Positions 1 through 64,000 of a stretch of DNA of 64,000 nucleotides are shown one piece after another (positions within the stretch are counted from its first letter, which is position 1; every line of letters begins with the position of its first letter). A program made the position numbers and the translations under genes. The notes below the pieces were generated by a model. It was not told the origin of the DNA, searched no databases, and saw only the letters and a list, made by a program, of their open reading frames with translations. The stretch is from the NCBI RefSeq assembly GCF_003335215.1, contig NZ_QPGB01000001.1, positions 1 to 64,000 on the forward strand. Reading direction: 5' to 3'. This stretch comes from Parvibium lacunae. GTDB lineage: Bacteria > Pseudomonadota > Gammaproteobacteria > Burkholderiales > Burkholderiaceae_D.

Positions 1-2
1 GG

Positions 3-1685
3 CTGACTGGCCGTGCGGTAAACGCCGGGCCTGCCGGCTTAGGGCTTAACCCTGGGCGCAGCAACCTCGGGCTGGGTGGTGCCGCTTGGGCTGAGCCAGC
101 GTTACTCAGTTGGCGTGAAGACACGGGTGGCGCGGCCTGGCCAGTGTCGTCGTCTGACCCGGTTGACAGCATCGACAACCGTGCCTTGCTCAACGCCAGC
201 AACCAAGCCAGTGATAGCGACTATTACGGCTGGGGTAACCGCCCGGCGCTGGCACCGGGTATGCGCCCCGAGACCCTCAGCTTACTCAGCGGCCTGCGCC
301 CCAGTGGCTGGGGGGCAGGGCTGGGGCTGTTGCCTCAGGAGCCTGGTGCGGCACCGCTGCTGAGTGAGGGGTTTGATCCGTTTAACCCAGACGCTGGGCG
401 CCTTACGAGTGAGGGGTTTGATCCGTTTAACCCAGACGCTGGGCGCCTTACTCTCGCGCAAAATGCCTATGCCTCCAAAGACCCGCGGTTTACGATGACG
501 GATGGTGGGAGTAATCGTGAAGTATTCCTAACTCGTGCGCAAGAAGAACGTTTGCAATCAGGTCAGACCATCTTTGATTCCGGTGATCCTTATGCTGATC
601 CCCAAGGCGTTACTGCTAGCTCTGTCGGCGCGCAACGTCGCGTCAGTCGTTCACAGCAACACGAGTTTTCGACGGAATCTCGTGGTACGGCGGGGATAAA
701 GAATCCTGATGCCACCGACCCATTTGAACGATTCGACCTTGATACACACGAAGGTAGAGATAAATTTTTCCGACAAACAAAGGTGAATTTTGCTGCTGGC
801 ACATTGGGTAGTGAGCAAGCCATGGCGGCTAAAGCAATGTTGTTCCATTATTACGGCTACAGCATGGGTGAAAACTTAGGGAATACAACTGCAATATTGG
901 AAGGCTCTTTGCAATTGACAGGACCTAATGATGCAGCTCTGGGTCGGGCACTTAATGCGTATGCGAGTAGCGGTCCTGCAGCAGGTCGTGAGCGGTATGA
1001 CTTCTATAGCAATATCCAGGTTGTGTACGATGAAAATGGCATTGCGACGCGTGGACGCACGGTGGATGTTGTGCGAGAGGGGCGGACAGTGACGCTTAAT
1101 TGGACTCAAGACTTTTCGACATGGGCAGGACATGTGGGCGTGAGTGCGGATGAAGCCCTACGTAAAACCGACTTCAGCGTATACAAAGCCCTGCAAAATG
1201 CTGCCTTTAAAACGCCAGATGTGATTTCACTGGACATGAACGGGGCATGGCGCCCCGCATTTGCGGACTACCGTGCAATCTATGACGCGCAGCGCCAAGA
1301 CCCGAATGCAAATCAGGCAAATGTGGCGGCAATGAAGGCGGTGATCGACGGGCGCCCTAAAGGACTAGATGGGCAACCTAAACCATGGTCACCTGCCCAC
1401 GTTAACAGCCGAGGTATCGATATAAACTCTATCAATGGTGTGGCCGTTAGGAACACAATTTACAATAATGGCGTTCCAAGAAATGCTGAGCCAGCGATCA
1501 TTAGTGCGTTTACGGACAATTTGCTAAACGAACCTGGAACACGGCAGATATTCCAACCATGGAGGATGTGGGCGAATGTGCCAAAGTATTTAAATCTTCC
1601 AAGTGCAGAGCAAATACCAGAGGTAAACAAAGGTAGATCTGACAATGAAAAACTCCACAACAATCACATTCACTACGGGCGATGA
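3..1685 (+). CDS. C-terminal part of a large modular protein ending in an M15-like metallopeptidase domain (5' end outside window)
   Basis: The reading frame is open from the first bases of the window to the TGA at 1683-1685, so the true start lies upstream; an internal GTG at 144 is unlikely to be the start. The first 150 or so visible residues are Gly/Ala/Pro-rich and low in complexity, with a perfectly duplicated 15-residue unit. The last 100 residues (numbered from the GTG) carry H419-x6-D426 (AHVNSRGIDI) and a terminal H508-I-H510 (NNHIHYG). This arrangement resembles the zinc ligands of M15/hedgehog-like DD-peptidases (SxHxxGxAxD ... HxH). A C-terminal peptidase on a modular carrier, with a small secreted protein overlapping the stop codon, suggests a toxin tip acting on peptidoglycan. 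The family assignment is motif-based; the carrier part is not recognised. Confidence 0.6.
   Translation: MTGRAVNAGPAGLGLNPGRSNLGLGGAAWAEPALLSWREDTGGAAWPVSSSDPVDSIDNRALLNASNQASDSDYYGWGNRPALAPGMRPETLSLLSGLRPSGWGAGLGLLPQEPGAAPLLSEGFDPFNPDAGRLTSEGFDPFNPDAGRLTLAQNAYASKDPRFTMTDGGSNREVFLTRAQEERLQSGQTIFDSGDPYADPQGVTASSVGAQRRVSRSQQHEFSTESRGTAGIKNPDATDPFERFDLDTHEGRDKFFRQTKVNFAAGTLGSEQAMAAKAMLFHYYGYSMGENLGNTTAILEGSLQLTGPNDAALGRALNAYASSGPAAGRERYDFYSNIQVVYDENGIATRGRTVDVVREGRTVTLNWTQDFSTWAGHVGVSADEALRKTDFSVYKALQNAAFKTPDVISLDMNGAWRPAFADYRAIYDAQRQDPNANQANVAAMKAVIDGRPKGLDGQPKPWSPAHVNSRGIDINSINGVAVRNTIYNNGVPRNAEPAIISAFTDNLLNEPGTRQIFQPWRMWANVPKYLNLPSAEQIPEVNKGRSDNEKLHNNHIHYGR
362..451 (+). repeat. Perfect 45-bp tandem duplication inside the modular protein
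   Basis: Two adjacent copies of one 45-bp unit (362-406 and 407-451) are identical base for base. They encode the unit SEGFDPFNPDAGRLT twice, in frame. Complete identity at synonymous positions points to a recent duplication or slippage event in the linker region. Confidence 0.9.
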
Positions 1686-2365
1686 TGAAAAAGACATATG
1701 TGTTTCCCCATCGGATATGGCAGCAGTTGTTTGCGGCTTCGATTGCACTCTTGTGTGTCAATGTGTTCGCAGAAGATGTCTATAAAGACTTTTGGGTGGC
1801 AGCCGAGAAAGCACCGATATATGATAAACCCAACGGATTGGCTGGCGGTGAATACACATGGGCTGAAGGAGTGCAAGCGTATACGAAAAAACTCAAGTCA
1901 GCTCCAATTGGTTGGATTCCACTGTTGAAATACCAGGCGAACCCAGCGCTGTCAACTAGCTATTTATGGCTACGTCGCCAAGACCTATGGGATGGAAAGC
2001 CTAAGAAAGTAATCGCCTGTTGGCCAATTAAGCGGATTGAATACACGGTAGGTCACTGGGCCATTGAAATCAACTTCAAACCTGATGGCAGCGGCGTTGC
2101 GGAAGAACTTACTGACATTGCAGACGGTAATATTGGCCCCTACAAAACCCATGCCTACATGAGCCAGAACATTGTGCTGTTCAGTGCACTAGACAAAGAC
2201 AAGCGGTTTTTTTTTACCGCAGGCTATAAACCTGAGGATCGGCATCTGTACCCCAATGGAACGAAAGAGTGGACAGAGCAAACCTTATTTGATGAGAAGG
2301 AACTGAAAGGCTGCACCGCGCAGCCAGTCGTTAAACAAAAAAACACCCGCAACCCGAGTCGCTAA
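1682..2365 (+). CDS. Secreted protein of unknown family, possible immunity partner of the upstream peptidase-tailed protein
   Basis: 227 residues. The start ATG (1682) overlaps the stop of the upstream gene, which indicates translational coupling; a second ATG follows at once at 1685. The N-terminus has a basic stretch and a hydrophobic core, with a plausible signal peptidase site after VNVFA (about residue 30), so the mature protein should be periplasmic. Residues about 40-95 (APIYDKP, GWIPL, WLRRQDL) have the look of a bacterial SH3-like fold. The C-terminus is Lys/Asn/Arg-rich. I do not recognise a named family. The periplasmic location, small size and coupling to a putative peptidoglycan peptidase are what an immunity protein would show, but this is inferred from context only. 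Confidence 0.6.
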   Translation: MMKKTYVFPHRIWQQLFAASIALLCVNVFAEDVYKDFWVAAEKAPIYDKPNGLAGGEYTWAEGVQAYTKKLKSAPIGWIPLLKYQANPALSTSYLWLRRQDLWDGKPKKVIACWPIKRIEYTVGHWAIEINFKPDGSGVAEELTDIADGNIGPYKTHAYMSQNIVLFSALDKDKRFFFTAGYKPEDRHLYPNGTKEWTEQTLFDEKELKGCTAQPVVKQKNTRNPSR

Positions 2366-2487
2366 GCCGTCGGCCTAGCGGCACTCAGTGTGATCTGGTA
2401 CGGAATTAGCGACCCCAAGTTTCATCGCACTTTGATTGTTCTAGCGTCACATGCCGGGTAAACATGATCAGGCTCCCCTTTTTTCTT

Positions 2488-2506
2488 AATAAGAATCATT
2501 TCTATT
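2488..2506 (+). promoter_or_regulatory. Probable Fur box upstream of the iron-binding protein gene
   Basis: AATAAGAATCATTTCTATT matches the 19-bp Fur consensus (GATAATGATAATCATTATC) at 11 positions by eye, including the central ATnAT. It lies about 75 bp before a ferric-iron binding protein gene in a markedly AT-rich stretch. Iron repression of that gene is the inference. Confidence 0.5.
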
Positions 2507-2577
2507 TACATTAATTTTAACTTTTGCTAAGATGCCGGCAGTGTGTTGTTACGCCATATAGATGACTGTAAGGAGCC

Positions 2578-3639
2578 ATGATGTTTGTCAAAAGGGTGTT
2601 AGGTGCGATGTTTGCGAGTGGGGTTGGGGTTGCGTGTTTGGGGGGGGTGATGGGGGTGGCCCAGGCGCAGGAGAAGGTGCTGAATCTGTATTCGGCGCGG
2701 CATTACCAAACCGATGAGGCGTTGTATCAAAATTTCACGAAGCAAACTGGCATTAAGATTAACCGGATTGAATTGGGCGATGAGCCGCTGCTGGAGCGGG
2801 TGCGCAATGAGGGCAAAAACAGCCCGGCAGATGTGTTGATGGTGGTGGATGCTGCGCGTTTGTGGAAGGCGCAAATCGAGGGGTTTTTTCAGCCGGTTAA
2901 GTCTAAATCGTTGGAAGCAAAAATTCCGGCCCACTTGCGCGGTAAGGATGACGGCAAGGGCAGTGAGTGGTTTGGTTTTTCAACCCGGGCGCGGGTGATT
3001 GTGTATAACAAAGACAAAATCAAGGCTGAAGATGTTCAAAACTATGAAGATTTGGCGAGCCCAAAGCTTAAGGGTAAGTTGTGTACCCGTTCGGGGTCTC
3101 ATCCTTATATGTTGTCTTGGATAGGTTCGATGATCGAGCATTTAGGCGAGGCTAAGGCTGAGGAGTGGGCGCGAGGGCTGGTGGCTAATATGGCGCGTCC
3201 GCCACGCGGGGGTGATACGGATCAGATTCATGCCGTGGCGGCGGGGGAATGTGGGGTAGCGGTTACTAATACTTATTATTGGGTGCGTTTGCTACGTTCA
3301 AGCAAGCCAGAAGACAAGGCCACGGTTGCGAAAGTGGGCTTTGTCTGGCCGAATCAGAAAAGCACGGGCACGCATATCAATATTGCCGGGGCGGGGGTGT
3401 TGAAACATGCACCGAATCGGGCGGCGGCGGTGCAGTTTTTAGAATATCTGGCGAGTGATGAAGCCCAGGGTTATTTTGCAAATGGCAATAATGAGTGGCC
3501 GGTGGTGAAAACGGCGGTGGCGAAAAACCCTGAGCTGGATTCGTTGGGTCCTTTCAAAGCAGACAATTTGTCAATCGCGACGATTGGGGTGCGCCAGGTG
3601 GCAGCCCAGAAGTTATTGGATCGTGTTGGTTATAAATAG
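2578..3639 (+). CDS. Periplasmic Fe(III)-binding protein of an ABC transporter (FutA/FbpA-like)
   Basis: 353 residues. A signal peptide ends near AQAQ (about residue 31). The mature N-terminus LNLYSARHYQTDE is typical of FutA/FbpA/AfuA ferric-binding proteins, and the adjacent tyrosines in VTNTYYW (about residue 225) are the usual iron ligands of this family. A strong ribosome site (AAGGAG, 2570-2575) precedes two consecutive ATGs. The second ATG (2581) has the better 5-nt spacing, so either may be used. No permease or ATPase gene lies beside it, so it stands alone or serves a transporter encoded elsewhere. The upstream Fur-like box fits iron regulation. Confidence 0.85.
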   Translation: MMFVKRVLGAMFASGVGVACLGGVMGVAQAQEKVLNLYSARHYQTDEALYQNFTKQTGIKINRIELGDEPLLERVRNEGKNSPADVLMVVDAARLWKAQIEGFFQPVKSKSLEAKIPAHLRGKDDGKGSEWFGFSTRARVIVYNKDKIKAEDVQNYEDLASPKLKGKLCTRSGSHPYMLSWIGSMIEHLGEAKAEEWARGLVANMARPPRGGDTDQIHAVAAGECGVAVTNTYYWVRLLRSSKPEDKATVAKVGFVWPNQKSTGTHINIAGAGVLKHAPNRAAAVQFLEYLASDEAQGYFANGNNEWPVVKTAVAKNPELDSLGPFKADNLSIATIGVRQVAAQKLLDRVGYK

Positions 3640-3654
3640 GCGGGCAAGCATGAC

Positions 3655-3683
3655 TTGTCGGTGGTCGGGGGGCTGAGTATAAT
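3655..3683 (+). promoter_or_regulatory. Sigma70-type promoter of tRNA-Thr
   Basis: TTGTCG (3655-3660), a 17-bp spacer and a perfect TATAAT (3678-3683) end 22 bp before the tRNA 5' end. Spacing and sequence are close to consensus. Confidence 0.7.
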
Positions 3684-3705
3684 TCGCCTCTCGTTTCTTA
3701 CGGTT

Positions 3706-3781
3706 GCCGGTGTAGCTCAGTTGGTAGAGCGGTTCATTCGTAATGAAAAGGTCGTAGGTTCGATTCCTATCTCCGGCACCA
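3706..3781 (+). tRNA. tRNA-Thr (anticodon CGU)
   Basis: A 76-nt cloverleaf with a GCCGGTG acceptor 5' strand pairing with the 3' strand before an encoded CCA. The D-arm is GCTCAGTTGGTAGAGC, the anticodon loop is TTCGTAA and the T-arm contains GGTTCGATTCC. Anticodon CGT reads ACG (Thr). The first pair of the anticodon stem looks mismatched. Confidence 0.93.
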
Positions 3782-3790
3782 TCTATTTTT

Positions 3791-4006
3791 ATGCGCTATT
3801 CCCTGCTGGTTCTTTCTAGTGTGTTGTGCCTGGCTGCTTGCAGCAGTGTGGTTGCCGTGGCAGATGCCGCGGTGACCGTGGTGGCAACGGGGGTTAAAGT
3901 GACTGCAAAGGCGGTCGGCGCAGTGGCGGATGCGGTGATTCCCGATGGCGAGAGCAAAGACAAAGCCGCTGAGAAAAAGTCAGATAAAAAAGCAGAGAAA
4001 AACTGA
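3791..4006 (+). CDS. Small lipoprotein
   Basis: 71 residues. A short signal sequence ends in the lipobox LAAC (Cys17), so lipidation and membrane anchoring are expected. The mature part is almost entirely Ala/Val-rich (residues 20-50), followed by a charged Lys/Glu tail (KDKAAEKKSDKKAEKN), like small Ala/Lys-rich outer-membrane lipoproteins. It starts ten bases after the tRNA-Thr gene and is probably co-transcribed with it. Its stop is only a few bases from the convergent epimerase-like gene. No specific function can be assigned. Confidence 0.75.
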   Translation: MRYSLLVLSSVLCLAACSSVVAVADAAVTVVATGVKVTAKAVGAVADAVIPDGESKDKAAEKKSDKKAEKN

Positions 4007-4010
4007 TCGC

Positions 4011-4961
4011 TCAGCGCCCGTGTGGGGCCTGTAAAAATGCCTGCACCGTGGGGTAACGTAGCCGATAACCCAACTCAGTTTTGAGGCGGGTGTTTTTCAA
4101 GCGGCGCGATTCGCGCATAAAAGACAGCAGATTGGGGTTTACCACTTGCGCCAGTTGGTCGCGCGGCAAGCGCGGCGCGGCGGCGAGGCCAAATGCCTGC
4201 GCGACGGCATCAAAATAAGCCCCCATTTTCATTTCAGAATCATCGCTGGCGTGGTACACCCGTTGCGGGCGGCCATGCCAGAGAGCCGCACGACAAATGT
4301 GCGCTAAATCATCGGCATGAATGTGGTTGGTATAGACATCGTCAGCGTCGCACAGGGCGGGGGTGCCGGCTTGCAGTCGGGCAAGCGGTAGGCGCTCGGC
4401 GGCATAGATGCCGGGTACCCGTAAAATGCTCACTTGCCGGGTTTGTGTTGCATGTGCTGGGTGTTGCCGCTGCGGTTTGCCAAAAGCCCTGACTCGGCGC
4501 TCGGCAGCGACGCGCCGTGCAGCGCGGGCGCTTTCGGGGTGCAGCGGGCGTGTTTCATCAATCCAAGCGCCCGCGCAATCGCCATAAACGCCAGAGGTGC
4601 TGATGTAGAGCAGCGTTTGCCGAGTGGGATTGGACGCTGTTTTGAGGCCGCGTGATAAAATGCTGAGCAGGTGTTGGGTGCGCGGGTCGTCGTTACCTTG
4701 ATTCGGCGGCGGGGCTAAATGAATGCAGGTTGATGCGAGGCCACGTAAGCGTTGCAGTGTGCGTGGCTGGTCTAAATCGCCGTATATTGGTATGCCACCG
4801 GCGGCGCGAATGGCAGCGGCAGCGGGGCTGTGTAAGCCTTGCCGGGTGAGTGCGAAGACGCGATAACGCGGGGCCAGCAGCGGCAATAACCGCAAGCCAA
4901 CATCCCCACACCCCACTAACAAAATGCGTGGACGACCGAACTTTTCGACGTGTTGTCTCAA
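4011..4961 (-). CDS. NAD(P)-dependent epimerase/dehydratase-like protein (extended SDR, YeeZ-type)
   Basis: 316 residues. A Rossmann nucleotide-binding motif sits near the N-terminus (LLVGCGDVGLRL, about residues 14-25), followed by GDLDQP and a YISTSGVYGDCAG segment containing the SDR Tyr/Ser region. The C-terminal half has the substrate-domain features NHIHADDLA and YHASDDSEM typical of atypical SDRs related to E. coli YeeZ. The substrate is unknown. It is monocistronic, convergent with the lipoprotein gene and divergent from the reductase gene at 5000. Confidence 0.8.
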   Translation of the reverse strand: MRQHVEKFGRPRILLVGCGDVGLRLLPLLAPRYRVFALTRQGLHSPAAAAIRAAGGIPIYGDLDQPRTLQRLRGLASTCIHLAPPPNQGNDDPRTQHLLSILSRGLKTASNPTRQTLLYISTSGVYGDCAGAWIDETRPLHPESARAARRVAAERRVRAFGKPQRQHPAHATQTRQVSILRVPGIYAAERLPLARLQAGTPALCDADDVYTNHIHADDLAHICRAALWHGRPQRVYHASDDSEMKMGAYFDAVAQAFGLAAAPRLPRDQLAQVVNPNLLSFMRESRRLKNTRLKTELGYRLRYPTVQAFLQAPHGR

Positions 4962-4999
4962 GTTGACTTAACCCATTAAAAACAAGAAAGTGACATTGT

Positions 5000-6034
5000 A
5001 TGAGTTTTACCGTAACGGTTCAGCCGAGTGGCGTGACTTTTGCTGTCAACCCCAATGAGAAAATTTTAGAAGCAGCGCTGCGCCAAAGTGTGGGCTTGCC
5101 CTATGGCTGTAAGGATGGCGCGTGTGGTTCGTGTAAAGGCAAGGTGTTAAGTGGGGCGGTGGCGCATGGCCCACATCAAGACAAAGCCTTGAGCAGTGCA
5201 GAGGCCACGCAAGGCTATGCACTGTTCTGCTGCGCGACCACGACGGCGGATTTGGAAATTGAATGTCGCACCGTCACCGGCATGGGTGATATTCCGGTGA
5301 AAAAACTGCCCTGTCGCGTGGCGAGCCTGGAAAAGCCGACTAGCGATGTGGCAATTTTGAAACTGCAGTTACCCGCCAATGAGCGCCTGCAATACCTCGC
5401 CGGGCAGTATGTAGAAATTTTATTGCGCGATGGTAAGCGCCGCAGTTACTCGATGGCGAGCGCACCGCATCAAGAAGGGCCGGTTGAGCTACACATTCGC
5501 CACATGCCGGGTGGGGTGTTTACTGATCAAGTTTTCTCCACCTTGAAAGAACGCGATATTCTGCGGTTTGAAGGCCCTTTCGGCACCTTCTTTTTGCGCG
5601 AGGACAGTGAGAAACCGATTGTATTACTGGCCTCTGGCACTGGCTTTGCGCCGATTAAAGCGATTATCGAGCACGCCATTCACAAGAACATCACGCGGCC
5701 CATGACGCTGTATTGGGGCGCACGCAAAAAAGCCGATATCTATCAATGGGAATTGGTTCAGCAATGGGCCGAGAACTTGCCCAATTTCAAATTTATACCG
5801 GTGTTGTCGGAGGCTTTGGCGGAAGACGCCTGGACGGGGCGGACAGGCTTGGTCCACCAAGCGGTGATGGCGGATTTGCCGGATCTGTCGCAGTACCAAG
5901 TGTATGCTTGCGGCGCGCCGATTATGGTGGAATCCGCTCAGCGTGATTTCAGTGCGCAATGCGGTTTACCAACTGACGAGTTTTATGCCGATTCGTTTAC
6001 CAGCGAAGCGGATAAGCAGAGCCAAACAGTCTAG
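5000..6034 (+). CDS. 2Fe-2S ferredoxin/FAD-NAD(P)H reductase (CDP-6-deoxy-delta-3,4-glucoseen reductase-like)
   Basis: 344 residues in the order plant-type ferredoxin, FAD domain, NAD domain. The 2Fe-2S ligands are visible as CKDGACGSC (about residues 37-45) with the fourth cysteine in LFCC (about 76). FAD binding is indicated by RRSYSMAS (about 150) and NAD(P)H binding by LASGTGFAPIKAI (about 210). Proteins of this build pass electrons from NAD(P)H through FAD and the cluster to an oxygenase or dehydratase partner. Betaproteobacterial copies are usually annotated as CDP-6-deoxy-delta-3,4-glucoseen reductase, but there are no sugar genes here, so the partner is unknown. No membrane segment is seen. 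Confidence 0.85.
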   Translation: MSFTVTVQPSGVTFAVNPNEKILEAALRQSVGLPYGCKDGACGSCKGKVLSGAVAHGPHQDKALSSAEATQGYALFCCATTTADLEIECRTVTGMGDIPVKKLPCRVASLEKPTSDVAILKLQLPANERLQYLAGQYVEILLRDGKRRSYSMASAPHQEGPVELHIRHMPGGVFTDQVFSTLKERDILRFEGPFGTFFLREDSEKPIVLLASGTGFAPIKAIIEHAIHKNITRPMTLYWGARKKADIYQWELVQQWAENLPNFKFIPVLSEALAEDAWTGRTGLVHQAVMADLPDLSQYQVYACGAPIMVESAQRDFSAQCGLPTDEFYADSFTSEADKQSQTV

Positions 6035-6059
6035 CTAACTGGTACAGTGAAAGATAGCC

Positions 6060-6683
6060 ATGTATTTGCCCGCCCACTTTCAACACACTGATCCTGCGCA
6101 CTTGCTGGAAGTGATGCAGGCGCACAGCTTTGCGACGGTGATTCACCAAGCAGAAGGGCATGTGGTCGCGAACCATATTCCTTTACTGGTAACCGCCCCG
6201 ACAGAGGCGAATGGCCCATGGCGTTTGCAAGGCCATTGCGCCGCTAATAATCCGCTGGCCGCTTTGCCTGAGGGCGCTTCTATTCTGGTGGTTTTTCAGG
6301 GGCCGCATGCCTATGTGTCTCCGCGTGCCTATGCGCAGCGAGAAAGTGTGCCAACCTGGAATTACATCGCTGTGCATATGCAGGGCACTTTGAATTGGGT
6401 GCGTGATTCTGCTGAACAAGAAGCCACCATGTGGGCGCTGATTGCGCATTACGATGCGGCTTATTTGCCGCAGTACGATAGCCTAAGCGCGGAATACAAA
6501 GCGCGCATGTTGGGCGCGATTGCGGCGTTTGAAATCTCGGCGAATCAAGTTGAGGGGAAATTCAAACTCAGCCAAAACAAATCGCCCGCCGATCGTTTGG
6601 GGGTGTATGCCGACCAGCAGCACGGCAGCGCTGATGAACAAGCGCTGGCGCGGTGGATGGCGCGACTCGGGTTGGTTGAGTAA
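6060..6683 (+). CDS. FMN-binding PaiB-like protein
   Basis: 207 residues with the typical start MYLPAHFQ and the segments ANHIPLL, FQGPHAYVSP and VPTWNYIAVH. These mark the FMN-binding split-barrel PaiB family (Bacillus PaiB is a negative regulator of sporulation and degradative-enzyme genes). The length is as expected for the family. The gene starts 25 bases after the reductase gene, so the two probably share a transcript. Its role outside Bacillus is unclear; a flavin-binding redox or regulatory function is the safest statement. Confidence 0.85.
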   Translation: MYLPAHFQHTDPAHLLEVMQAHSFATVIHQAEGHVVANHIPLLVTAPTEANGPWRLQGHCAANNPLAALPEGASILVVFQGPHAYVSPRAYAQRESVPTWNYIAVHMQGTLNWVRDSAEQEATMWALIAHYDAAYLPQYDSLSAEYKARMLGAIAAFEISANQVEGKFKLSQNKSPADRLGVYADQQHGSADEQALARWMARLGLVE

Positions 6684-6736
6684 ACTTCGTTAAAAATAAT
6701 CAGCGGCGATTCACGGCAACATAGACCAAAAATAAA

Positions 6737-6792
6737 AACGCCCGAACTGAGTTGCGTGGCTATCATCTCGATTAGCAGCAAGTTCGGGCGTT
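6737..6792 (-). terminator. Probable terminator of the zapB-zapA-6S transcript
   Basis: Twelve-base arms AACGCCCGAACT (6737-6748) and AGTTCGGGCGTT (6781-6792) are perfectly complementary, separated by 32 bases. Read on the minus strand, the stem is followed by TTTTATTTTTGG, as in an intrinsic terminator. The loop is unusually long. Confidence 0.55.
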
Positions 6793-6843
6793 GATGCAGG
6801 CAGGGGTTTGTACCGAGTACAGATATGCCATGCATCGAAGAAA

Positions 6844-7029
6844 TTTCCCCGCAGTCTGCCGCCAGACCGGCATCCTGAACCCATCTACGCAAGATAGGGG
6901 GTCGTCGCTAAAGTTGCATTAGGTTCATCTGACAGAGAGACGATCACACCGCAACTCGGTATCGCTACAACCAGGTGCCATAAACATCGGTTCAAGGAAT
7001 TTATGGTCTTGGCGCACAGCGCAGGGAAA
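6844..7029 (-). ncRNA. ssrS: 6S RNA
   Basis: Directly downstream of zapA on the same strand, the usual position of ssrS. The transcript begins TTTCCCTGCGC and ends CTGCGGGGAAA, which pair as the closing stem. Inside are CCTTGAACCGATGTTTATGG, similar to the E. coli stretch CCCUGAGCCGAUAUUUCAUA, and, near the 3' side, GCGACGACC followed by GATGGGTTCAGG, matching the E. coli GCGACGAC ... GGGUUCAAGG order. The length of about 186 nt is normal. 6S RNA binds housekeeping RNA polymerase by mimicking an open promoter. The ends are estimated from the closing stem. Confidence 0.85.
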
Positions 7030-7085
7030 ACGGGGTGCCGCTACAGTTAAGCAACAGAAACAGCAGCGGCAGCAATCTTAAAGAA

Positions 7086-7397
7086 CTAAAACAGGTTTTC
7101 CTGTGGGGTTAACGCAGCATCAAGTACGTTACCAATATGCTGTATTTTATGCTGGCATTCGGAAATGTCCAGCCCTAAATTTTTTGCAGGTGCAGAAAGC
7201 TGTGTGATCAATTCATGCGCGATTTGTAAGGCAGTCATTACCGCGATTCGATCAATCCCGCTGAGCTTACTGCCTTCGCGCACGCTATGCATTTTTTGAT
7301 CCACCATCGCCACTGCGGCGAGTAGTGTGGCTTTTTCTTCGGGCTTGCAAGCAAGCTTGTAATCCCGGTCGAGAATTTTGACGTTGAGCTGTTCCAT
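7086..7397 (-). CDS. zapA: Cell division protein ZapA
   Basis: 103 residues. The sequence begins MEQLNVKILDRDYKLAC and includes a DRIAVMTALQIAHELI helix region, typical of ZapA, the small coiled-coil protein that bundles FtsZ filaments at midcell. The ATG at 7397 follows a short GAG ribosome site; a GTG two codons upstream is also possible. It lies about ten bases after the zapB-like gene and just before 6S RNA, an arrangement common in betaproteobacteria. Confidence 0.9.
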   Translation of the reverse strand: MEQLNVKILDRDYKLACKPEEKATLLAAVAMVDQKMHSVREGSKLSGIDRIAVMTALQIAHELITQLSAPAKNLGLDISECQHKIQHIGNVLDAALTPQENLF

Positions 7398-7407
7398 AGT
7401 CACTCTT

Positions 7408-7638
7408 TTAGATCAAGGGCGCAGTCGTTTGCGGGGCTGTCGCAGTTTGCGCGGGCAGCTTTTGCAGGGCTTGTTCGATCTGGTGCGCGGCTTGTTGGAG
7501 CTTTTGTGAGAGCGCTTGTTTTTCCAGTTGTGTTTGGTGCAAGGTGCTGCGCAGCGTTTGATTTTCTTGGCGCAGGGCTTGCGTTAAGGCCGCGAGTCGT
7601 TCCGCTTTTTCTGCCAATCCGATTAAATCATTTAACAT
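7408..7638 (-). CDS. Small coiled-coil protein upstream of zapA (ZapB-like)
   Basis: 76 residues. I chose the ATG at 7638 because a full AGGAGG lies just upstream; the longer open frame to 7674 has no such site. The protein is one continuous coiled coil (LAEKAERLAALTQALRQ to about residue 60) with a Pro/Thr/Ala-rich tail. Such a protein preceding zapA is generally annotated as ZapB or TIGR02449 family, which helps organise the FtsZ ring. The assignment rests on structure and position, since coiled coils carry little sequence signal. Confidence 0.75.
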   Translation of the reverse strand: MLNDLIGLAEKAERLAALTQALRQENQTLRSTLHQTQLEKQALSQKLQQAAHQIEQALQKLPAQTATAPQTTAPLI

Positions 7639-7722
7639 CGCGCCTCCTGCTAACTCACTCCAAAACGTAATCATAACATTGCGTCTTACTTTCCCTGTTT
7701 TTACGAGTAAAATCTCTCGCGT

Positions 7723-7922
7723 GAGGTGCTCGTGCGTTATTCATGACGCACAGTTAAACGGGAAACAGGATTATCCAACCAGATACAACCTGTGCTGCCC
7801 CCGCAACGGTAAGCAGAACGTCAATTGACGGCGGCGTAACAACAGCCACTGAGAGTCAGCCAAAGGGCAAGTTCTTGGGAAGGCGTTACGCGGCTCTGCC
7901 AGCCCGGATACCGGCCTGACAG
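7723..7922 (+). promoter_or_regulatory. Cobalamin (AdoCbl) riboswitch
   Basis: The leader of the B12 operon contains the conserved series TTAAACGGGAA, CCCCCGCAACGGTAA (near 7797-7811), GCCACTG (7845-7851), GGGAAGGC and the B12 box region TGCCAGCCCGGATACCGGCC (about 7897-7916). Order and spacing match the cobalamin riboswitch. It should lower expression of the downstream btu/cob genes when adenosylcobalamin is plentiful. Confidence 0.92.
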
Positions 7923-8003
7923 GTCTTGCTGCGTTTGCTAAGCGCAGCAAGTGGAGGGCGCGCCACGGGGAACTGGTGGGCCGGATCAATCTTGTTAATC
8001 ATT

Positions 8004-9872
8004 ATGTTTATTTCTCTCTTTGGGTCGCGCCTGACCCAGGGTAAGCGCTTGCTTGCCCCTCTATCTGTGTCGGTATCGTTATTCTGGGGGGGGCTGTCGG
8101 TCAGTTATGCCAACCCCGATCCCACGCAGTTAAATGCGGTGCTGGTGACGGCAACGCGATTGCCGGAACAGCGCCAAGTCTTGAACGCTGACACGACCAT
8201 CATTGGCCAAGAACAACTCCGTGCAGCACGGGGGATGACGCTGGCGGAGTTGTTGCAATGGCAACCCGGTTTGGAAATGGTTACGACGGGCGGGCCGCAG
8301 TCGCAAACCTCGCTCTTTACGCGGGGGACAAACAGTGGGCATACCCTTTTATTGATTGATGGTTTGCGGATCGGCAGCAGCAGCGCCGGCTTGGTTAACT
8401 GGCAAGCAATACCGCTGGCGCAGATTGAGCGTATTGAAATCCTGCGCGGCCCGGCTTCCAGTTTGTATGGGGCCGATGCGCTAGGGGGCGTGGTGCAGAT
8501 TATTACCAAGCGCCCAGAACGTGGCCAGCAGGCGTATCTGGAAGGCCGCGCCGGACGCTGGGGCACCGTCGCGGGTGAAGCAGGGGCAAGCTATGCGAAC
8601 CAGCAGCTTGACTTGCGGGTGGGCACTCACGCAGGCCGTAGTGCTGGCTACGATACTAAAATTCGGGCCAGTACGCAGCCCGATCGTGATGGCTATTGGC
8701 AAGAAGGTTACAGCACTGGCTTGGGTTGGAAATTTAACGCGGCGCATCAGCTGCGTTTCCAGGCTGCACAAAATCGTTTGGTGAGTGAAATTGATACCTC
8801 TGGCCCCAGTGATCGTCGCTTTACCTCGGCGAATCAGAGCGATTGGTGGGGGCTGCAATCGCAACACCAATTCAAACCGATTACGGTGCGGACGACACTT
8901 GGGGAAACAGTCGATAACTATTGGTATCAGCCCAGCCAATCGCGGTATTTAACACGCCAGCGACAAATTGGCATAGACAGTGATTGGCGAATTACCCCGC
9001 ACCATACGTTGACGGGGGGGCTGAGTTATTTAGATGAACAGGTTGGGGTCAGTGATTATCTGCAGGCACCGAAAGCACGCACCACGGAGTCTGCCCAACT
9101 GGGGTATCTGTATCGTCAGGGGGGGCATCGCTGGCAGCTGAATGGTCGGCATGATGATGCGAGTCAATATGGGAACCGCCTGACGGGGAGCGGCAGCTAT
9201 GGTTATCAGTTCACGCCCCAGTGGCGGGTTTATGGGAGTTATGGCACCGCGTTCCGTGCCCCGAGTTTTAATGATCTCTACTATCCTGGTTTTGATAACC
9301 CTAACCTGCAACCTGAGTATGCTCGCAATAAAGAGGTGGGTTTGCAATATGGCCAAGGCGATCGTTTATGGCGCTTGACCGCATTTGAAAATAATGTGTC
9401 TAATCTGATTGCCTTTTCGGGTAGCTGCCCGCTGGCGGGGCGGCCATTTGGTTGCCCGCAAAATGTTAGCCGCGCGCGCATTCGGGGTTACAGCCTGCAG
9501 TGGCAAGAAAGCCTCACGACAACGACGCGCTTAAGCGCCAGTTATGATTGGCAAGACCCGGAAGATATGACGACGGGTAATCGGCTGGCGCGACGTGCGA
9601 TGCAGCAAGCCAAGTTGAATGTCACTCAGCAGCTAGGCCGACAGCAAGTAGGTCTTGAAATGCTGGCAGTGGGGAGCCGCTTTGATGAGTTGGCCAATCG
9701 CAATCGCCTAGGCGGGTATACCTTAGTGAATGTATCGTGGAATATTGACCTTAAACCCTCCTGGAGTATTTTTGCGCGGCTGAACAATGCGCTGGATAAA
9801 CCCTATGAGACCGCACGGGATTTTCAAACCCCACGGCGTAATCTGATGCTGGGCGTTAGGTTAACGCTGTGA
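8004..9872 (+). CDS. btuB: TonB-dependent vitamin B12 outer-membrane receptor
   Basis: 622 residues from the ATG at 8004; the frame is open to 7926, but the earlier part would overlap the riboswitch tail. A signal peptide ends near VSYA, followed by a TonB box (LNAVLVTATR). The plug domain shows LLQWQPGLEM, LLIDGLR and ILRGPASSLYGADALGGVV; the rest is a beta-barrel with FRAPSFNDLYYPG and a terminal aromatic-rich strand. The riboswitch upstream and btuFCD downstream identify the ligand as a cobalamin. The stop overlaps the GTG start of btuF by 4 bp. Confidence 0.92.
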   Translation: MFISLFGSRLTQGKRLLAPLSVSVSLFWGGLSVSYANPDPTQLNAVLVTATRLPEQRQVLNADTTIIGQEQLRAARGMTLAELLQWQPGLEMVTTGGPQSQTSLFTRGTNSGHTLLLIDGLRIGSSSAGLVNWQAIPLAQIERIEILRGPASSLYGADALGGVVQIITKRPERGQQAYLEGRAGRWGTVAGEAGASYANQQLDLRVGTHAGRSAGYDTKIRASTQPDRDGYWQEGYSTGLGWKFNAAHQLRFQAAQNRLVSEIDTSGPSDRRFTSANQSDWWGLQSQHQFKPITVRTTLGETVDNYWYQPSQSRYLTRQRQIGIDSDWRITPHHTLTGGLSYLDEQVGVSDYLQAPKARTTESAQLGYLYRQGGHRWQLNGRHDDASQYGNRLTGSGSYGYQFTPQWRVYGSYGTAFRAPSFNDLYYPGFDNPNLQPEYARNKEVGLQYGQGDRLWRLTAFENNVSNLIAFSGSCPLAGRPFGCPQNVSRARIRGYSLQWQESLTTTTRLSASYDWQDPEDMTTGNRLARRAMQQAKLNVTQQLGRQQVGLEMLAVGSRFDELANRNRLGGYTLVNVSWNIDLKPSWSIFARLNNALDKPYETARDFQTPRRNLMLGVRLTL

Positions 9873-10774
9873 GTGACACCACACTGAAACAGCGGCCTAT
9901 GTGCGGGCGCGGCGCTGGCAGCGCGGCGCTGCGGCTGATCGTGACTGTGATCGTGATGATGATCGTCGCTGCTTTGCCGCTGGTGACCAAGGCGGCCGCG
10001 CCGCAGCGTATTATCAGTCTCGTTCCTTCGCTTACCGAAAGCGTGTGTGCGCTACAACTGTGTGAGCGCTTGGTTGGGGTGGATCGCCATTCCAACTGGC
10101 CAGGGCGGGTGCAGGCTTTACCCAAGTTAGGTGGGCTGGATGATGTGCAGTTAGAGCGTGTGGTTGCCCTCAAGCCCGATTTAGTGCTGGCCGCGCCCTC
10201 GGCGCGGATTGTGCCGCGCTTGCGCAGCTTGGGAGTGAATGTCGTAGTGCTCAATCCACAAACGCAGGCTGAGATTGAGCGTACTTTTCGCGAACTGGGG
10301 AAGCGATTAGAGGCTGAGCCAGCAGCCGAACAGGCCATCGAAAAAATCCAGGCGCAAATTCAGCAAGCTCAGCAGCTGGTGCCTGCTTGGGTGAAAGCCC
10401 AGCGGGTGTATTTTGAGGTTGCCAGCACGCCTTTCGCGGCTGGGCCAGCCTCATTCATTGGGGAACTGATGCAACGTTTAGGGCTGCACAATATTATTCC
10501 GCCTGAGTTGGGCGTGTTTCCGCAGATCAATCCGGAGTTTGTTGTGCGACAGCAGCCTCAAATTATTTTGATTGCGCAAAATGCCCAAGCGGGATTGGCG
10601 CAGCGCCCCGCGTGGGCCAGTTTGCCGGCATTGAAGCAGCAGCAAATCTGTGCCTTCCCGGCGGCTGAGTACGATATTCTGGTGCGCCCCGGTCCCCGTT
10701 TGGGCGAGGCGGCGTTGTTAATGGCACGTTGTCTACAGCGCTTTACTCAATCTGCGTCATCTTCAAATCACTAA
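9869..10774 (+). CDS. btuF: Periplasmic cobalamin-binding protein
   Basis: 301 residues. A hydrophobic signal segment (about residues 20-45) is followed by PQRIISLVPSLTESVCAL and LVGVDRHSNWP, the usual N-terminus of class III binding proteins for B12. The C-terminal lobe ends with VRPGPRLGEAALLMARC. It delivers B12 from BtuB to the BtuCD transporter. A GTG start (9869) overlaps the btuB stop; an ATG at 9899 would still leave a signal peptide and is a real alternative. Confidence 0.88.
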   Translation: MSDTTLKQRPMCGRGAGSAALRLIVTVIVMMIVAALPLVTKAAAPQRIISLVPSLTESVCALQLCERLVGVDRHSNWPGRVQALPKLGGLDDVQLERVVALKPDLVLAAPSARIVPRLRSLGVNVVVLNPQTQAEIERTFRELGKRLEAEPAAEQAIEKIQAQIQQAQQLVPAWVKAQRVYFEVASTPFAAGPASFIGELMQRLGLHNIIPPELGVFPQINPEFVVRQQPQIILIAQNAQAGLAQRPAWASLPALKQQQICAFPAAEYDILVRPGPRLGEAALLMARCLQRFTQSASSSNH

Positions 10775-10778
10775 ACCT

Positions 10779-11894
10779 ATGCGAACAATTCGCCTCCCTC
10801 TCTTTGGTTTCATGGTTATAGGGATTCTGGTCGCACTAGGGCTGCTCAGTCTTTGTGTGGGCAGTGATGGCTGGCATAGCACATGGCTTTGGACGGCCTT
10901 GCAATCTGGGTGGCTGCCTTCATCAGACTTGTCTGCCAGACAAGAGGAAGCCGCATGGCTCTGGCAAATTCGATTGCCGCGTACTGTCGGGGCCTTGGCG
11001 GTTGGGGCCTTACTGGGGTTGGGGGGGGCGTTGGCGCAGCATTTATTTCGCAACCCGTTGGCCGAACCCTATCTGCTTGGCTCCGCAGCGGGCGCGCAAT
11101 TGGCAGTCGTAATCGTGGCGGCCGCTAGTGCATCGATTGGTACGTCAGTCAGTATCGTAACCAGTACTGCATCCTTGCTCACACATGGGATTCAGTTTTT
11201 CTCGCTGGTGTCGTTCACCAGCGCTGCTTTTATGGGGGCGTGGGCCAGTCTCATGTTGACGCTGGTGCTGGCACGCGGCGCGCAATCGCCAATTAAATTA
11301 TTGCTCACGGGTGTGGTGGTCGGGGTGGTCTTGAATGCGGTGGGGGAGCTCATTACCCTGGTTGAACCCAATGCCTTGCGGGTGAAGCAGAGTTTTATGC
11401 TGGGGAGTGTGGCACTGATTGATCAAACAGCGTGTATCAAGTTACTGGTGGCGTGGCTGCTCCTGCTCCCCATCTGCTTGCGATGTGCGAAGGTGTTGGA
11501 TGTGATGAGTTTGGGCGACCACGCCGCGACTAGCTTAGGCATACACCTTGGGCGCTGGCGAATGGTGTTTGTCATGTTGCTGGCCCTAGCTACGGCGCTG
11601 ACGGTGGCTAACGCGGGCTTGATTGCTTTTGTTGGGTTGGTCGCGCCGCATATTGCGCAACAGGGAGTACGGTATTTAAGTCATACAGTGCATCCGGGTT
11701 CGGCGGTGTGGTCATCCACGCGCAGTCACCTCATGCTAAGTAGTTTACTGGGCGGTGGCTTACTACTGTTAGCGGATATCGTTGCGAGGAGTTTGATTGC
11801 CCCGCAAGAATTACCTGTTGGTTTACTCACGGCTGTACTCGGTGGCGGCTACTTGCTTTTCTTACTGAAGCGGGGACTGTATGGGCGGATCTGA
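10779..11894 (+). CDS. btuC: Cobalamin ABC transporter permease (FecCD family)
   Basis: 371 residues with about ten hydrophobic segments. The family motifs are present: RLPRTVGALAVGALLGLGGALAQHLFRNPLAEP near residue 66-98 and GLIAFVGLVAPHIAQ (about 285), the region that contacts the ATPase. It starts 4 bases after btuF. Its last 14 bases overlap the proposed start of the ATPase gene. An internal stretch near residues 110-150 is longer than in many homologues. Confidence 0.9.
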   Translation: MRTIRLPLFGFMVIGILVALGLLSLCVGSDGWHSTWLWTALQSGWLPSSDLSARQEEAAWLWQIRLPRTVGALAVGALLGLGGALAQHLFRNPLAEPYLLGSAAGAQLAVVIVAAASASIGTSVSIVTSTASLLTHGIQFFSLVSFTSAAFMGAWASLMLTLVLARGAQSPIKLLLTGVVVGVVLNAVGELITLVEPNALRVKQSFMLGSVALIDQTACIKLLVAWLLLLPICLRCAKVLDVMSLGDHAATSLGIHLGRWRMVFVMLLALATALTVANAGLIAFVGLVAPHIAQQGVRYLSHTVHPGSAVWSSTRSHLMLSSLLGGGLLLLADIVARSLIAPQELPVGLLTAVLGGGYLLFLLKRGLYGRI

Positions 11895-12657
11895 CGCTAT
11901 GCTTGCGGCACAGAATATCACCGTTCGTTACGGTGAGCGCGTGGCCTTACAGGCGGTGAACCTCGAGCTCACAGTCGGGTGGACCGCGATTGTCGGCCCC
12001 AACGGTGCGGGTAAATCAACACTGTTGCAGGTTTTAGCGGGTCTGCAAAAACCGGATGCAGGCAACGTATACCTTGGCCAGTGCGCTTTGCCGTCTGTAT
12101 CACTGGCGGCACGCGCGCAGCAAATGGCCTGGTTGCCGCAGCAGGGGGAGTATCGCCCTGACATGAGCGTTGCTGAATGTGTTGCCCTGGGGCGAGTGGC
12201 GCAGCAGGGCATTTGGGCGCAGGTGCTGCCTGATGATCCTATGGTGAAAGAGGCGCTGCAACGCCTAGAGATTGCAGACTGGCGTAGCCGTCCACTTGGC
12301 GCGCTTTCCGGCGGTGAACGGCAGCGGGTGTTTTTGGCGCGGGCATTGGCCACCGATGCACCTATCTTGCTATTGGATGAGCCCACTACGCACCTGGATC
12401 CTCAGCATCAAATCGCCGTGGTTAAACTGTGTCAGGCCCTAGCCGCAGCGGGCAAGTGCGTGGTGACGGTGTTGCACGACATCAACCTTGCGCTACAAGC
12501 CGATCAGTTGGTGGTGATGCTGGATGGACAGATTCACTTGAAGGCACCCCCGAGCCATCCCGATCTTGCCAAGGCTTTGGCGAGTGCCTTTGCCGGCGCG
12601 TTAACCGTAACCACGAATGCAGAGCGTCCGTACGTGCTTCCGAATTTTCTGAGTTAA
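11881..12657 (+). CDS. btuD: Cobalamin ABC transporter ATP-binding protein
   Basis: 258 residues (252 if the ATG at 11899 is used). Walker A is GPNGAGKST, the Q-loop lies in MAWLPQQGEY, the ABC signature is LSGGERQRVFLARAL and Walker B is ILLLDEPTTHLD, followed by the switch histidine in VLHDINLAL. The gene overlaps btuC by 14 bp, indicating coupled translation. It powers B12 import together with BtuC and BtuF. Confidence 0.9.
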   Translation: MGGSDAMLAAQNITVRYGERVALQAVNLELTVGWTAIVGPNGAGKSTLLQVLAGLQKPDAGNVYLGQCALPSVSLAARAQQMAWLPQQGEYRPDMSVAECVALGRVAQQGIWAQVLPDDPMVKEALQRLEIADWRSRPLGALSGGERQRVFLARALATDAPILLLDEPTTHLDPQHQIAVVKLCQALAAAGKCVVTVLHDINLALQADQLVVMLDGQIHLKAPPSHPDLAKALASAFAGALTVTTNAERPYVLPNFLS

Positions 12658-12692
12658 ATTTCCTACCAATTTCTGCGAATAAGGTACCCGCG

Positions 12693-13262
12693 ATGCAAAT
12701 CGAAAACCCTCCCACCGAAACCTCTGGCTATAAACCCCAAGGCGAACGCCGTGGTTTGATTTTGATTAACACTGGCGATGGTAAGGGCAAAAGCACGGCC
12801 GCGTTTGGTTTGGCGCTGCGGGCGCATGGCCGCGGCAAGCCCGTCAAAATTTATCAGTTCATGAAAGTGCCGAGTGCGCGCTTTGGCGAACATCGCGTCT
12901 TTGAACAACTCGGTGTCCCCATCGAAGGGCTGGGCGATGGCTTTAGCTGGAAGAGCAAAGACCTTGAGCATTCCGCACAGCTCGCCCGCGACGGGTGGGA
13001 AAAAGCGGCCGCGACGATTACAGCGGGTGAGCATTTTATGGTGGTGCTGGATGAAGTGACTTATCCCATTCGATTCGGCTGGATACCACTAGAGGCCGTA
13101 TTAGACACGCTGCGCCAACGTCCTCCCCATGTGCATGTCGTTCTCACCGGCCGCAATGCCCCGGAAGAACTCGTGGCGCTCGCCGATACGGTGACAGAGA
13201 TGAAACTCATCAAACATCACTACGAGGCGGGCGTGCCCGCCCAGCGTGGGATTGAAGACTAA
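12693..13262 (+). CDS. cobO: Cob(I)yrinic acid a,c-diamide adenosyltransferase
   Basis: 189 residues from the ATG at 12693; the frame extends upstream into btuD, but only this start gives the family N-terminus. The P-loop-like INTGDGKGKSTAAFGLALRA (about residues 28-47), a VVLDEV segment and HVVLTGRNAPEELVALAD are diagnostic of CobO/BtuR/CobA, which transfers the 5'-deoxyadenosyl group of ATP to Co(I) corrinoids. Placed directly after btuD, it adenosylates imported B12. Confidence 0.92.
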   Translation: MQIENPPTETSGYKPQGERRGLILINTGDGKGKSTAAFGLALRAHGRGKPVKIYQFMKVPSARFGEHRVFEQLGVPIEGLGDGFSWKSKDLEHSAQLARDGWEKAAATITAGEHFMVVLDEVTYPIRFGWIPLEAVLDTLRQRPPHVHVVLTGRNAPEELVALADTVTEMKLIKHHYEAGVPAQRGIED

Positions 13263-13292
13263 GGCCCGTAGCCATACACCTAAAGGCGCATC

Positions 13293-14852
13293 GTGCCAAC
13301 ACACTCTCTGATGATTTGGGGCACCGCCAGTGGTGCCGGTAAAAGCTGGCTGACCACGGCGCTGTGCCGCTGGGCGGCGCGGCAGGGTGCGCGTGTTGCC
13401 CCGTACAAGGCGCAGAACATGAGTAACAATGCGCGGGTTGTCAGTGCCCCGCACGGCTGGGGCGAGATTGGTTCCGCGCAATATTTCCAAGCCTTAGCGG
13501 CGCGTGTCACTCCAACGGTGGCGATGAACCCGGTGTTACTCAAACCAGAAAACGAGCGCGGGAGCCAGGTGATTGTAGCGGGTCAAGTGCGCCATGATTT
13601 AAGTGCCATGCCCTGGCGGGAACGCAGCGCGTTACTGGCTAAGGAAGCCGCGCAGCACTGGCAAACACTCGCCGCGCAATATAATTGCATCATCCTTGAA
13701 GGCGCTGGTTCGCCCGCCGAGATCAATCTTGCCGCGAATGACTATGTGAATCTGCATAGTGTGCGCTGGGCACAGCAGACGGGCACTTGCCGGAGTGTAC
13801 TGGTAACGGATATTGATCGGGGCGGCGCCTTTGCGCACCTCTACGGCACCTGGGCTTTATTGCCGGAGGATGTTCGTAGCACGCTGAGTGGTTTTGTGCT
13901 GAATAAATTTCGGGGGGATCCCAGCTTACTGGCTCCTGGCCCGCAAGACCTCGCCAAACTAACCGGAATTGAAACGTCTGCGGTGATTCCCATGCAAGCC
14001 ATGCACGGACTGCCGGAAGAAGATGGTCCGTATGGCTTGAATCAGCTCATGATCGCGGGTGAAGCACGCTATCGGATTGGCATCGTGGCCTATCCCACCC
14101 TCAGCAATTTAGATGAATTCACGATGCTGCAATGTCACCCCGCGATTCAAGTCATCTGGTTGCGTGATGGCGTGAGCGCGGCCACACAGCAGCGCTTACT
14201 CGCCGAGCTGGATGCCGTGATTCTGCCCGGCTCGAAACAAGTCAGTGGTGATCTGGCTTGGCTAAAACAGCAAGGCTGGGCCGATTGGTTACAGGCCTAT
14301 GTCCGCACCGGAAAACCACTACTGGGTATTTGTGGTGGGCTACAAATGCTGGGCGAAACTCTGGACGATGCGGCGGGCTACGATGGTCAGGTGAGCGCGC
14401 AAGCGGGTTTGGGTTTATTGCCTTTGGCCACCCGCTACGGCCCCAACAAGGTCGTGCAGCAACGGACTTTTCAGTTGGGCGAACTGCTTGCACCCTGGCA
14501 GGGTTTAAGTGAACTACGTTTTGAGGGCTATGAAATTCACTGCGGTGAAACGGTCGCTACGGCTATCGAAAAGCACACGGCACAACCCGTGCTGTATGGT
14601 GCGGGTGAGGTCACATCACCTGTATTGGCTTGGCAGTCAACGCAGTGGCCCAATGTGTTGGGTATTTATGCCCACGGCTTATTAGAAGCCCCACATTGCT
14701 TGCAAGCCTTGCTTGCTGGGCCATCACATTCCCGATATAGCGGAAGCATCCCCTTGCCAGCCTATGATTTACAGGCGGTGTTTGAGCAACTGGCGGATTG
14801 CATTGAGGAGGCCATTGGCCCCGCCACCTTGCGCGAGTGGTTGGCGCTGTAA
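13293..14852 (+). CDS. cobQ: Cobyric acid synthase (glutamine-hydrolysing)
   Basis: 519 residues with a GTG start at 13293. The N-terminal dethiobiotin-synthetase-like domain begins MIWGTASGAGKSWLTTALCR, followed by APYKAQNMSNNARV, NPVLLKPE and LVTDIDRGGAFAHLYGT. The C-terminal glutamine amidotransferase domain contains the nucleophile region LLGICGGLQMLG (Cys near residue 346) and a late IYAHGLLE histidine. The enzyme amidates adenosylcobyrinic diamide at four side chains. Later genes such as cbiB, cobU and cobS are not in the window. Confidence 0.93.
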   Translation: MPTHSLMIWGTASGAGKSWLTTALCRWAARQGARVAPYKAQNMSNNARVVSAPHGWGEIGSAQYFQALAARVTPTVAMNPVLLKPENERGSQVIVAGQVRHDLSAMPWRERSALLAKEAAQHWQTLAAQYNCIILEGAGSPAEINLAANDYVNLHSVRWAQQTGTCRSVLVTDIDRGGAFAHLYGTWALLPEDVRSTLSGFVLNKFRGDPSLLAPGPQDLAKLTGIETSAVIPMQAMHGLPEEDGPYGLNQLMIAGEARYRIGIVAYPTLSNLDEFTMLQCHPAIQVIWLRDGVSAATQQRLLAELDAVILPGSKQVSGDLAWLKQQGWADWLQAYVRTGKPLLGICGGLQMLGETLDDAAGYDGQVSAQAGLGLLPLATRYGPNKVVQQRTFQLGELLAPWQGLSELRFEGYEIHCGETVATAIEKHTAQPVLYGAGEVTSPVLAWQSTQWPNVLGIYAHGLLEAPHCLQALLAGPSHSRYSGSIPLPAYDLQAVFEQLADCIEEAIGPATLREWLAL

Positions 14853-15062
14853 CCCAGCATCTGATGGCATCTGGTTTGGCATGGCACGGCCAGTGTACCT
14901 ATCCCTTGGCCTGGAACCCGCTTATTTATGTTGCGCCGCCTCTATTAGATGCGTACAAGCAACGCCTAGGCACCTCGATGAGCCCCAATCTGGCAGCCAG
15001 CGTTGTCAGCCAGCCTAAGGGCGGCATACACTTGGCTATTATTTTTCCTGTAGGGCTGTGTC

Positions 15063-15686
15063 ATGCCAGTCATTCTCGTTGCCAATCCTAAAGGGGGGGT
15101 CGGAAAGTCTACGCTTTCTACCAATATTGCCGGTTTCTATGCCTCGCGTGGCTACAGTGTGATGTTGGGTGACACAGATAAACAGCAGTCAGCCCGCAAT
15201 TGGCTGCAACTGCGGCCCGCTAATGTCTATCCGATTGGCACATGGGAAATCGATGCAGATAATATTGCCCGCCCACCCAAAGGCGTTAGCCACGTGGTGT
15301 TGGACTCTCCAGCCGGGGTCCACGGCTGGCGCCTGAAGGAGCTGCTGCGGATGGTGAATAAAGTGGTGGTGCCTTTGCAGCCTTCGATGTTTGATATTTT
15401 GGCAACCCAGCAGTTTTTGCAAGAATTGCGGGAAGAAAAGCATGTGCGCCAACATGAGATTGAGGTTGGCGTGGTGGGGATGCGGGTAGACAGCCGAACC
15501 AAGGCGGCAGAGCAGTTACATCGATTTATCGATCAACTCGGTTTGCCCGTGCTGGGCTACTTGCGTAATACTCAAAATTACGTGCAGCTTGCGGCACATG
15601 GCTTAACGCTGTTCGATGTTGCGCCCTATCGGGTTGAAAAGGACTTGTCCGAGTGGCAAACATTGACTGACTGGTTGCTTAAATAA
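15063..15686 (+). CDS. ParA/MinD-family ATPase (orphan)
   Basis: 207 residues. The deviant Walker A motif is at the N-terminus (VANPKGGVGKSTLSTNIAG), followed by GDTDKQQSARNW and HVVLDSPAGVHG (switch regions), as in short ParA proteins that position plasmids, chromosomes or protein clusters. No ParB partner or parS-like repeat was seen nearby. It is followed 15 bases on by a GNAT gene. Its cargo is unknown. The 210 bp upstream hold no gene that I can support. Confidence 0.85.
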   Translation: MPVILVANPKGGVGKSTLSTNIAGFYASRGYSVMLGDTDKQQSARNWLQLRPANVYPIGTWEIDADNIARPPKGVSHVVLDSPAGVHGWRLKELLRMVNKVVVPLQPSMFDILATQQFLQELREEKHVRQHEIEVGVVGMRVDSRTKAAEQLHRFIDQLGLPVLGYLRNTQNYVQLAAHGLTLFDVAPYRVEKDLSEWQTLTDWLLK

Positions 15687-15701
15687 AGAAGCGTGGGACT
15701 C

Positions 15702-16163
15702 ATGTTGAATTATTCGATTCGCCCAGCCACGATGGCTGATTTAGGCTCTTTGACCGACCTGTTTGATCTTTATCGCCAGGGTTATCAGCAACCCAGTAAT
15801 TTGCCGCTGGCAAAAGTATTCATCAGTGTGCGTCTCAAGCGGGGTGATTCCGCGCTATTTGTGGCAGAGGGCTCTGTTGATGGCAGCCCCGTTCTACTGG
15901 GGTTTGTGCAGTTAATTCCTTCGTTTTCTTCGATTGCCGCCCGTCCGATCTGGATTCTCAGCGATACTTTTGTCCGTCCCGAGTGGCGTGGTGAGGGCGT
16001 GGGGCAAGGCCTGTTAGCCCATGCGGTTGATTTTGCGCGGCAGTCTGGGGTGAAACGAATTGTTGTTGAGGCGTCGCAAGCCCAGCCCGCTCACCTTGAG
16101 CACTATCGGAAACTGGGGTTTACCTCAAGCGACAACCGCATTCAGTTGCAGCTCGATTTTTAA
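15702..16163 (+). CDS. GNAT-family N-acetyltransferase
   Basis: 153 residues from the ATG at 15702 (a GTG at 15693 is also possible). It begins YSIRPATMADLGSLTDLFD and contains the acetyl-CoA-binding loop VRPEWRGEGVGQGLLAHAVDFA and ending EHYRKLGFTSSD, the standard GNAT fold landmarks. The acceptor substrate is unknown. It is probably co-transcribed with the ParA-like gene upstream and converges on mltD. Confidence 0.85.
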   Translation: MLNYSIRPATMADLGSLTDLFDLYRQGYQQPSNLPLAKVFISVRLKRGDSALFVAEGSVDGSPVLLGFVQLIPSFSSIAARPIWILSDTFVRPEWRGEGVGQGLLAHAVDFARQSGVKRIVVEASQAQPAHLEHYRKLGFTSSDNRIQLQLDF

Positions 16164-16183
16164 ACTCTGCCCAGGCGCACCGA

Positions 16184-17782
16184 CTAGCGATTTTTTTGTT
16201 TCGTTCGTTTCCCCGAGCTGGCCTTTTCTTGCCCGGTTTTTTCTTTGGTTTGGCGCTTGCTAGTCGTGGCGGCTTTATTGGCCGCGCCTTTGCTGGCTAC
16301 TTGGCTGGCGCTTTTAGAGTTAGCTTGCGCTTTCGGGGCGTGCGGTTTGCGGGTTTCTTGCGGGGTGTTAATCAGCAGCTTTTGCCCAGGCCGCAAGCTA
16401 TTGGTTTTCAAACCATTGAGTTGGCGCAGCGCGCTGATGGTGGTGCCATATTGCTTGGCGAGGCTGGCCAGGGTTTCTCCCTTTTTACTCAGGTGGTAGT
16501 TGTATTTCGGCGGGCTGGGCAGGGCGGGCGTGTCGCTAAGCACCGGTTGCGCCAGCAGACGCTGTTCGTCTAATTGGCCTTCTCCCGGTACCAGCAAGGT
16601 CATCCCCGCCAGGGATTTGGTTTTCAAGCCGAGTCCATTCAACTCCCGCAAATACTGGGTGTTAGTGCCAAACTTTTGCGCCACACTGTCTAATTTCTCG
16701 CCTTTGCTGAGGGTGTAGGTGCGCCAACCCGATTGCCCGCCTTGCGTTTTCACCGCTTCGAGAAAGTCCATCGCTTTATGACTCGGAATCAGTAGGGGAG
16801 AAGCCATTTTGCCGAGAATAACCGGGCGGTTATAGGCGGGGTTCAGTTGCTTGAATTCCTCAACACTCATGCCCGCCAGTTTGGCCGCAGTCCGAATGTC
16901 GAGATTGGTTTGATTGTTAATCGCGGTGAAATAAGGGGCATTGTCTACCGGGGGGAGGGTTATCCCATAGCGGGCGGGATTCGCCACCAGGTTTTTAATG
17001 GCTTGTAGCTTTGGCACGTAGTAGCGCGTTTCATTCGGCATCGTTAGCGACTCATAGTCGGTGGGTAATCCGCGTGCTTTATTCTTTTCAATCGCCCGTT
17101 TCACCGCCCCCTCTCCCCAGTTATATGACGCCAGGGCGAGGTACCAGTCGCCATGAAAATCAAACAGAAAAGCCAGGTAGTTCAGCGCCGCATCGGTGGA
17201 AGCCAAGATATCGCGACGTTCATCCAGCCACCAATTTTGATCCAAGCCATAGTTTTTCCCCGTGCTCGGGATAAATTGCCAGATTCCTGAAGCTTTGGCG
17301 GGTGAGTAAGCAATCGGATTAAACGCGCTTTCCACAAATGGCAACAGGGCCAATTCTGTGGGAAGGCCGCGTTTTTCGCATTCTTCCACGATGTGATAAA
17401 GATAACGTCCGGCGCGTTCGGCCATGCGCCGAATCGCTTCAGGCTTGGCGGCGTACCAGTTGGTGCGCTCTGCGGCGAGGGCAGAGTCAAGGTTGGGGAT
17501 AGCAAAGCCATTACGAATGCGCTGCCAAATATCGGGGGCAGGGGCGGTCAGATCCAGCGTGCGCGGGATCAGAGGGTCCTGCAAGCGATTGGGTGCAGCA
17601 CTGGGCGCGGCAGGTGGGGCACTGCTCAATGGGCTGGCATCCAGTGCCAAGCCATTTCTCGCTGCCTCACCGCCGCTATCAACAGCTTGTGCAGCGGCGC
17701 CTCCCGCTAGCAAGAGCAACAAGGCACAGCATGCCAACCCGCGTATGACCGTGAGTTGTTTGAACCGCAGTCGTTCCACCAA
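16184..17782 (-). CDS. mltD: Membrane-bound lytic murein transglycosylase D with LysM domains
   Basis: 532 residues. There is an N-terminal hydrophobic signal segment, with no convincing lipobox. The SLT domain follows, with LPTELALLPFVESAFNP (catalytic Glu), AKASGIWQFIPSTGKNYGL and LALASYNWGEGAV. Two LysM repeats come next (YTLSKGEKLDSVAQKFGTN and YHLSKKGETLASLAKQYGTT), then a very basic Lys/Ala/Ser tail of about 60 residues. It cleaves glycan strands to 1,6-anhydro ends at the cell wall. The basic tail is longer than usual for the family. Confidence 0.92.
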   Translation of the reverse strand: MVERLRFKQLTVIRGLACCALLLLLAGGAAAQAVDSGGEAARNGLALDASPLSSAPPAAPSAAPNRLQDPLIPRTLDLTAPAPDIWQRIRNGFAIPNLDSALAAERTNWYAAKPEAIRRMAERAGRYLYHIVEECEKRGLPTELALLPFVESAFNPIAYSPAKASGIWQFIPSTGKNYGLDQNWWLDERRDILASTDAALNYLAFLFDFHGDWYLALASYNWGEGAVKRAIEKNKARGLPTDYESLTMPNETRYYVPKLQAIKNLVANPARYGITLPPVDNAPYFTAINNQTNLDIRTAAKLAGMSVEEFKQLNPAYNRPVILGKMASPLLIPSHKAMDFLEAVKTQGGQSGWRTYTLSKGEKLDSVAQKFGTNTQYLRELNGLGLKTKSLAGMTLLVPGEGQLDEQRLLAQPVLSDTPALPSPPKYNYHLSKKGETLASLAKQYGTTISALRQLNGLKTNSLRPGQKLLINTPQETRKPHAPKAQANSKSASQVASKGAANKAATTSKRQTKEKTGQEKASSGKRTKQKNR

Positions 17783-17930
17783 GACATCCCACCCTATGAT
17801 TATGTTTAACCCCTATTTTACCCTTTGCCACAGCGCATTCTTGGTGGGGCAGTGCAGACAGCGTGTCAGCGGCGTATGCAACAGTGAGCAGGCAAGACCG
17901 CATCAACTTTATCCAAGTTTCCCTAAGTCA

Positions 17931-18797
17931 TCAGCGTGGCGGCTGAAATTGATCTTTCTGTGAGCGCATTTCTTTAAAGCAAGCGAGTGCCGCTGCTGCC
18001 CCAGGCGCAGCGTAGCCCATGACGGCTGTTTGTAAGGCGGCCTCATGACAACGCAGGAAAGGGTTCATCTGCAATTCATGCGCGAGGGTGGTGGGCACTG
18101 TTGGGCGTTGCTCGGCGCGCTGGTTTTCTACCGCTTGCCGATAGGCCAGCAAATTCGCCGCGTGTGGTTCGAGGTGGCAGGCAAAGGCGAGATTGCTGAG
18201 GGTGTATTCATGGGCGCAGTAAATATGGGTATTGCCCGGTAGTGCGCTTAACCGAGAGAGTGAGGCATTCAGGGCCTCGACTGTGCCGCCCAGCGCTGAA
18301 AAAACGCGGCCACAGCCACTGGCAAATAAGGTATCACCACAGAAGAGGGCGGGGGCGGTAGCGTCTTCTAGGTAGTAAGCCAAGTGCCCCCCAGTATGCC
18401 CTGGGACCGGGATAACCTGAATCGGGGCAAGGTCTGCTGGCATGGGCACGGTCGTCGGGCCAGCGAGCCGATGCGTTAAGTCGGCAATGGGTTCATTGTG
18501 AGGCCCATAGACAGGGACATGCGGGTAGGCTCGGCGTAATTGCGCCAAGCCGCCAATATGGTCCGGATGCTGGTGGGTAATGAGAATTTGATCTGGTGCG
18601 CATTGGTGCTGCGCCAGCCAGCGCAGCACTGGCTCAGCTTGGCCGGGGTCGATAAGGGTGATGACGGCGGCCCGTTGCCAAATGGGGGCGACCGGTTGCT
18701 TAATGACCCAAATATAGTTATCGCGGTAGGCAGGCAGGCCATGCACCGTAAAATTAGGGTGAGTAGTGATATGCTCGTGGCTGGTTTCAGTCGTCAT
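17931..18797 (-). CDS. gloB: Hydroxyacylglutathione hydrolase (glyoxalase II)
   Basis: 288 residues. The start region FTVHGLPAYRDNYIWVI is typical of GloB. The metallo-beta-lactamase motif THQHPDHIGG supplies the dinuclear metal ligands, with further ligands in VPGHTGGHLAYY and LFCGDTLFASGCGR. It hydrolyses S-lactoylglutathione to lactate and glutathione in methylglyoxal detoxification. The C-terminal FLRC ... CFKEMRS segment corresponds to the glutathione-binding domain. It is divergent from the methyltransferase gene at 18869. Confidence 0.93.
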   Translation of the reverse strand: MTTETSHEHITTHPNFTVHGLPAYRDNYIWVIKQPVAPIWQRAAVITLIDPGQAEPVLRWLAQHQCAPDQILITHQHPDHIGGLAQLRRAYPHVPVYGPHNEPIADLTHRLAGPTTVPMPADLAPIQVIPVPGHTGGHLAYYLEDATAPALFCGDTLFASGCGRVFSALGGTVEALNASLSRLSALPGNTHIYCAHEYTLSNLAFACHLEPHAANLLAYRQAVENQRAEQRPTVPTTLAHELQMNPFLRCHEAALQTAVMGYAAPGAAAALACFKEMRSQKDQFQPPR

Positions 18798-18868
18798 GCG
18801 GCTTTTTTCGTCGTGTGTTTTGTTCAGTGAGGCAATCCGTGCAACTCCGCGATCAATCTATTCTATCC

Positions 18869-19621
18869 ATGATTGACTGGTTTCAGTCGCCACCGGGACA
18901 GTATGTCTTGCAGTGGGAGCAAGAGCAATTAGATAGTGTGGTCGCTGATTTATTTGGATTCCACGCTTTGCAGTTGGGGTTGCCTGAATTAGATGCCTTG
19001 CGCGCCAATCGTATGCCATTTGTGGTCTATGCGGGCGATCATACGATTGATCGCTCGGCAGATTGGTTACCCGCAGACCATGTGACGTTACAAACGGCGC
19101 TGGTCTCTTCTTATGAAGAGTTACCTTTTGCCTCACAGTCGATTGATTTGATTGTGATGCCGCATGTGCTGGAATTTTCGGTCGATCCGCACCAGGTCCT
19201 CCGTGAGGTAGAGCGGGTGCTGCTACCCGAGGGCTATGTGGTGATTACGGGGTTTAACCCTTTCAGCCTCTGGGGGTTGCGGCAATTTGGGTTGCGCGGC
19301 ATTTTGCCGCCGATATTGCCGCAAGCGCAGCAGTTTATCGCGCTGCCCCGGATCAAAGACTGGCTCAAACTCCTCAGCTTTGAAGTTCAGCGAGGTCGTT
19401 TTGGCTGCTACCGCTTACCCTGCCGGCAAGCGAAGTGGATGGGGCGGGCAACCTGGCTTGAGCCCGCTGGCGATCGTTGGTGGCCTGTTTGTGGTGCGGT
19501 TTATTTGCTAACCGCGGTTAAGCGCCAACGCGGGATGCGGATGATTGGCCCAGCTTGGAAAGACAAAGCGAGTAAAGCGCAGGCCCTGGCCCCCGCACTA
19601 CGCACTCCCCAGGGACAATAA
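18869..19621 (+). CDS. Class I SAM-dependent methyltransferase
   Basis: 250 residues from the ATG at 18869 ([18 protein letters not shown]). The frame is open further upstream, but the family begins here. The usual motif I is poorly conserved, but [19 protein letters not shown] and [27 protein letters not shown] are typical of this betaproteobacterial methyltransferase, which sits between gloB and rnhA in many genomes. The substrate is unknown. Confidence 0.8.
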
Positions 19622-19638
19622 ATGGCAATGGCAACAAA

Positions 19639-20094
19639 ATGAAACAGGTAACGATTTATACCGATGGGGCTTGTAAAGGGAATCCTGGGCCAGGCGGCTG
19701 GGGGGTGGTGTTGCGTTATGGCACGCGCCAAAAAACGCTCTGTGGCGGGGCGCGCGAAACCACCAATAATCGGATGGAGTTACAGGCGGTGATTACGGCA
19801 TTGCAGACATTAAAAGAGCCGTGTCAGGTGGTTTTATATACTGATTCGAAATATGTCTTGCAAGGGTGGAATGATTGGCTGCCCAACTGGAAAGCGCGCG
19901 GCTGGAAAACGGCAGATAAAAAACCAGTAAAAAATCTCGATTTATGGCAGGCGCTTGATGCGGCGGTGCAGGGCCATGTCATTGATTGGCAGTGGGTGAA
20001 GGGCCATGCTGGCGAGCCGGGCAATGAATTAGCAGACTCATTAGCCAATCAGGGGGTTGCCGCTGTCATGGCACAACCCTCTGCGGTTGAGTAA
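19639..20094 (+). CDS. rnhA: Ribonuclease HI
   Basis: 151 residues. The catalytic acidic residues appear in [16 protein letters not shown] (Asp), [13 protein letters not shown] (Glu), [12 protein letters not shown] (Asp) and the C-terminal [10 protein letters not shown] (Asp), in the same order as E. coli RnhA. It degrades RNA in RNA-DNA hybrids. It lies 17 bases after the methyltransferase gene and is probably in the same transcript. Confidence 0.95.
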
Positions 20095-20104
20095 GCCGGC
20101 ACGT

Positions 20105-20701
20105 CTATGGCTTAGACCCTGGTTTTTCTTGATAGAGGGTGAGTTGTTCCCCTTGCATCTTATAACCCGCTGTACCCATCCCGGTATTACTGCGTGCGAC
20201 TTGCAAGGCGCCTTGTACCCACACGGCATCCATCAATTTAACTTGGCTGACAGGCTTCGCCATGGTGACATGAATCACTTGATTGGCAGGGGGTGGGGGC
20301 GTATGGATGCAGGCACCAAAGTAAGGCACCAATAAAAATTCTCTGACTTTTTCACCGGCAGGGTCGAGCGTTACGACGAAGCCCGGAATGCGAATACGTT
20401 TGCCATGCCAACGAGGCTCAATTGGGGCTTGGTCCCAAGCCTCACGCAGGCGTTGCAAGGCTTGAATCGCACGCGGATCGCTGTCTTTGAGCTTGCTGTA
20501 GTCAAAGGCTTTCAAGCCTGCGGCCGGGTCCCAATCTTTGGGCATCAGGTCATCCCAGGTGATGGTTTGTGCCGACTGACTGGTTGCGGTGTTTTGTGCC
20601 GGCACTGTTGGCTTAGGTTGGGCCTGACTGAACGGCGTGGTTGAGAAACACAATACTAGAACCACGCCGACCAACAGCGGGCGGCGAATCGCGATGTTCA
20701 T
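20105..20701 (-). CDS. DUF3299 protein, exported
   Basis: 198 residues from the ATG at 20701, which forms an ATGA overlap with the stop of the QueD-like gene. A signal peptide ends near SQAQ. The mature protein contains ITWDDLMPKDWDP, IPGFVVTLD and FLLVPYFGACIHTPPPPANQ, the hallmark of DUF3299. The His/Pro-rich CIHTPPPP segment may bind metal, but no function is established. It is translationally coupled to the QueD-like gene. Confidence 0.85.
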   Translation of the reverse strand: MNIAIRRPLLVGVVLVLCFSTTPFSQAQPKPTVPAQNTATSQSAQTITWDDLMPKDWDPAAGLKAFDYSKLKDSDPRAIQALQRLREAWDQAPIEPRWHGKRIRIPGFVVTLDPAGEKVREFLLVPYFGACIHTPPPPANQVIHVTMAKPVSQVKLMDAVWVQGALQVARSNTGMGTAGYKMQGEQLTLYQEKPGSKP

Positions 20702-21075
20702 GTGCCGTAATAGCTGCAACTGTCACCCGTGAGAACGCGCTCAACAGTGACGCGGTAGAGACTGGCCAAAGTCGGTTGCAGTTGCCGCCAAATGTATTGG
20801 GTTAAATTTTCCAGGGTGGCTGGCCCGAGATCGGCCACTTCATCGAGCAAATGATGATCCAATTGGCTTTGCACGGTGTGTAGTTGCTGCCGAAAAGTAT
20901 GTAGATCAAGCAGCATGCCGGTGGTTGGGTCGGCGATCCCGCGTACCGTGACTAGGGCGCGGTAGCTGTGGCCGTGAATACGCTTACTACCGAGGACTGC
21001 TGCTGGGTCAGCAAGGTAGGCACGGTTAAGGGTATGAGCCGCTTCAAAAATAAACGATTGGGTTAGTTCATGCAT
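20698..21075 (-). CDS. QueD-like 6-pyruvoyl-tetrahydropterin synthase family protein lacking the catalytic cysteine
   Basis: 125 residues from the ATG at 21075. The zinc-binding histidines are present (FEAAHTL and HGHSY), as are the LDHHLLDEV segment and a C-terminal VERV. Set against E. coli QueD (HKCGRLHGH), the equivalent segment here is LGSKRIHGH, so serine replaces the cysteine that starts catalysis. Members without this cysteine may carry out another reaction on dihydroneopterin triphosphate. No queC, queE or queF gene lies nearby. Fold assignment is confident; the reaction is not. Confidence 0.8.
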   Translation of the reverse strand: MHELTQSFIFEAAHTLNRAYLADPAAVLGSKRIHGHSYRALVTVRGIADPTTGMLLDLHTFRQQLHTVQSQLDHHLLDEVADLGPATLENLTQYIWRQLQPTLASLYRVTVERVLTGDSCSYYGT

Positions 21076-21166
21076 GAGAGTGAGCGCGCGCAGCAAAGCA
21101 AAATTGAGCCAAATTTTAACATGCAGCCTTTGGCGAATGGTGCGTTGGCTTGTGGTGCTCTATCGC

Positions 21167-22333
21167 TTAGTCGCGTGCCGGTCGGCTGCTCTCAGTGAGC
21201 AGTGCGTGCAAACGTTGCAAGCCCAGTTTGATTTGCGCTGCGTTGCTGTGACTGAAATTAAGCCGCATCGCCGGATAAACTTGAGACGTGTCGGCAAAGA
21301 AGGGTTGGCCTGGCATGAAGGCCACTTTATTTGCCAGCGCTTTTTGCAGTAGTGCCATCATGTCGTGTTGCTGTGTTAACCGAACCCAGAAAAACAAGCC
21401 TCCCACGGGGCGTTCCCACTGGGCCAGCGCCGCAAAATCTTGGTTCAGACAGTCTGCCATGATCTCGCGTTGCTGCCGGTAATGTTGCCGTAATGCGTTT
21501 AGGTGCGCAGGGTAAGCTGGTGATTGTACAAATTCGTTCAGCAGATATTGCCCCCAGCGATTGCTGTGCAAATCACTGGCTTGCTTGATTTTTAGCAGCG
21601 CATCATAGAGGGCTGGATGGGCTGCCAGGTAGCCCAGCCGCAGACCTGGGATGGCGACTTTTGAGAAACTGCCCAAATACACCCATTTGGCACGCTGCAA
21701 AAAGCTGCAAATAGGCGTACGTTCACAGTCCTCGTAAACCAGCTCACGATAGGGGTCGTCTTCGACTAGGCCAACCTCAAATTCATCTAACAGACTGGCA
21801 ATCGCCTGCCGCGTCGCCAGGCTGTAGCATTGTCCAGTGGGGTTTTGGAAGGTAGGAATAAGATAGACAAACGCAGGCCGTTCGCGTGCCAGCTGTGTGC
21901 GCAACGCGGCTAAATCGGGGCCTGATTCACCCGGTTGCAATTCAATCAGCCGTGCGCCAAAAAAACGGAAGCATTGGGTGGCTGCCAAATAAGTAGGGCG
22001 CTCCACCATGACTGCGGTACCCGGATCAATACATAGTTTGCTGATTAAATCGATGCCCTGTTGTGACCCTGCGGTGACAAGAATCTGTTCGGCGCTTACC
22101 GGTAAGCCCAGCGTTTGCAGATGGGCGGCGATGGTCGCCCGGAAAGCGGGCTCTCCCTGACTTTCACCATATTGGTTAAAACGCGCAGGAATCCGGCTAA
22201 GATCGAGTTCTGGCATACAAGCGGCAGCCGGCAGGCCGCCTGCGAAAGAAATCATGTCGGGTTGCTGGGCGACAGCTAAGATTTCGCGCACCAGTGAGCT
22301 ACTGAGATGTTGTGTCCGAGTCGACAATTGCAT
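21167..22333 (-). CDS. PLP-dependent aminotransferase of the MocR/2-aminoadipate aminotransferase type
   Basis: 388 residues of fold-type I aminotransferase without a helix-turn-helix domain. It contains MISFAGGLPAAACMPEL, ILVTAGSQQGIDLISKL, PTFQNPTGQCYSLATRQ and the PLP lysine in YLGSFSKVAIPGLRLGYL. These match the LysN / 2-aminoadipate transaminase group, which acts on amino acids with broad preference. It is divergent from a DMT transporter gene and shares a 70-bp intergenic region with two similar palindromes, which suggests a shared regulator. Confidence 0.85.
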   Translation of the reverse strand: MQLSTRTQHLSSSLVREILAVAQQPDMISFAGGLPAAACMPELDLSRIPARFNQYGESQGEPAFRATIAAHLQTLGLPVSAEQILVTAGSQQGIDLISKLCIDPGTAVMVERPTYLAATQCFRFFGARLIELQPGESGPDLAALRTQLARERPAFVYLIPTFQNPTGQCYSLATRQAIASLLDEFEVGLVEDDPYRELVYEDCERTPICSFLQRAKWVYLGSFSKVAIPGLRLGYLAAHPALYDALLKIKQASDLHSNRWGQYLLNEFVQSPAYPAHLNALRQHYRQQREIMADCLNQDFAALAQWERPVGGLFFWVRLTQQHDMMALLQKALANKVAFMPGQPFFADTSQVYPAMRLNFSHSNAAQIKLGLQRLHALLTESSRPARD

Positions 22334-22336
22334 TTT

Positions 22337-22350
22337 TAAGTATCCGCTTA
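22337..22350. promoter_or_regulatory. Palindromic operator candidate 1 (TAAGTATCCGCTTA)
   Basis: Inverted repeat TAAG-N6-CTTA lying 3 bp upstream of the aminotransferase start codon. It closely resembles the second site at 22383-22396, with which it shares the frame TTTTAAGT-N4-CTTA. Both lie between the divergent aminotransferase and transporter genes. A common repressor is the simplest explanation. Confidence 0.45.
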
Positions 22351-22382
22351 ACTTTTAGCGTAGTATGCCCCATGCAAACTTT

Positions 22383-22396
22383 TAAGTAAACACTTA
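22383..22396. promoter_or_regulatory. Palindromic operator candidate 2 (TAAGTAAACACTTA)
   Basis: Inverted repeat TAAGT-N4-ACTTA located 10 bp upstream of the DMT transporter start. Its centre is 46 bp from that of the first site, so the two could be bound cooperatively. No regulator gene lies alongside. Confidence 0.45.
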
Positions 22397-22406
22397 CAAT
22401 CATCGA

Positions 22407-23396
22407 ATGCAGACTGCCCCTTCTCCAGTAACACCCTCTGAAGTGTCTCAGGCCGCGATCATGCGTCGGCGCTATCGACTCGGTCTGTTAGCCGCGCTGT
22501 TGGGCGCGGTGTTGTTTTCGGCCAAGGCAATTATCGTGAAGTTGAGCTATCGCTATAACGTCGATGCAGAGACCCAACTGGCGATGCGGATGGGCCTGGC
22601 CTTGCCTTTTTTTGGTTTGTTGTTGCTCTGGGATAGTTATCGGCAACGCGTCAAAGGCGCTCAATTACAGACAGCCAAGCCTTATCCCAAGGGTTGGCGT
22701 GCGATAGGTCAACTCGTGATTGTGGGCTTACTCGGCTACTATGCGGCCAGCTATCTTGATTTTTTAGGGCTACAGCACATCAGTGCCGCGCTGGAGCGAT
22801 TGATTCTTTTTCTTTACCCAACTCTGGTGTTGTTATTTTCACGTTGGTGGTTTGCTAAACCGATTCGACGTGAGCAATGGTGGGCCTTGTTGATCAGCTA
22901 CGCCGGGATTGGTTTCGTCTTTATTCACGACGTGCAGTTAGGCGGCGCAACCGTCGTCCTGGGCGCCATGCTAGTTTTTGCCAGTGCGATCTGTTATGCC
23001 TTGTACTTGGTATTTTGTGGTGAGCTGGTGAGTCGCTACGGTAGTTTACGGCTGACGGTGATGGCGACAACCGTGGCGGCATTGGCTTGCTTGATCCAGT
23101 TTTTTCTGTTGCGCGGTGCAGCGGGCTGGATGACTGTTTTAGCTTACCCTTGGCCAGTTTACGGATTGGCATTGGTCAATGCGTTTTTTTGTACGGTGTT
23201 ACCCGTTAATTTAACGATGCTCGCGATTGCATACTGCGGCGCGGGGGTGACGTCGCAAACGGGTATGGTGGGGCCGCTAGCGACAATCGTGCTCGGTGCG
23301 CTGTTACTGGGTGAACCAATTTCTGTCTGGCAACTTGTGGGTGCTGCGGTGGTATTGCTGGGGATTTACTTACTGAGTCGATATCGTTTTCAATGA
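22407..23396 (+). CDS. DMT-family (EamA) membrane transporter
   Basis: 329 residues with ten predicted hydrophobic segments arranged as two EamA repeats. The first includes LLAALLGAVLFSAKAIIVKLSY, and the second ends LGALLLGEPISVWQLVGAAVVLLGIYLLSR, the characteristic C-terminal helix pair. DMT proteins typically export amino acids or other metabolites. The divergent aminotransferase gene suggests that the substrate may be an amino acid, but nothing in the sequence specifies it. Confidence 0.85.
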   Translation: MQTAPSPVTPSEVSQAAIMRRRYRLGLLAALLGAVLFSAKAIIVKLSYRYNVDAETQLAMRMGLALPFFGLLLLWDSYRQRVKGAQLQTAKPYPKGWRAIGQLVIVGLLGYYAASYLDFLGLQHISAALERLILFLYPTLVLLFSRWWFAKPIRREQWWALLISYAGIGFVFIHDVQLGGATVVLGAMLVFASAICYALYLVFCGELVSRYGSLRLTVMATTVAALACLIQFFLLRGAAGWMTVLAYPWPVYGLALVNAFFCTVLPVNLTMLAIAYCGAGVTSQTGMVGPLATIVLGALLLGEPISVWQLVGAAVVLLGIYLLSRYRFQ

Positions 23397-23413
23397 GGAA
23401 AAAGGAGAGTGTC

Positions 23414-24388
23414 ATGGCTTACGCGATTCGTGTTCATCAAACCGGTGGACCTGAGGTATTGCATTACGAAGCGGTGGAGGTGGGGATGCCAGGGCCGGGG
23501 GAAGTCCGGGTTAAGCACCATGCGATTGGCCTCAATTACATTGATGTCTATTTCCGCACGGGGCTTTACCCACAGCCTTTACCCGGGGTGATTGGTAAAG
23601 AAGCTGCAGGGGTGATTGAAGCGGTTGGCCCAGGCGTGGAAGAAGTCGCGGTGGGCGACCGAGTGGCTTATGCCTGTAATCCCAATGGCGCCTATGCGAC
23701 CGAGCGGGTGATGCCCGCCAGCCATTTGGTTAAATTACCGGATGCGATTGATTTTGAAACAGCGGCAGCCATGATGCTGCAAGGATTAACCGCGCAATAT
23801 TTATTACGCCGTACCTACCCAGTCAAAGCGGGTGACACTATCCTGATTCATGCTGCAGCGGGCGGGGTAGGGTTGATTGCCTGTCAGTGGGCGCGGGCGC
23901 TGGGCGCCACCGTGATCGGTACGGTCAGTACGCCAGAAAAGGCCGCACTCGCGCAAGCGCACGGTTGTACGCATACGATTCTCTACACCCAAGAAGATGT
24001 TGCCCAGCGGGTGCGGGCGCTGACCAATGGCCAAGGCGTGCCAGTCGTCTATGACTCTGTTGGTAAAGATACGCTGATGGCGTCTTTGGACAGCTTGCAG
24101 CCACGCGGCTTGTTTGTTTCATATGGCAACGCCAGTGGGCCGATACAGAACTTTGATCTTGGTTTGCTGGCGCAAAAAGGCTCGCTGTATGTGACCCGAC
24201 CAACCTTGTTTTCCTATACAGCGCAGCGCACCGAATTACTTGCCGCCGCGCAAGAGTTGTTTGACGTTGTGCTAAGTGGCCAGGTAAAAATCAGTGTCAA
24301 TCAACGCTTTGCATTGGCCGATGCAGCAGCGGCACACCGGGCCTTAGAAGCCCGACAGACAACTGGCTCGACCATCCTCCTGCCATAA
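23414..24388 (+). CDS. qor: NADPH:quinone oxidoreductase (zeta-crystallin type)
   Basis: 324 residues from the ATG at 23414, preceded by AAAAGGAGA. It begins MAYAIRVHQTGGPEVLHYE and contains GLNYIDVYFRTGLYP, the family motif AAMMLQGLTAQYLL and the Rossmann motif IHAAAGGVGLIACQWA, all diagnostic of QOR in the zinc-free medium-chain reductase family. It reduces quinones with NADPH. It lies in a run with the DMT and ketopantoate reductase genes. Confidence 0.9.
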   Translation: MAYAIRVHQTGGPEVLHYEAVEVGMPGPGEVRVKHHAIGLNYIDVYFRTGLYPQPLPGVIGKEAAGVIEAVGPGVEEVAVGDRVAYACNPNGAYATERVMPASHLVKLPDAIDFETAAAMMLQGLTAQYLLRRTYPVKAGDTILIHAAAGGVGLIACQWARALGATVIGTVSTPEKAALAQAHGCTHTILYTQEDVAQRVRALTNGQGVPVVYDSVGKDTLMASLDSLQPRGLFVSYGNASGPIQNFDLGLLAQKGSLYVTRPTLFSYTAQRTELLAAAQELFDVVLSGQVKISVNQRFALADAAAAHRALEARQTTGSTILLP

Positions 24389-24418
24389 CCTGTCCGTGGA
24401 TTAAGCAAGGAGCGAGCA

Positions 24419-25447
24419 GTGGCATCTAGAAAAATTACCATCATTGGTGCGGGGGCAGTGGGCGGGGTGATCGGTGCGCGTTTGGCGCTGGCCGGCCATA
24501 CGGTGAGCTTGCTGGCGCGCGGCGCGCATCTGGCCGCGATTCAGAAAGATGGCTTGATGTTTGACGACGTACCGCATGATGCAAGCCATGTTGCGCGAGT
24601 AACAGCCAGTGATAACACCAGCACTTTGGCTGCGATGGTGGGGGTGCAGGATGCGCTGATCATCGCGCTGAAAGCCCCGGCCATTCCAGCGATTTTAAGT
24701 AGCCTGCAGCCCTTGGTGGGGCCTGATACGGTGGTGATTCCGGCTATCAATGGCATTCCCTGGTGGTATCCCTATGGGCAGCATACTGCCACGGCTGGCT
24801 CAGCGCTCACCACGATGCCGCCGATTCTTGCGGTTGATCCTGACGGTCTGGCGTTAACCCGGCTTGCCGGGCAGCATATTATCGGAGCTGTGGTGCATTT
24901 CGCCGCCAATATGCCGGCCCCTGGACGGGTGCAGCTGTCTTCTTATCAGCAAGTCATTTTGGGTGAGCCAGTCGGTGGCCTGTCGGACCGGCTGTCGGCT
25001 TGGCAAGCGCTATTCAATGAGGCGGGACTGCTGTGTGAGCAGACGCCAGACATTCGGCTTGCGCTATGGACTAAGTTACTCGGTAACTTGTCTTTCAACC
25101 CTGTTACTGCGTTGACGGGCTACACCTTGGTGGCGGCTGCCAGCGATCCTGGTACGGTCGGGATTATCACCAGCATGATGCAAGAAGGAATCGCGGTCGC
25201 TGCTGCCTGCGGCGTGCAAATTCAGATGAGTATTCCCGAGCGCATTGCGATTGGGCGAGGCCTAGGCCCGGTTCGCACTTCGATGTTGCAAGACATGGAA
25301 GCCGCTCGGCCACTAGAAACCGGGGCGTTAATCGAAGCCGTGATTGAACTAGGCCAGCAACATGGCGTGCCTACCCCGACTTGCAGCTTGGTGTTGGCCT
25401 TATTGCAGGCAGCTGTGCTGGGCCGACAACGAACCCGCCAAGAATGA
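24419..25447 (+). CDS. Ketopantoate reductase family protein
   Basis: 342 residues with a GTG start preceded by AAGGAGCGAGC. The N-terminal Rossmann motif IIGAGAVGGVIGARLALAGH is followed by LIIALKAP and NGIPWW. The C-terminal half carries KLLGNLSFNPVTALTG with the family lysine and NP pair, and a late DMEAARPLETGALI segment. PanE proteins reduce 2-dehydropantoate to pantoate with NADPH. Several paralogues exist in betaproteobacteria, so the pathway role is not certain. Confidence 0.85.
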   Translation: MASRKITIIGAGAVGGVIGARLALAGHTVSLLARGAHLAAIQKDGLMFDDVPHDASHVARVTASDNTSTLAAMVGVQDALIIALKAPAIPAILSSLQPLVGPDTVVIPAINGIPWWYPYGQHTATAGSALTTMPPILAVDPDGLALTRLAGQHIIGAVVHFAANMPAPGRVQLSSYQQVILGEPVGGLSDRLSAWQALFNEAGLLCEQTPDIRLALWTKLLGNLSFNPVTALTGYTLVAAASDPGTVGIITSMMQEGIAVAAACGVQIQMSIPERIAIGRGLGPVRTSMLQDMEAARPLETGALIEAVIELGQQHGVPTPTCSLVLALLQAAVLGRQRTRQE

Positions 25448-25468
25448 TGCGCCAGCGTTACTCAACAG

Positions 25469-25497
25469 TTGGCCTGTGCGGCTAAAAGGTGTATAAT
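25469..25497 (+). promoter_or_regulatory. Sigma70-type promoter of tRNA-Phe
   Basis: TTGGCC (25469-25474), a 17-bp spacer and TATAAT (25492-25497), ending 13 bp before the tRNA. Confidence 0.65.
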
Positions 25498-25510
25498 ATT
25501 GGTCTTAGTT

Positions 25511-25586
<76 letters not shown>

Positions 25587-25595
25587 GTATTCATC

Positions 25596-25616
25596 AACGC
25601 CCCGCTAGGGGCGTTT
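25596..25616 (+). terminator. Intrinsic terminator of tRNA-Phe
   Basis: Stem AACGCCCC / GGGGCGTT with a five-base loop, followed by TTGCTTTTCT. It also separates the tRNA from the convergent signalling operon. Confidence 0.8.
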
Positions 25617-25670
25617 TGCTTTTCTAAGGCAATGTCTGCTTTCCAGACGGCACTTTGCTGCTGACGCCCC

Positions 25671-27017
25671 TCATTCACGGTAAACCACCACATCAAGCAA
25701 GTGCCCATCGGTGCGTTCAAAGCTCGCGAGCTGGCGAATCAAATCATTATCTAACTTGAAGTCTTTGGCGAGCAGCAGGATACCGCTGTGGCTGATCAAG
25801 TCTTGCGCTAGGACCATTCCCGCACGGAGGGCATCCGTTGAAAGCGTTCTAACCGGGCGCTGGATTGCCTGTTTTTGGGCGGCATGTTCTTGGCTTAAAT
25901 AATCGACGACTCGTGGGTCATACCGTTTTCCTTTATGCGCATGGATAAAATCACGAGCGTCCTCAGCGCTGAGTTTTTTAGGGCTGATCAAGCCCATTTG
26001 CAACTCATCGAAATCTTCTGCAACAGCTAAAATGCGTGCGCCTAAAGGAATCCCTTCCCCTGCGAGATTGTCTGGATAACCCTGACCATCATAACGCTCA
26101 TGGTGCAGGCGAATCAGTTGGGCGGCGGGTCGTAGCTCTTCCAAACTCATCAGCGCAGCCTCGCCTTTGGTCACGTGTTTAGCAATTTGCTTTAGTTCCT
26201 CGCTCTGCATCGTGGTGATCGGTTTAATCATGAGGTGATCGGGTAAACCAATTTTGCCAATATCATGCAGCAGCCCAGCAAAAAAAATAGTTCGACATTC
26301 CGCTTCATTTAAGCCCATACGCAAGGCAATGCCCTGTGCCAAATCAGCGACACGCTTTGAATGTCCCGCCATAAGCGGGCTACGCAGTTCGATTAAATTA
26401 GCGAAGGTTCTGACCGCGTGGGCAAAGGTGGTTTGTAAGTGCTGATGCGCGAGATCTAGAAAAGAATAGGTCTGCTGTAATTCTTTCGTGCGATCTTGCA
26501 CGCGCTGCTCTAATTCATCATTCAAACTTTGCAAGGCATGATTCTGCGCTTGCGTTAAAGCTTGTAAGCGGCGATTTTCATCGGCCATGGATTTGAATTC
26601 AAAGGCCTCACGTAAAATCGCCAAGACCTCTTCATCATCCCATGGCTTGCTGATGTAACGATAAATTTTGCCGCGGTTAATGGCGTCAATGGTCGCCCGC
26701 ATATCCGCATAGCCTGTTAGTAATAAACGAATGCAGTGAGGCTGTAACGCGCGGATCGTTTCCAACGTTTGCGCACCATCAAGACCCGGCATCCGCATAT
26801 CACTGATCACCAGATCAAATTCTTTTTCACGGCAGAGTGCGATCCCCGCTTCGCCAGATTCGGCAACCTCTATCTGATAGCCGTGGGGTCTAAACAGACG
26901 CCGTAAAGCGTTCGTGATCCCCACCTCATCATCAATCAACAAGAGCCTGGGTTTGGGCGTGAGGGAGTCTGAATCTGACACAGAAGCTTCAGGGGGGGGA
27001 GAAGAAACCGAGTTCAT
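25671..27017 (-). CDS. Response regulator with HD-GYP domain (cyclic-di-GMP phosphodiesterase)
   Basis: 448 residues from the ATG at 27017, which overlaps the HDOD stop as ATGA; a longer start at 27044 is possible. REC domain: LLLIDDEVG, phosphoacceptor Asp in DLVISDMRMPG, and SKPWDDE after the conserved Lys. A coiled coil follows, then an intact HD-GYP domain with GHSKRVADLAQ, LLHDIGKIGLPD and HHERYDGQGYP. The metal and signature residues are present, so c-di-GMP hydrolysis to GMP is expected. About 70 further residues end the protein. It is the last gene of a four-gene operon and a likely output for the histidine kinase upstream. Confidence 0.9.
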   Translation of the reverse strand: MNSVSSPPPEASVSDSDSLTPKPRLLLIDDEVGITNALRRLFRPHGYQIEVAESGEAGIALCREKEFDLVISDMRMPGLDGAQTLETIRALQPHCIRLLLTGYADMRATIDAINRGKIYRYISKPWDDEEVLAILREAFEFKSMADENRRLQALTQAQNHALQSLNDELEQRVQDRTKELQQTYSFLDLAHQHLQTTFAHAVRTFANLIELRSPLMAGHSKRVADLAQGIALRMGLNEAECRTIFFAGLLHDIGKIGLPDHLMIKPITTMQSEELKQIAKHVTKGEAALMSLEELRPAAQLIRLHHERYDGQGYPDNLAGEGIPLGARILAVAEDFDELQMGLISPKKLSAEDARDFIHAHKGKRYDPRVVDYLSQEHAAQKQAIQRPVRTLSTDALRAGMVLAQDLISHSGILLLAKDFKLDNDLIRQLASFERTDGHLLDVVVYRE

Positions 27018-27952
27018 GACATTTTTAGTTGAACCAAATGACACAGCGATAAATAAATCAAACGCATATCTGGAATTAACGGCAATAGGGCGGTAGATTC
27101 AATCTCTAATTCACGCATCGCCAATTCAGCCAGATGACGCTGGTTTGCTGGTAATAAGGCAAGTAAGGTGTCCATATTGGCCTCCCCTTCGCTATGGCAG
27201 GGTTGCGTTAACAGGGGGCTGATCGCATCAGCCAGGCACAGGACAGCGGCCAGATTTTTTTCAGCCAAGCCTAAGTTGAGGGTAGGACGCTGCGCTTCAT
27301 GGTGATAGTGGATGGCGTGGCAGATCGCATTCGGTAACCACCAGCGTTCACAAATTGCAGCACCAAGTTTGCTGTGATCGTAGCTAAAAATGCGCTGTTC
27401 CGCTTCATGCGCCATGAGTTTTTCGATATGAATGAGTTGCGATACCTGGAGGTAGCGACTTTCCCAAGTCACTGCCATCATGAGTTTGCCAATATCATGC
27501 AAGATTCCAGCGACAAAGGCAGCGTCAACAGAAATGGCTTGTGGATGGCTATGGTTCGCGAGTACATAGTGAGCGATAGATTGTGCGCCTGCCGTTGTTG
27601 CGAGGGTATTACGCCAAAACTGCTCGGGGTCGAGCCCCGTTTTTGGTTGCGGCTGCAAGGCTGACATGACGGTACCTGCAATCACTAAGCCTCGCGTATG
27701 GCGCAGCCCAACAATTAAAATCGCTTCTTCTATCGATTCAATGTGACGCTGCATACCAAAAAATGGCGAATTGGCGACGCGTAAAATACGCGCCGTCAAG
27801 GCAGGATCAAGTCGGATATGTTTTGCGAGCTCGGCCGTGTTTAACTCATCGCTCGTTAGTAATTGCAGCTCTTTAATAAATTCACTGGAAAATGCCGGTA
27901 AGTTGCGGGCTTCCAGCACGGCATCATCAAATTCTGGGTGAATGTTATACAT
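27014..27952 (-). CDS. HDOD domain signalling protein
   Basis: 312 residues. The HDOD region runs from LPAFSSEFIKELQLL through LTARILRVANSPFFGMQRHIESIEEAILIVGLRHTRGLV to VAGILHDIGKLMM, as in HDOD proteins. A histidine-rich IHYHHEAQRP segment follows. HDOD proteins are regulatory relatives of HD phosphohydrolases and usually lack enzyme activity. It is 8 bases after the EAL-REC gene and overlaps the HD-GYP gene by 4 bp. Confidence 0.85.
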   Translation of the reverse strand: MYNIHPEFDDAVLEARNLPAFSSEFIKELQLLTSDELNTAELAKHIRLDPALTARILRVANSPFFGMQRHIESIEEAILIVGLRHTRGLVIAGTVMSALQPQPKTGLDPEQFWRNTLATTAGAQSIAHYVLANHSHPQAISVDAAFVAGILHDIGKLMMAVTWESRYLQVSQLIHIEKLMAHEAEQRIFSYDHSKLGAAICERWWLPNAICHAIHYHHEAQRPTLNLGLAEKNLAAVLCLADAISPLLTQPCHSEGEANMDTLLALLPANQRHLAELAMRELEIESTALLPLIPDMRLIYLSLCHLVQLKMS

Positions 27953-27960
27953 CGTTGCTC

Positions 27961-30219
27961 CTAATCACTCGGCGTTAAGATCCGTTGTAATAACAACAGC
28001 ATCCCTTCAGCTTGAGAATGCTTCCCCATTCGCCTTAAGGTGACTTTACACGGCGCGTGCTGAATGATCTGCCAGCCAGACCATTCCGTTTTCTCACCAA
28101 CACGGAATTTCATGATTTCATGAACCAGATTGATTGGCAGGACATTAAGAATCAACTCGCCGACCAACCCTTCACCACGACTTAACCAGCAATAGGCTGT
28201 TTCATTGGCGGTGGCAATCATGTCGTTGTTGTCGATGCCAATAATCCCCATTGGTAGGGTGTCTAACATTTCCTGCGTGATCCTTAAAAATTCCAGATCA
28301 CGTGCAGCTTGTTCGGTCTTTTCTTCAACACGTTTTTCAAGGGTGTGATTCAAGTGAATCAGCGATTGATTGGCAGTTTCAAGAGCAGCTTGTAAGCGTT
28401 CATTCTCCGTTTCAATATTAAGACGTCGAAACGCTTCGGCAATATTGGCGCGCAGTTGTTCATCATCCCAAGGTTTGGTCAGAAACTTATAAATCGCTCC
28501 TTGGTTAATGGCTTCTGTAATTGATTGGACTTCTGTGTAGCCAGACAGCACCATGCGCATGGTTTTGGGATGTAAATCTTTTACTTTTTTCAGGAATTCG
28601 GTCCCACTCATGAGTGGCATCCGCTGATCTGAGACGACAACATCAATCCGATTAGCCGCCAAGATTTGAAAGGCTTCTTCGGGGTCGGTGGTGGCAAAAA
28701 TCACATAACCATCTCTACGCAGGGCCCGCTTCAAGGCCGCAAGAATATTAGGTTCATCATCCAATAACAATAATGTGGGTTGGTTTTGATGCCCAGGGGG
28801 AAGCAATTTACTTAAAAAACTCTCCTGTTGGATTAACTGGAGGAAGGTATTCTGATCTTGCGGCGGCATAAACCAGGGGCCACGCATCAAGTGGCACCCA
28901 TTCCGCTGCAACATGGCGACTTGGGCTTCCATCTGCACGCCATCTGCAATCGCATCCTTACTCATCCAGCGGGTAATACTCAAGATGGATCGCACAATCG
29001 CATGGCTATTACTATCGCGATGAATATGTTTAACAAAATCTGGTTCGATGCAGACCCCATCAATCGGGTAGGCCTGTAATTCTGCCAAACTCGCGGAACC
29101 CGAGCCAAAGTGGTTGATGATGAGTCGAAAGCCACTCTGCTGCATCATCTGTAGAATCGGTAAGACCTTTTCTGGGTCCTGGCGCAAAACATTTTCTGTC
29201 AGACTAAATTGAATTTGCTGTGGTTGAATCATCAACCGCTCGCATTGCTCACATAGATTACGGTGGAAGTGAGGCTGCGCGATCTGCTCAAAGATTAACG
29301 GTAACGTAATGCCATCAATACTGAAATGTTGATTTCTGAGTAAGTGCCAGAAAGCCGTCGCTTGCTCTAACCACCAGTCTCCCAGCACTCTGGCATAGCC
29401 CAGTTGCCCGCTCAGTGTTAGGATTTCACTGCTACTTAAAGATTGGTAATCTGCATGTCGCCAAATCAGGCTGGTATCGAGATAAATGACCTTGCCTTGC
29501 AAGAGATCGATTTCTGGTTGGAAAGCCAATTCAAAGGGCAGCGCATGCTGACTCGTCACCGGCGCTACCTCATTAAACATAACCATATTGGCGGTATCTC
29601 GCCGGCTCTTCGCCAAGGTTTCAAGCGCTGCTTGCAGCTGGACATTTAGGCGCATTTCCTCATAGACGTGGCGGCCCAGCTCTGAGCTATACAGCACCCA
29701 ACGCTGATAATCATGACTGAGGGCGGCGGAGAGGGCTGATCGGGCCGCCTCTAAGAGTTGTGGCGCTTCTGTACCATGCTGATTAAATAATGCAACCCCA
29801 ATCTTGGGGTGCAATTGAATATTGACTCCTCCCGAACGAGTAGGAATGCTGCAAGCAAACAAAATTTGTTCTGTAATTTGTTCCAGTAAGTCTAAACTTT
29901 CCAGCTTACCAAGCCATAAAGCAAAGCGCGAATAAGCAAAGCGACCTACAACGATATTGGCTACGTGAAGTTGTTTGAGTTGCTGCGTTAAATCCCGTTG
30001 CACCCAATCGAGCGCGTCATCATCGACGTATTGCGATAGACCAGCCAACCCAGGGTCGAGCATAAAACACGCACCTAGCTGTTCCTCTGGTTGGTTAAGC
30101 AGTTGATTATCCAGCCACTCGGTAAAGGGGATACGTAGTGGTAAGCCACTTTCCATATCACACTGACCACTGCTGAAGTGTTGATAAGCATTCGTGGCCA
30201 AATTGGGGGAGTGATTCAT
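27961..30219 (-). CDS. Degenerate GGDEF/EAL protein with internal REC and C-terminal PAS domains
   Basis: 752 residues. The N-terminal 200 residues look like a degenerate GGDEF domain with no GGDEF motif. An EAL-type domain follows (FELAFQPEIDL at about 230 to GPWFMPPQ), but the signature EAL is replaced (LDTSLIWRH), so catalysis is unlikely. A REC domain starts near residue 490 (LLLLDDEPNIL, phosphoacceptor in VVVSDQRMPLMSG, FLTKPWDDE), then a coiled coil and a PAS-like domain (EMLDTLPMGIIGIDNNDMI). This suggests a phosphorylation-controlled c-di-GMP sensor rather than an enzyme. It overlaps the kinase gene by 4 bp. Confidence 0.85.
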   Translation of the reverse strand: MNHSPNLATNAYQHFSSGQCDMESGLPLRIPFTEWLDNQLLNQPEEQLGACFMLDPGLAGLSQYVDDDALDWVQRDLTQQLKQLHVANIVVGRFAYSRFALWLGKLESLDLLEQITEQILFACSIPTRSGGVNIQLHPKIGVALFNQHGTEAPQLLEAARSALSAALSHDYQRWVLYSSELGRHVYEEMRLNVQLQAALETLAKSRRDTANMVMFNEVAPVTSQHALPFELAFQPEIDLLQGKVIYLDTSLIWRHADYQSLSSSEILTLSGQLGYARVLGDWWLEQATAFWHLLRNQHFSIDGITLPLIFEQIAQPHFHRNLCEQCERLMIQPQQIQFSLTENVLRQDPEKVLPILQMMQQSGFRLIINHFGSGSASLAELQAYPIDGVCIEPDFVKHIHRDSNSHAIVRSILSITRWMSKDAIADGVQMEAQVAMLQRNGCHLMRGPWFMPPQDQNTFLQLIQQESFLSKLLPPGHQNQPTLLLLDDEPNILAALKRALRRDGYVIFATTDPEEAFQILAANRIDVVVSDQRMPLMSGTEFLKKVKDLHPKTMRMVLSGYTEVQSITEAINQGAIYKFLTKPWDDEQLRANIAEAFRRLNIETENERLQAALETANQSLIHLNHTLEKRVEEKTEQAARDLEFLRITQEMLDTLPMGIIGIDNNDMIATANETAYCWLSRGEGLVGELILNVLPINLVHEIMKFRVGEKTEWSGWQIIQHAPCKVTLRRMGKHSQAEGMLLLLQRILTPSD

Positions 30220-31328
30220 TCTTTGCCTCCAGTGCGATTGGGGCTAAGCGATTCGACTGCTGGCGTCTCCAGCGGCAACAAAACCCGGAACGTGGTCCCG
30301 ACGTCCAGCTCGCTCTCCACCTCGATTCTGCCGCGGTGTTTTTGTACAATGCCATAAGAGAGTGAAAGACCTAAGCCTGTGCCTTGCCCCACCGGTTTAG
30401 TGGTAAAGAATGGATCAAAAATACGATTAAGATTTTCTTCGGGGATTCCTTTGCCGGTATCCCGAATTTCAACACTAATCCAGGGCTTATCGAATAAGCT
30501 CAACGTCTGCGTACTCAGAAAAATATCGCCCCGTTCCTCAATGGCATGCGCCGCGTTGACCAGTAAATTCATAAAGACCTGATTCAGTTGTGACGCTTGG
30601 CAGAATAATTGGGGAATCTCGCTGTATTGTTTGTGTACCGTCGCCTTGTATTTGATCTCGTTATTAACAATATTCAGGGTGCTATCAAGGCCGCGATGTA
30701 AGTCTGTCCAGCCCCATTCCCCTTGGTCTACATGCGAGAAGTCTTTGAGATCTTGCACAATTCTCCGAACACGTTGAATCCCATCCTGGGACTCGTTCAA
30801 CAGGGCCAATACATCTTCACTGAGATAATCCAGATCAGCTTCTTGTAATTTTTTAGTGGCATTCTCTTTTTGATTCGGGTCATCAAGTGCTTGCCGTAAG
30901 CTCTCGATGACCGCCAGTAAATCATCGACGTATCCTTTTAGGCTTGATAGATTGGAATTAACGAAGCCAATCGGATTATTTATCTCGTGGGCAACGCCAG
31001 CGGCAAGCTGGCCAATCGAAGCCATTTTTTCTGATTGCAGCAGCTTGTTATGCGTTTCCTCTAAGCGACTAATTAGTTTTTTTTGTTCCGCTTTTTCTCG
31101 TTGTAATTGCTCTTCGGCGGCTGAGCGAATCGCTAACTCGCGTTGCAGCACGCCATTCCTCTCGGTTAATTCCATTGAGAGTTCAGCCAGAGAATTTTCG
31201 ATACGCCGCTGCGATTGTTCTTTACTATCGTAGGTATGATCAATTACCTCGATCAGTCGCCGCATTTTCCCGAGCATCGGAGAATCTCCCCAATGTTCCC
31301 GAATTTGCTGTTCAAGTAATGGATGCAT
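30216..31328 (-). CDS. Cytosolic sensor histidine kinase
   Basis: 370 residues without membrane segments. A long coiled coil (about residues 35-105) precedes the phosphoacceptor helix [14 protein letters not shown] (His114). The HATPase domain shows the N box ([14 protein letters not shown]), G1 (DTGKGIPEE), the F box ([11 protein letters not shown]) and G2 (GTGLGLSLS). It heads an operon whose next and last genes encode REC domains, its probable phosphotransfer partners. The input signal is not evident. Confidence 0.92.
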
Positions 31329-31402
31329 AGCTTGCCTCCCGGTTATCGGTGAGCTGGCACAACTTACACAGGTCTCCTGAACCTAATAACGTCGCGGCAA
31401 GC

Positions 31403-31436
31403 GAAAAAAAAAGGGCAACGATGTCATCGTTGCCCT
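31403..31436 (-). terminator. Intrinsic terminator of fbp
   Basis: Perfect 12-bp arms AGGGCAACGATG (31412-31423) and CATCGTTGCCCT (31425-31436) with a one-base centre. On the minus strand they are followed by a run of nine or more T residues. It lies 22 bp beyond the fbp stop codon. Confidence 0.88.
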
Positions 31437-31457
31437 AATTTCTCTGTAAGAAAAAAA

Positions 31458-32459
31458 TTACAGGTCAGTTTGATGGTATTGCGTTACCTGCGCTACCTCT
31501 TCCTTGGAGCCGAGAAAAACGGCGACGCGTTGGTGGAGTTTTTCTGGTTGGATTTCTAAAATGCGTTGATAGCCATTTGTTGCAGCGCCCCCCGCTTGTT
31601 CGACAATAAAGCTCATGGGGTTGGCCTCATACATTAACCGTAACTTGCCTGGCTTGTCAGCTTCCCGATTGTCGCGGGGATACATAAATATACCACCACG
31701 ATTCAAAATACGATGAACATCTGCAACCATAGAAGCAATCCAACGCATGTTGTAATCTTTGCCACGTACCCCTGTTTTTCCCGCCAGCAGTTCACCAATA
31801 TAGCGTTGTACCGGCGCTTGCCAATGGCGTTGGTTAGACATGTTGATCGCAAATTCCTTGGTCGTAGTTGGGATTTGAATATTCTCTTGCGTCAACACAA
31901 AACTACCTTGTTCACGATCGAGGGTGAAACCAAATACGCCATTGCCGGTGGTGAGAATCAGTTGGGTTTGCGGCCCATAGACTGTATAGCCAGCGGCGAC
32001 CTGTTGTGTTCCCGGTTGTAAAAAAGCCTCTTCTGTACCCGCCATGCCATCTGGGCAGCGCAAGACCGAGAAAATCGTCCCGATAGAAACATTGACATCA
32101 ATATTCGATGAGCCATCCAAGGGATCAAACAAAAGGAGATAAGCACCCCGTGGGTATTGCCCTGGTATTTGATAGGGATGCTCCATTTCTTCAGAAGCCA
32201 TGCCCGCTAAATGCCCACCCCATTCATTGGCTTCGAGCAAAATCTCGTTGGAGATAACATCCAGTTTCTTTTGTGCCTCTCCTTGAATATTACCGGTGCC
32301 AGCTTCGCCCATGATATCGCCGAGGGCTCCTTTAGAGACAGCGTGACTGATGGCTTTACACGCCCTTGCAACCACTTCAATTAACAGGCGTAAGTCCGCA
32401 GAGATAGTGCCAGCATGCTGTTGTGTGATGAGGTGACGACTAAGTGAAATTCGAGACAT
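31458..32459 (-). CDS. fbp: Fructose-1,6-bisphosphatase, class 1
   Basis: 333 residues, the normal length. Metal-binding and catalytic signatures are visible: [12 protein letters not shown] (Glu pair), [27 protein letters not shown] and the substrate region [17 protein letters not shown] with [21 protein letters not shown]. It hydrolyses fructose-1,6-bisphosphate in gluconeogenesis. Monocistronic, with its own terminator. Confidence 0.95.
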
Positions 32460-32546
32460 GATTTTCCTATTGGCGGTAATAACAATGGGGTAGATTTTAG
32501 CTTGAATCTGTTTCAGGAAAGGCCGAGTTGCTCCATGATGAGAATG

Positions 32547-34460
32547 CTATGGCAGGGGCATTAAGGCGCGTTCGATAAAGTCGCGTGGCACCGTAGGTCG
32601 TGGTACTTTGCCACTAAACCACGTGCGTACATTCGCTTCCAGACCAATCCCGTGCATATAGTTGTACAGTGCTTTGTTGAGTGCCTGGCCTAGGCTATCG
32701 TGATCGACGCCCGTTGGGTCAATAAAGCCCACATCATTCTTCGCAAAATTACCTGCCGGTAACGGTAATAGCTGAATGCCGTACGCCTCTGGGTTCTTGC
32801 CCACGGGTGAATGCACGGTGCAAGCAAAACGGTGGAAGTAGCCGGATTGTATGCATCCAGCCGCAAAGAGCTGGCGCACATATTCCAGCGCATCTACGGT
32901 GTCTTGCACGGTTTGGGTGGGAAAGCCATACATCAAGTAGGCATGCACCAGAATGCCCGCATCGCTAAAGTTTTTGGTCACACGGGCGACTTGCGCTACC
33001 GACACGCCTTTTTGCATCAGTTTCAGCAGGCGATCCGAGGCCACTTCCAAGCCACCACTAATCGCAATGCAGCCGCTATCCGCCAGCTGCTGGCACAGTT
33101 CAGCACTAAACGATTTTTCAAAACGTACATTGCCCCACCAGGAAATGGCCAGATTACGCTGAATAATTTCTGCGGATAAGGCTTTGAGAGCTTTCGGTGG
33201 CGCGGCTTCATCCACAAAGTGAAAACCCGTCTGCCCTGTTTCTGCCACAATAGTTTCGATGCGGTTGGCCAGTTCCTGGGCGCTGGCGTTTTCATAGCGG
33301 GCAATATAGTCCAGGCCCACATCGCAAAAGCTGCATTTTTTCCAATAGCAGCCATGCGCCACGGTCAGTTTGTTCCAGCGACCATCACTCCACAGGCGAT
33401 GCATGGGGTTAAGCATGTCCAGCAAGGACAAATAACTTTTCAGGGGTAGGCCATCCCAGGTAGGTGTACCGACTTCCGCAAAAGGGACATCGGGTTCGGC
33501 CCAATTGATATAGCGCACCGCCCCATCTTGGCGGATAAAGGTGCGAACCAAGCGTTGCGGCCCGCGCTGGCCAGCGAGGTGCTCCAGGAGTGCCAGAATT
33601 GGACGTTCACCCGCATCCAGCGTCACGAAATCCACATAATCAAATAAGCGGGGTTCGCCCAGTTCACGCAGCTCGGTATTCACATAACCGCCGCCCAGCA
33701 CAACCTTGGTCTGTGGCGACTGTGCCTTAATCGCCTGCGCAATCCGCAGGGCGCCATACACCGAACCGGGAAAGGGCGCCGAGAGTAAGACCACCTGAGG
33801 CTGATGCGTGGCCAGTGCCTCGTGGGTATGGGCAATCAAGACCTTATCAACGAGGGTTAAGGGTGCCGCGAGCGCTTGCGCGAGCGGTTCAAACGTGGCT
33901 TGGCTACTGGCTAGCGATTCGGCATAACGGACAAACTCAAAGCGGCTGTCAATCGCATCACGAATCACATCCGCAATATCATTCAAATAGAGCGTGGCCA
34001 AGTGCCGCGCGCGATCTTGTGCGCCCAGCGCGCCAAAGGCCCAGGCCAGCGGATCGCCAGCATCTTCAACGTAAGCCTGTAGGGATTCAAAGCGCGGCCC
34101 TTCGGGTAGAAAGCGGCGGGTGTTAATGCGATGCGCGAGCGTGCTGTCTTGCCCTTGTAAAAATTGCAGGGTGGGGCCGATGGTGGCACGATACGCGCCA
34201 AACTGTTCGAGAAACAGGGCAACCCGTTCCGTCACTTCGTCTTCTTGCTCAATCTCATCGGCAATCGCATCTAAGCCGGTGGGAGAGAACAGGGTCAACA
34301 CGGTTTGCAAGGCCAGATCAGCCTGGCTTGCGGGCACGTGATGTTGACGTAAAAAACCTGTGAGATAGGCGGTGGAAGGATAGGGTGTGTTGAGCTGGGT
34401 CATCGGCGGGATCAGCGCCAGCACACGTAGAGAGAGGCAAGGTTCAGACATAGCCCGCAT
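32547..34460 (-). CDS. B12-binding radical SAM protein
   Basis: 637 residues (634 from the ATG at 34451). The N-terminal half resembles a cobalamin-binding Rossmann domain (VVLLSAPFPGSVYGALRIA, VVLGGGYVNTELRELG). The radical SAM cluster motif is HGCYWKKCSFCDVGLDYI, a CX4CX2C spacing rather than the canonical CX3CX2C. The barrel continues with FVDEAAPP, ISWWGNVRFEK and AISGGLEVASDRLLKLMQKGV. The substrate is unknown; neighbours give no clue. Confidence 0.85.
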   Translation of the reverse strand: MRAMSEPCLSLRVLALIPPMTQLNTPYPSTAYLTGFLRQHHVPASQADLALQTVLTLFSPTGLDAIADEIEQEDEVTERVALFLEQFGAYRATIGPTLQFLQGQDSTLAHRINTRRFLPEGPRFESLQAYVEDAGDPLAWAFGALGAQDRARHLATLYLNDIADVIRDAIDSRFEFVRYAESLASSQATFEPLAQALAAPLTLVDKVLIAHTHEALATHQPQVVLLSAPFPGSVYGALRIAQAIKAQSPQTKVVLGGGYVNTELRELGEPRLFDYVDFVTLDAGERPILALLEHLAGQRGPQRLVRTFIRQDGAVRYINWAEPDVPFAEVGTPTWDGLPLKSYLSLLDMLNPMHRLWSDGRWNKLTVAHGCYWKKCSFCDVGLDYIARYENASAQELANRIETIVAETGQTGFHFVDEAAPPKALKALSAEIIQRNLAISWWGNVRFEKSFSAELCQQLADSGCIAISGGLEVASDRLLKLMQKGVSVAQVARVTKNFSDAGILVHAYLMYGFPTQTVQDTVDALEYVRQLFAAGCIQSGYFHRFACTVHSPVGKNPEAYGIQLLPLPAGNFAKNDVGFIDPTGVDHDSLGQALNKALYNYMHGIGLEANVRTWFSGKVPRPTVPRDFIERALMPLP

Positions 34461-34569
34461 TATCCCGCATGCTGCAAAGATCGGTCAAATAAGCTCGATC
34501 AAATTAGGTAGGGCAATCTGCGCACAGAGCACGTACAATAAGTGCTCTACTATTTTAAGAACGATCCCT

Positions 34570-35211
34570 ATGTTTGAAAAAACACTGCTGCATTTCCTAC
34601 TGGGCGGATTTATTAGCTTGATTACCATCACCAATCCGCTGTCTAAAATTCCTTTATTTATCAGCCTCACGGCGGGCTCTACGAGCAGCTTACAAAAGAA
34701 AATCGCGCGCCAAGCTTGTCTCTACGCCTTTTTCATCATGTTGGTGAGCTTGTTTGCGGGGACTTTTATTCTGGATTTTTTTGGCATTTCCTATGGTGCG
34801 TTACGGATTGCTGGTGGCATTACCGTGGCGATTGTCGGGTACCGCATGTTATTTGAAACGGCGAACACGCAAAGTGCGAGTGAGCATCATCACCGCAATG
34901 TGGCATTCTTTCCCTTGGCATTGCCCTCCATTAGTGGGCCGGGCACGATTGCCGTGGTCATTGGTATTTCGACTGAAATTGCCGAGCTCAAGGGGATTCC
35001 TGCACGCAGCTTGGCCTATTCGGGAACTGTCCTCGCCTTGTTGATGACATGTTTGGTGATGTGGCTAACCTTGCGCTCAGCCCAATATGTCTTAACCATG
35101 ATTGGCCGGGAAGGGATGGAAGCGATGACCCGTATGATGGGATTTTTGCTGATCTGTGTGGGCGTTCAATTTATGGGCTCTGGTGTCCGTGCCTTTATGG
35201 CAGGTGCTTAA
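34570..35211 (+). CDS. MarC-family integral membrane protein
   Basis: 213 residues from the ATG at 34570. Six hydrophobic segments are visible, beginning with LHFLLGGFISLITITNPLSKIPLFISLT, which includes the family NP motif. The second half repeats the pattern (PLALPSISGPGTIAVVIGIS), and the protein ends with MMGFLLICVGVQFMGSGV. MarC proteins have no proven transport substrate despite the old drug-resistance name. The frame extends upstream to 34387, but that part would overlap the divergent radical SAM gene. Confidence 0.9.
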   Translation: MFEKTLLHFLLGGFISLITITNPLSKIPLFISLTAGSTSSLQKKIARQACLYAFFIMLVSLFAGTFILDFFGISYGALRIAGGITVAIVGYRMLFETANTQSASEHHHRNVAFFPLALPSISGPGTIAVVIGISTEIAELKGIPARSLAYSGTVLALLMTCLVMWLTLRSAQYVLTMIGREGMEAMTRMMGFLLICVGVQFMGSGVRAFMAGA

Positions 35212-35297
35212 GCCTCATCATCGCAACCTGCCAGCGGCTGGCTGTCATCGCTTGAAGCCAACATCAATCGGCCTCAAGCGATGCATCAGAAAAGTGA

Positions 35298-37907
35298 CTA
35301 ACTTTGGCATTGTCTGCCGATGTATTCCAGCGCGACATCGACCTGATCAATCAAAATCAAGCATAAATCGCCTGGGTTTAAGCGGGCCAATGCGGCATCA
35401 ATTGCCACAAATTCCCCAGTGATTTCTTGCGTATGCGTGGTGCGTTTCGCGCCTTGCAGCCCGGCCCGCAATAGCGCTAGCACCTCGCCATCTTCACGGC
35501 CACGCTGGCAGGCATCCTGGTACAGAATCACGTCATCAAAGGCCGCCCCCAGAATTTCAGTCTGCTGTCGAATATCTTCATCGCGGCGGTCGCCGGCACC
35601 ACTAATCACCACACTCCGTTTCGCCCCAGCCGGTTGAGGCATTTTATCAATCGCTTGAACGAGGGCCAAAATCGCATCTGGGTTATGCCCATAGTCAGCA
35701 ACCAGCGTCGCCCCCCGATATTGAAAGAGATTGAACCGACCCGGTGCTGTTTGCGCATCACTGACAAAGGTTTTTAGGGCTTGGTGCAATACGCTCCATG
35801 CCAGCCCCAGCCCCCAACCCGCGCCAATCGCTGCCAAGGCATTTTCTACCTGGAAGGTGATTAAACCATTGTGGGTCAATGGAATATCGGCTAATGGAAA
35901 AACCTGCCGTTGCTCACCCTGTGCCGCGATCAGGTCTGTTTTATCCAGATAGACGACCCGTTCGCCGCGCGCCCAGTGCTCCGCCAAAACAGGATGGCGC
36001 TTATCCATCGCGAAGTAAGTGACTTTACCGGGGCACACATCAGCCATATTGGCGACCAGTGGGTCAGCCGCATTGAGCACTGCCATGCCATGTGCATGCA
36101 CATTCTGAACAATCACTTGTTTCACTTGGGCAATTTCTTCTGCTGTATGGATATGGTTCAACCCTAAGTGGTCGCCTTGACCAATATTGGTCACGACCGC
36201 CACATCACAGCGATCAAACCCCAGCCCTTCGCGCAAAATGCCGCCGCGTGCTGTTTCAAAGACAGCCGCATCCACTTGGGGATGCAACAACACATTCCGG
36301 GCGCTACGGGGGCCACTGCAGTCGCCATTGTCGATACGCCGATAGCCACCATTCAAATGCAATGGGCCAGGCACATACACCCCATCAGAGTTCGTCATGC
36401 CCACGCGCTTGCCGCTGGTTCTCAACATATGCGCCAGTAAGCGCACCGTGGTGGTTTTGCCATTGGTCCCCGTTACTGCGGCGACTGGGATACGGGCATT
36501 CTCACCCGGGGCAAACATCGTGGAGATAATTGCCTCACCGACCGCCCTACCTTTACCAAACGAGGGCGACAGGTGCATCCGCAAGCCAGGTGCTGCATTC
36601 ACTTCAACAATGCCGCCCCCTTGCTCTTGCAGCGGTTTAAGCATGGTTTCGCAGACCACATCAATCCCGGCAATATCGAGCCCCACCATCTGGGCCGCCG
36701 CAATAGCGGCAGCAGCGACTTCAGGATGCACATCATCGGTCACATCCGTCGCTGTGCCACCCGTGCTTAAGTTGGCATTGTTGCGTAACATCACCCGTGC
36801 GCCTTTGGGTGGAATCGACGTCGCCTCGTAACCTTGTTTAGCGAGGGTGGCAAGGGCAATTTCATCGAAGCGAATTTTCGTTAACGAGGTGGCATGGCCT
36901 TCACCACGACGGGGGTCCCGGTTCACTTGCTCGACCAAGGCTTGCACGGTGTGAACCCCATCTCCTAGCACCTGCGGCGGGTCACGTCGTGCCGCTGCAA
37001 CCAGGGTTTTGCCGACAACCAATAAACGGAAATCGTTGCCATGGACATAGCGCTCAACAATCACATCAGAGCCATATTGCTCAGCAACGTTGAAGGCCGC
37101 CATGATTTCAGCGGCTTGCGTCAACTTGACGGCGACGCCTTTCCCTTGATTACCATCACGCGGTTTGACCACCACCGGTACACCCGGGGCACCAATCTCT
37201 TGCGCTGCGACCCAGGCATCCTCAGCATCACGGGCAGTTCGGCCATTCGGAACGGGCACGCCGGCTGCATGTAGGAGTTGCTTGGTCAGCTCTTTATCTT
37301 GCGCAATCGCTTCAGCGACCGCACTGCTAGCGTCGGTTTCGGCCGCTTGAATCCGGCGTTGCTGGCTGCCCCAACCAAATTGAACCAAACTGCCTTCTGT
37401 GAGGCGCCGGTAAGGAATACCGCGGGCCACTGCCGCATTCACAATGGCGCCAGTGCTGGGGCCAAGGCGAATATCTTCATCCAAGTCATTCAAGGCTTTA
37501 AGCGCTGGGGCCAGTGCAAAGGGGGTGTCATCCAGCGCCGATTGGATCAGTTGTTGGGCATAGTCAAAGGCAAGTTTGCCCACTTTTTCTTCGCTGTATT
37601 CGACCACGACTTGATAGATGCCTTCATCCAAGGTGGCGGTTGTCTGACTGAAGGTAACCGGACAGCCGGCTTCAGCCTGCAGGCCCAGCGCAGCAAACTC
37701 AAGGGCATGCGCCAGGGTCAAGCATTCTTCTCGTTCAGCTGGTTCGATCAGGGCGATTTCTGGAAAACGCGCCCGCAAGCGTGTTTCAAATCCTGGCAGG
37801 TTAGCGATATTTCGCTCTTCTGGGGCACATTGCACCACGGCCGCAATTGCCGTGTGTCGGCCCCATAAATTGGGACCCCGTAAAGCGCGGATTCGAGAAA
37901 CTTCCAT
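35298..37907 (-). CDS. cphA: Cyanophycin synthetase, paralogue with intact Mur-ligase motifs
   Basis: 869 residues: N-terminal domain, ATP-grasp domain, Mur-ligase-like domain. ATP-grasp features are VVVKPRDGNQGKGVAV and IVEVNAAPGLRMHL. The Mur-ligase domain is intact, with P-loop TGTNGKTTTVRLL, FETARGGILREG and YGHNPDAI (His741). The N-terminal segment corresponding to the HxxEH zinc motif of primer-making CphA reads AHALEF (His67-Phe71), so the second histidine is gone. The enzyme polymerises aspartate and arginine into cyanophycin granules. It lies 71 bp downstream of the second paralogue, probably in one operon. Confidence 0.93.
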   Translation of the reverse strand: MEVSRIRALRGPNLWGRHTAIAAVVQCAPEERNIANLPGFETRLRARFPEIALIEPAEREECLTLAHALEFAALGLQAEAGCPVTFSQTTATLDEGIYQVVVEYSEEKVGKLAFDYAQQLIQSALDDTPFALAPALKALNDLDEDIRLGPSTGAIVNAAVARGIPYRRLTEGSLVQFGWGSQQRRIQAAETDASSAVAEAIAQDKELTKQLLHAAGVPVPNGRTARDAEDAWVAAQEIGAPGVPVVVKPRDGNQGKGVAVKLTQAAEIMAAFNVAEQYGSDVIVERYVHGNDFRLLVVGKTLVAAARRDPPQVLGDGVHTVQALVEQVNRDPRRGEGHATSLTKIRFDEIALATLAKQGYEATSIPPKGARVMLRNNANLSTGGTATDVTDDVHPEVAAAAIAAAQMVGLDIAGIDVVCETMLKPLQEQGGGIVEVNAAPGLRMHLSPSFGKGRAVGEAIISTMFAPGENARIPVAAVTGTNGKTTTVRLLAHMLRTSGKRVGMTNSDGVYVPGPLHLNGGYRRIDNGDCSGPRSARNVLLHPQVDAAVFETARGGILREGLGFDRCDVAVVTNIGQGDHLGLNHIHTAEEIAQVKQVIVQNVHAHGMAVLNAADPLVANMADVCPGKVTYFAMDKRHPVLAEHWARGERVVYLDKTDLIAAQGEQRQVFPLADIPLTHNGLITFQVENALAAIGAGWGLGLAWSVLHQALKTFVSDAQTAPGRFNLFQYRGATLVADYGHNPDAILALVQAIDKMPQPAGAKRSVVISGAGDRRDEDIRQQTEILGAAFDDVILYQDACQRGREDGEVLALLRAGLQGAKRTTHTQEITGEFVAIDAALARLNPGDLCLILIDQVDVALEYIGRQCQS

Positions 37908-37978
37908 AATATTCCTAGCGTAATGCGTTCAAAAGTCGATAACACGAAAACCGAATCAGCTTATTGAGCTTACTGAGC

Positions 37979-40534
37979 TCACTCGGCTAACCATTTTTTA
38001 ATTTGCTCGATTTGTTGAAGTGGTTGCCCCTGCTGCGTTTGCAAAATCAATAATTCATCGGGTTGTCGTTCCCGTAATGCTTGCTCTTGGGCGGCCAGCA
38101 AGGTGTCCGGGGTGACCCAATGCACTTGCGTGAAGTCGTTTTCCAATGCGCGGCGTAAGGCTGCCGCGTCTGCGGGCCGACTTTGGGGGCGCGCCGCAAA
38201 AACAATCCGTTGACGCTGATAGTGCCGCGTTTGCGGATGTTGGCGCAGCGCGGCAACCAAGGCCTCAACGGCACTGAGGTTGCGCGCACTATCGACAACG
38301 ATGGGGCCATGTGCATCCTGCAGCAAGGTGAAGCGGCCCGGCAACTGCGGGCTTTTGCTCTGAGCTAACCCAAATGTTTCCAAGCCGGTACGAATCAAAG
38401 CGGCGGGCATGCCCATGGCCCACGCAGTTGCACTGGCTGCTAACACGTTGTCAACTTGAAACGCCACCTGTCCTTGCTCGGTAATCGGCAGGTCAATCAG
38501 GTCAGCCAGGTGTTCCTCATCTCCCCCCTGGGCTAGTACGATTCGGCCTTGACGCAGAAACACTGCCCGTTTCCCTTGTTCTAACTGTTCTTGAATCACC
38601 GTATGGTTCCCATCGGTGGCAAAGAAGATCACCTCGCCGTCACACAGCTCCGCCATTTCGGCAACGAGCGGATCTTGCGCATTGAGAATGGCTGCGCCCT
38701 GCGGCAGAACAAGATCAACCTGAGTTCGGCAAACCGTATAGAGTTTTTCCCGTTCTTGAATATCAAATAACCCCAGGTGATCACCACTCCCAATCTGGGT
38801 CACCACCCCAATATGGCAGCGGTCATAACCAGTGCCTTCGGTCAGTAAAGTGGGTATGCCGTTTTCCAGCACGGCAACATCGACGGCACGATTGCGCAAC
38901 GTTCGTTGTGCGCCCTGCCAATTATCTTGAGCCCCTTTTTCGAGTTGGCGGCGATCAAAGTACAGCCCGTCTGAACAGGCTAACCCAACATGTTTGCCAG
39001 ACAGCTGCATGATATGCGAGACCAAGCGGGCGACGGCGGTTTTACCGTTGGTGCCGGTAATGCCAATCACAGGGATTCGGCCATCAGGATTGCTGGATTG
39101 CGGCGCAAACAAATGATTCACAATCGCTTGCCCAACCGGGCGCGGTTGCCCCAGCGCTGGCCGCAAGTGCATTAATAAGCCTGGTCCTGCATTTACCTCA
39201 ACGATCGCTCCGCCTTGTTCATCAAGTGGGCGGCGGATATCCTGTGCAACCAAATCAATGCCAGCAATGTCCAGACCAACGATTTGCGCTGCCAGCACAG
39301 CCAGCGACGCGGTATCTGGATGAACCTCATCGGTAATATCAATCCCGACATTGCCATTGCGTTGAATTTCGACGGTGACGCCTGCGGGTGGCACACTGTC
39401 TTCAGTAAAGCCCTGTTGTGCAAGCAGCACGCGGGCCGCAGAGTCAATCCCCAAACGATTGAGGGGGTGCTCTTCGGTATCTCCTCGTCGTGGGTCTGAA
39501 TTGATTTGCAGTTGAATCAGCTCATAAACTGTATGCTGCCCATCGCCTGTTACCCAAGCGCTGTCACCCTTGGCGGCGGCAACCAGTTGATCTCCCACCA
39601 CCAGCAGGCGGTGTTCCAAGCCACGGATATAGCGTTCTACCAGCACCCCGCTGCCTTCTTCGCTGGCCACGCCATATGCTGTTGTAATTTCTTTTTCTGT
39701 TTTCAAATCAATAAAAACGCCACGTCCATGATTGCCGTCGTAAGGCTTAACCACAACGGGTACATCAGGGGCGCCAATCTCCTGCGCTGCCGCCCAGGCA
39801 TCCGCCGCGTTTTCTACCATCCGACCTTCCGGCACCGGCACCCCACAAGGCGCGAGCAAGGATTTAGTCAGATCTTTATCGCCCGCAATCCCCTCGGCAA
39901 TTGCACACGTACGATCGGTTTCGGCTGTCCAGATCCGGCGTGCTGCGGCACCATAGCCGAGCTGTACCAAATTACCGTCATTCAGACGAATCGAGGGAAT
40001 TTTTCGGGCCGACGCTGCTTCGACAATACTCGCCGTGCTCGGCCCTAAACATTCATCATCTGCCTGATCGCGCAGTTGTGCCACCGCCGCTGCCACATCG
40101 AAAGGCTGGTCATTCATCGCAGCATGCACCAAGTCCCGCGCGGCCAATAACGCATTTTGCGTAATCGCCTCAGTCCAGGTAGAAACAATGACCTTGTAGT
40201 GACCCCGTTGGCTCATTTCGCGCGCACGGCCAAAGCCACCACTCATGCCCGCCATCGTCAGTAACTCCAGCGTCACGTGTTCCATGATGTGAGCTGGCCA
40301 AGTACCTTCTGCCAGGCGCTTCAAGAAGCCGCCTCGCTCTTCATAGCTACAGCGGTGTTCGATAAGTCCAGGTAACAGCGCTGCCAGTCGATCATAAAAA
40401 CCAGGAATGGTGTTAGAGGGGTGATCTTCGAGCACACCGATATCGATCCAGGCTTCAATCACGGGGACATAGGTCCACATATTCGGCCCACGCAGGGGGT
40501 GCATCTGTAGAAATTGAATCGGTGGAAAAGTCAT
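37979..40534 (-). CDS. Cyanophycin synthetase paralogue with degraded Mur-ligase motifs (CphA')
   Basis: 851 residues with the same three-domain build. The N-terminal domain keeps HIMEH (His82, Glu85, His86), and the ATP-grasp domain is intact (VVVKPYDGNHGRGVFI, IVEVNAGPGLLMHL). The Mur-ligase domain has a changed P-loop (GTNGKTAVARL), lacks ETARGG (LENGIPTLLTEG instead) and has SARNLSAV where the sister has YGHNPDAI (Arg751). Aspartate addition may be retained while the second ligase activity looks impaired. The likely role is as a partner subunit of the other CphA, but this is inferred. Confidence 0.9.
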   Translation of the reverse strand: MTFPPIQFLQMHPLRGPNMWTYVPVIEAWIDIGVLEDHPSNTIPGFYDRLAALLPGLIEHRCSYEERGGFLKRLAEGTWPAHIMEHVTLELLTMAGMSGGFGRAREMSQRGHYKVIVSTWTEAITQNALLAARDLVHAAMNDQPFDVAAAVAQLRDQADDECLGPSTASIVEAASARKIPSIRLNDGNLVQLGYGAAARRIWTAETDRTCAIAEGIAGDKDLTKSLLAPCGVPVPEGRMVENAADAWAAAQEIGAPDVPVVVKPYDGNHGRGVFIDLKTEKEITTAYGVASEEGSGVLVERYIRGLEHRLLVVGDQLVAAAKGDSAWVTGDGQHTVYELIQLQINSDPRRGDTEEHPLNRLGIDSAARVLLAQQGFTEDSVPPAGVTVEIQRNGNVGIDITDEVHPDTASLAVLAAQIVGLDIAGIDLVAQDIRRPLDEQGGAIVEVNAGPGLLMHLRPALGQPRPVGQAIVNHLFAPQSSNPDGRIPVIGITGTNGKTAVARLVSHIMQLSGKHVGLACSDGLYFDRRQLEKGAQDNWQGAQRTLRNRAVDVAVLENGIPTLLTEGTGYDRCHIGVVTQIGSGDHLGLFDIQEREKLYTVCRTQVDLVLPQGAAILNAQDPLVAEMAELCDGEVIFFATDGNHTVIQEQLEQGKRAVFLRQGRIVLAQGGDEEHLADLIDLPITEQGQVAFQVDNVLAASATAWAMGMPAALIRTGLETFGLAQSKSPQLPGRFTLLQDAHGPIVVDSARNLSAVEALVAALRQHPQTRHYQRQRIVFAARPQSRPADAAALRRALENDFTQVHWVTPDTLLAAQEQALRERQPDELLILQTQQGQPLQQIEQIKKWLAE

Positions 40535-40899
40535 GGCTTCAACAATCAGAAAGGATCACGATGAAAGAGATTAGCGCACAAAGCAAGCAGAATGATAGGC
40601 ATAATGGCAGCGACGCACAGGGTTGTAAACGTTCTATCGGTTGCGGCGTTGTAGGTCATGCTGTCAATAACGTTTTAACCTTGGCGCGGTTGACCCGCTG
40701 GTTGGCGCACCTAAGCGATTGAGGCATATCAGCCTGCTGTTCGATTGCCGCAAGCCAAGGCGACTCGGTTCAGCCGAGACAGCGTGTAAAATCGACACTG
40801 CTGTAAACCTTGCTTGTTTTGCTTGACCCGCTCCAGCATGAGCGGTGTGGTCTCGTAAGCCGCTCCCTTTGCCCAACCTTTTCTGGCTTTGCTTAATGC
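40535..40899. other. Divergent intergenic region of the cyanophycin cluster
   Basis: 365 bp between the minus-strand cphA pair and the plus-strand ABC transporter gene. It must hold both promoters. I see no RNA gene, strong palindrome or convincing coding frame; a 66-codon frame at 40522-40722 has no homology-like features and overlaps the cphA' start. Confidence 0.5.
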
Positions 40900-43242
40900 A
40901 TGAATTCTAACGCTTCTCGCTCTACCTCAGCACCACTCACCCAGCAAAAGATCGCAGCCAGCCTAAACTTGAGCGCCACGGCGCAACAAGCATTGGCCAG
41001 CGCGTTGCAACCCTGGCTAGAAAGTGGGCATACACTGGAAGCGGTATTGCCTCTGAATCTGGGTTTAGATGCGCAAGGACAGCTCAGTTACGGTAGCGGC
41101 TGGGTTTGCTTAACCACGGCGGGTTTACATACGCGTGCCCCGCACGAGCAAACGTGGCAACATTGGCTTTTTGCCAGCGAGCAGGCCTCAACTTGGCAAC
41201 TTACCCTACGGGATCATGCCGGTGTTGGCGTTTTGAGCCTCACTGATGCGAACCAATTACTGGGCCGCTGGCGTTTTACGCTAGGGCAGGAGACTGAAGC
41301 GCGGCAGGTGCAGGATGGCTTTGCCCGTTATCGACTGGCACACACAACTGGCCAAGTGGTCGCGCCGCCTACCTTGGTGAGTGCCGATGATTTCGCCGCC
41401 GCCGAGGTCGATAAGCCCCCTTCAACCTGGACGTTACTGCGCTTGTGGCGCTTTGCGAAACCCTACAAAAAGCAACTGTTGGCAGGGTTTGGGCTGACAC
41501 TGGCCTCGACTGGGGCAACGCTGGTACCGCCCTACTTAACCATGCCGCTGATGGATAAGGTATTGATTCCTTACCAGAATGGGGTGCCGATTGACTGGTC
41601 ATTACTGCAACTCTACCTGGGCGGCCTATTGCTGGCGGCCCTACTGGCATGGGGCTTGGGATGGTTACGCACCTATATTCTGGCCCTGGTCAGTGAGCGG
41701 ATTGGCGCCGATTTACGCATCCAAACCTACGAACATCTACAAGGGTTGTCACTGGCCTACTTCGGCAGTAAACGGACCGGCGATCTGATGGCCCGTATCG
41801 GTAATGAAAGTGATCGCATCTGCGTTTTTTTATCGTTGCATTTGCTCGATTTTGCGACCGATGTGCTCATGATCACCATGACGGCGGTCATTTTGATCAG
41901 TATCAATCCCTGGCTGGCACTGGTTACTTTGGTGCCTTTGCCATTAATTATTTGGCTGATTCATTACGTCCGCGACAAATTGCGTCATGGCTTTGAGCAG
42001 ATAGATCGCGTCTGGGCAGACGTCACCAGCGTTTTGGCCGACACCATTCCCGGCATTCGCGTGGTCAAAGCGTTTGCTCAAGAAAAGCGGGAAGTCGCAC
42101 GTTTTCGCGAGGCCAATACCCGAAACCTGGCAGTGAACGACCGCGTTAATCAAATCTGGTCGGTTTTTTCTCCCACCGTCACCCTGTTGACAGAAGTTGG
42201 TCTATTGATCGTGTGGGCGTGTGGCATTTGGCTCGTATCACGCGACACCATTACAGTCGGCGTTCTCACCGCATTCCTGGCCTATATCAGCCGCTTTTAC
42301 ACCCGGCTGGATACCATGAGCCGGATTGTGTCGCATACCCAAAAAGCGGCGGCAGGGGCAAAACGGATTTTTGACATTCTGGATCATGTTTCCAGTGTGC
42401 CCGAGCCGAGTAATCCGGTGCACTTGCCCCAAGTCGCCGGGGCTATCTCGCTGCAAAATGTGCATTTCCGTTATGGCAACCGTGCCATTTTGCGCGGGGT
42501 CACACTGGACATCAAACCCGGTGAAATGATCGGGCTGGTGGGCCACAGTGGCTCGGGTAAAAGTACCTTGGTGAATTTGATCTGCCGGTTTTATGATGTG
42601 ACGGAAGGCGCGATTCAAATTGAAGGGGTCGATGTGCGTGCAGTGCCGGTAGCCGAGTTTCGCAGCCACATGGGCCTGGTGCTGCAAGAACCGTTTCTGT
42701 TTTTTGGCACCGTTGCAGAAAATATTGCCTATGGCAAACCGCAGGCGACCCGCGCCGAAATCGTGGCGGCAGCCCGAGCAGCCCACGCGCATGAATTTAT
42801 TTTGCGCTTACCGCATGGTTACGACTCGCTCGTGGGCGAACGTGGTCAATCGCTCTCTGGTGGCGAGCGCCAGCGCATTTCGATTGCCCGCGCGTTGCTG
42901 ATTAACCCGAAAATCCTGATTTTGGATGAAGCCACCTCTGCGGTGGATACAGAGACCGAGCTTGAGATTCAGGCCGCACTGGAAAACCTGATTCAAGGCC
43001 GCACCACCATCGCTATTGCCCACCGTCTGAGCACCTTGCGCCGCGCAGACCGGCTGGTGGTGATGGACAAGGGCGAGATTGTCGAAATTGGCAATCACGA
43101 TCAGCTACTCGCCAGTCAAGGTGCTTATTACCGCCTTTACGAAGCGCAAACGCGCCAGCTTGATGCGCTGGAGAATGGCACCTGGGTTAAACGCCCGTCT
43201 CCTGAGGCGGCTGCCCATACGGAAAAAGGGAGCTTAGTATGA
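40900..43242 (+). CDS. ABC transporter (fused permease and ATPase) associated with cyanophycin metabolism
   Basis: 780 residues. An N-terminal cytoplasmic region of about 180 residues is followed by six membrane segments (from LLAGFGLTLASTGATLVPPYL). The nucleotide-binding domain contains LVGHSGSGKSTLVNLICRFYD, LSGGERQRISIARALL and ILILDEATSAVDTE. The layout is of a homodimeric MsbA-like exporter with an unusual N-terminal extension. This gene and the DUF1854 gene overlap by 4 bp and accompany cphA in many betaproteobacteria. What is transported is not known. Confidence 0.9.
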   Translation: MNSNASRSTSAPLTQQKIAASLNLSATAQQALASALQPWLESGHTLEAVLPLNLGLDAQGQLSYGSGWVCLTTAGLHTRAPHEQTWQHWLFASEQASTWQLTLRDHAGVGVLSLTDANQLLGRWRFTLGQETEARQVQDGFARYRLAHTTGQVVAPPTLVSADDFAAAEVDKPPSTWTLLRLWRFAKPYKKQLLAGFGLTLASTGATLVPPYLTMPLMDKVLIPYQNGVPIDWSLLQLYLGGLLLAALLAWGLGWLRTYILALVSERIGADLRIQTYEHLQGLSLAYFGSKRTGDLMARIGNESDRICVFLSLHLLDFATDVLMITMTAVILISINPWLALVTLVPLPLIIWLIHYVRDKLRHGFEQIDRVWADVTSVLADTIPGIRVVKAFAQEKREVARFREANTRNLAVNDRVNQIWSVFSPTVTLLTEVGLLIVWACGIWLVSRDTITVGVLTAFLAYISRFYTRLDTMSRIVSHTQKAAAGAKRIFDILDHVSSVPEPSNPVHLPQVAGAISLQNVHFRYGNRAILRGVTLDIKPGEMIGLVGHSGSGKSTLVNLICRFYDVTEGAIQIEGVDVRAVPVAEFRSHMGLVLQEPFLFFGTVAENIAYGKPQATRAEIVAAARAAHAHEFILRLPHGYDSLVGERGQSLSGGERQRISIARALLINPKILILDEATSAVDTETELEIQAALENLIQGRTTIAIAHRLSTLRRADRLVVMDKGEIVEIGNHDQLLASQGAYYRLYEAQTRQLDALENGTWVKRPSPEAAAHTEKGSLV

Positions 43243-43721
43243 GTCTGTCATTTGCCCCCGCTCACCCCTGGTCGTTACATCGTAATCCACTAGGGCAATT
43301 GATTTTTGTGCGTGAAGGTGCCGCCCCGATTGAGATCACGCCCGTGCGAGCCTTTGCTTTGAGTGCCCCTACCGAGTGCTTATCTTTCGTTAGCGCCACT
43401 GGTGAAGAAGTGTTGTGGTTAGAGTCATTATCACAGGCACCCGCAGCGGCCCAAGCGTTGATTCAACAAGAGCTCGCGCAACGCGACTTTGTCCCTCAGA
43501 TCTTGGCGATTACTGGGCTTGATAGCTACGCTACACCGAGCACCTGGCAGATTGAGACCGACCGTGGCGCGACGCAGTTGGTGCTGAAAGCGGAAGAAGA
43601 CATTCGCCGCCTGCCTGACCATGCGCTGCTGATTGCCGATGGGCAAGGGGTGCAATATGTGATTCGTGATCGCCGCACGCTTGATGCGCACAGCCGTAGA
43701 ATCCTCAAGCGTTTCCTATAA
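43239..43721 (+). CDS. DUF1854 protein associated with cyanophycin metabolism
   Basis: 160 residues. It begins with LHRNPLGQLIFVREG, continues with PVRAFALSAPTECLSFV and ends DEDIRR-like VLKAEEDIRRLPDHALLIADGQGVQYVIRDRRTLD, the DUF1854 pattern. It overlaps the ABC transporter stop by 4 bp (ATGA), so the two proteins are made together. Soluble, with no catalytic motif visible. It may be an accessory subunit of the transporter. Confidence 0.88.
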   Translation: MSLSFAPAHPWSLHRNPLGQLIFVREGAAPIEITPVRAFALSAPTECLSFVSATGEEVLWLESLSQAPAAAQALIQQELAQRDFVPQILAITGLDSYATPSTWQIETDRGATQLVLKAEEDIRRLPDHALLIADGQGVQYVIRDRRTLDAHSRRILKRFL

Positions 43722-43759
43722 AATACATCGATTCCTATTTTTACTTCAGAGGCATAGTT

Positions 43760-45025
43760 ATGATTTGCGCACCGCGTTTACTCCACCGCTTGCTGTTGGG
43801 TGCCCTCACTGTCAGCCTGCTTGGGCTCAGCGCTTGTCGCAAAGAAAGTGCCCCAAGTGATGCGCCGACGGGGGTTACGCTGACCGCACAAGAAGGCCAG
43901 TTAACCGTGAGCTGGACGCAAGAGTCTGGCTTTGACTACACGATTTTCTACGCGCCCGGCACCAGTGTAAGCACATCGGCAACCGATCCCAGCACACGCT
44001 TAATTTTTAACCCCTCTTCCCCGCGCGTCATTACAGGGCTGACCAACGGCCAGGTTTATGCCGTGATCATGAATAAATCAAGGAACGGTAGCCCTGGCGG
44101 CCCGGCGACCCCAGTCGCCACCGCAACGCCGAGCATTGCCGGGGCCAGTTGGTTAGCAGGTGCGGCCATTACTGGTTCTCCTAATTTAGTGGGGTTGGCG
44201 TATGGGGCAGGGAAGTTTGTCGCCGTGGGCAATGTAGGCTTGGTCTATAGCAGCACTTATGGCCGTGACTTTACTGCCGTGAGCGGCCTGGTGTGGCGCG
44301 ATGCCAGTGCAGTGAGCGTGACCGCTCCTACTGCCTTAACCGCGCTCTATTTTGATGGCACTAGCTTCATTACTGCCGGCGCCGACAACCACATTTACAG
44401 CAGTACCGATACGGTTACCTGGACCCGCCGCACGACTGCCGCCTTAGCTCAACCCATTACTGGCATCAACCGCTATGGCTCAGTGTATGTGGCTGTGGGT
44501 AACAGCAATACCATTCGCACCAGCACCGATCTCATTACCTGGAACACCCCGGCGACGGTACCTGCGCTCGGCAGCAATTTACTGAGCGTGACCACCCTCA
44601 ACAGCTACATCATCGCCACCGGCGCAGGCGGCGTTGTACTGACCAGCACTGACCCGGCCAATACCTGGACCCAACGCGCAACCGGGCTGGCAACGGAAGA
44701 TATTCACGCAGTGACCTACAATGCAACCGCAGCCCGTTATGTTGCCGTAGGCAAAAGTGGTCGGGTCTTAACTGCCACCGACCCAACTGCTACTTGGACT
44801 GCTAGCGTGATCACCGGCACCCCTAATCTTTTTGCCGTGAGTACCGGCACCCGTGTCTTTGCGGTGGGCCAGAGTGGCACAACGGTAACCACAACAGACA
44901 ATACGGGTAACACCTGGGCCACGGCGGTTGCAGCCGGTAGCAATAACCTCAATGCCGTGGCCTTTGCCACTGGCCGCGCTGTTGCGGTGGGTAACGCAGG
45001 CGCAAGCTACGCCTCACCAAACTAA
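43760..45025 (+). CDS. Lipoprotein with an Ig/fibronectin-like domain and a propeller-like repeat domain
   Basis: 421 residues. The signal sequence ends in the lipobox LSAC (Cys26). Residues about 35-120 look like a fibronectin type III domain (GVTLTAQEGQLTVSWTQ ... ITGLTNGQVYAVI). The remainder consists of about six repeats of the form AVTYNATAARYVAVGKSGRVLTATD, each with a VAVG-like strand and a S/T-TD turn followed by TW, as in WD/YCF48-type beta-propellers. Probably surface or periplasmic; binding partner unknown. It follows DUF1854 by 38 bases, but its link to cyanophycin is doubtful. Confidence 0.8.
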   Translation: MICAPRLLHRLLLGALTVSLLGLSACRKESAPSDAPTGVTLTAQEGQLTVSWTQESGFDYTIFYAPGTSVSTSATDPSTRLIFNPSSPRVITGLTNGQVYAVIMNKSRNGSPGGPATPVATATPSIAGASWLAGAAITGSPNLVGLAYGAGKFVAVGNVGLVYSSTYGRDFTAVSGLVWRDASAVSVTAPTALTALYFDGTSFITAGADNHIYSSTDTVTWTRRTTAALAQPITGINRYGSVYVAVGNSNTIRTSTDLITWNTPATVPALGSNLLSVTTLNSYIIATGAGGVVLTSTDPANTWTQRATGLATEDIHAVTYNATAARYVAVGKSGRVLTATDPTATWTASVITGTPNLFAVSTGTRVFAVGQSGTTVTTTDNTGNTWATAVAAGSNNLNAVAFATGRAVAVGNAGASYASPN

Positions 45026-45036
45026 CTGGCTCTACG

Positions 45037-45765
45037 GTGGCTGCTGAGGTATCTTTCCAGGCGGCGGCCCCCGGTCAGCCGCTGGCAAGCAACAGCACGG
45101 CTACCTGGGTAGCCGCCTTACAAGACTGCCTGCTGCCGCTACGTGATGCTGAACGTGCGGTGCCCATGCAGGCCTACATGAAGCATCACTTCTCTTTTCT
45201 TGGCATTCCTACTCCCGCGCGGCGGGCCGCGTGCTTGCCCGTGCTGCGCACCCTGCATGCTGCCGAGGCAGCACAATTGCTCGTGTTGGCCCAGAGCCTC
45301 TGGGCTTTGCCGGAGCGCGAATACCAATACGTGGCGATTGATGTGCTCGCCAAATACGAGAAAAAACTCTCCCTGACCGCTCTGCCAAATTTACTCGCCC
45401 TCGTGCAAGAAAAATCCTGGTGGGATTCGGTCGATGGCCTAGCGGGTGTGGTCGGTGATGTGGTGCGCCGTAGCCCAGCCGCCGGACAAGCTGTAATGGA
45501 TGAAGCCTTGCACCATTCCAACCTATGGGTACGGCGGGTCGCGATGTTGCACCAGCTTGGTTGGCGAGCACAGGTGGATGCTCAGCGCCTCTTTGCCTAT
45601 GCCCTGCAGCTTGCCCCAGAACAAGACTTTTTCATTCGCAAAGCCATCGGCTGGGCGCTGCGCGATTATGCACGGCACAACCCGCAAGCGGTGCGAGACT
45701 TTTTAGCTGAGCAGGGCAAGCAACTCTCGCCGCTCAGCGTGCGCGAAGCCGCAAAGCATTTGTAA
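45037..45765 (+). CDS. DNA alkylation repair protein (AlkD-like)
   Basis: 242 residues with a GTG start. It is all-helical with HEAT-like repeats: YMKHHFSFLGIPTPARRAA near residue 46, YVAIDVLAKYEKKLS, and the active-site stretch EKSWWDSVDGLAGVVGDVV, followed by NLWVRRVAMLHQL and FFIRKAIGWALRDYARHNP. These are characteristic AlkD motifs. The family excises positively charged alkylated purines such as N7-methylguanine without base flipping. Confidence 0.9.
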   Translation: MAAEVSFQAAAPGQPLASNSTATWVAALQDCLLPLRDAERAVPMQAYMKHHFSFLGIPTPARRAACLPVLRTLHAAEAAQLLVLAQSLWALPEREYQYVAIDVLAKYEKKLSLTALPNLLALVQEKSWWDSVDGLAGVVGDVVRRSPAAGQAVMDEALHHSNLWVRRVAMLHQLGWRAQVDAQRLFAYALQLAPEQDFFIRKAIGWALRDYARHNPQAVRDFLAEQGKQLSPLSVREAAKHL

Positions 45766-45938
45766 ACCTCGCGCACAGTGCAGCCGTAAAGCTACGTGAA
45801 TAAAATAGATGACCGCTCGACTCGGCGTATGTAAATTTGGATACCCTGATATTTTGGCAGTGCGATACGCGATTTTTATTTTAGTGATCTAATTAGTGCT
45901 TTCTTAGCCTACTCCACGACTCAACGATCCACTGCCTC

Positions 45939-46865
45939 ATGCAACAAGATTCTGCCATCCATATTTCTGGGCTGAATAAAACCTACGCGAATGGGTTTGG
46001 CGCGCTCAGTAACATTAATCTCGATATTAAACGCGGGGAAATTTTCGCCCTGCTTGGCCCAAACGGGGCGGGTAAAACCACGCTGATTAGCACCGTATGC
46101 GGCATTGTGCAGCCCACCAGCGGCCGCATTACGGTAGCGGGTTTTGATAGCGCCCAGCAATATCGCGCCGCCCGCGCCGCGCTTGGCTTGGTCCCGCAAG
46201 AAATCAGCACCGATGCCTTTGAATCGGTGTGGAATACCGTTAGCTTTAGTCGCGGCTTATTCGGCAAGCCCCGTAACGATGCGTATATTCAAGACGTGTT
46301 GAAACGGCTGTCGTTGTGGGATAAAAAAGATGAACAAATACGCCGCCTATCCGGTGGCATGAAACGCCGAGTGATGATCGCCAAGGCTTTGTCCCATGAG
46401 CCGAGCATCTTATTTCTGGATGAACCCTCAGCCGGCGTGGATGTTGAACTACGAAAATCCATGTGGGCGCAAGTGCGCGCCCTGCGCGATGCCGGGGTGA
46501 CGATTATTCTCACCACCCATTATCTGGAAGAAGCCGAGGAAATGGCAGACCGCATCGGCGTCATCAATAAAGGCAAGCTCATTCTGGTGGAAGATAAACA
46601 CACCATCATGCAGAAAATGGGCAAACGGCAAATGATCTTTGTGCTGCGCCAACCTTTGGCTACCTTGCCCGCCACACTGCACCCGCAGCCACTGGTGCTG
46701 GATGACGACGGCAGCACATTAACGTGGACGTATGACGCACAAGCGGAGATAGATATTTCGGCGATGCTCGATCAGTTGCAAGCAGCAGGCATACGCCCCA
46801 AAGATATTTACAGTCGTCAAAGTAATTTAGAAGAAATTTTTATGGAATTGGTTGAGGCAGTATGA
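45939..46865 (+). CDS. ABC exporter ATP-binding protein (YadG-like)
   Basis: 308 residues. Walker [15 protein letters not shown], signature [15 protein letters not shown], Walker [13 protein letters not shown] and the switch histidine in [14 protein letters not shown] are all present, with the C-terminal extension typical of ABC-2 type exporters. The stop overlaps the permease start by 4 bp. The 173 bp upstream carry an AT-rich promoter-like region. Substrate unknown. Confidence 0.9.
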
Positions 46866-47623
46866 ATCTACGCGGCATCTTAGCAATTTATAAATTTGAA
46901 ATGGCCCGCACCTTGCGCACACTGGGTCAGAGCATTGCCTCTCCTGTGATTTCAACGGTGCTCTATTTCATTGTGTTTGGCTCGGCCATTGGCTCACGCA
47001 TGCAAGCGATTGAAGGCGTGCCGTATGGCGCGTTCATCGTGCCCGGCCTCATCATGCTCACGGTACTGGGGCAGAGCGTTTCTAATGCCTCGTTTGGTAT
47101 TTACTTCCCCCGCTTTACCGGCACCATTTACGAAATACTCTCCGCTCCGCTTTCGTTTATTGAGATTGTCATTGGCTACGTGGGTGCGGCAGCGAGTAAA
47201 TCCATCATCATTGGGTTAGTGGTGCTGCTCACCGCCAGGTTGTTTGTGCCCATCCAAGTTGCGCACCCACTCTGGATGATTTTTTTCCTCGTGTTCACCA
47301 GCGTCACCTTTAGTTTGCTCGGCTTCATTATTGGTATTTGGGCCGATGGCTTTGAAAAACTGCAACTCATTCCGCTGCTAATCATCACCCCACTTACTTT
47401 TCTGGGTGGTAGTTTTTATTCCATTCACATGCTGCCGGAGTTTTGGCAAAAATTATCGCTGCTCAACCCCGTGGTGTATTTGGTGAGTGGCTTTCGCTGG
47501 AGCTTTTACGAGCAAGGCGATGTCAGCCTTTCCATCAGTGTGGCCATGATTCTCGGTTTTATGGCGCTGTGCCTGCTGATTATTTGCTGGATTTTTAAAA
47601 CGGGCTATCGACTGCGGAAGTAG
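46862..47623 (+). CDS. ABC-2 type permease (YadH-like)
   Basis: 253 residues with six hydrophobic segments. The family signature appears as [25 protein letters not shown] and, later, [36 protein letters not shown]. This matches the E. coli YadH and nodulation-exporter NodJ type of permease. It pairs with the ATPase encoded immediately upstream. Confidence 0.9.
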
Positions 47624-47637
47624 CGTCTGTTTGTGGA

Positions 47638-48957
47638 TCAGTCAGTGGGCTCGGTCAGCCGTTGAATCGTCAGCGCACATCGCTGTTCGATCAGTGTATT
47701 GATTTGCTCCACCACCGCATTGCCCGCAAAACCTCGTTCCGGGTTTGATTGCAATGCGCGTGCGGCGGCGGGCAGTTGCTTGGCTAATTCCAAAATCCGT
47801 CGTTTGGTTTGCGCTTTGGTTAGGCCCACGTTTTCCGAAAACTGCGCCCAGTGTCGTGCCTGCACCTCGCTGAACTTATATTTGTTGCCGATTTTCATGG
47901 CCATCTTCGGTGTCAGCGTGGGGTAAATCGCCGTAGAAAGCGTGTCGTAAAACGGCGCTAAAACGGGCGGCTGATTTGGGCTTGGGTTGGGATCGGTATA
48001 CAGCAACGAGAAATTTTTGGCATGCGCATCATGGTTGCCGATCAGTGCATTAAAGATCACATAATCAAGCAGGTGCAGTATCTGCGGTGCGCTGGGTCGC
48101 GTCATGCGGCGGACTAATTCAAAACACTGTGCCAAATCCGGGCCACCTTCGTTTTGGTATTTCATTTCGGGCACCACGCCCAGCGCCTGACAAAAATCTT
48201 CCTGATGCAGGCGTTGCAGTTGCTCTTGTGTATGTTCCTGCGCCTGTTTCTGTGTATTTTCCTGACTGTTAGGCACGCGGTCGTAACGCTCAACCAGTAA
48301 GAATGCGCGATCTTGCACAACATGAATAGCCGATTTTGCGGGCTTAAGCTGCATTGCCTCCGCCAGTGCCATGCAAAACCCTTCATTCATCACGCTGTCT
48401 GCTACGCCGTGAATAGCGGGTTTTAAAATGTGGGAGCTAGGCCTACCCTGGCGGGGTAGCCCAATGCGGGCACCATCAAACACCACCGGTAGTTTATCTT
48501 GCGCCCCCGCCAAGGAAAGCCGTAAGCCATCGGTGCCAGCCAGCATGGGCCGACGTGGTAATTCATCCAGCAGCGATACAAGCGCTGCATCACTCAGCCA
48601 CTGCACCGTATCCTGCTGGGGGGGCACGGGCAAAGTCTGCCCTGGCGCAAGTAAGCTCACCGCCCCCGCGCATTCGCCGCCAATGCGGTCTAGCAGCGCA
48701 AAATCGTTCTGGCCCGACACCTGAAACTGCTGTGCCAGCAAGCGGCGCATTTGCCCTTCTGGCAGCAGGCCCGCAAAGAAAGGCCGCGTTTGCCGATCAT
48801 CGAACGGTGTAGCTTGTAGCGGTAGCGAGGCGGACAACGCCATCGCCCCTGGCTGAGCCAGCCAACTCGGTGCGTAGCAAAAACTCAGCTTGCCCTCAAC
48901 CAAACCGAGTGTGCCAACCTGGTGGCTAAACAGCCAGACGGCGAGCTCATGCCGCAT
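47638..48957 (-). CDS. hipA: HipA-family serine/threonine kinase toxin
   Basis: 439 residues from the ATG at 48957; the frame is open to 48978. The N-terminal domain (LAVWLFSHQVGTLGL, LPEGQMRRLLAQQF) and the kinase domain (LSLAGAQDKLPVVFDG, HILKPAIHG) are followed by the catalytic NHDAHAKNFSLLY and APFYDTLSTAIYP. These are HipA hallmarks. HipA-type kinases phosphorylate glutamyl-tRNA synthetase or related targets and cause growth arrest. A Gln/Thr-rich insert (about residues 230-250) is unusual. It overlaps hipB by 11 bp. Confidence 0.9.
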   Translation of the reverse strand: MRHELAVWLFSHQVGTLGLVEGKLSFCYAPSWLAQPGAMALSASLPLQATPFDDRQTRPFFAGLLPEGQMRRLLAQQFQVSGQNDFALLDRIGGECAGAVSLLAPGQTLPVPPQQDTVQWLSDAALVSLLDELPRRPMLAGTDGLRLSLAGAQDKLPVVFDGARIGLPRQGRPSSHILKPAIHGVADSVMNEGFCMALAEAMQLKPAKSAIHVVQDRAFLLVERYDRVPNSQENTQKQAQEHTQEQLQRLHQEDFCQALGVVPEMKYQNEGGPDLAQCFELVRRMTRPSAPQILHLLDYVIFNALIGNHDAHAKNFSLLYTDPNPSPNQPPVLAPFYDTLSTAIYPTLTPKMAMKIGNKYKFSEVQARHWAQFSENVGLTKAQTKRRILELAKQLPAAARALQSNPERGFAGNAVVEQINTLIEQRCALTIQRLTEPTD

Positions 48958-49207
48958 GGTTGCTATCCTCTTGCGCATCGTTGGTCGCCACGGGTGGCAA
49001 GCCGCTCAAGTGAAGCTCGCCGCCCAGCGCATCCACCACGCGCAACACGTTTTCCAAGCGCAAGGTGGGTTTACCCGCTTCTAGGTCAACAATAAAGCGC
49101 ACGCCCACCCCCGCCGCCAGCGCTAACTGGGGCTGGGTAAGGTGGAGCTGCTTGCGTGCGGCGCGCAGGGCGCGCCCGAGTTGTGTGGGTGATTGAATGG
49201 ATGTCAT
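48947..49207 (-). CDS. hipB: HipB-like helix-turn-helix antitoxin
   Basis: 86 residues of Xre-type helix-turn-helix: LGRALRAARKQLHLTQPQLALAAGVGVRFIVDLEAGKPTLRLENVLRVVDALG. The typical HipB ends here with a short tail. It neutralises HipA and represses the operon; the three palindromes just upstream are its likely binding sites. Confidence 0.88.
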   Translation of the reverse strand: MTSIQSPTQLGRALRAARKQLHLTQPQLALAAGVGVRFIVDLEAGKPTLRLENVLRVVDALGGELHLSGLPPVATNDAQEDSNHAA

Positions 49208-49233
49208 GTGGCTGGCTTAGTTTCTCGCTTGGC

Positions 49234-49247
49234 TTCCCGTTCGGGAA
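49234..49247. promoter_or_regulatory. HipB operator candidate 1
   Basis: TTCCCG-TT-CGGGAA, a perfect 6-bp inverted repeat 27 bp upstream of the hipB start. First of three copies. Confidence 0.65.
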
Positions 49248-49283
49248 ATTATTGGCCAAAATTAGCAGATGCGCAAGCGATAT

Positions 49284-49297
49284 TTCCCGATCGGGAA
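49284..49297. promoter_or_regulatory. HipB operator candidate 2
   Basis: TTCCCG-AT-CGGGAA, same arms as the first copy; the centres are 50 bp apart. Confidence 0.65.
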
Positions 49298-49326
49298 TTT
49301 TTATACGGTTAGGCTGGGTTTTGACT

Positions 49327-49352
49327 ATATATTTCCCGAACGGGAAATATAT
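49327..49352. promoter_or_regulatory. HipB operator candidate 3 (extended palindrome)
   Basis: The same TTCCCG/CGGGAA core (49333-49346) with ATATAT flanks on both sides, giving 12-bp arms around an AA centre. It lies 49 bp from copy 2. The near-regular 49-50 bp spacing (about five helical turns) would put the three sites on one face of the DNA. Confidence 0.65.
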
Positions 49353-49578
49353 TTAGGTCTCAGAGCCAAACCGACCCCCACTTGCGCCGATTTGGCAGGG
49401 TATACATGACAGCAGTGCGCATGCTCTGTTGCGGAGAATAACGGCAACAATATCCGCAGAAATTGCGGTGAATAGTTCCGCAAATCTATAGCTTGCCTAG
49501 CGAGACGGGCCTGCACAGCGTGGCAATGTGCAACACCCCCACAACGTTTTCTTGCTTGGGCACAAGCAGTAGCGGATA
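49353..49578. other. Non-coding boundary between hipBA and the restriction island
   Basis: 226 bp with no supportable gene. It contains a small hairpin (CCGCA-GAAAT-TGCGG, 49454-49468) and several scattered TTGCGG/CCGCAA words. I searched it by eye for a tmRNA or tRNA end that would mark the left edge of the island and found none. Confidence 0.4.
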
Positions 49579-49599
49579 ATCTAATCAATTTGATTAGAT
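49579..49599. promoter_or_regulatory. 21-bp palindromic operator candidate of the WYL regulator
   Basis: Perfect 10-bp arms ATCTAATCAA and TTGATTAGAT around a single T, 75 bp upstream of the WYL gene. BrxR/CapW-type WYL repressors are known to bind such inverted repeats in front of their own defence operons. Confidence 0.6.
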
Positions 49600-49674
49600 A
49601 TTGCTGGGTGATGAAAAAACAATCCGATTTCTGTCGCCTTTCGGTCGCCTCTCGTTCATGAGGAATTTTTAGCC

Positions 49675-50586
49675 ATGCCCCTCCAACGCATAGAGACGCT
49701 GAGCCACGCCCAGCGCGATCGGCTGGCCTATATAGATTTCCGTCTGTACTTCTTCGGTGAGATTGGCCGCCCTGACCTGATAGAACGGTTTGGTGTGGCG
49801 CCGGCAGGGGCCACACGCGATTTGGCACTGTACCGGGAAATCGCGCCGCAGAATATTGAGTTTGACGGCAGCAATAAGATCTACCGCATCGGCAAAATGT
49901 TCTCGCCGCTATTTGACCACGCCCTCCAGCGCGTGCTGTCCGCATTGGCTCTGGGCTTCGGCGATGGCGTGAGCGGCCCGGCGAACCTCCTGCAGTCGCT
50001 GCTGCCTTGCGAGTCACCCACTGCCCTAAGCAACCCCAGGATGGATGTGTTAGCTCCGATCTGCCGAGCGATACACGCCAAGCGGCCAGTCGCCATTCGC
50101 TACCACTCCATGAGCAGTGGCGAGTCCGAAAGAGTCATCGTGCCGTTTGCGCTGGTGGACACCGGCCTACGTTGGCATGTCCGAGCCTTTGATCGCAAGA
50201 GCAGCGAGTTCCGGGACTTCGTCGTCACGCGCATCGAAGCGCCGACCCTTCTTGATGAAGAGCCGCAGGCCAACGAACGGCCAGACAACGACATCCAATG
50301 GACACGCATTATCGAGCTGGACTTCGTGCCGCACCCGCGCCTCGCCCGCCCCGAGATCATCAAGATGGACTATGGGATGACTGACGGCTCGATCCGGATG
50401 CGCGTTCGCGCGGCGGTGGCGGGCTACATGCTGCTGCGCTGGAGCGTTGATGCTTCACCAAACCACAGCCTCACAGAAGAACAGTACCGCCTTTGGCTCA
50501 GCGACCCGCTGGCCTTGTATGGCGTCGAAAACGCAAAGCTCGCGCCCGGCTACCGCGCCCCGGCGACCAGCACAACACGGAAATAG
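49675..50586 (+). CDS. WYL-domain transcriptional repressor (BrxR/CapW-like)
   Basis: 303 residues. The N-terminal winged helix contains RLAYIDFRLYFFGEIGRPDLIERFGVAPAGATRDLALYREIAP, typical of BrxR/CapW regulators. The WYL domain follows with KRPVAIRYHSMSSGESERVIVPFALVDTGLRWHVRAFD and FRDFVVTRI, then a WCX-like C-terminus. Such proteins act as autorepressors of phage-defence operons. It starts 75 bp after a 21-bp palindrome and ends 8 bp before hsdM, so it probably controls the whole restriction and Kiwa-like operon. Confidence 0.85.
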   Translation: MPLQRIETLSHAQRDRLAYIDFRLYFFGEIGRPDLIERFGVAPAGATRDLALYREIAPQNIEFDGSNKIYRIGKMFSPLFDHALQRVLSALALGFGDGVSGPANLLQSLLPCESPTALSNPRMDVLAPICRAIHAKRPVAIRYHSMSSGESERVIVPFALVDTGLRWHVRAFDRKSSEFRDFVVTRIEAPTLLDEEPQANERPDNDIQWTRIIELDFVPHPRLARPEIIKMDYGMTDGSIRMRVRAAVAGYMLLRWSVDASPNHSLTEEQYRLWLSDPLALYGVENAKLAPGYRAPATSTTRK

Positions 50587-50594
50587 GATCACAA

Positions 50595-53075
50595 ATGGCC
50601 ATCAAGAAATCAGACCTTTACTCATCTCTCTGGGCGTCATGCGATGAACTGCGCGGCGGCATGGATGCCAGCCAGTACAAGGACTACGTCCTGTTCATGC
50701 TGTTCATCAAGTACGTCTCGGACAAGTACGGCGACTCTGATGACTTTGCCCCGCCAGTCACCATTCCGCCCGGAGCCAGCTTCAAGGACATGGTTGCCCT
50801 CAAGGGCAAGAGCGATATTGGCGACAAGATCAACACGCAGGTCATTCAGCCCCTGATCGACGCAAATTCGCGCCTTGCACGCAGCGACTTCCCCGATTTC
50901 AACGACCCGAACAAGCTCGGTGAAGGTCAGGCGATGGTGGATCGCCTCAGCAACCTGATCGGCATCTTCCAAAAGCCCGAGTTGGATTTCTCGAAGAACC
51001 GAGCTGAGAACGACGACATTCTGGGCGATGCCTACGAATACCTGATGCGGCACTTTGCCTCGCAGAGCGGCAAGAGCAAAGGCCAGTTCTATACGCCATC
51101 CGAGGTCAGTCGCATCATGGCCAAGGTCGTGGGCATCTCCCCTGCCAATGCAGTGGCCTCGACCACCGCGTATGACCCCACCTGCGGCTCTGGCTCCTTG
51201 CTGCTCAAGGTGGCCGCCGAGGCTGGCAAGCACATCACGTTGGAAGGGCAGGAAATGGACGTGACCACTGCTGGTCTTGCCCGTATGAACATGATCCTGC
51301 ACGACTTTCCAACCGCCAACATCCTGCAGGGCAACACGCTGGCCTCGCCGAAGTTCAAGGATGGCGAGGCGCTGCGTACCTATGACTACGTCGTCGCCAA
51401 TCCGCCGTTTTCAGACAAGACCTGGAGCACCGGCCTGACCCCTGCCAGCGATGCTCACCAGCGTTTTGCTTGGGGCGAACCGCCGAAAAAGCAAGGCGAC
51501 TACGCTTACCTGCTGCACATCATTCGCTCAATGAAGAGCACTGGCAAAGGCGCCTGCATTCTCCCTCACGGTGTTCTTTTCCGGGGCAATGCCGAGGCTG
51601 TCATCCGCGAGAAGCTGGTGCGGTCGGGCATCCTCAAAGGGATCATTGGCCTGCCGGGCAACCTGTTCTACGGCACGGGCATCCCCGCCTGCATCCTGGT
51701 GCTGGACAAGGAAAACGCTTCAGCACGCAAAGGCATCTTCATGATCGACGCCTCCAAGGGCTTCATCAAGGACGGTGCCAAGAACCGCCTGCGTGAGCAG
51801 GACATTCACAAGATCGTCGATGCCTTCACCAAGTTGGCAGAGTTGCCACGCTACTCGCGCATGGTGCCGCTGACCGAGATCGCAGACCCCAAGAACGACT
51901 ACAACCTCAACCTGCCACGCTACATCGACAGCACCGAACCTGAAGACATCCAGGACATCGATGGCCACTTGCGTGGCGGGATTCCAGAGCGTGACCTGAA
52001 TGCGTTGAGCGACTATTGGAAGGTGATCCCCGGTGTGCGCAACGCCCTGTTCGAGTCAGCCGGGCGCGCTGGTTATGCACAGTTGAAACTGCCCATCGCC
52101 GAGGTGAAGACTACCATCTTTGTGCATCCTGAGTTCACTGCATTTAATCAGACAGCCACCCAGGTGTTTGCGGATTGGAAGCAAGCCAGCACGCCGCAGC
52201 TAAAGGGCTTTGCGAAAAACGGCCACCCAAAGCAACTGATCGAGGCACTGTCCGAGGATTTGCTTGCCCGATTCAAGCCGACGCCGCTCGTCAATGCCTA
52301 TGACGTGTACCAACACCTCATGGATTACTGGGCCGAGACGATGCAAGACGACTGCTACCTGATTGCCGACGCAGGCTGGCAGGCTGGGGCACAGCCGCGT
52401 GAAATTCTTCAAGTCAAGAACAAGGACGGCAAACTGGCGTGGCCCGAAGCGCATGACTACAAGAAAGGCAAGCGCCGCTTCAAATCCGACCTGATTCCCG
52501 CGCCAATTCTGATCGCCCGTTACTTCACCGTTGAGCACGACGCCATTGAAGCGCTGGAGGCCAAGCTGGCAGATGTCGAGCAACAACTTCAGGAGATGAT
52601 GGAAGAGAACAGCGGCGAAGAAGGGTTGCTCGCCGAGGTCATTGAAGGCGAAGGCGACAAGCAGAAGATCACGGCTAAGGCTGTCAAAGCCCGCCTGAAG
52701 GAGATCGGCAAAGATCCTGACTACGCCGACGAGCGCAAGGCGCTGCAGGACTACGCCGCCTTGCTCGACAAGCAAACCGATATCAAGGCCAAGCTGAAAG
52801 CGGCGCAGGATGACCTTGAGGCCAAGCTGGATGCCAAGTACCCCAAGCTGACCGAGGACGAGATCAAGCAGCTTGTAGTGGACGACAAATGGTTGGCGAC
52901 CTTGGCCGATGCCGTGCAAGGCGAGCTGGATCGGGTTTCTCAAACCCTTACCAGTCGCATCCGCCAGCTTGCGGAACGCTATGCCACGCCGCTGCCGACG
53001 CTGACCAAAGATCTCGCAACACTTTCAGCGCGGGTGGATGAGCATCTGAAAAAGATGGGGGCGGTATGGAACTGA
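50595..53075 (+). CDS. hsdM: Type I restriction-modification system methyltransferase subunit
   Basis: 826 residues from the ATG at 50595. An N-terminal helical domain (LWASCDELRGGMDASQYKDYVLFMLFIKYVSDKY) is followed by GQFYTPSEVSRIMA, SAM motif I DPTCGSGS (Asp194) and the catalytic NPPF (269-272). A C-terminal region of about 300 residues, including a Glu/Lys-rich coiled coil, makes it longer than the classical HsdM of about 520 residues. It methylates adenine in the sequence chosen by HsdS. It overlaps hsdS by 10 bp. Confidence 0.95.
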   Translation: MAIKKSDLYSSLWASCDELRGGMDASQYKDYVLFMLFIKYVSDKYGDSDDFAPPVTIPPGASFKDMVALKGKSDIGDKINTQVIQPLIDANSRLARSDFPDFNDPNKLGEGQAMVDRLSNLIGIFQKPELDFSKNRAENDDILGDAYEYLMRHFASQSGKSKGQFYTPSEVSRIMAKVVGISPANAVASTTAYDPTCGSGSLLLKVAAEAGKHITLEGQEMDVTTAGLARMNMILHDFPTANILQGNTLASPKFKDGEALRTYDYVVANPPFSDKTWSTGLTPASDAHQRFAWGEPPKKQGDYAYLLHIIRSMKSTGKGACILPHGVLFRGNAEAVIREKLVRSGILKGIIGLPGNLFYGTGIPACILVLDKENASARKGIFMIDASKGFIKDGAKNRLREQDIHKIVDAFTKLAELPRYSRMVPLTEIADPKNDYNLNLPRYIDSTEPEDIQDIDGHLRGGIPERDLNALSDYWKVIPGVRNALFESAGRAGYAQLKLPIAEVKTTIFVHPEFTAFNQTATQVFADWKQASTPQLKGFAKNGHPKQLIEALSEDLLARFKPTPLVNAYDVYQHLMDYWAETMQDDCYLIADAGWQAGAQPREILQVKNKDGKLAWPEAHDYKKGKRRFKSDLIPAPILIARYFTVEHDAIEALEAKLADVEQQLQEMMEENSGEEGLLAEVIEGEGDKQKITAKAVKARLKEIGKDPDYADERKALQDYAALLDKQTDIKAKLKAAQDDLEAKLDAKYPKLTEDEIKQLVVDDKWLATLADAVQGELDRVSQTLTSRIRQLAERYATPLPTLTKDLATLSARVDEHLKKMGAVWN

Positions 53076-54328
53076 TGCCCGGTTACAAGCATAGCGATGT
53101 GGGCGTGATACCAGAAGATTGGGACGTCTTGCCGCTTGGCGAATGTTTAGTTGGTCGCCCCAGCTACGGAATCAACGCTGCTGCTGCTCCGTACTCCGAT
53201 GCACTGCCGGCCTATATTCGTATTACAGACATTAGCGAAGACGGCCGATTTTCGCCAGAAAAGTTGGTATCCGTTAAGTCAGAACAAGCCGGCAACTACT
53301 ACTTGAGCGATGGCGATATTGTTTTTGCAAGGACGGGCGCAAGTGTTGGAAAGTCTTATAGATACAACCCGAACGACGGGGCACTGGTTTTTGCGGGCTT
53401 TCTGATTCGAGTTAGGCCTGATGCCAATAAGCTACTTCCTGCCTTCGCTGCTGCCTATGTAACAACCGGCAACTACTGGCGTTGGGTACGATTGATGTCG
53501 ATGCGCAGCGGACAGCCGGGCATCAATGGTAACGAATATTCTCAGCTCCCCATTCCTCTTCCACAACTCCCTGAGCAGGAAGCCATCGCCCAAGCCTTGA
53601 GCGATGTCGAAGCTTTGCTCGCCACCCTTGACCAAGTAATCGCCAAGAAGCGAGACCTTAAGCAGGCGGCCATCCAACAGTTACTCACCGGCCAGACTCG
53701 GTTGCCGGGGTTTAGCGGTGAATGGGAGGTGAAGCGGCTGGATGAGCTTGCTGAAATTCGAAGTGGCGGCACACCAAGTACGGGCGAACCTAGCTTCTGG
53801 GATGGGGATATTCCTTGGTGCACACCAACGGATATCACTGCACTTAACGGGCACAAATATCTTCGCGAAACCTCGCGTCTGATCACGCCGCTTGGGCTTA
53901 ATGCAAGCTCGGCTGAAATGATTCCAGCGAAATCAGTCGTTATGACATCGCGGGCAACTATCGGTGAATGTGCCATCAATGCTGTCCCGCTCTCAACGAA
54001 TCAAGGTTTCAAAAACTTCATTCCGTTTGTGAAAACTGATGTGGACTTTCTCTATTACCTGCTTGGAACGCAAAAGCAGGGATTAATCGCTCTATGTGGT
54101 GGAAGCACTTTCCTTGAAATCGGAAAGACACAGCTTGCAGCGTATGAAGTCCGACTCCCAAGCACGAAAGCCGAACAAACTGCCATCGCCACAGTCCTGT
54201 CCGAAATGGACGCCGAGCTGTCCGTACTCGAATCTCGCCACGATAAAACCCGCAACATCAAGCAAGCCATGATGCAGGAACTTCTGACTGGTAAAACGAG
54301 ACTGGTTGAGGGAGGATGTGATGGTTAA
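53066..54328 (+). CDS. hsdS: Type I restriction-modification specificity subunit
   Basis: 420 residues with two target-recognition domains. The first begins near VGVIPEDWDVLPLGECL and the second at SGEWEVKRLDELAEIRSGGTPSTGEP. Each is followed by a conserved helical spacer (ALSDVEALLATLDQVIAKKRDLKQAAIQQLLTGQTRLPGF and VLSEMDAELSVLESRHD to QELLTGKTRL). HsdS sets the recognised bipartite sequence. Its last 8 bp overlap the start of the kwaA-like gene. Confidence 0.93.
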   Translation: MELMPGYKHSDVGVIPEDWDVLPLGECLVGRPSYGINAAAAPYSDALPAYIRITDISEDGRFSPEKLVSVKSEQAGNYYLSDGDIVFARTGASVGKSYRYNPNDGALVFAGFLIRVRPDANKLLPAFAAAYVTTGNYWRWVRLMSMRSGQPGINGNEYSQLPIPLPQLPEQEAIAQALSDVEALLATLDQVIAKKRDLKQAAIQQLLTGQTRLPGFSGEWEVKRLDELAEIRSGGTPSTGEPSFWDGDIPWCTPTDITALNGHKYLRETSRLITPLGLNASSAEMIPAKSVVMTSRATIGECAINAVPLSTNQGFKNFIPFVKTDVDFLYYLLGTQKQGLIALCGGSTFLEIGKTQLAAYEVRLPSTKAEQTAIATVLSEMDAELSVLESRHDKTRNIKQAMMQELLTGKTRLVEGGCDG

Positions 54329-54866
54329 TTTCGTCTTTCGTCTACTGCTGACATTCAATGCCACATCGCTCCTTCTCATTATCTTTCTCGTTCAAAATCG
54401 TCAAACTCTGGAGAAATTCATTCCCGCTCTTACCCAGTTCAACCTTCCTGGCTGGATTTCGTATGCAGTTTACCTTGGCGTTCCTATTGCACTGACGGGT
54501 ATTAGCATCTTTTCCAGTTCACGCCTTGGCAAGGATGAGTTCAAGAAAGGTGAAGTTGAAAGCATTGAACACGCGAACAATAGCTTTCTTCCTAGTTATC
54601 TTGGCTATTTCTTTGTCGCGCTTGGCATCAGCAATTGGGAGGTTATGTGGTTTGTGTATGTCGTCCTTTTTGTGTTTACATTTCTATCGCAGGCGCTCTA
54701 CTTCAATCCCTTGTTCCTGTTGTTTGGCTATGAGTTCTATAACATCAAAACCAAAAACGGAACAGCGATATTCCTGATTAGCCGTCATCAGTATAAGCAG
54801 CCAGGCGATATTGAGATCGCCACGGCGTACCGTATCAACAACTATACGTTCATTGAGAAGGATTAG
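54321..54866 (+). CDS. KwaA-like membrane protein of a Kiwa-type defence pair
   Basis: 181 residues from the ATG at 54321, preceded by GGGAGG; a GTG at 54306 is possible. There are four hydrophobic segments: about 4-24, 45-65, 90-110 and 112-135. The tail NPLFLLFGYEFYNIKTKNG and AIFLISR, followed by a hydrophilic end (INNYTFIEKD), matches what I recall of KwaA-type proteins. The gene overlaps hsdS and ends 2 bases before the next gene, as expected of KwaA-KwaB. The region is visibly richer in A+T than hsdM and hsdR. Assignment is from topology, tail and partner, not from a search. Confidence 0.6.
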   Translation: MVNFVFRLLLTFNATSLLLIIFLVQNRQTLEKFIPALTQFNLPGWISYAVYLGVPIALTGISIFSSSRLGKDEFKKGEVESIEHANNSFLPSYLGYFFVALGISNWEVMWFVYVVLFVFTFLSQALYFNPLFLLFGYEFYNIKTKNGTAIFLISRHQYKQPGDIEIATAYRINNYTFIEKD

Positions 54867-54868
54867 GC

Positions 54869-55699
54869 ATGGATCACGTCTTTGCGAGGGTTAAAAATCT
54901 GCGTAAAAAGCCATTTTTTAAGCTCATCTCAGACCACACGCTGTATGAAGGTGTGAGCGTAAGTGTAGATTCTTGCGTTGCCTATAGCCCAGATCACAAT
55001 TTGGATGAAGACTCTTGGTTCAAGATTGAGGGCTTTAAAGGTTATGATTTTTGCTTGGATATTCTCAAAAAGGACTTTGATACTAAAGATTATGACGATC
55101 TGAAAAAAGAGAGGTTCTCGGAAATCGCATATCTGCTTGCCATCCAAGGTGGTAACTTCTATTTCCAGAAAGTTTCACCGTCGCTATTTATTATGCGGAA
55201 ATCTATCATTTTTGGTGAAGTGGCAAAAATTGAGAACCCCGAAAATCGCCTGGTCGTCAAGCCGTTGCCCGACGCAATTTACCTAAAAGACTCCGACACC
55301 CTAGTATTTCGCGACCTTGCGGGAATAGCTAGCATCTTCAAGGGGATAGACGTACTTTTCAAGGAGGCTACAAAGGAAGAGGTCACCAAATTCTTGTCAG
55401 AGTCATTTATAAAATTGGAAAATTACGGCGTTGATGATGTTTCCAAGCCAAACCGTAAGCGTATTGGTTTGGCAATGACGACGTTAAGCACCATGTCACA
55501 GGAGGATAGGAATTCATTGATTCCATATATCAGTGACTATTGTGAGAACACGCTGACTTACGATGCGGTCACTGGAAAATTCACCATCTGCAAAGATGAT
55601 GACTTGAAGCAGCTTGTTTACGGTATCGAGCAGCGCTTTTACACCACACTCATCAGTAAAGAAAAGCGGCTAGCCAACTCGGTGCAGACTGTTGTTTAG
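54869..55699 (+). CDS. KwaB-like (DUF4868-type) protein of a Kiwa-type defence pair
   Basis: 276 residues, soluble. The middle segment [25 protein letters not shown] and the C-terminal stretch with [16 protein letters not shown] and [24 protein letters not shown] follow the DUF4868 pattern that defines KwaB. It begins 2 bases after the four-helix membrane protein and 8 bases separate its stop from hsdR. Kiwa senses phage infection at the membrane and blocks phage replication and late transcription. The N-terminal 100 residues are unfamiliar, and the protein is somewhat shorter than classical KwaB (about 315). It is A+T-rich relative to its hsd neighbours. Confidence 0.55.
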
Positions 55700-55707
55700 G
55701 TAACAGC

Positions 55708-58700
55708 ATGGATTCTGATCTCATGAAATCGCCCATAACCCGCTCTGAGCGCAAGACGCAGAACCGTGTTGCCGCTCTGTTTACTGATGAAAGTCGCCCT
55801 GACTGCCTTGGATTTGATCACCTGGGTGAGTGGAGTAAACGCGACAATAACCGCTGCATCGAAGCAGATTTTTTGCGCGGCAACCTCAAGAAGCGTGGTT
55901 ATTCCGATGCGCACATTTCTGCTGCGCTGCAAAAGCTCCTGACCGCCGCCGACTCCACCGGCATCACCCTGTATCAAGCCAATCTGCGAACCTACCAGCT
56001 GCTGCGCTATGGTGTACCTGTACAGATTGCAACCGGGCAGGCGCATGAGACCGTACACCTAATCGACTGGGAAACCCCTGGCAAAAACGACTTTGGCTTG
56101 GCCGAAGAGGTCACCTTGCGCGGCGGCTACGAGCGGCGGCCCGATCTGGTCGTTTACATCAATGGCATCGCGGTCGCCGTCATTGAGTTGAAACGCAGTT
56201 CGGTGGAGGTGGCCGACGGTGTTCGTCAGCTCATCACCAACCAGGAAGAGATTTTCAACAAAGGATTTTTCAGCACGGTGCAGTTGGTGCTGGCGGGAAG
56301 CGACTCGCAGGGTTTGCGCTACGGCACCACGGGCACCCCTGAAAAATTTTTCGTCGAGTGGAAGGAGCGCAAGGATAAAGGCGCCGCCACATCAGAGCAG
56401 CATTCAGCAACAATGGCAGAAGGTGCGCTTCTGGACATTCCACTGGCGCAGATGTTTGACAAGGTGCGCCTGCTGGATCTGATCCGCAACTTCATCATCT
56501 TCGATGGCGGGCAAAAGAAGGTGCCTCGCGTCCATCAATACCACGGCGTGAAAGCGGCCCAGGAGCGGGTGAGGCAGCAGGAAGGCGGTGTGATCTGGCA
56601 CACCCAAGGCAGCGGCAAGAGCATTCTGATGGTGCTGATTGCCAAGTGGCTGCTGGAATTTGACCCGCACGCCCGCGTTCTGGTCATCACCGACCGTGAT
56701 GAGTTGGACAAGCAGATCGTGGGTGTGATGCGTAATGCAGGCGTGATTGGCGAGGATGCGGCATCGCCGCGCATCACCTCTCGCGCGGAACTGGTTGAAA
56801 AGCTAGGGGCAGCCACGCCACGCTTGATGTGTGCGCTGATCCACAAGTTTGATACGACCGACCTGAAGGGCGAGCCTCCGAGGGTGGTGGGCCGTGTTTA
56901 CGTCTTCGTCGATGAATGTCACCGCACGCAAGGCGGCGACATGAACAAGCAGATGAAGCGATGGCTGGAGAACGCCATCTTCATCGGTTTCACCGGCACG
57001 CCTCTGCTGCGCAAAGACAAGCAGACCACCCGCGAGGTTTTCGGCACCTACATCCACACCTACAAGTTCGATGAAGCGGTGGCCGACAAGGTTGTGCTTG
57101 ACCTGAAGTACGAAGCGCGCGATGTGCCTCAGCGCCTGACGTCAAAGAAAGCTATCGATGCGTGGTTTGATCAGAAAACCAAGGGGCTGAACAACTTTCA
57201 GCGTTCGGTTCTGCGTAAGCGCTGGGCGACGATGGAAGAGCTGATGAGTGCCGGTGAGCGCAAGCAGCGCATCATCGCCGACATCATCCACGACTTCGGA
57301 GTCCAGCCGCGTCTGAACAATGACCGGGGCACGGCCATTCTGGTGGCAGCCTCCATCTACGACGCCTGCCACTACTTCCGGTTGTTCCAGAACACGTCGT
57401 TTGGCAAGTACTGCGGAATCATTACGTCCTACGAGCCCAACCACAACGCGATTTCGCGCGAGCCCAAGGACAGCGACGAGCGCTACAAGTTTGACACCTA
57501 CACCCAGCACGTCCTGCAGAAAGATCAGACCACCAAGGACTACGAGGACAAGACCAAGCAGCGCTTCATCGATGAGCCTGCCAATCTGAAGCTGCTAATC
57601 GTGGTGAGCAAACTGCTGACCGGTTTCGATGCGCCTTCCTGCACCTACATCTACCTCGACAACGAGCTGCGCGATCACAACCTGTTCCAAGCTATCTGCC
57701 GCACAAATCGGCTTGACGGCGACGACAAGGACTATGGCCACATCGTCGACTACAAAGAGCTGTTCGAGAAGGTTCAGGATTCCATCGCCGTTTACACCTC
57801 GGACGAGCTGGACATCGACGAAGGTGGCGATGACGGCAACATCACCGTGAAGAACTGGCTGAAGGAAGGTAAGGCGCAGCTCGATGCTGCCTGGGAAGCA
57901 CTGCGCTACTTGTGTGAGCCGGTGGCCATGCCCCGCGAGATGGAGCAGTACCTCCACTACTTCTGCGGTGATGCCAACGATCCAGAAGCGTTGCTGAACA
58001 CCGAGCCGCTGCGCATCTCGTTCTACAAGTCGGCAGCCGCATTCCTGCGAGCCTATGCAGCAATTGCCCAGAACCTCGAAGAAGCAGGATATTCAGCAGC
58101 TGACATTGCTGCGCTCGAAAAAGAGATCGAGTTCTACAGCGACACCCGGACGGCGATCAAGAAGCATTCAGGTGAAGAGTTGGACATTAAGCCTTATGAG
58201 GCGGATATGCGCCACCTCATCAACACCTACATCCAAGCAGACCCGGCTGAAAATTTGGGCAATCTGAGCTCGCTCTCGCTGACCGAGTTGATCATCGAAA
58301 CCGGCATTCATGATGCCATTGCCAAGAAGCTCAACCAGAAGGGCAAGCTGTCGAGGAATGCGATTGCAGAAGGCATCATCAACAACGTCCGCAAGACGAT
58401 CATTCGGGATCAACTGACTGATCCGAAGTTTTACGAGGAGATCTCCAAGCTCCTCGAAGACCTGATCAAGCAAAAGCGCGATGACACCGCTGCCTACGAG
58501 AAATTTCTCCAGAAGGCCGAAGAGTTGGTGAAAAAGATGGCTCATAAGTGCAATGGCGAAGGGTTGCCCGCAGAGCTAGGCGCAAAACCCCAATTGGCGG
58601 CACTCTACCGAAACCTGGAGAGTATTTTGGCAAATGCTGCACCACCAAACACGCTCCAGGAGGAAGCTGCTGACTACACTAACGGGCGCCTGCAATTGAC

Positions 58701-58863
58701 ATTAAAAATTGATCAGGCAATGAGAGAGCAGGCACCAGCAAATTGGAAAGGCGATGAAATTAAAGAGAAGCAGATACTCAATGCCTTATTCCCGATCATG
58801 TCGAGGGATCGGGTGGCGACGCAGGCCATTTTTGAAATCATCAAGAACCAATCGGCTTATTGA
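55708..58863 (+). CDS. hsdR: Type I restriction endonuclease/translocase subunit
   Basis: 1051 residues. The N-terminal nuclease motif is [21 protein letters not shown] (Asp146, Glu160, Lys162). The SF2 motor has [11 protein letters not shown] (P-loop at about 299-305), [10 protein letters not shown] (Asp402, Glu403), [11 protein letters not shown] and later [16 protein letters not shown] and [10 protein letters not shown]-terminal helical domain binds HsdM. It pumps DNA and cuts unmodified targets. All motifs look intact. It is separated from hsdS by the two Kiwa-like genes. Confidence 0.95.
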
Positions 58864-58871
58864 GTAACTGG

Positions 58872-59591
58872 ATGATGAACGAGACAATCCAACTGGGCGA
58901 GATTTCAATAGCGGTGACCAGGAAGGACATCAGGAATGTCCACCTTACCGTTCATCCGCCTGATGGACGTGTAACCCTCGCGGCCCCAACCAACACTCGC
59001 CTTGAAGTGGCGCGTGCCTACGCGATCTCCAAGTTGGTCTGGATTCGTGACCAGCAGAGAAAACTGGAATGTCAGGCGCGGGAAACACCACGCCAGTTCA
59101 TTGAACGCGAGAGCCACCACGTTTGGGGGCGTCGCTACCTGATGACGGTGGACTACCAGGATGTGAAGCCTTCAGTCGTCCTCAGCAACAAGCGGATCAC
59201 CCTGATCGTTCGTCCTGGCTGCAGCGCAGACAAGCGCGCGGAGGTGATGCATGAGTGGCACAAGTCGTTGCTGCACGAGGTTGTACCGCCACTAATCCAA
59301 AAGTGGGAGCAAAAGCTCAAGGTGAGTGTCTCAGGCTACTTCCTGCAACGGATGAAAACCAAGTGGGGTAGTTGCAATCACGCAGAGGGAAACATCCGCC
59401 TCAATACGGAGTTGGTGAAAAAGCCTAAGGATTTGCTGGAGTACGTCATCGTGCATGAAATGGCTCATTTGATCGAGCCCACGCACAGTGATCGCTTCAT
59501 CGCCATCCTTGAAGAGCATTACCCCAGCTGGCGAGAGGCACGCGATGAGTTAAATGAATTGCCGCTTGCGGCAGAGGTTTGGAGGAAGTGA
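58872..59591 (+). CDS. YgjP-type (DUF45/SprT-like) zinc metallopeptidase
   Basis: 239 residues from the ATG at 58872, preferred over a TTG at 58860 and alternative to the ATG at 58875. It contains the YgjP landmarks MKTKWGSCNHAEGNIRLNTELVKKP and HEMAHL (His195-Glu196-His199) followed by EPTHSDRF with the third zinc ligand. Genes of this type often follow hsdR in type I loci; a role in defence is not established. Eight bases after the hsdR stop. Confidence 0.88.
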   Translation: MMNETIQLGEISIAVTRKDIRNVHLTVHPPDGRVTLAAPTNTRLEVARAYAISKLVWIRDQQRKLECQARETPRQFIERESHHVWGRRYLMTVDYQDVKPSVVLSNKRITLIVRPGCSADKRAEVMHEWHKSLLHEVVPPLIQKWEQKLKVSVSGYFLQRMKTKWGSCNHAEGNIRLNTELVKKPKDLLEYVIVHEMAHLIEPTHSDRFIAILEEHYPSWREARDELNELPLAAEVWRK

Positions 59592-59592
59592 T

Positions 59593-60546
59593 ATGGCATT
59601 AAATCTGGCAAAGCTCGTCATCGGCTATTTGAAAGATCGGCCTGAGCAGAAATTAACTGCACGGCAGATTGCCGAGTGGGTGTTCGCCACTTACCCAGAG
59701 GAATGCCAGGAAAAGCGGGCCAATAGCCGCGGCGATTACATCAAGTCTGATGCGGATCTGGTGCAGCAGCTCGTTGCAGAAATCAGCTCGCAGCGTCCGC
59801 GTATACAAACTAAGCATCCAGAACTCAAAACGACTGAAGGACGGCCGCGCAAGTATTATTACTCGGAGCGCTCGGACAGCGCCGAAGTGGCGGCGGCCGA
59901 AAGCGAGAGCACGTCAACGGCTGCGGATGCAAGTGCTTTGAAGATTGATGAACATGCGCTCTATCCGCTGCTATCCCAATACCTGTGGGAGGCGGAGGAT
60001 TTTGGGGTTTTCTCCAAGCGCATCGATGAGAAGCGCTCGTCCAACAAACGCGGGCCGAACGGCAACCGCTGGCTGTACCCGGACGTGGTCGGCATGAAGG
60101 ATTTGGGCAAGGAGTGGCATCGCGAAGTGCGCAACTGCGTGACTGAATATTTCGACAAACGCACCAAGCTGTGGTCATTCGAGGTAAAGCGGCTGATCAA
60201 CCGTTCGAACGTACGCGAGTGCTTTTTTCAGGCTGTATCGAACTCGTCGTGGGCCAATTTTGGCTATCTGGTCGCGGCGGAAATCGGCGGCACTGATACG
60301 CTGAAGGAACTGCGGATGCTGTTTGCCGCCCACGGCATCGGCTTCATCAAACTGGACGTGGAAAACCCTGCTGATAGCCAGGTTCTGATTCCTGCCCGAG
60401 AGCGTGACGAAATCGATTGGGATATGGTCAATCGTCTGGCCACAGAGAACCGGGATTTTCTGGAATACGTGAAGTTGGTGAAACAGTTTTACCAAACTGG
60501 TGAGGCGCGGCTGGCAGATTGGGACGTTCCCGATCTGGACGATTGA
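59593..60546 (+). CDS. HrgA-like protein (COG2958 type)
   Basis: 317 residues from the ATG at 59593. The N-terminus (LAKLVIGYLKDRPEQKLTARQIAEWVFATYPEEC) resembles the winged-helix HARE-HTH region. A low-complexity linker rich in Ser/Ala/Glu (about 100-120) is followed by YPLLSQYLWEAEDFGVFSKRIDEKRSSNKRGPNGNRWLYPDVVGM, a segment with nuclease-like spacing of acidic and basic residues. This matches COG2958/HrgA, found next to restriction genes in Helicobacter and elsewhere. It starts immediately after the metallopeptidase stop and ends the operon. Function unknown. Confidence 0.78.
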   Translation: MALNLAKLVIGYLKDRPEQKLTARQIAEWVFATYPEECQEKRANSRGDYIKSDADLVQQLVAEISSQRPRIQTKHPELKTTEGRPRKYYYSERSDSAEVAAAESESTSTAADASALKIDEHALYPLLSQYLWEAEDFGVFSKRIDEKRSSNKRGPNGNRWLYPDVVGMKDLGKEWHREVRNCVTEYFDKRTKLWSFEVKRLINRSNVRECFFQAVSNSSWANFGYLVAAEIGGTDTLKELRMLFAAHGIGFIKLDVENPADSQVLIPARERDEIDWDMVNRLATENRDFLEYVKLVKQFYQTGEARLADWDVPDLDD

Positions 60547-60717
60547 TCTCATGCTCTAGGTAGCCAATGAGGCTCTGACGTTTGGTAGAGTGCTCAGCTC
60601 CAGTAATCACCGGCAAGCGGTTTTTTGTGGCCGCTCAGCACCGAGTTGCCATTGCTACAGAAGCTTCCAAGCACAATCGGCCTCTTCTAAACCTGCATCA
60701 GGACTAGGGGAGAAGGC

Positions 60718-60749
60718 AAAAAAACCAACCGTATAAGGGTTGGTTTTTT
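60718..60749 (-). terminator. Terminator attached to the tmRNA fragment
   Basis: Stem AACCAACC / GGTTGGTT flanked by A and T runs, directly after the 3' CCA of the tmRNA fragment when read on the minus strand. The same kind of stem follows the complete ssrA gene. Confidence 0.7.
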
Positions 60750-60755
60750 ATGTAT

Positions 60756-60983
60756 TGGTGGAGCCGGGGGGAGTCGAACCCCCGTCCGTCAGTCCTCTAC
60801 AAACAGTTCTACATACTTAGCCGCTCTACTTGAATCTCATGTGTGGCTTAGCCGAGAGGCAGGCCGACCACACACCAGTCACCTTAAGTTTAGAACCTGA
60901 CTAAGTAACCCAGCCGTGTTCGAGTCTCTGTGTATGACGCTGCTGTGGGTTGCCCCACCTGACCCAGAGACCAATCAGTGCAG
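60756..60983 (-). pseudogene. ssrA: 3' fragment of a tmRNA gene (attachment-site remnant)
   Basis: 228 nt that align end to end with the 3' part of the complete tmRNA at 63495-63722, from the encoded CCA to just downstream of the tag frame, at roughly 75-80 % identity by eye. The acceptor, T-arm and a pseudoknot region are present; the 5' half and the tag codons are missing. Differences in the T stem (GGGGG/CCCCC against GCGGG/CCCGC) and in one pseudoknot helix (GTCTCTG/CAGAGAC against GCCTCTG/CAGAGGC) are compensatory, so the fragment derives from a functional gene. Confidence 0.88.
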
Positions 60984-61100
60984 TTCCCGCGCAGTCGCAA
61001 CCCAGTCCTGCAGATTTTTTCGCGTCACCGTACATTGAGGTCTACAGACGCCCAGAGCCGCGCCATGAGCAGCGGGAGTGAGTCGGCTGCGCGCTGAAAA

Positions 61101-61259
61101 TCAACCCGCGTTTGCAGGTGACCAGGGGCCTCCAGCTGTCCACTGTTCTGAAAACACCGAGTTGTCATGGGCGGCCTTGATGACAGGCAGCATGAAGGCA
61201 CGCAGTGCTGCAATGATATCGCCCAAGGCCAGCGCTTCCAGGCGGTTCTTGCTCCGGAA
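61101..61259 (-). pseudogene. Remnant resembling the C-terminus of an AbiEii-type nucleotidyltransferase
   Basis: A frame encoding FRSKNRLEALALGDIIAALR, then AFMLPVIKAA and SEQWTAGGPW, resembling the end of AbiEii-family proteins (pattern FLRKN ... ALRxFLxPV ... W.xGGPW). Nothing coding precedes it in this frame. It is joined head to head to a recombinase fragment. Recognition is from memory of the family pattern. Confidence 0.4.
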
Positions 61260-61404
61260 GGCCAACCTGACCACGCTGGCACCCGACATCGTGGCGGCCA
61301 TCCTGTACGATGCATTGCCGAATCACATTACGCTGTTCGAGCAGGCGGTCGATCCTCCGGCGCTGTGGGATGAGCAGCGATCTCGACTTACAGTTCGCGA
61401 CTGA
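61255..61404 (+). pseudogene. Remnant of a site-specific recombinase C-terminus
   Basis: In frame with 61261, the translation contains TTLAPDIVAAIL, then ALPNHITLFEQAV and PALWDEQRSRL, closely matching the C-terminal end of a group of serine-type recombinases (LAPDIVEAILDG ... W.EQR). The upstream part of the gene is absent. It is a likely leftover of the machinery that brought this island. Confidence 0.5.
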
Positions 61405-61576
61405 ATTGTCGGTGATAGTGGGTGTTTGATGCTACGGCTGCAGGTCAGTTATCAGCTATTCCACCCGCTCGTGCGTGCTCGGCGCATACATCGGGAACTG
61501 TCGGTGTGCTTGTCGAAATATCCCGACCAGCAAGCACGCCTTGAAGAGCCAGAAGTGCGACTCTTTGGCGAGCGTG
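61405..61576. other. No recognisable feature
   Basis: 172 bp between the recombinase remnant and the end of the AbiEii gene. Open frames exist on both strands (for example 61426-61695), but none has family-like features. Confidence 0.4.
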
Positions 61577-62689
61577 CTACCGGATATGATTGCCTGGATG
61601 TGCGTTGTAATGGGCGGATATTCCGCTGTTCCCCACCGAGCGCTTTCCGGGGCTATTTCGTGCAAGATCATTGCACCGAGGGCAATCCCTATTGATCGCT
61701 GTTTCCAGCGCACGCAGGTGATCGACGATGGCATCGAAGCCGGGAGGCTCGCCGATGAACATGCCGGCAGCGATCATTCGCTGAAAGTCATCGCGCAACG
61801 CGGCTAGTGCGGTGTCTTCCGGAATCAGTTTGAGCTGCCCGGCCAGGCATGCGTCGTAGTTGGCGTAGCTCGCGTTGTAGAAGATCTTCTTGTGTTTGAC
61901 CACGTCTGCGAGCAGAGTGCGATCGACCACAGCGGCTTGCCCATGTTCAATGTCGGCCAACATCGCCAAGTCGTACCAATGGCGAGACAGACGTTCGGCG
62001 CCTGTGCGGAACTCTTCGCGCTGACATTCGACGTGCATCAACGTCGCCTTCTCCCAGAAGGTACGTGCTGGGGACAGCACACTGACCGTCGGCTGCGGGA
62101 ATTCGAGTTCAGCGACATGTTCCGCAATGTCAGGCCGCACCACATGCTCCTCATTCGGCTCGGTGATGTTGCGGCCACCGAACTCGATCAGGACGCTGTT
62201 ACCGACGTAGTCTCCGGATTTCTCCAGCACGGTCGGGTAGTGCACCCGCAACTGCTCGCCGTCATCGCTGATTTCAAGACGGAATGCATCGGCGCTGAAC
62301 TCGGTGGCCAGCATCTTCTGGAAGTGTGGTACCACTACACCGTGAGCATGGTCGCGTACGAAGGACTTGAGATCTTCGCTGAACTTCTTCAGCCGATTGC
62401 GCGAGACCCCTTCGGCAAATGGGTCGAAGGTTCCGTCCAGTCCTCGATAGTCGAGGGTGATGTCTACGTCCTCGGAGAAGCGTGCGATGGCTCCGAAAAC
62501 TTTGGATAGTGAGGTGCCGCCCTTGAAGGCCATCGGAAGTCGATCGGGCATGGTGAACAGGGTCTGTAGCACCCAGCAGACCCATACATCTTTTTCCAGT
62601 ACAACAGGTGAGCGTGCAAGTTGCGGAGCAAGCGCCCGGTAAATTTGGGACTGCTCTTCTCGTTTGAGATGCAGGAAGGACTCAGGCAT
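61577..62689 (-). CDS. AbiEii/AbiGii-family nucleotidyltransferase toxin
   Basis: 370 residues. It begins MPESFLHLKREEQSQIYRAL and contains VLEKDVWVCWVL (Lys33-Asp34) and the nucleotidyltransferase core FKGGTSLSKVFGAIARFSEDVDIT (Gly57-Ser60, Asp74 and Asp76), followed by WEKATLMHVEC and RHWYDLAMLAD. This is the toxin half of an AbiE system; AbiEii enzymes modify tRNA or other NTP acceptors. The last 35 residues after LRALETAINR look unlike the family and may be a read-through into island debris. It overlaps the antitoxin gene by 8 bp. Confidence 0.88.
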   Translation of the reverse strand: MPESFLHLKREEQSQIYRALAPQLARSPVVLEKDVWVCWVLQTLFTMPDRLPMAFKGGTSLSKVFGAIARFSEDVDITLDYRGLDGTFDPFAEGVSRNRLKKFSEDLKSFVRDHAHGVVVPHFQKMLATEFSADAFRLEISDDGEQLRVHYPTVLEKSGDYVGNSVLIEFGGRNITEPNEEHVVRPDIAEHVAELEFPQPTVSVLSPARTFWEKATLMHVECQREEFRTGAERLSRHWYDLAMLADIEHGQAAVVDRTLLADVVKHKKIFYNASYANYDACLAGQLKLIPEDTALAALRDDFQRMIAAGMFIGEPPGFDAIVDHLRALETAINRDCPRCNDLARNSPGKRSVGNSGISAHYNAHPGNHIR

Positions 62690-63302
62690 GAGCTGCCATC
62701 CGCTCGTTTCGGAAGATGGCGTCGCTCATCCACGCAGGCATCGAGCTGGTGGCTGACTTCAGCACCTCGAACTCGCTCGATCCCAGCTTGCGCCGAATCT
62801 TCTCGACGAGAGCTGGAGTCACTTCCTTTTTGCCGAGGTACCACATTGCCGCAAGCGCGAGCCCCGCAGGTCGGCCGGCTAGGGCCAGCTTGCGCTGACA
62901 GACGTGCTGCAGTCTGATTTCCATCTTGCCCACGCGGATGCGCTTTGACGGGCCCGATGTCACGAATACAGATTGGGTTGGAACCTGAGTGGTCAGTTCG
63001 AGCCGACGCGCAGCTTCGGCACCGTGAATCTGGACAACCGCCCCAGTGGCCTTGGCAACGGTCTCGGCCACCTTCAGCGGTTCAGGCATTACCTTGCCGA
63101 CGAAACGGCTGACCTCAGGACGCACAAAGACGCCGCGCGTCACTCGCTCGACCGACCCTGCCTTGACGAGGCGCGACAGAGTCTGATCGACGGACGCACG
63201 CGTCCCGCACTCAAGGAATGCCGTCGGGGTGAAAGGCTCCCCAATCGGCATCGCCTCGATGCGCTCGCGAATCAGCTCGGCGGTCTTGATCGTCGTGTTC
63301 AT
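62682..63302 (-). CDS. AbiEi-type antitoxin/transcriptional regulator (DUF6088-like)
   Basis: 206 residues from the ATG at 63302; the longer frame to 63470 runs into the ssrA terminator region. An N-terminal winged helix (IKTAELIRERIEAMPIGEPFTPTAFLECGTRASVDQTLSRLVKAGSVERVTRGVFVRP) is followed by a domain of the AbiEi type (VQIHGAEAARRLELTTQVP, VGKMEIRLQHVC). It represses the operon and counteracts AbiEii. A probable promoter with CATATAT lies just upstream. Confidence 0.85.
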   Translation of the reverse strand: MNTTIKTAELIRERIEAMPIGEPFTPTAFLECGTRASVDQTLSRLVKAGSVERVTRGVFVRPEVSRFVGKVMPEPLKVAETVAKATGAVVQIHGAEAARRLELTTQVPTQSVFVTSGPSKRIRVGKMEIRLQHVCQRKLALAGRPAGLALAAMWYLGKKEVTPALVEKIRRKLGSSEFEVLKSATSSMPAWMSDAIFRNERMAAHA

Positions 63303-63461
63303 GTACGAAAATATATGCGAGTTTCTGACAAACTGCAAGTGCGACAGCTCGCTGGAGTGAGCGTGTGTCCCGGAACGGCCAATTCGGGCGGCTGGCGCAG
63401 TCCGCAGGCGTTCGCAGTAACCCGCACCAGTAAGCGGGAGCCGCCGCGATCGGGCAAGAAA

Positions 63462-63489
63462 AAACCCCAACCGATAACGGTTGGGGTTT
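63462..63489 (-). terminator. Terminator of the complete ssrA gene
   Basis: Stem AACCCCAACC / GGTTGGGGTT with a six-base loop, flanked by A and T runs, 5 bp beyond the tmRNA 3' end on the minus strand. Confidence 0.82.
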
Positions 63490-63494
63490 GTTAT

Positions 63495-63857
63495 TGGTGG
63501 AGCCGGCGGGAATCGAACCCGCGTCCGTCAATCCTCTACAAATAGTTCTACATACTTAGCTGGTTTATTTGAATCTTATTGTGTGCTTAGCCAATCAGCA
63601 GGCCGACACACAACCAGTTGCCTTAGATTTAGCTCACCCTTAAGCAACCCAAGGGGGAGCGAGCCTCTGTGAATGACGCTGCTGTGAGTTACCCCACCTG
63701 ACCCAGAGGCCAATCAGTGCAGCGTCCAGCCGGGATTAGGCGGCTAGAGCGAAACGTTCGTCGTTTGCGTTTACTTTTTTCCCATTGATTTACGAGGTGA
63801 CGGGTCCTCGGTATGCCCTACTTGCTTTGCAATTCACGTCGAAACCAGGTCGGCCCC
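63495..63857 (-). ncRNA. ssrA: tmRNA (tag peptide ANDERFALAA)
   Basis: 363 nt. The 5' end GGGGCCGACCTGGTTTCGACG and the 3' tRNA-like end GGCTCCACCA are standard. The tag frame (63736-63768, read on the minus strand) is GCA AAC GAC GAA CGT TTC GCT CTA GCC GCC TAA, giving ANDERFALAA, a tag of betaproteobacterial type. tmRNA rescues stalled ribosomes with SmpB. Its 3' side faces the AbiE island, consistent with use of ssrA as an integration site. Confidence 0.97.
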
Positions 63858-63890
63858 AATGCGTTGTTATTGTAATGGATGTCGGCTGCT

Positions 63891-64000
63891 TTAGCGACCT
63901 TTTTGCGGTAGGTTCAAGATTGTCAGCAGGTCGTGTGGGTGATGAATCAGCCAGTCAGCTTGCCAAGTGCTGGGGTCGCTTTCGCCGCAATAGCCATAGG
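63891..64000 (-). CDS. C-terminus of a HAD-type phosphatase (partial)
   Basis: Reading the minus strand from the window edge, the frame encodes YGYCGESDPSTWQADWLIHH and then PHDLLTILNL before a TAA at 63891-63893. The GYCG / DP..W.AD.LI / P.DLL pattern resembles the end of phosphoglycolate-phosphatase-like HAD hydrolases. Only 36 codons are in the window, so the assignment is tentative. Confidence 0.5.
   Translation of the reverse strand, partial: YGYCGESDPSTWQADWLIHHPHDLLTILNLPQKGR

Follow-up and report, generated by a model that had tools for sequence, protein, structure and literature searches.

A perfect 21-bp palindrome as the probable operator of a BrxR-family WYL regulator heading a type I restriction operon in Parvibium lacunae

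The eight-gene run and the palindrome in front of it

The stretch of P. lacunae DNA investigated here (64,000 nt, referred to as the window) contains a gene for a WYL-domain protein, followed on the same strand by seven further genes (Table 1). A complete type I restriction-modification system is present, with hsdM, hsdS, and hsdR together, and a Kiwa-like gene pair (54321-55699) is located between hsdS and hsdR. The last gene has no match in Pfam, PADLOC, or NCBIfam. The junctions of the run are 8, -10, -8, 2, 8, -4, and -38 bp, the first of these agreeing with the distance between the WYL gene and hsdM given in a preliminary description of this locus.

Table 1. Features of the operon, its putative control region, and the neighbouring genes.
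Feature	Position	Strand	Remarks
hipA	47638..48978	-	HipA_C 2.5e-50
hipB-like gene	48947..49207	-	HTH_3 4e-9
TTCCCG-NN-CGGGAA palindromes (three)	49234..49247, 49284..49297, 49333..49346		upstream of the divergent hipB-like gene
-35 element, TTGCTT	49552..49557	+	3/6 matches; 17 bp from the -10
-10 box, GATAAT	49575..49580	+	5/6 matches; shares its last two bases with the start of the putative operator
Palindrome, ATCTAATCAA-T-TTGATTAGAT	49579..49599		perfect, 21 bp; 10-bp arms, 1-base centre
WYL gene	49675..50586	+	putative BrxR-family wHTH-WYL-WCX repressor, 303 aa; Pfam WYL 2.2e-14
Putative DNA-recognition helix, VAPAGATRDLALY	49795..49833	+	residues 41-53; corresponds by alignment to the segment of Acinetobacter BrxR that contacts DNA
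hsdM, type I methyltransferase	50595..53075	+	N6_Mtase 4.1e-94, HsdM_N 1.5e-13
hsdS, type I specificity subunit	53066..54328	+	Methylase_S 1.2e-38
kwaA-like membrane gene	54321..54866	+	PADLOC KwaA 1.2e-17 (longer frame from 54306); NCBIfam KwaA 24 bits, cut-off 100
kwaB-like gene (DUF4868)	54869..55699	+	PADLOC KwaB 3.7e-9; no NCBIfam match
hsdR, type I restriction subunit	55708..58863	+	SWI2_SNF2 2.4e-70, HSDR_N 3.1e-32
YgjP-like metallopeptidase gene	58860..59591	+	YgjP-like 1.9e-55
Eighth gene	59554..60546	+	330 aa; overlaps the YgjP-like gene by 38 bases
AbiEii toxin gene and DUF6088/AbiEi-like gene	61577..63470	-	3.4e-39 and 6.2e-27; just downstream of the operon

The palindrome has exactly the position and letters previously claimed for it, ending 75 bp short of the WYL start codon (ATG). 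It is single-copy in the 2.63-Mb genome, with up to three mismatches allowed. In Markov simulations of the intergenic region (467 bp), 6 of 4000 runs produced a perfect dyad with arms of at least 10 bp and a centre of at most one base. When centres of 0-6 bases are admitted, perfect arms of at least 10 bp occur at four places in the window, starting at 31412, 49327, 49579, and 63463, therefore symmetry alone is uncommon and not decisive; it is conservation, unlike symmetry, that is decisive for the palindrome being a real signal. Two of the other perfect long palindromes span 31412-31436 and 63463-63488, the latter resembling hairpins found upstream of the WYL gene in three of the relatives (L003, L007, and L019). 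The surroundings had been described as otherwise plain sequence, which is wrong, as the same intergenic region holds three TTCCCG-NN-CGGGAA palindromes; these are likely to be operators of the hipB/hipA toxin-antitoxin module.

It had also been suggested that one operator could control eight genes. The contiguity of the run favours this; the eighth gene is the less certain member. The order WYL-hsdM-hsdS-X-hsdR-ygjP recurs in Aeromonas veronii plasmid pAV1812-2 (L120) and in a Methylophilaceae metagenome-assembled genome (L121), where X is a SMODS nucleotidyltransferase (NCBIfam CBASS_cyclase_b 104 bits, below the cut-off of 200) and a SLATT protein, replacing the Kiwa-like pair. The eighth gene of the window was seen in neither of these related operons, hence its membership is less sure. 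In Nitrosomonas mobilis (L122) hsdS is short and there is no insert. The slot between hsdS and hsdR therefore varies, while the switch stays. A general promoter scan gave a single + strand promoter-like match inside the run, at 55394 in kwaB (9/12), and none on that strand near the WYL-hsdM junction; its overall total of three is below the shuffled mean of 6.7. Terminator-like matches on the + strand inside the run are at 53129, 55137, and 60202, the overall total of 17 being close to the 13.0 expected (sd 4.2). A single transcript over all eight genes would be consistent with this arrangement.

Conservation upstream of related WYL genes

The same palindrome was sought upstream of related WYL genes, a check proposed in the preliminary description. 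Among 107 WYL loci found, 80 were kept (56-91% identity), and 78 were counted, as two (L044 and L052) have too little upstream DNA. A site of at least 15 bits by matrix is present at 76 of these 78 loci, 40 of which trained the matrix; L069 and L080 fall below. The consensus of the upstream sites is ATRTCATCAnnnTGATGATAT. None of 1986 random 300-bp pieces of the window contains a site of at least 15 bits.

Counts of fixed patterns are also given. TMATCANNNTGATKA is present in 63 of the 78 upstream regions and ATCANNNTGAT in 68, with a mean of 0.88 loci expected for ATCANNNTGAT by Markov shuffles. Read backwards, the TMATCANNNTGATKA pattern occurs in 0/78. The swapped control pattern TGATNNNATCA was found in 11/78, above the 0.88 shuffle expectation for the true core. 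When the count is restricted to the 42 upstream regions with less than 70% similarity to one another, 29 have TMATCANNNTGATKA and 33 have ATCANNNTGAT.

The symmetric matrix was built from 40 of these 42 regions, two being without a site of at least 13/18 consensus letters, and the window was excluded from training. T at -7 and A at -5 are found in all 40 symmetrised training sites. The window site scores 28.4 bits, and the next best in the 64 kb scores 6.9 bits, at 34730; a counterpart of the R-BOX2 of pEFER was not found within the operon. As 40 of the 78 loci trained the matrix, on sites chosen by consensus, part of the conservation count is circular, and the independent tests are the window itself and loci added later. 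For these, 20 of 56 non-own WYL places were fetched, together with 6 of 703 plasmid records with a WYL match, plus pEFER. Six later loci at 84-90% identity score 23-32 bits; L090 duplicates L022, which leaves five new ones. Of 14 loci at 44-57% identity, only five reach at least 15 bits (L093-L096 and L110), and at 30-37% identity none of seven has the site. The operators of L120 and L121, with other genes in the slot, score 28.3 and 30.7 bits.

The same TCATCAnnnTGATGA core stands at two loci of one strain, Comamonas testosteroni SWCO2 (L006 and L027). In the P. lacunae genome, the sole other exact core (C5:57218) scores 9.9 bits and is taken as chance, and a regulon elsewhere in the genome is rejected. 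In viral contigs, 86 stretches (L127-L209) match one of two long patterns; a WYL relative is present in five of the 86, each time with the site directly upstream. An identical ATGTCATCAGATTGATGATAT is common to 65 of the 86, in 23 of these 65 inside a reading frame of more than 120 codons. It looks like a conserved phage coding motif and was not taken for an operator.

The site was also looked for where a related hsdM occurs without a close WYL gene, and was found at none of 22 such loci (best score 8.4 bits). These controls comprise 20 genome loci, of 23 non-own hsdM places, and two plasmids; of five plasmid hsdM records, pAV1812-2, which has a WYL gene, and two from Sinorhizobium were unused. 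The absence of a WYL gene refers to the fetched sequence, which for the genome loci extends about 0.8-2.2 kb upstream, and one control (L224) shows a very weak resemblance to WYL over 31 aa (E=9e-4). For 20 of the 22, hsdM identity is no higher than 54-66% (76% at the DNA level for one plasmid), leaving two close controls, L213 (89%) and plasmid pKAZ1. The latter, the sharpest of the controls, encodes HsdM, HsdR, and YgjP proteins that are 94, 93, and 95% identical, and has no WYL gene and no operator in 20 kb.

The genes behind the WYL gene are diverse. Cargo was defined as the longest ORF starting within about 670 bp behind WYL, which is not always the first gene, and was obtained from 75 of the 80 loci (L013, L018, L021, and L040 are too short and L057 has none). 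The 75 ORFs form 17 BLAST clusters, of which the representatives alone were identified (20 proteins). These include type I restriction subunits, GmrSD (L008, from a cluster of 19 loci), a DruE-like protein (L020), a DrmD-like SNF2 protein (L054), an HKD-SNF2 helicase (L058), and BrxC (L050). Cargo unrelated to defence is also present: a guanylate kinase behind L074, the one tested of a four-locus Variovorax cluster, and a transposase behind L037. The site accompanies the WYL gene, not the restriction genes, and the evidence indicates that it does so whatever the cargo.

The WYL protein, its promoter, and alternative readings

The best solved match of the WYL protein is BrxR of Escherichia fergusonii (7QFZ; E=2e-86, residues 6-294), followed by CapW (9C5G, 1.8e-37), 7TB5 (1.4e-31), 7TB6 (6.9e-30), and BrxR of Acinetobacter (7T8K, 3.4e-23). 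Based on this similarity along its full length, the protein is a member of the BrxR/CapW family. Members are reported to act as dimers and to regulate defence operons by binding palindromes that adjoin or overlap the promoter (PMC9122601; PMC9122589; PMC9122588). R16 of the WYL protein aligns with R17 of E. fergusonii BrxR, a residue reported as essential for DNA binding from the R17A change (PMC9122601), and the DNA contacts reported for Acinetobacter BrxR are S37-Q40 (PMC9122589). Four features of the family are found here: a wHTH-WYL-WCX protein, an R17 equivalent, a palindrome near or over the inferred -10, and a defence operon. The protein is not a BREX regulator in the narrow sense, as hsdM, hsdS, and hsdR are downstream, not BREX genes. 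Type I restriction enzymes are reported among BrxR-associated systems (34/210), as are inverted repeats upstream of 193/347 BrxR homologues (PMC9122601); the words 'consensus' and 'sequence logo' are absent from the main text of that paper.

The closest known system is that of E. fergusonii pEFER, in which, as reported (PMC9122601; 7QFZ), the regulator matches over its full length and is likewise encoded by the first gene of a defence operon. Its R-BOX1 is a palindrome beside the -10, and the distance from operator centre to start codon is 88 bp when the start codon of PMC9122601 is used, against 86 bp in the window; from the start annotated in PLSDB, the R-BOX1 centre is 49 bp away. The sequences differ, however. 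At the coordinates of PMC9122601 the R-BOX1 core reads ACCTACTG-aaaaa-CAGTAGGT, whereas the window half-site is TAATCA, and half-sites of the ACCTACTG/CAGTAGGT class are not matched by the window operator. The cargo of pEFER is BREX and a type IV enzyme, and the R-BOX2 reported there has no counterpart in the window. The putative recognition helices differ as well (SVATQD in pEFER BrxR, AGATRD in the window), therefore the BrxR family would have at least two operator sequences.

Other systems share parts of this arrangement. CapW of CBASS operons is reported as a wHTH-WYL-WCX dimer with 19-24-bp palindromes overlapping the -10 (PMC9122588); it is more distant, and capW is transcribed away from the CBASS genes, whereas the window WYL gene is in line with its operon. 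In Acinetobacter sp. NEB394, a BrxR gene also heads a defence operon, and its operator, a 25-bp pseudo-palindrome, overlaps the promoter as in the window, but the protein is distant, the DNA-contacting residues are others, and the cargo is BREX (PMC9122589). RptR, too, is a repressor encoded by the first gene of a type I restriction island, here with DarTG2 embedded; unlike the WYL proteins, it is reported to be a small alpha-helical homodimer that binds directly repeated 6-bp TAGCTA palindromes (PMC12255303).

Residues 44, 45, and 48 may explain the difference from the pEFER operator, and this is offered as a lead only. With kinship ignored, the site is present in 88 of 97 rows with R48, in none of nine without it, and in all 76 with G45, in a table of 106 rows that counts one place twice (L090 and L022). 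Two loci, L098 and L099, have R48 and no matching site; by eye, the upstream sequence of L099 contains ACCTA..TAGGT. That contact residues and target sites of BrxR diverge together had already been stated (PMC9122589). On account of the kinship, the duplicate, the exceptions, and this prior statement, a helix-to-operator code is treated only as a lead.

The putative promoter of the WYL gene overlaps the palindrome. Among 41 loci, window included, a -10-like hexamer occurs at operator offset -4 in 31 and TTG at offset -27 in 24, with both elements together in 26 under a looser threshold. The hexamer at offset +1, inside the operator, is also -10-like in 40/41, and no TTG is conserved at a fitting distance from it. 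The window promoter was not listed by a general promoter scan, due to its weak -35. The transcript would be expected to start near 49587, inside the palindrome. A dimer sitting on the operator would lie across the end of the -10 and the expected start, and should therefore stand in the way of RNA polymerase.

This geometry bears on the alternatives. The WYL protein could bind the palindrome and mainly regulate itself or act as an activator, with hsdM onward under their own promoter. There are reported activators among WYL regulators (PafBC and DriD), and the restriction cassette on pKAZ1, without WYL, indicates that such genes can be expressed without it. However, a site on the -10 and start point is the position of a repressor, and the narrow WYL-hsdM gap, free of nearby + strand promoter-like matches, argues against a promoter of hsdM itself, making this arrangement unlikely. 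It is very improbable that the palindrome is instead an RNA hairpin in the leader, acting as an attenuator or stability element. Its RNA fold is strong (-12.5 kcal/mol, z -3.3, with 1/200 shuffles as good), as is true of any perfect palindrome; but with a start near 49587 only about half of it would be transcribed, the half-site letters are fixed across relatives as expected of a protein site, and there is no T run behind it. The hairpin and terminator readings were rejected on promoter geometry and fixed half-site letters, despite the strong fold. That the palindrome is the operator of the divergent hipB-like regulator, with which it shares an intergenic region, or a chance symmetry, as four perfect long dyads in the window might favour, is hardly credible, since hipB has its own set of three palindromes closer to its start, for which the HipB reading was rejected, and WYL genes in other contexts also have the WYL palindrome upstream.

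The palindrome is very probably the operator of the downstream BrxR-family WYL repressor, a dimer of which would block RNA polymerase at its own operon. Repression by a BrxR/CapW-type protein through this palindrome, as the preliminary description had it, is supported by the full-length similarity to BrxR, the conserved operator, the conserved promoter with its overlapped -10, and the separation from the restriction genes. Counting against it are the promoter's weak fit to the consensus, the partial circularity of the conservation count, the frequency of the swapped pattern, the different sequence of R-BOX1, the loss of the site at lower WYL identity, and the modest identity of most hsdM controls. 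Each half-site (T[C/A]ATCA) would receive one winged helix of the dimer, which, bound over the -10 and start, would hold down its own gene together with hsdM, hsdS, the Kiwa-like pair, hsdR, the YgjP-like peptidase, and the eighth gene. A ligand arising from infection or DNA damage, possibly a nucleic acid, may then act through the WYL domain to free the DNA. The WYL proteins PafBC and DriD are reported to bind single-stranded DNA, and we would guess at a similar releasing signal here.

A conserved operator before varied defence cargo

This type of switch is already known (BrxR/CapW, 2022). Two things are added here: a conserved class of operator that differs from the proven R-BOX1, with evidence that it stays with its regulator across different cargo, and, behind that switch, a position between hsdS and hsdR at which the defence genes vary. 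In the mostly open-access main texts that were searched, neither this operator consensus was met nor a type I restriction operon that is controlled by BrxR and has Kiwa or CBASS-like genes embedded in it. The same operator address before many different defence systems is a useful added detail.

More speculatively, and rather less likely than not, the WYL gene and its 21-bp operator may be a portable socket into which defence cargo is exchanged, including type I restriction, GmrSD, DruE-like, SNF2-helicase, and BREX systems. Repressors from separate islands or plasmids in the same cell would then recognise one another's operators and couple the release of several systems; C. testosteroni SWCO2, with its two loci, is a strain in which this could occur.

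For P. lacunae, the type I restriction operon and the Kiwa-like pair inside it are placed under a probable BrxR-type switch, and for the family the conserved operator is a concrete target for searching and testing. If operators are shared across islands, defence systems that were acquired separately may be released together, and a plasmid-borne repressor could silence resident systems.
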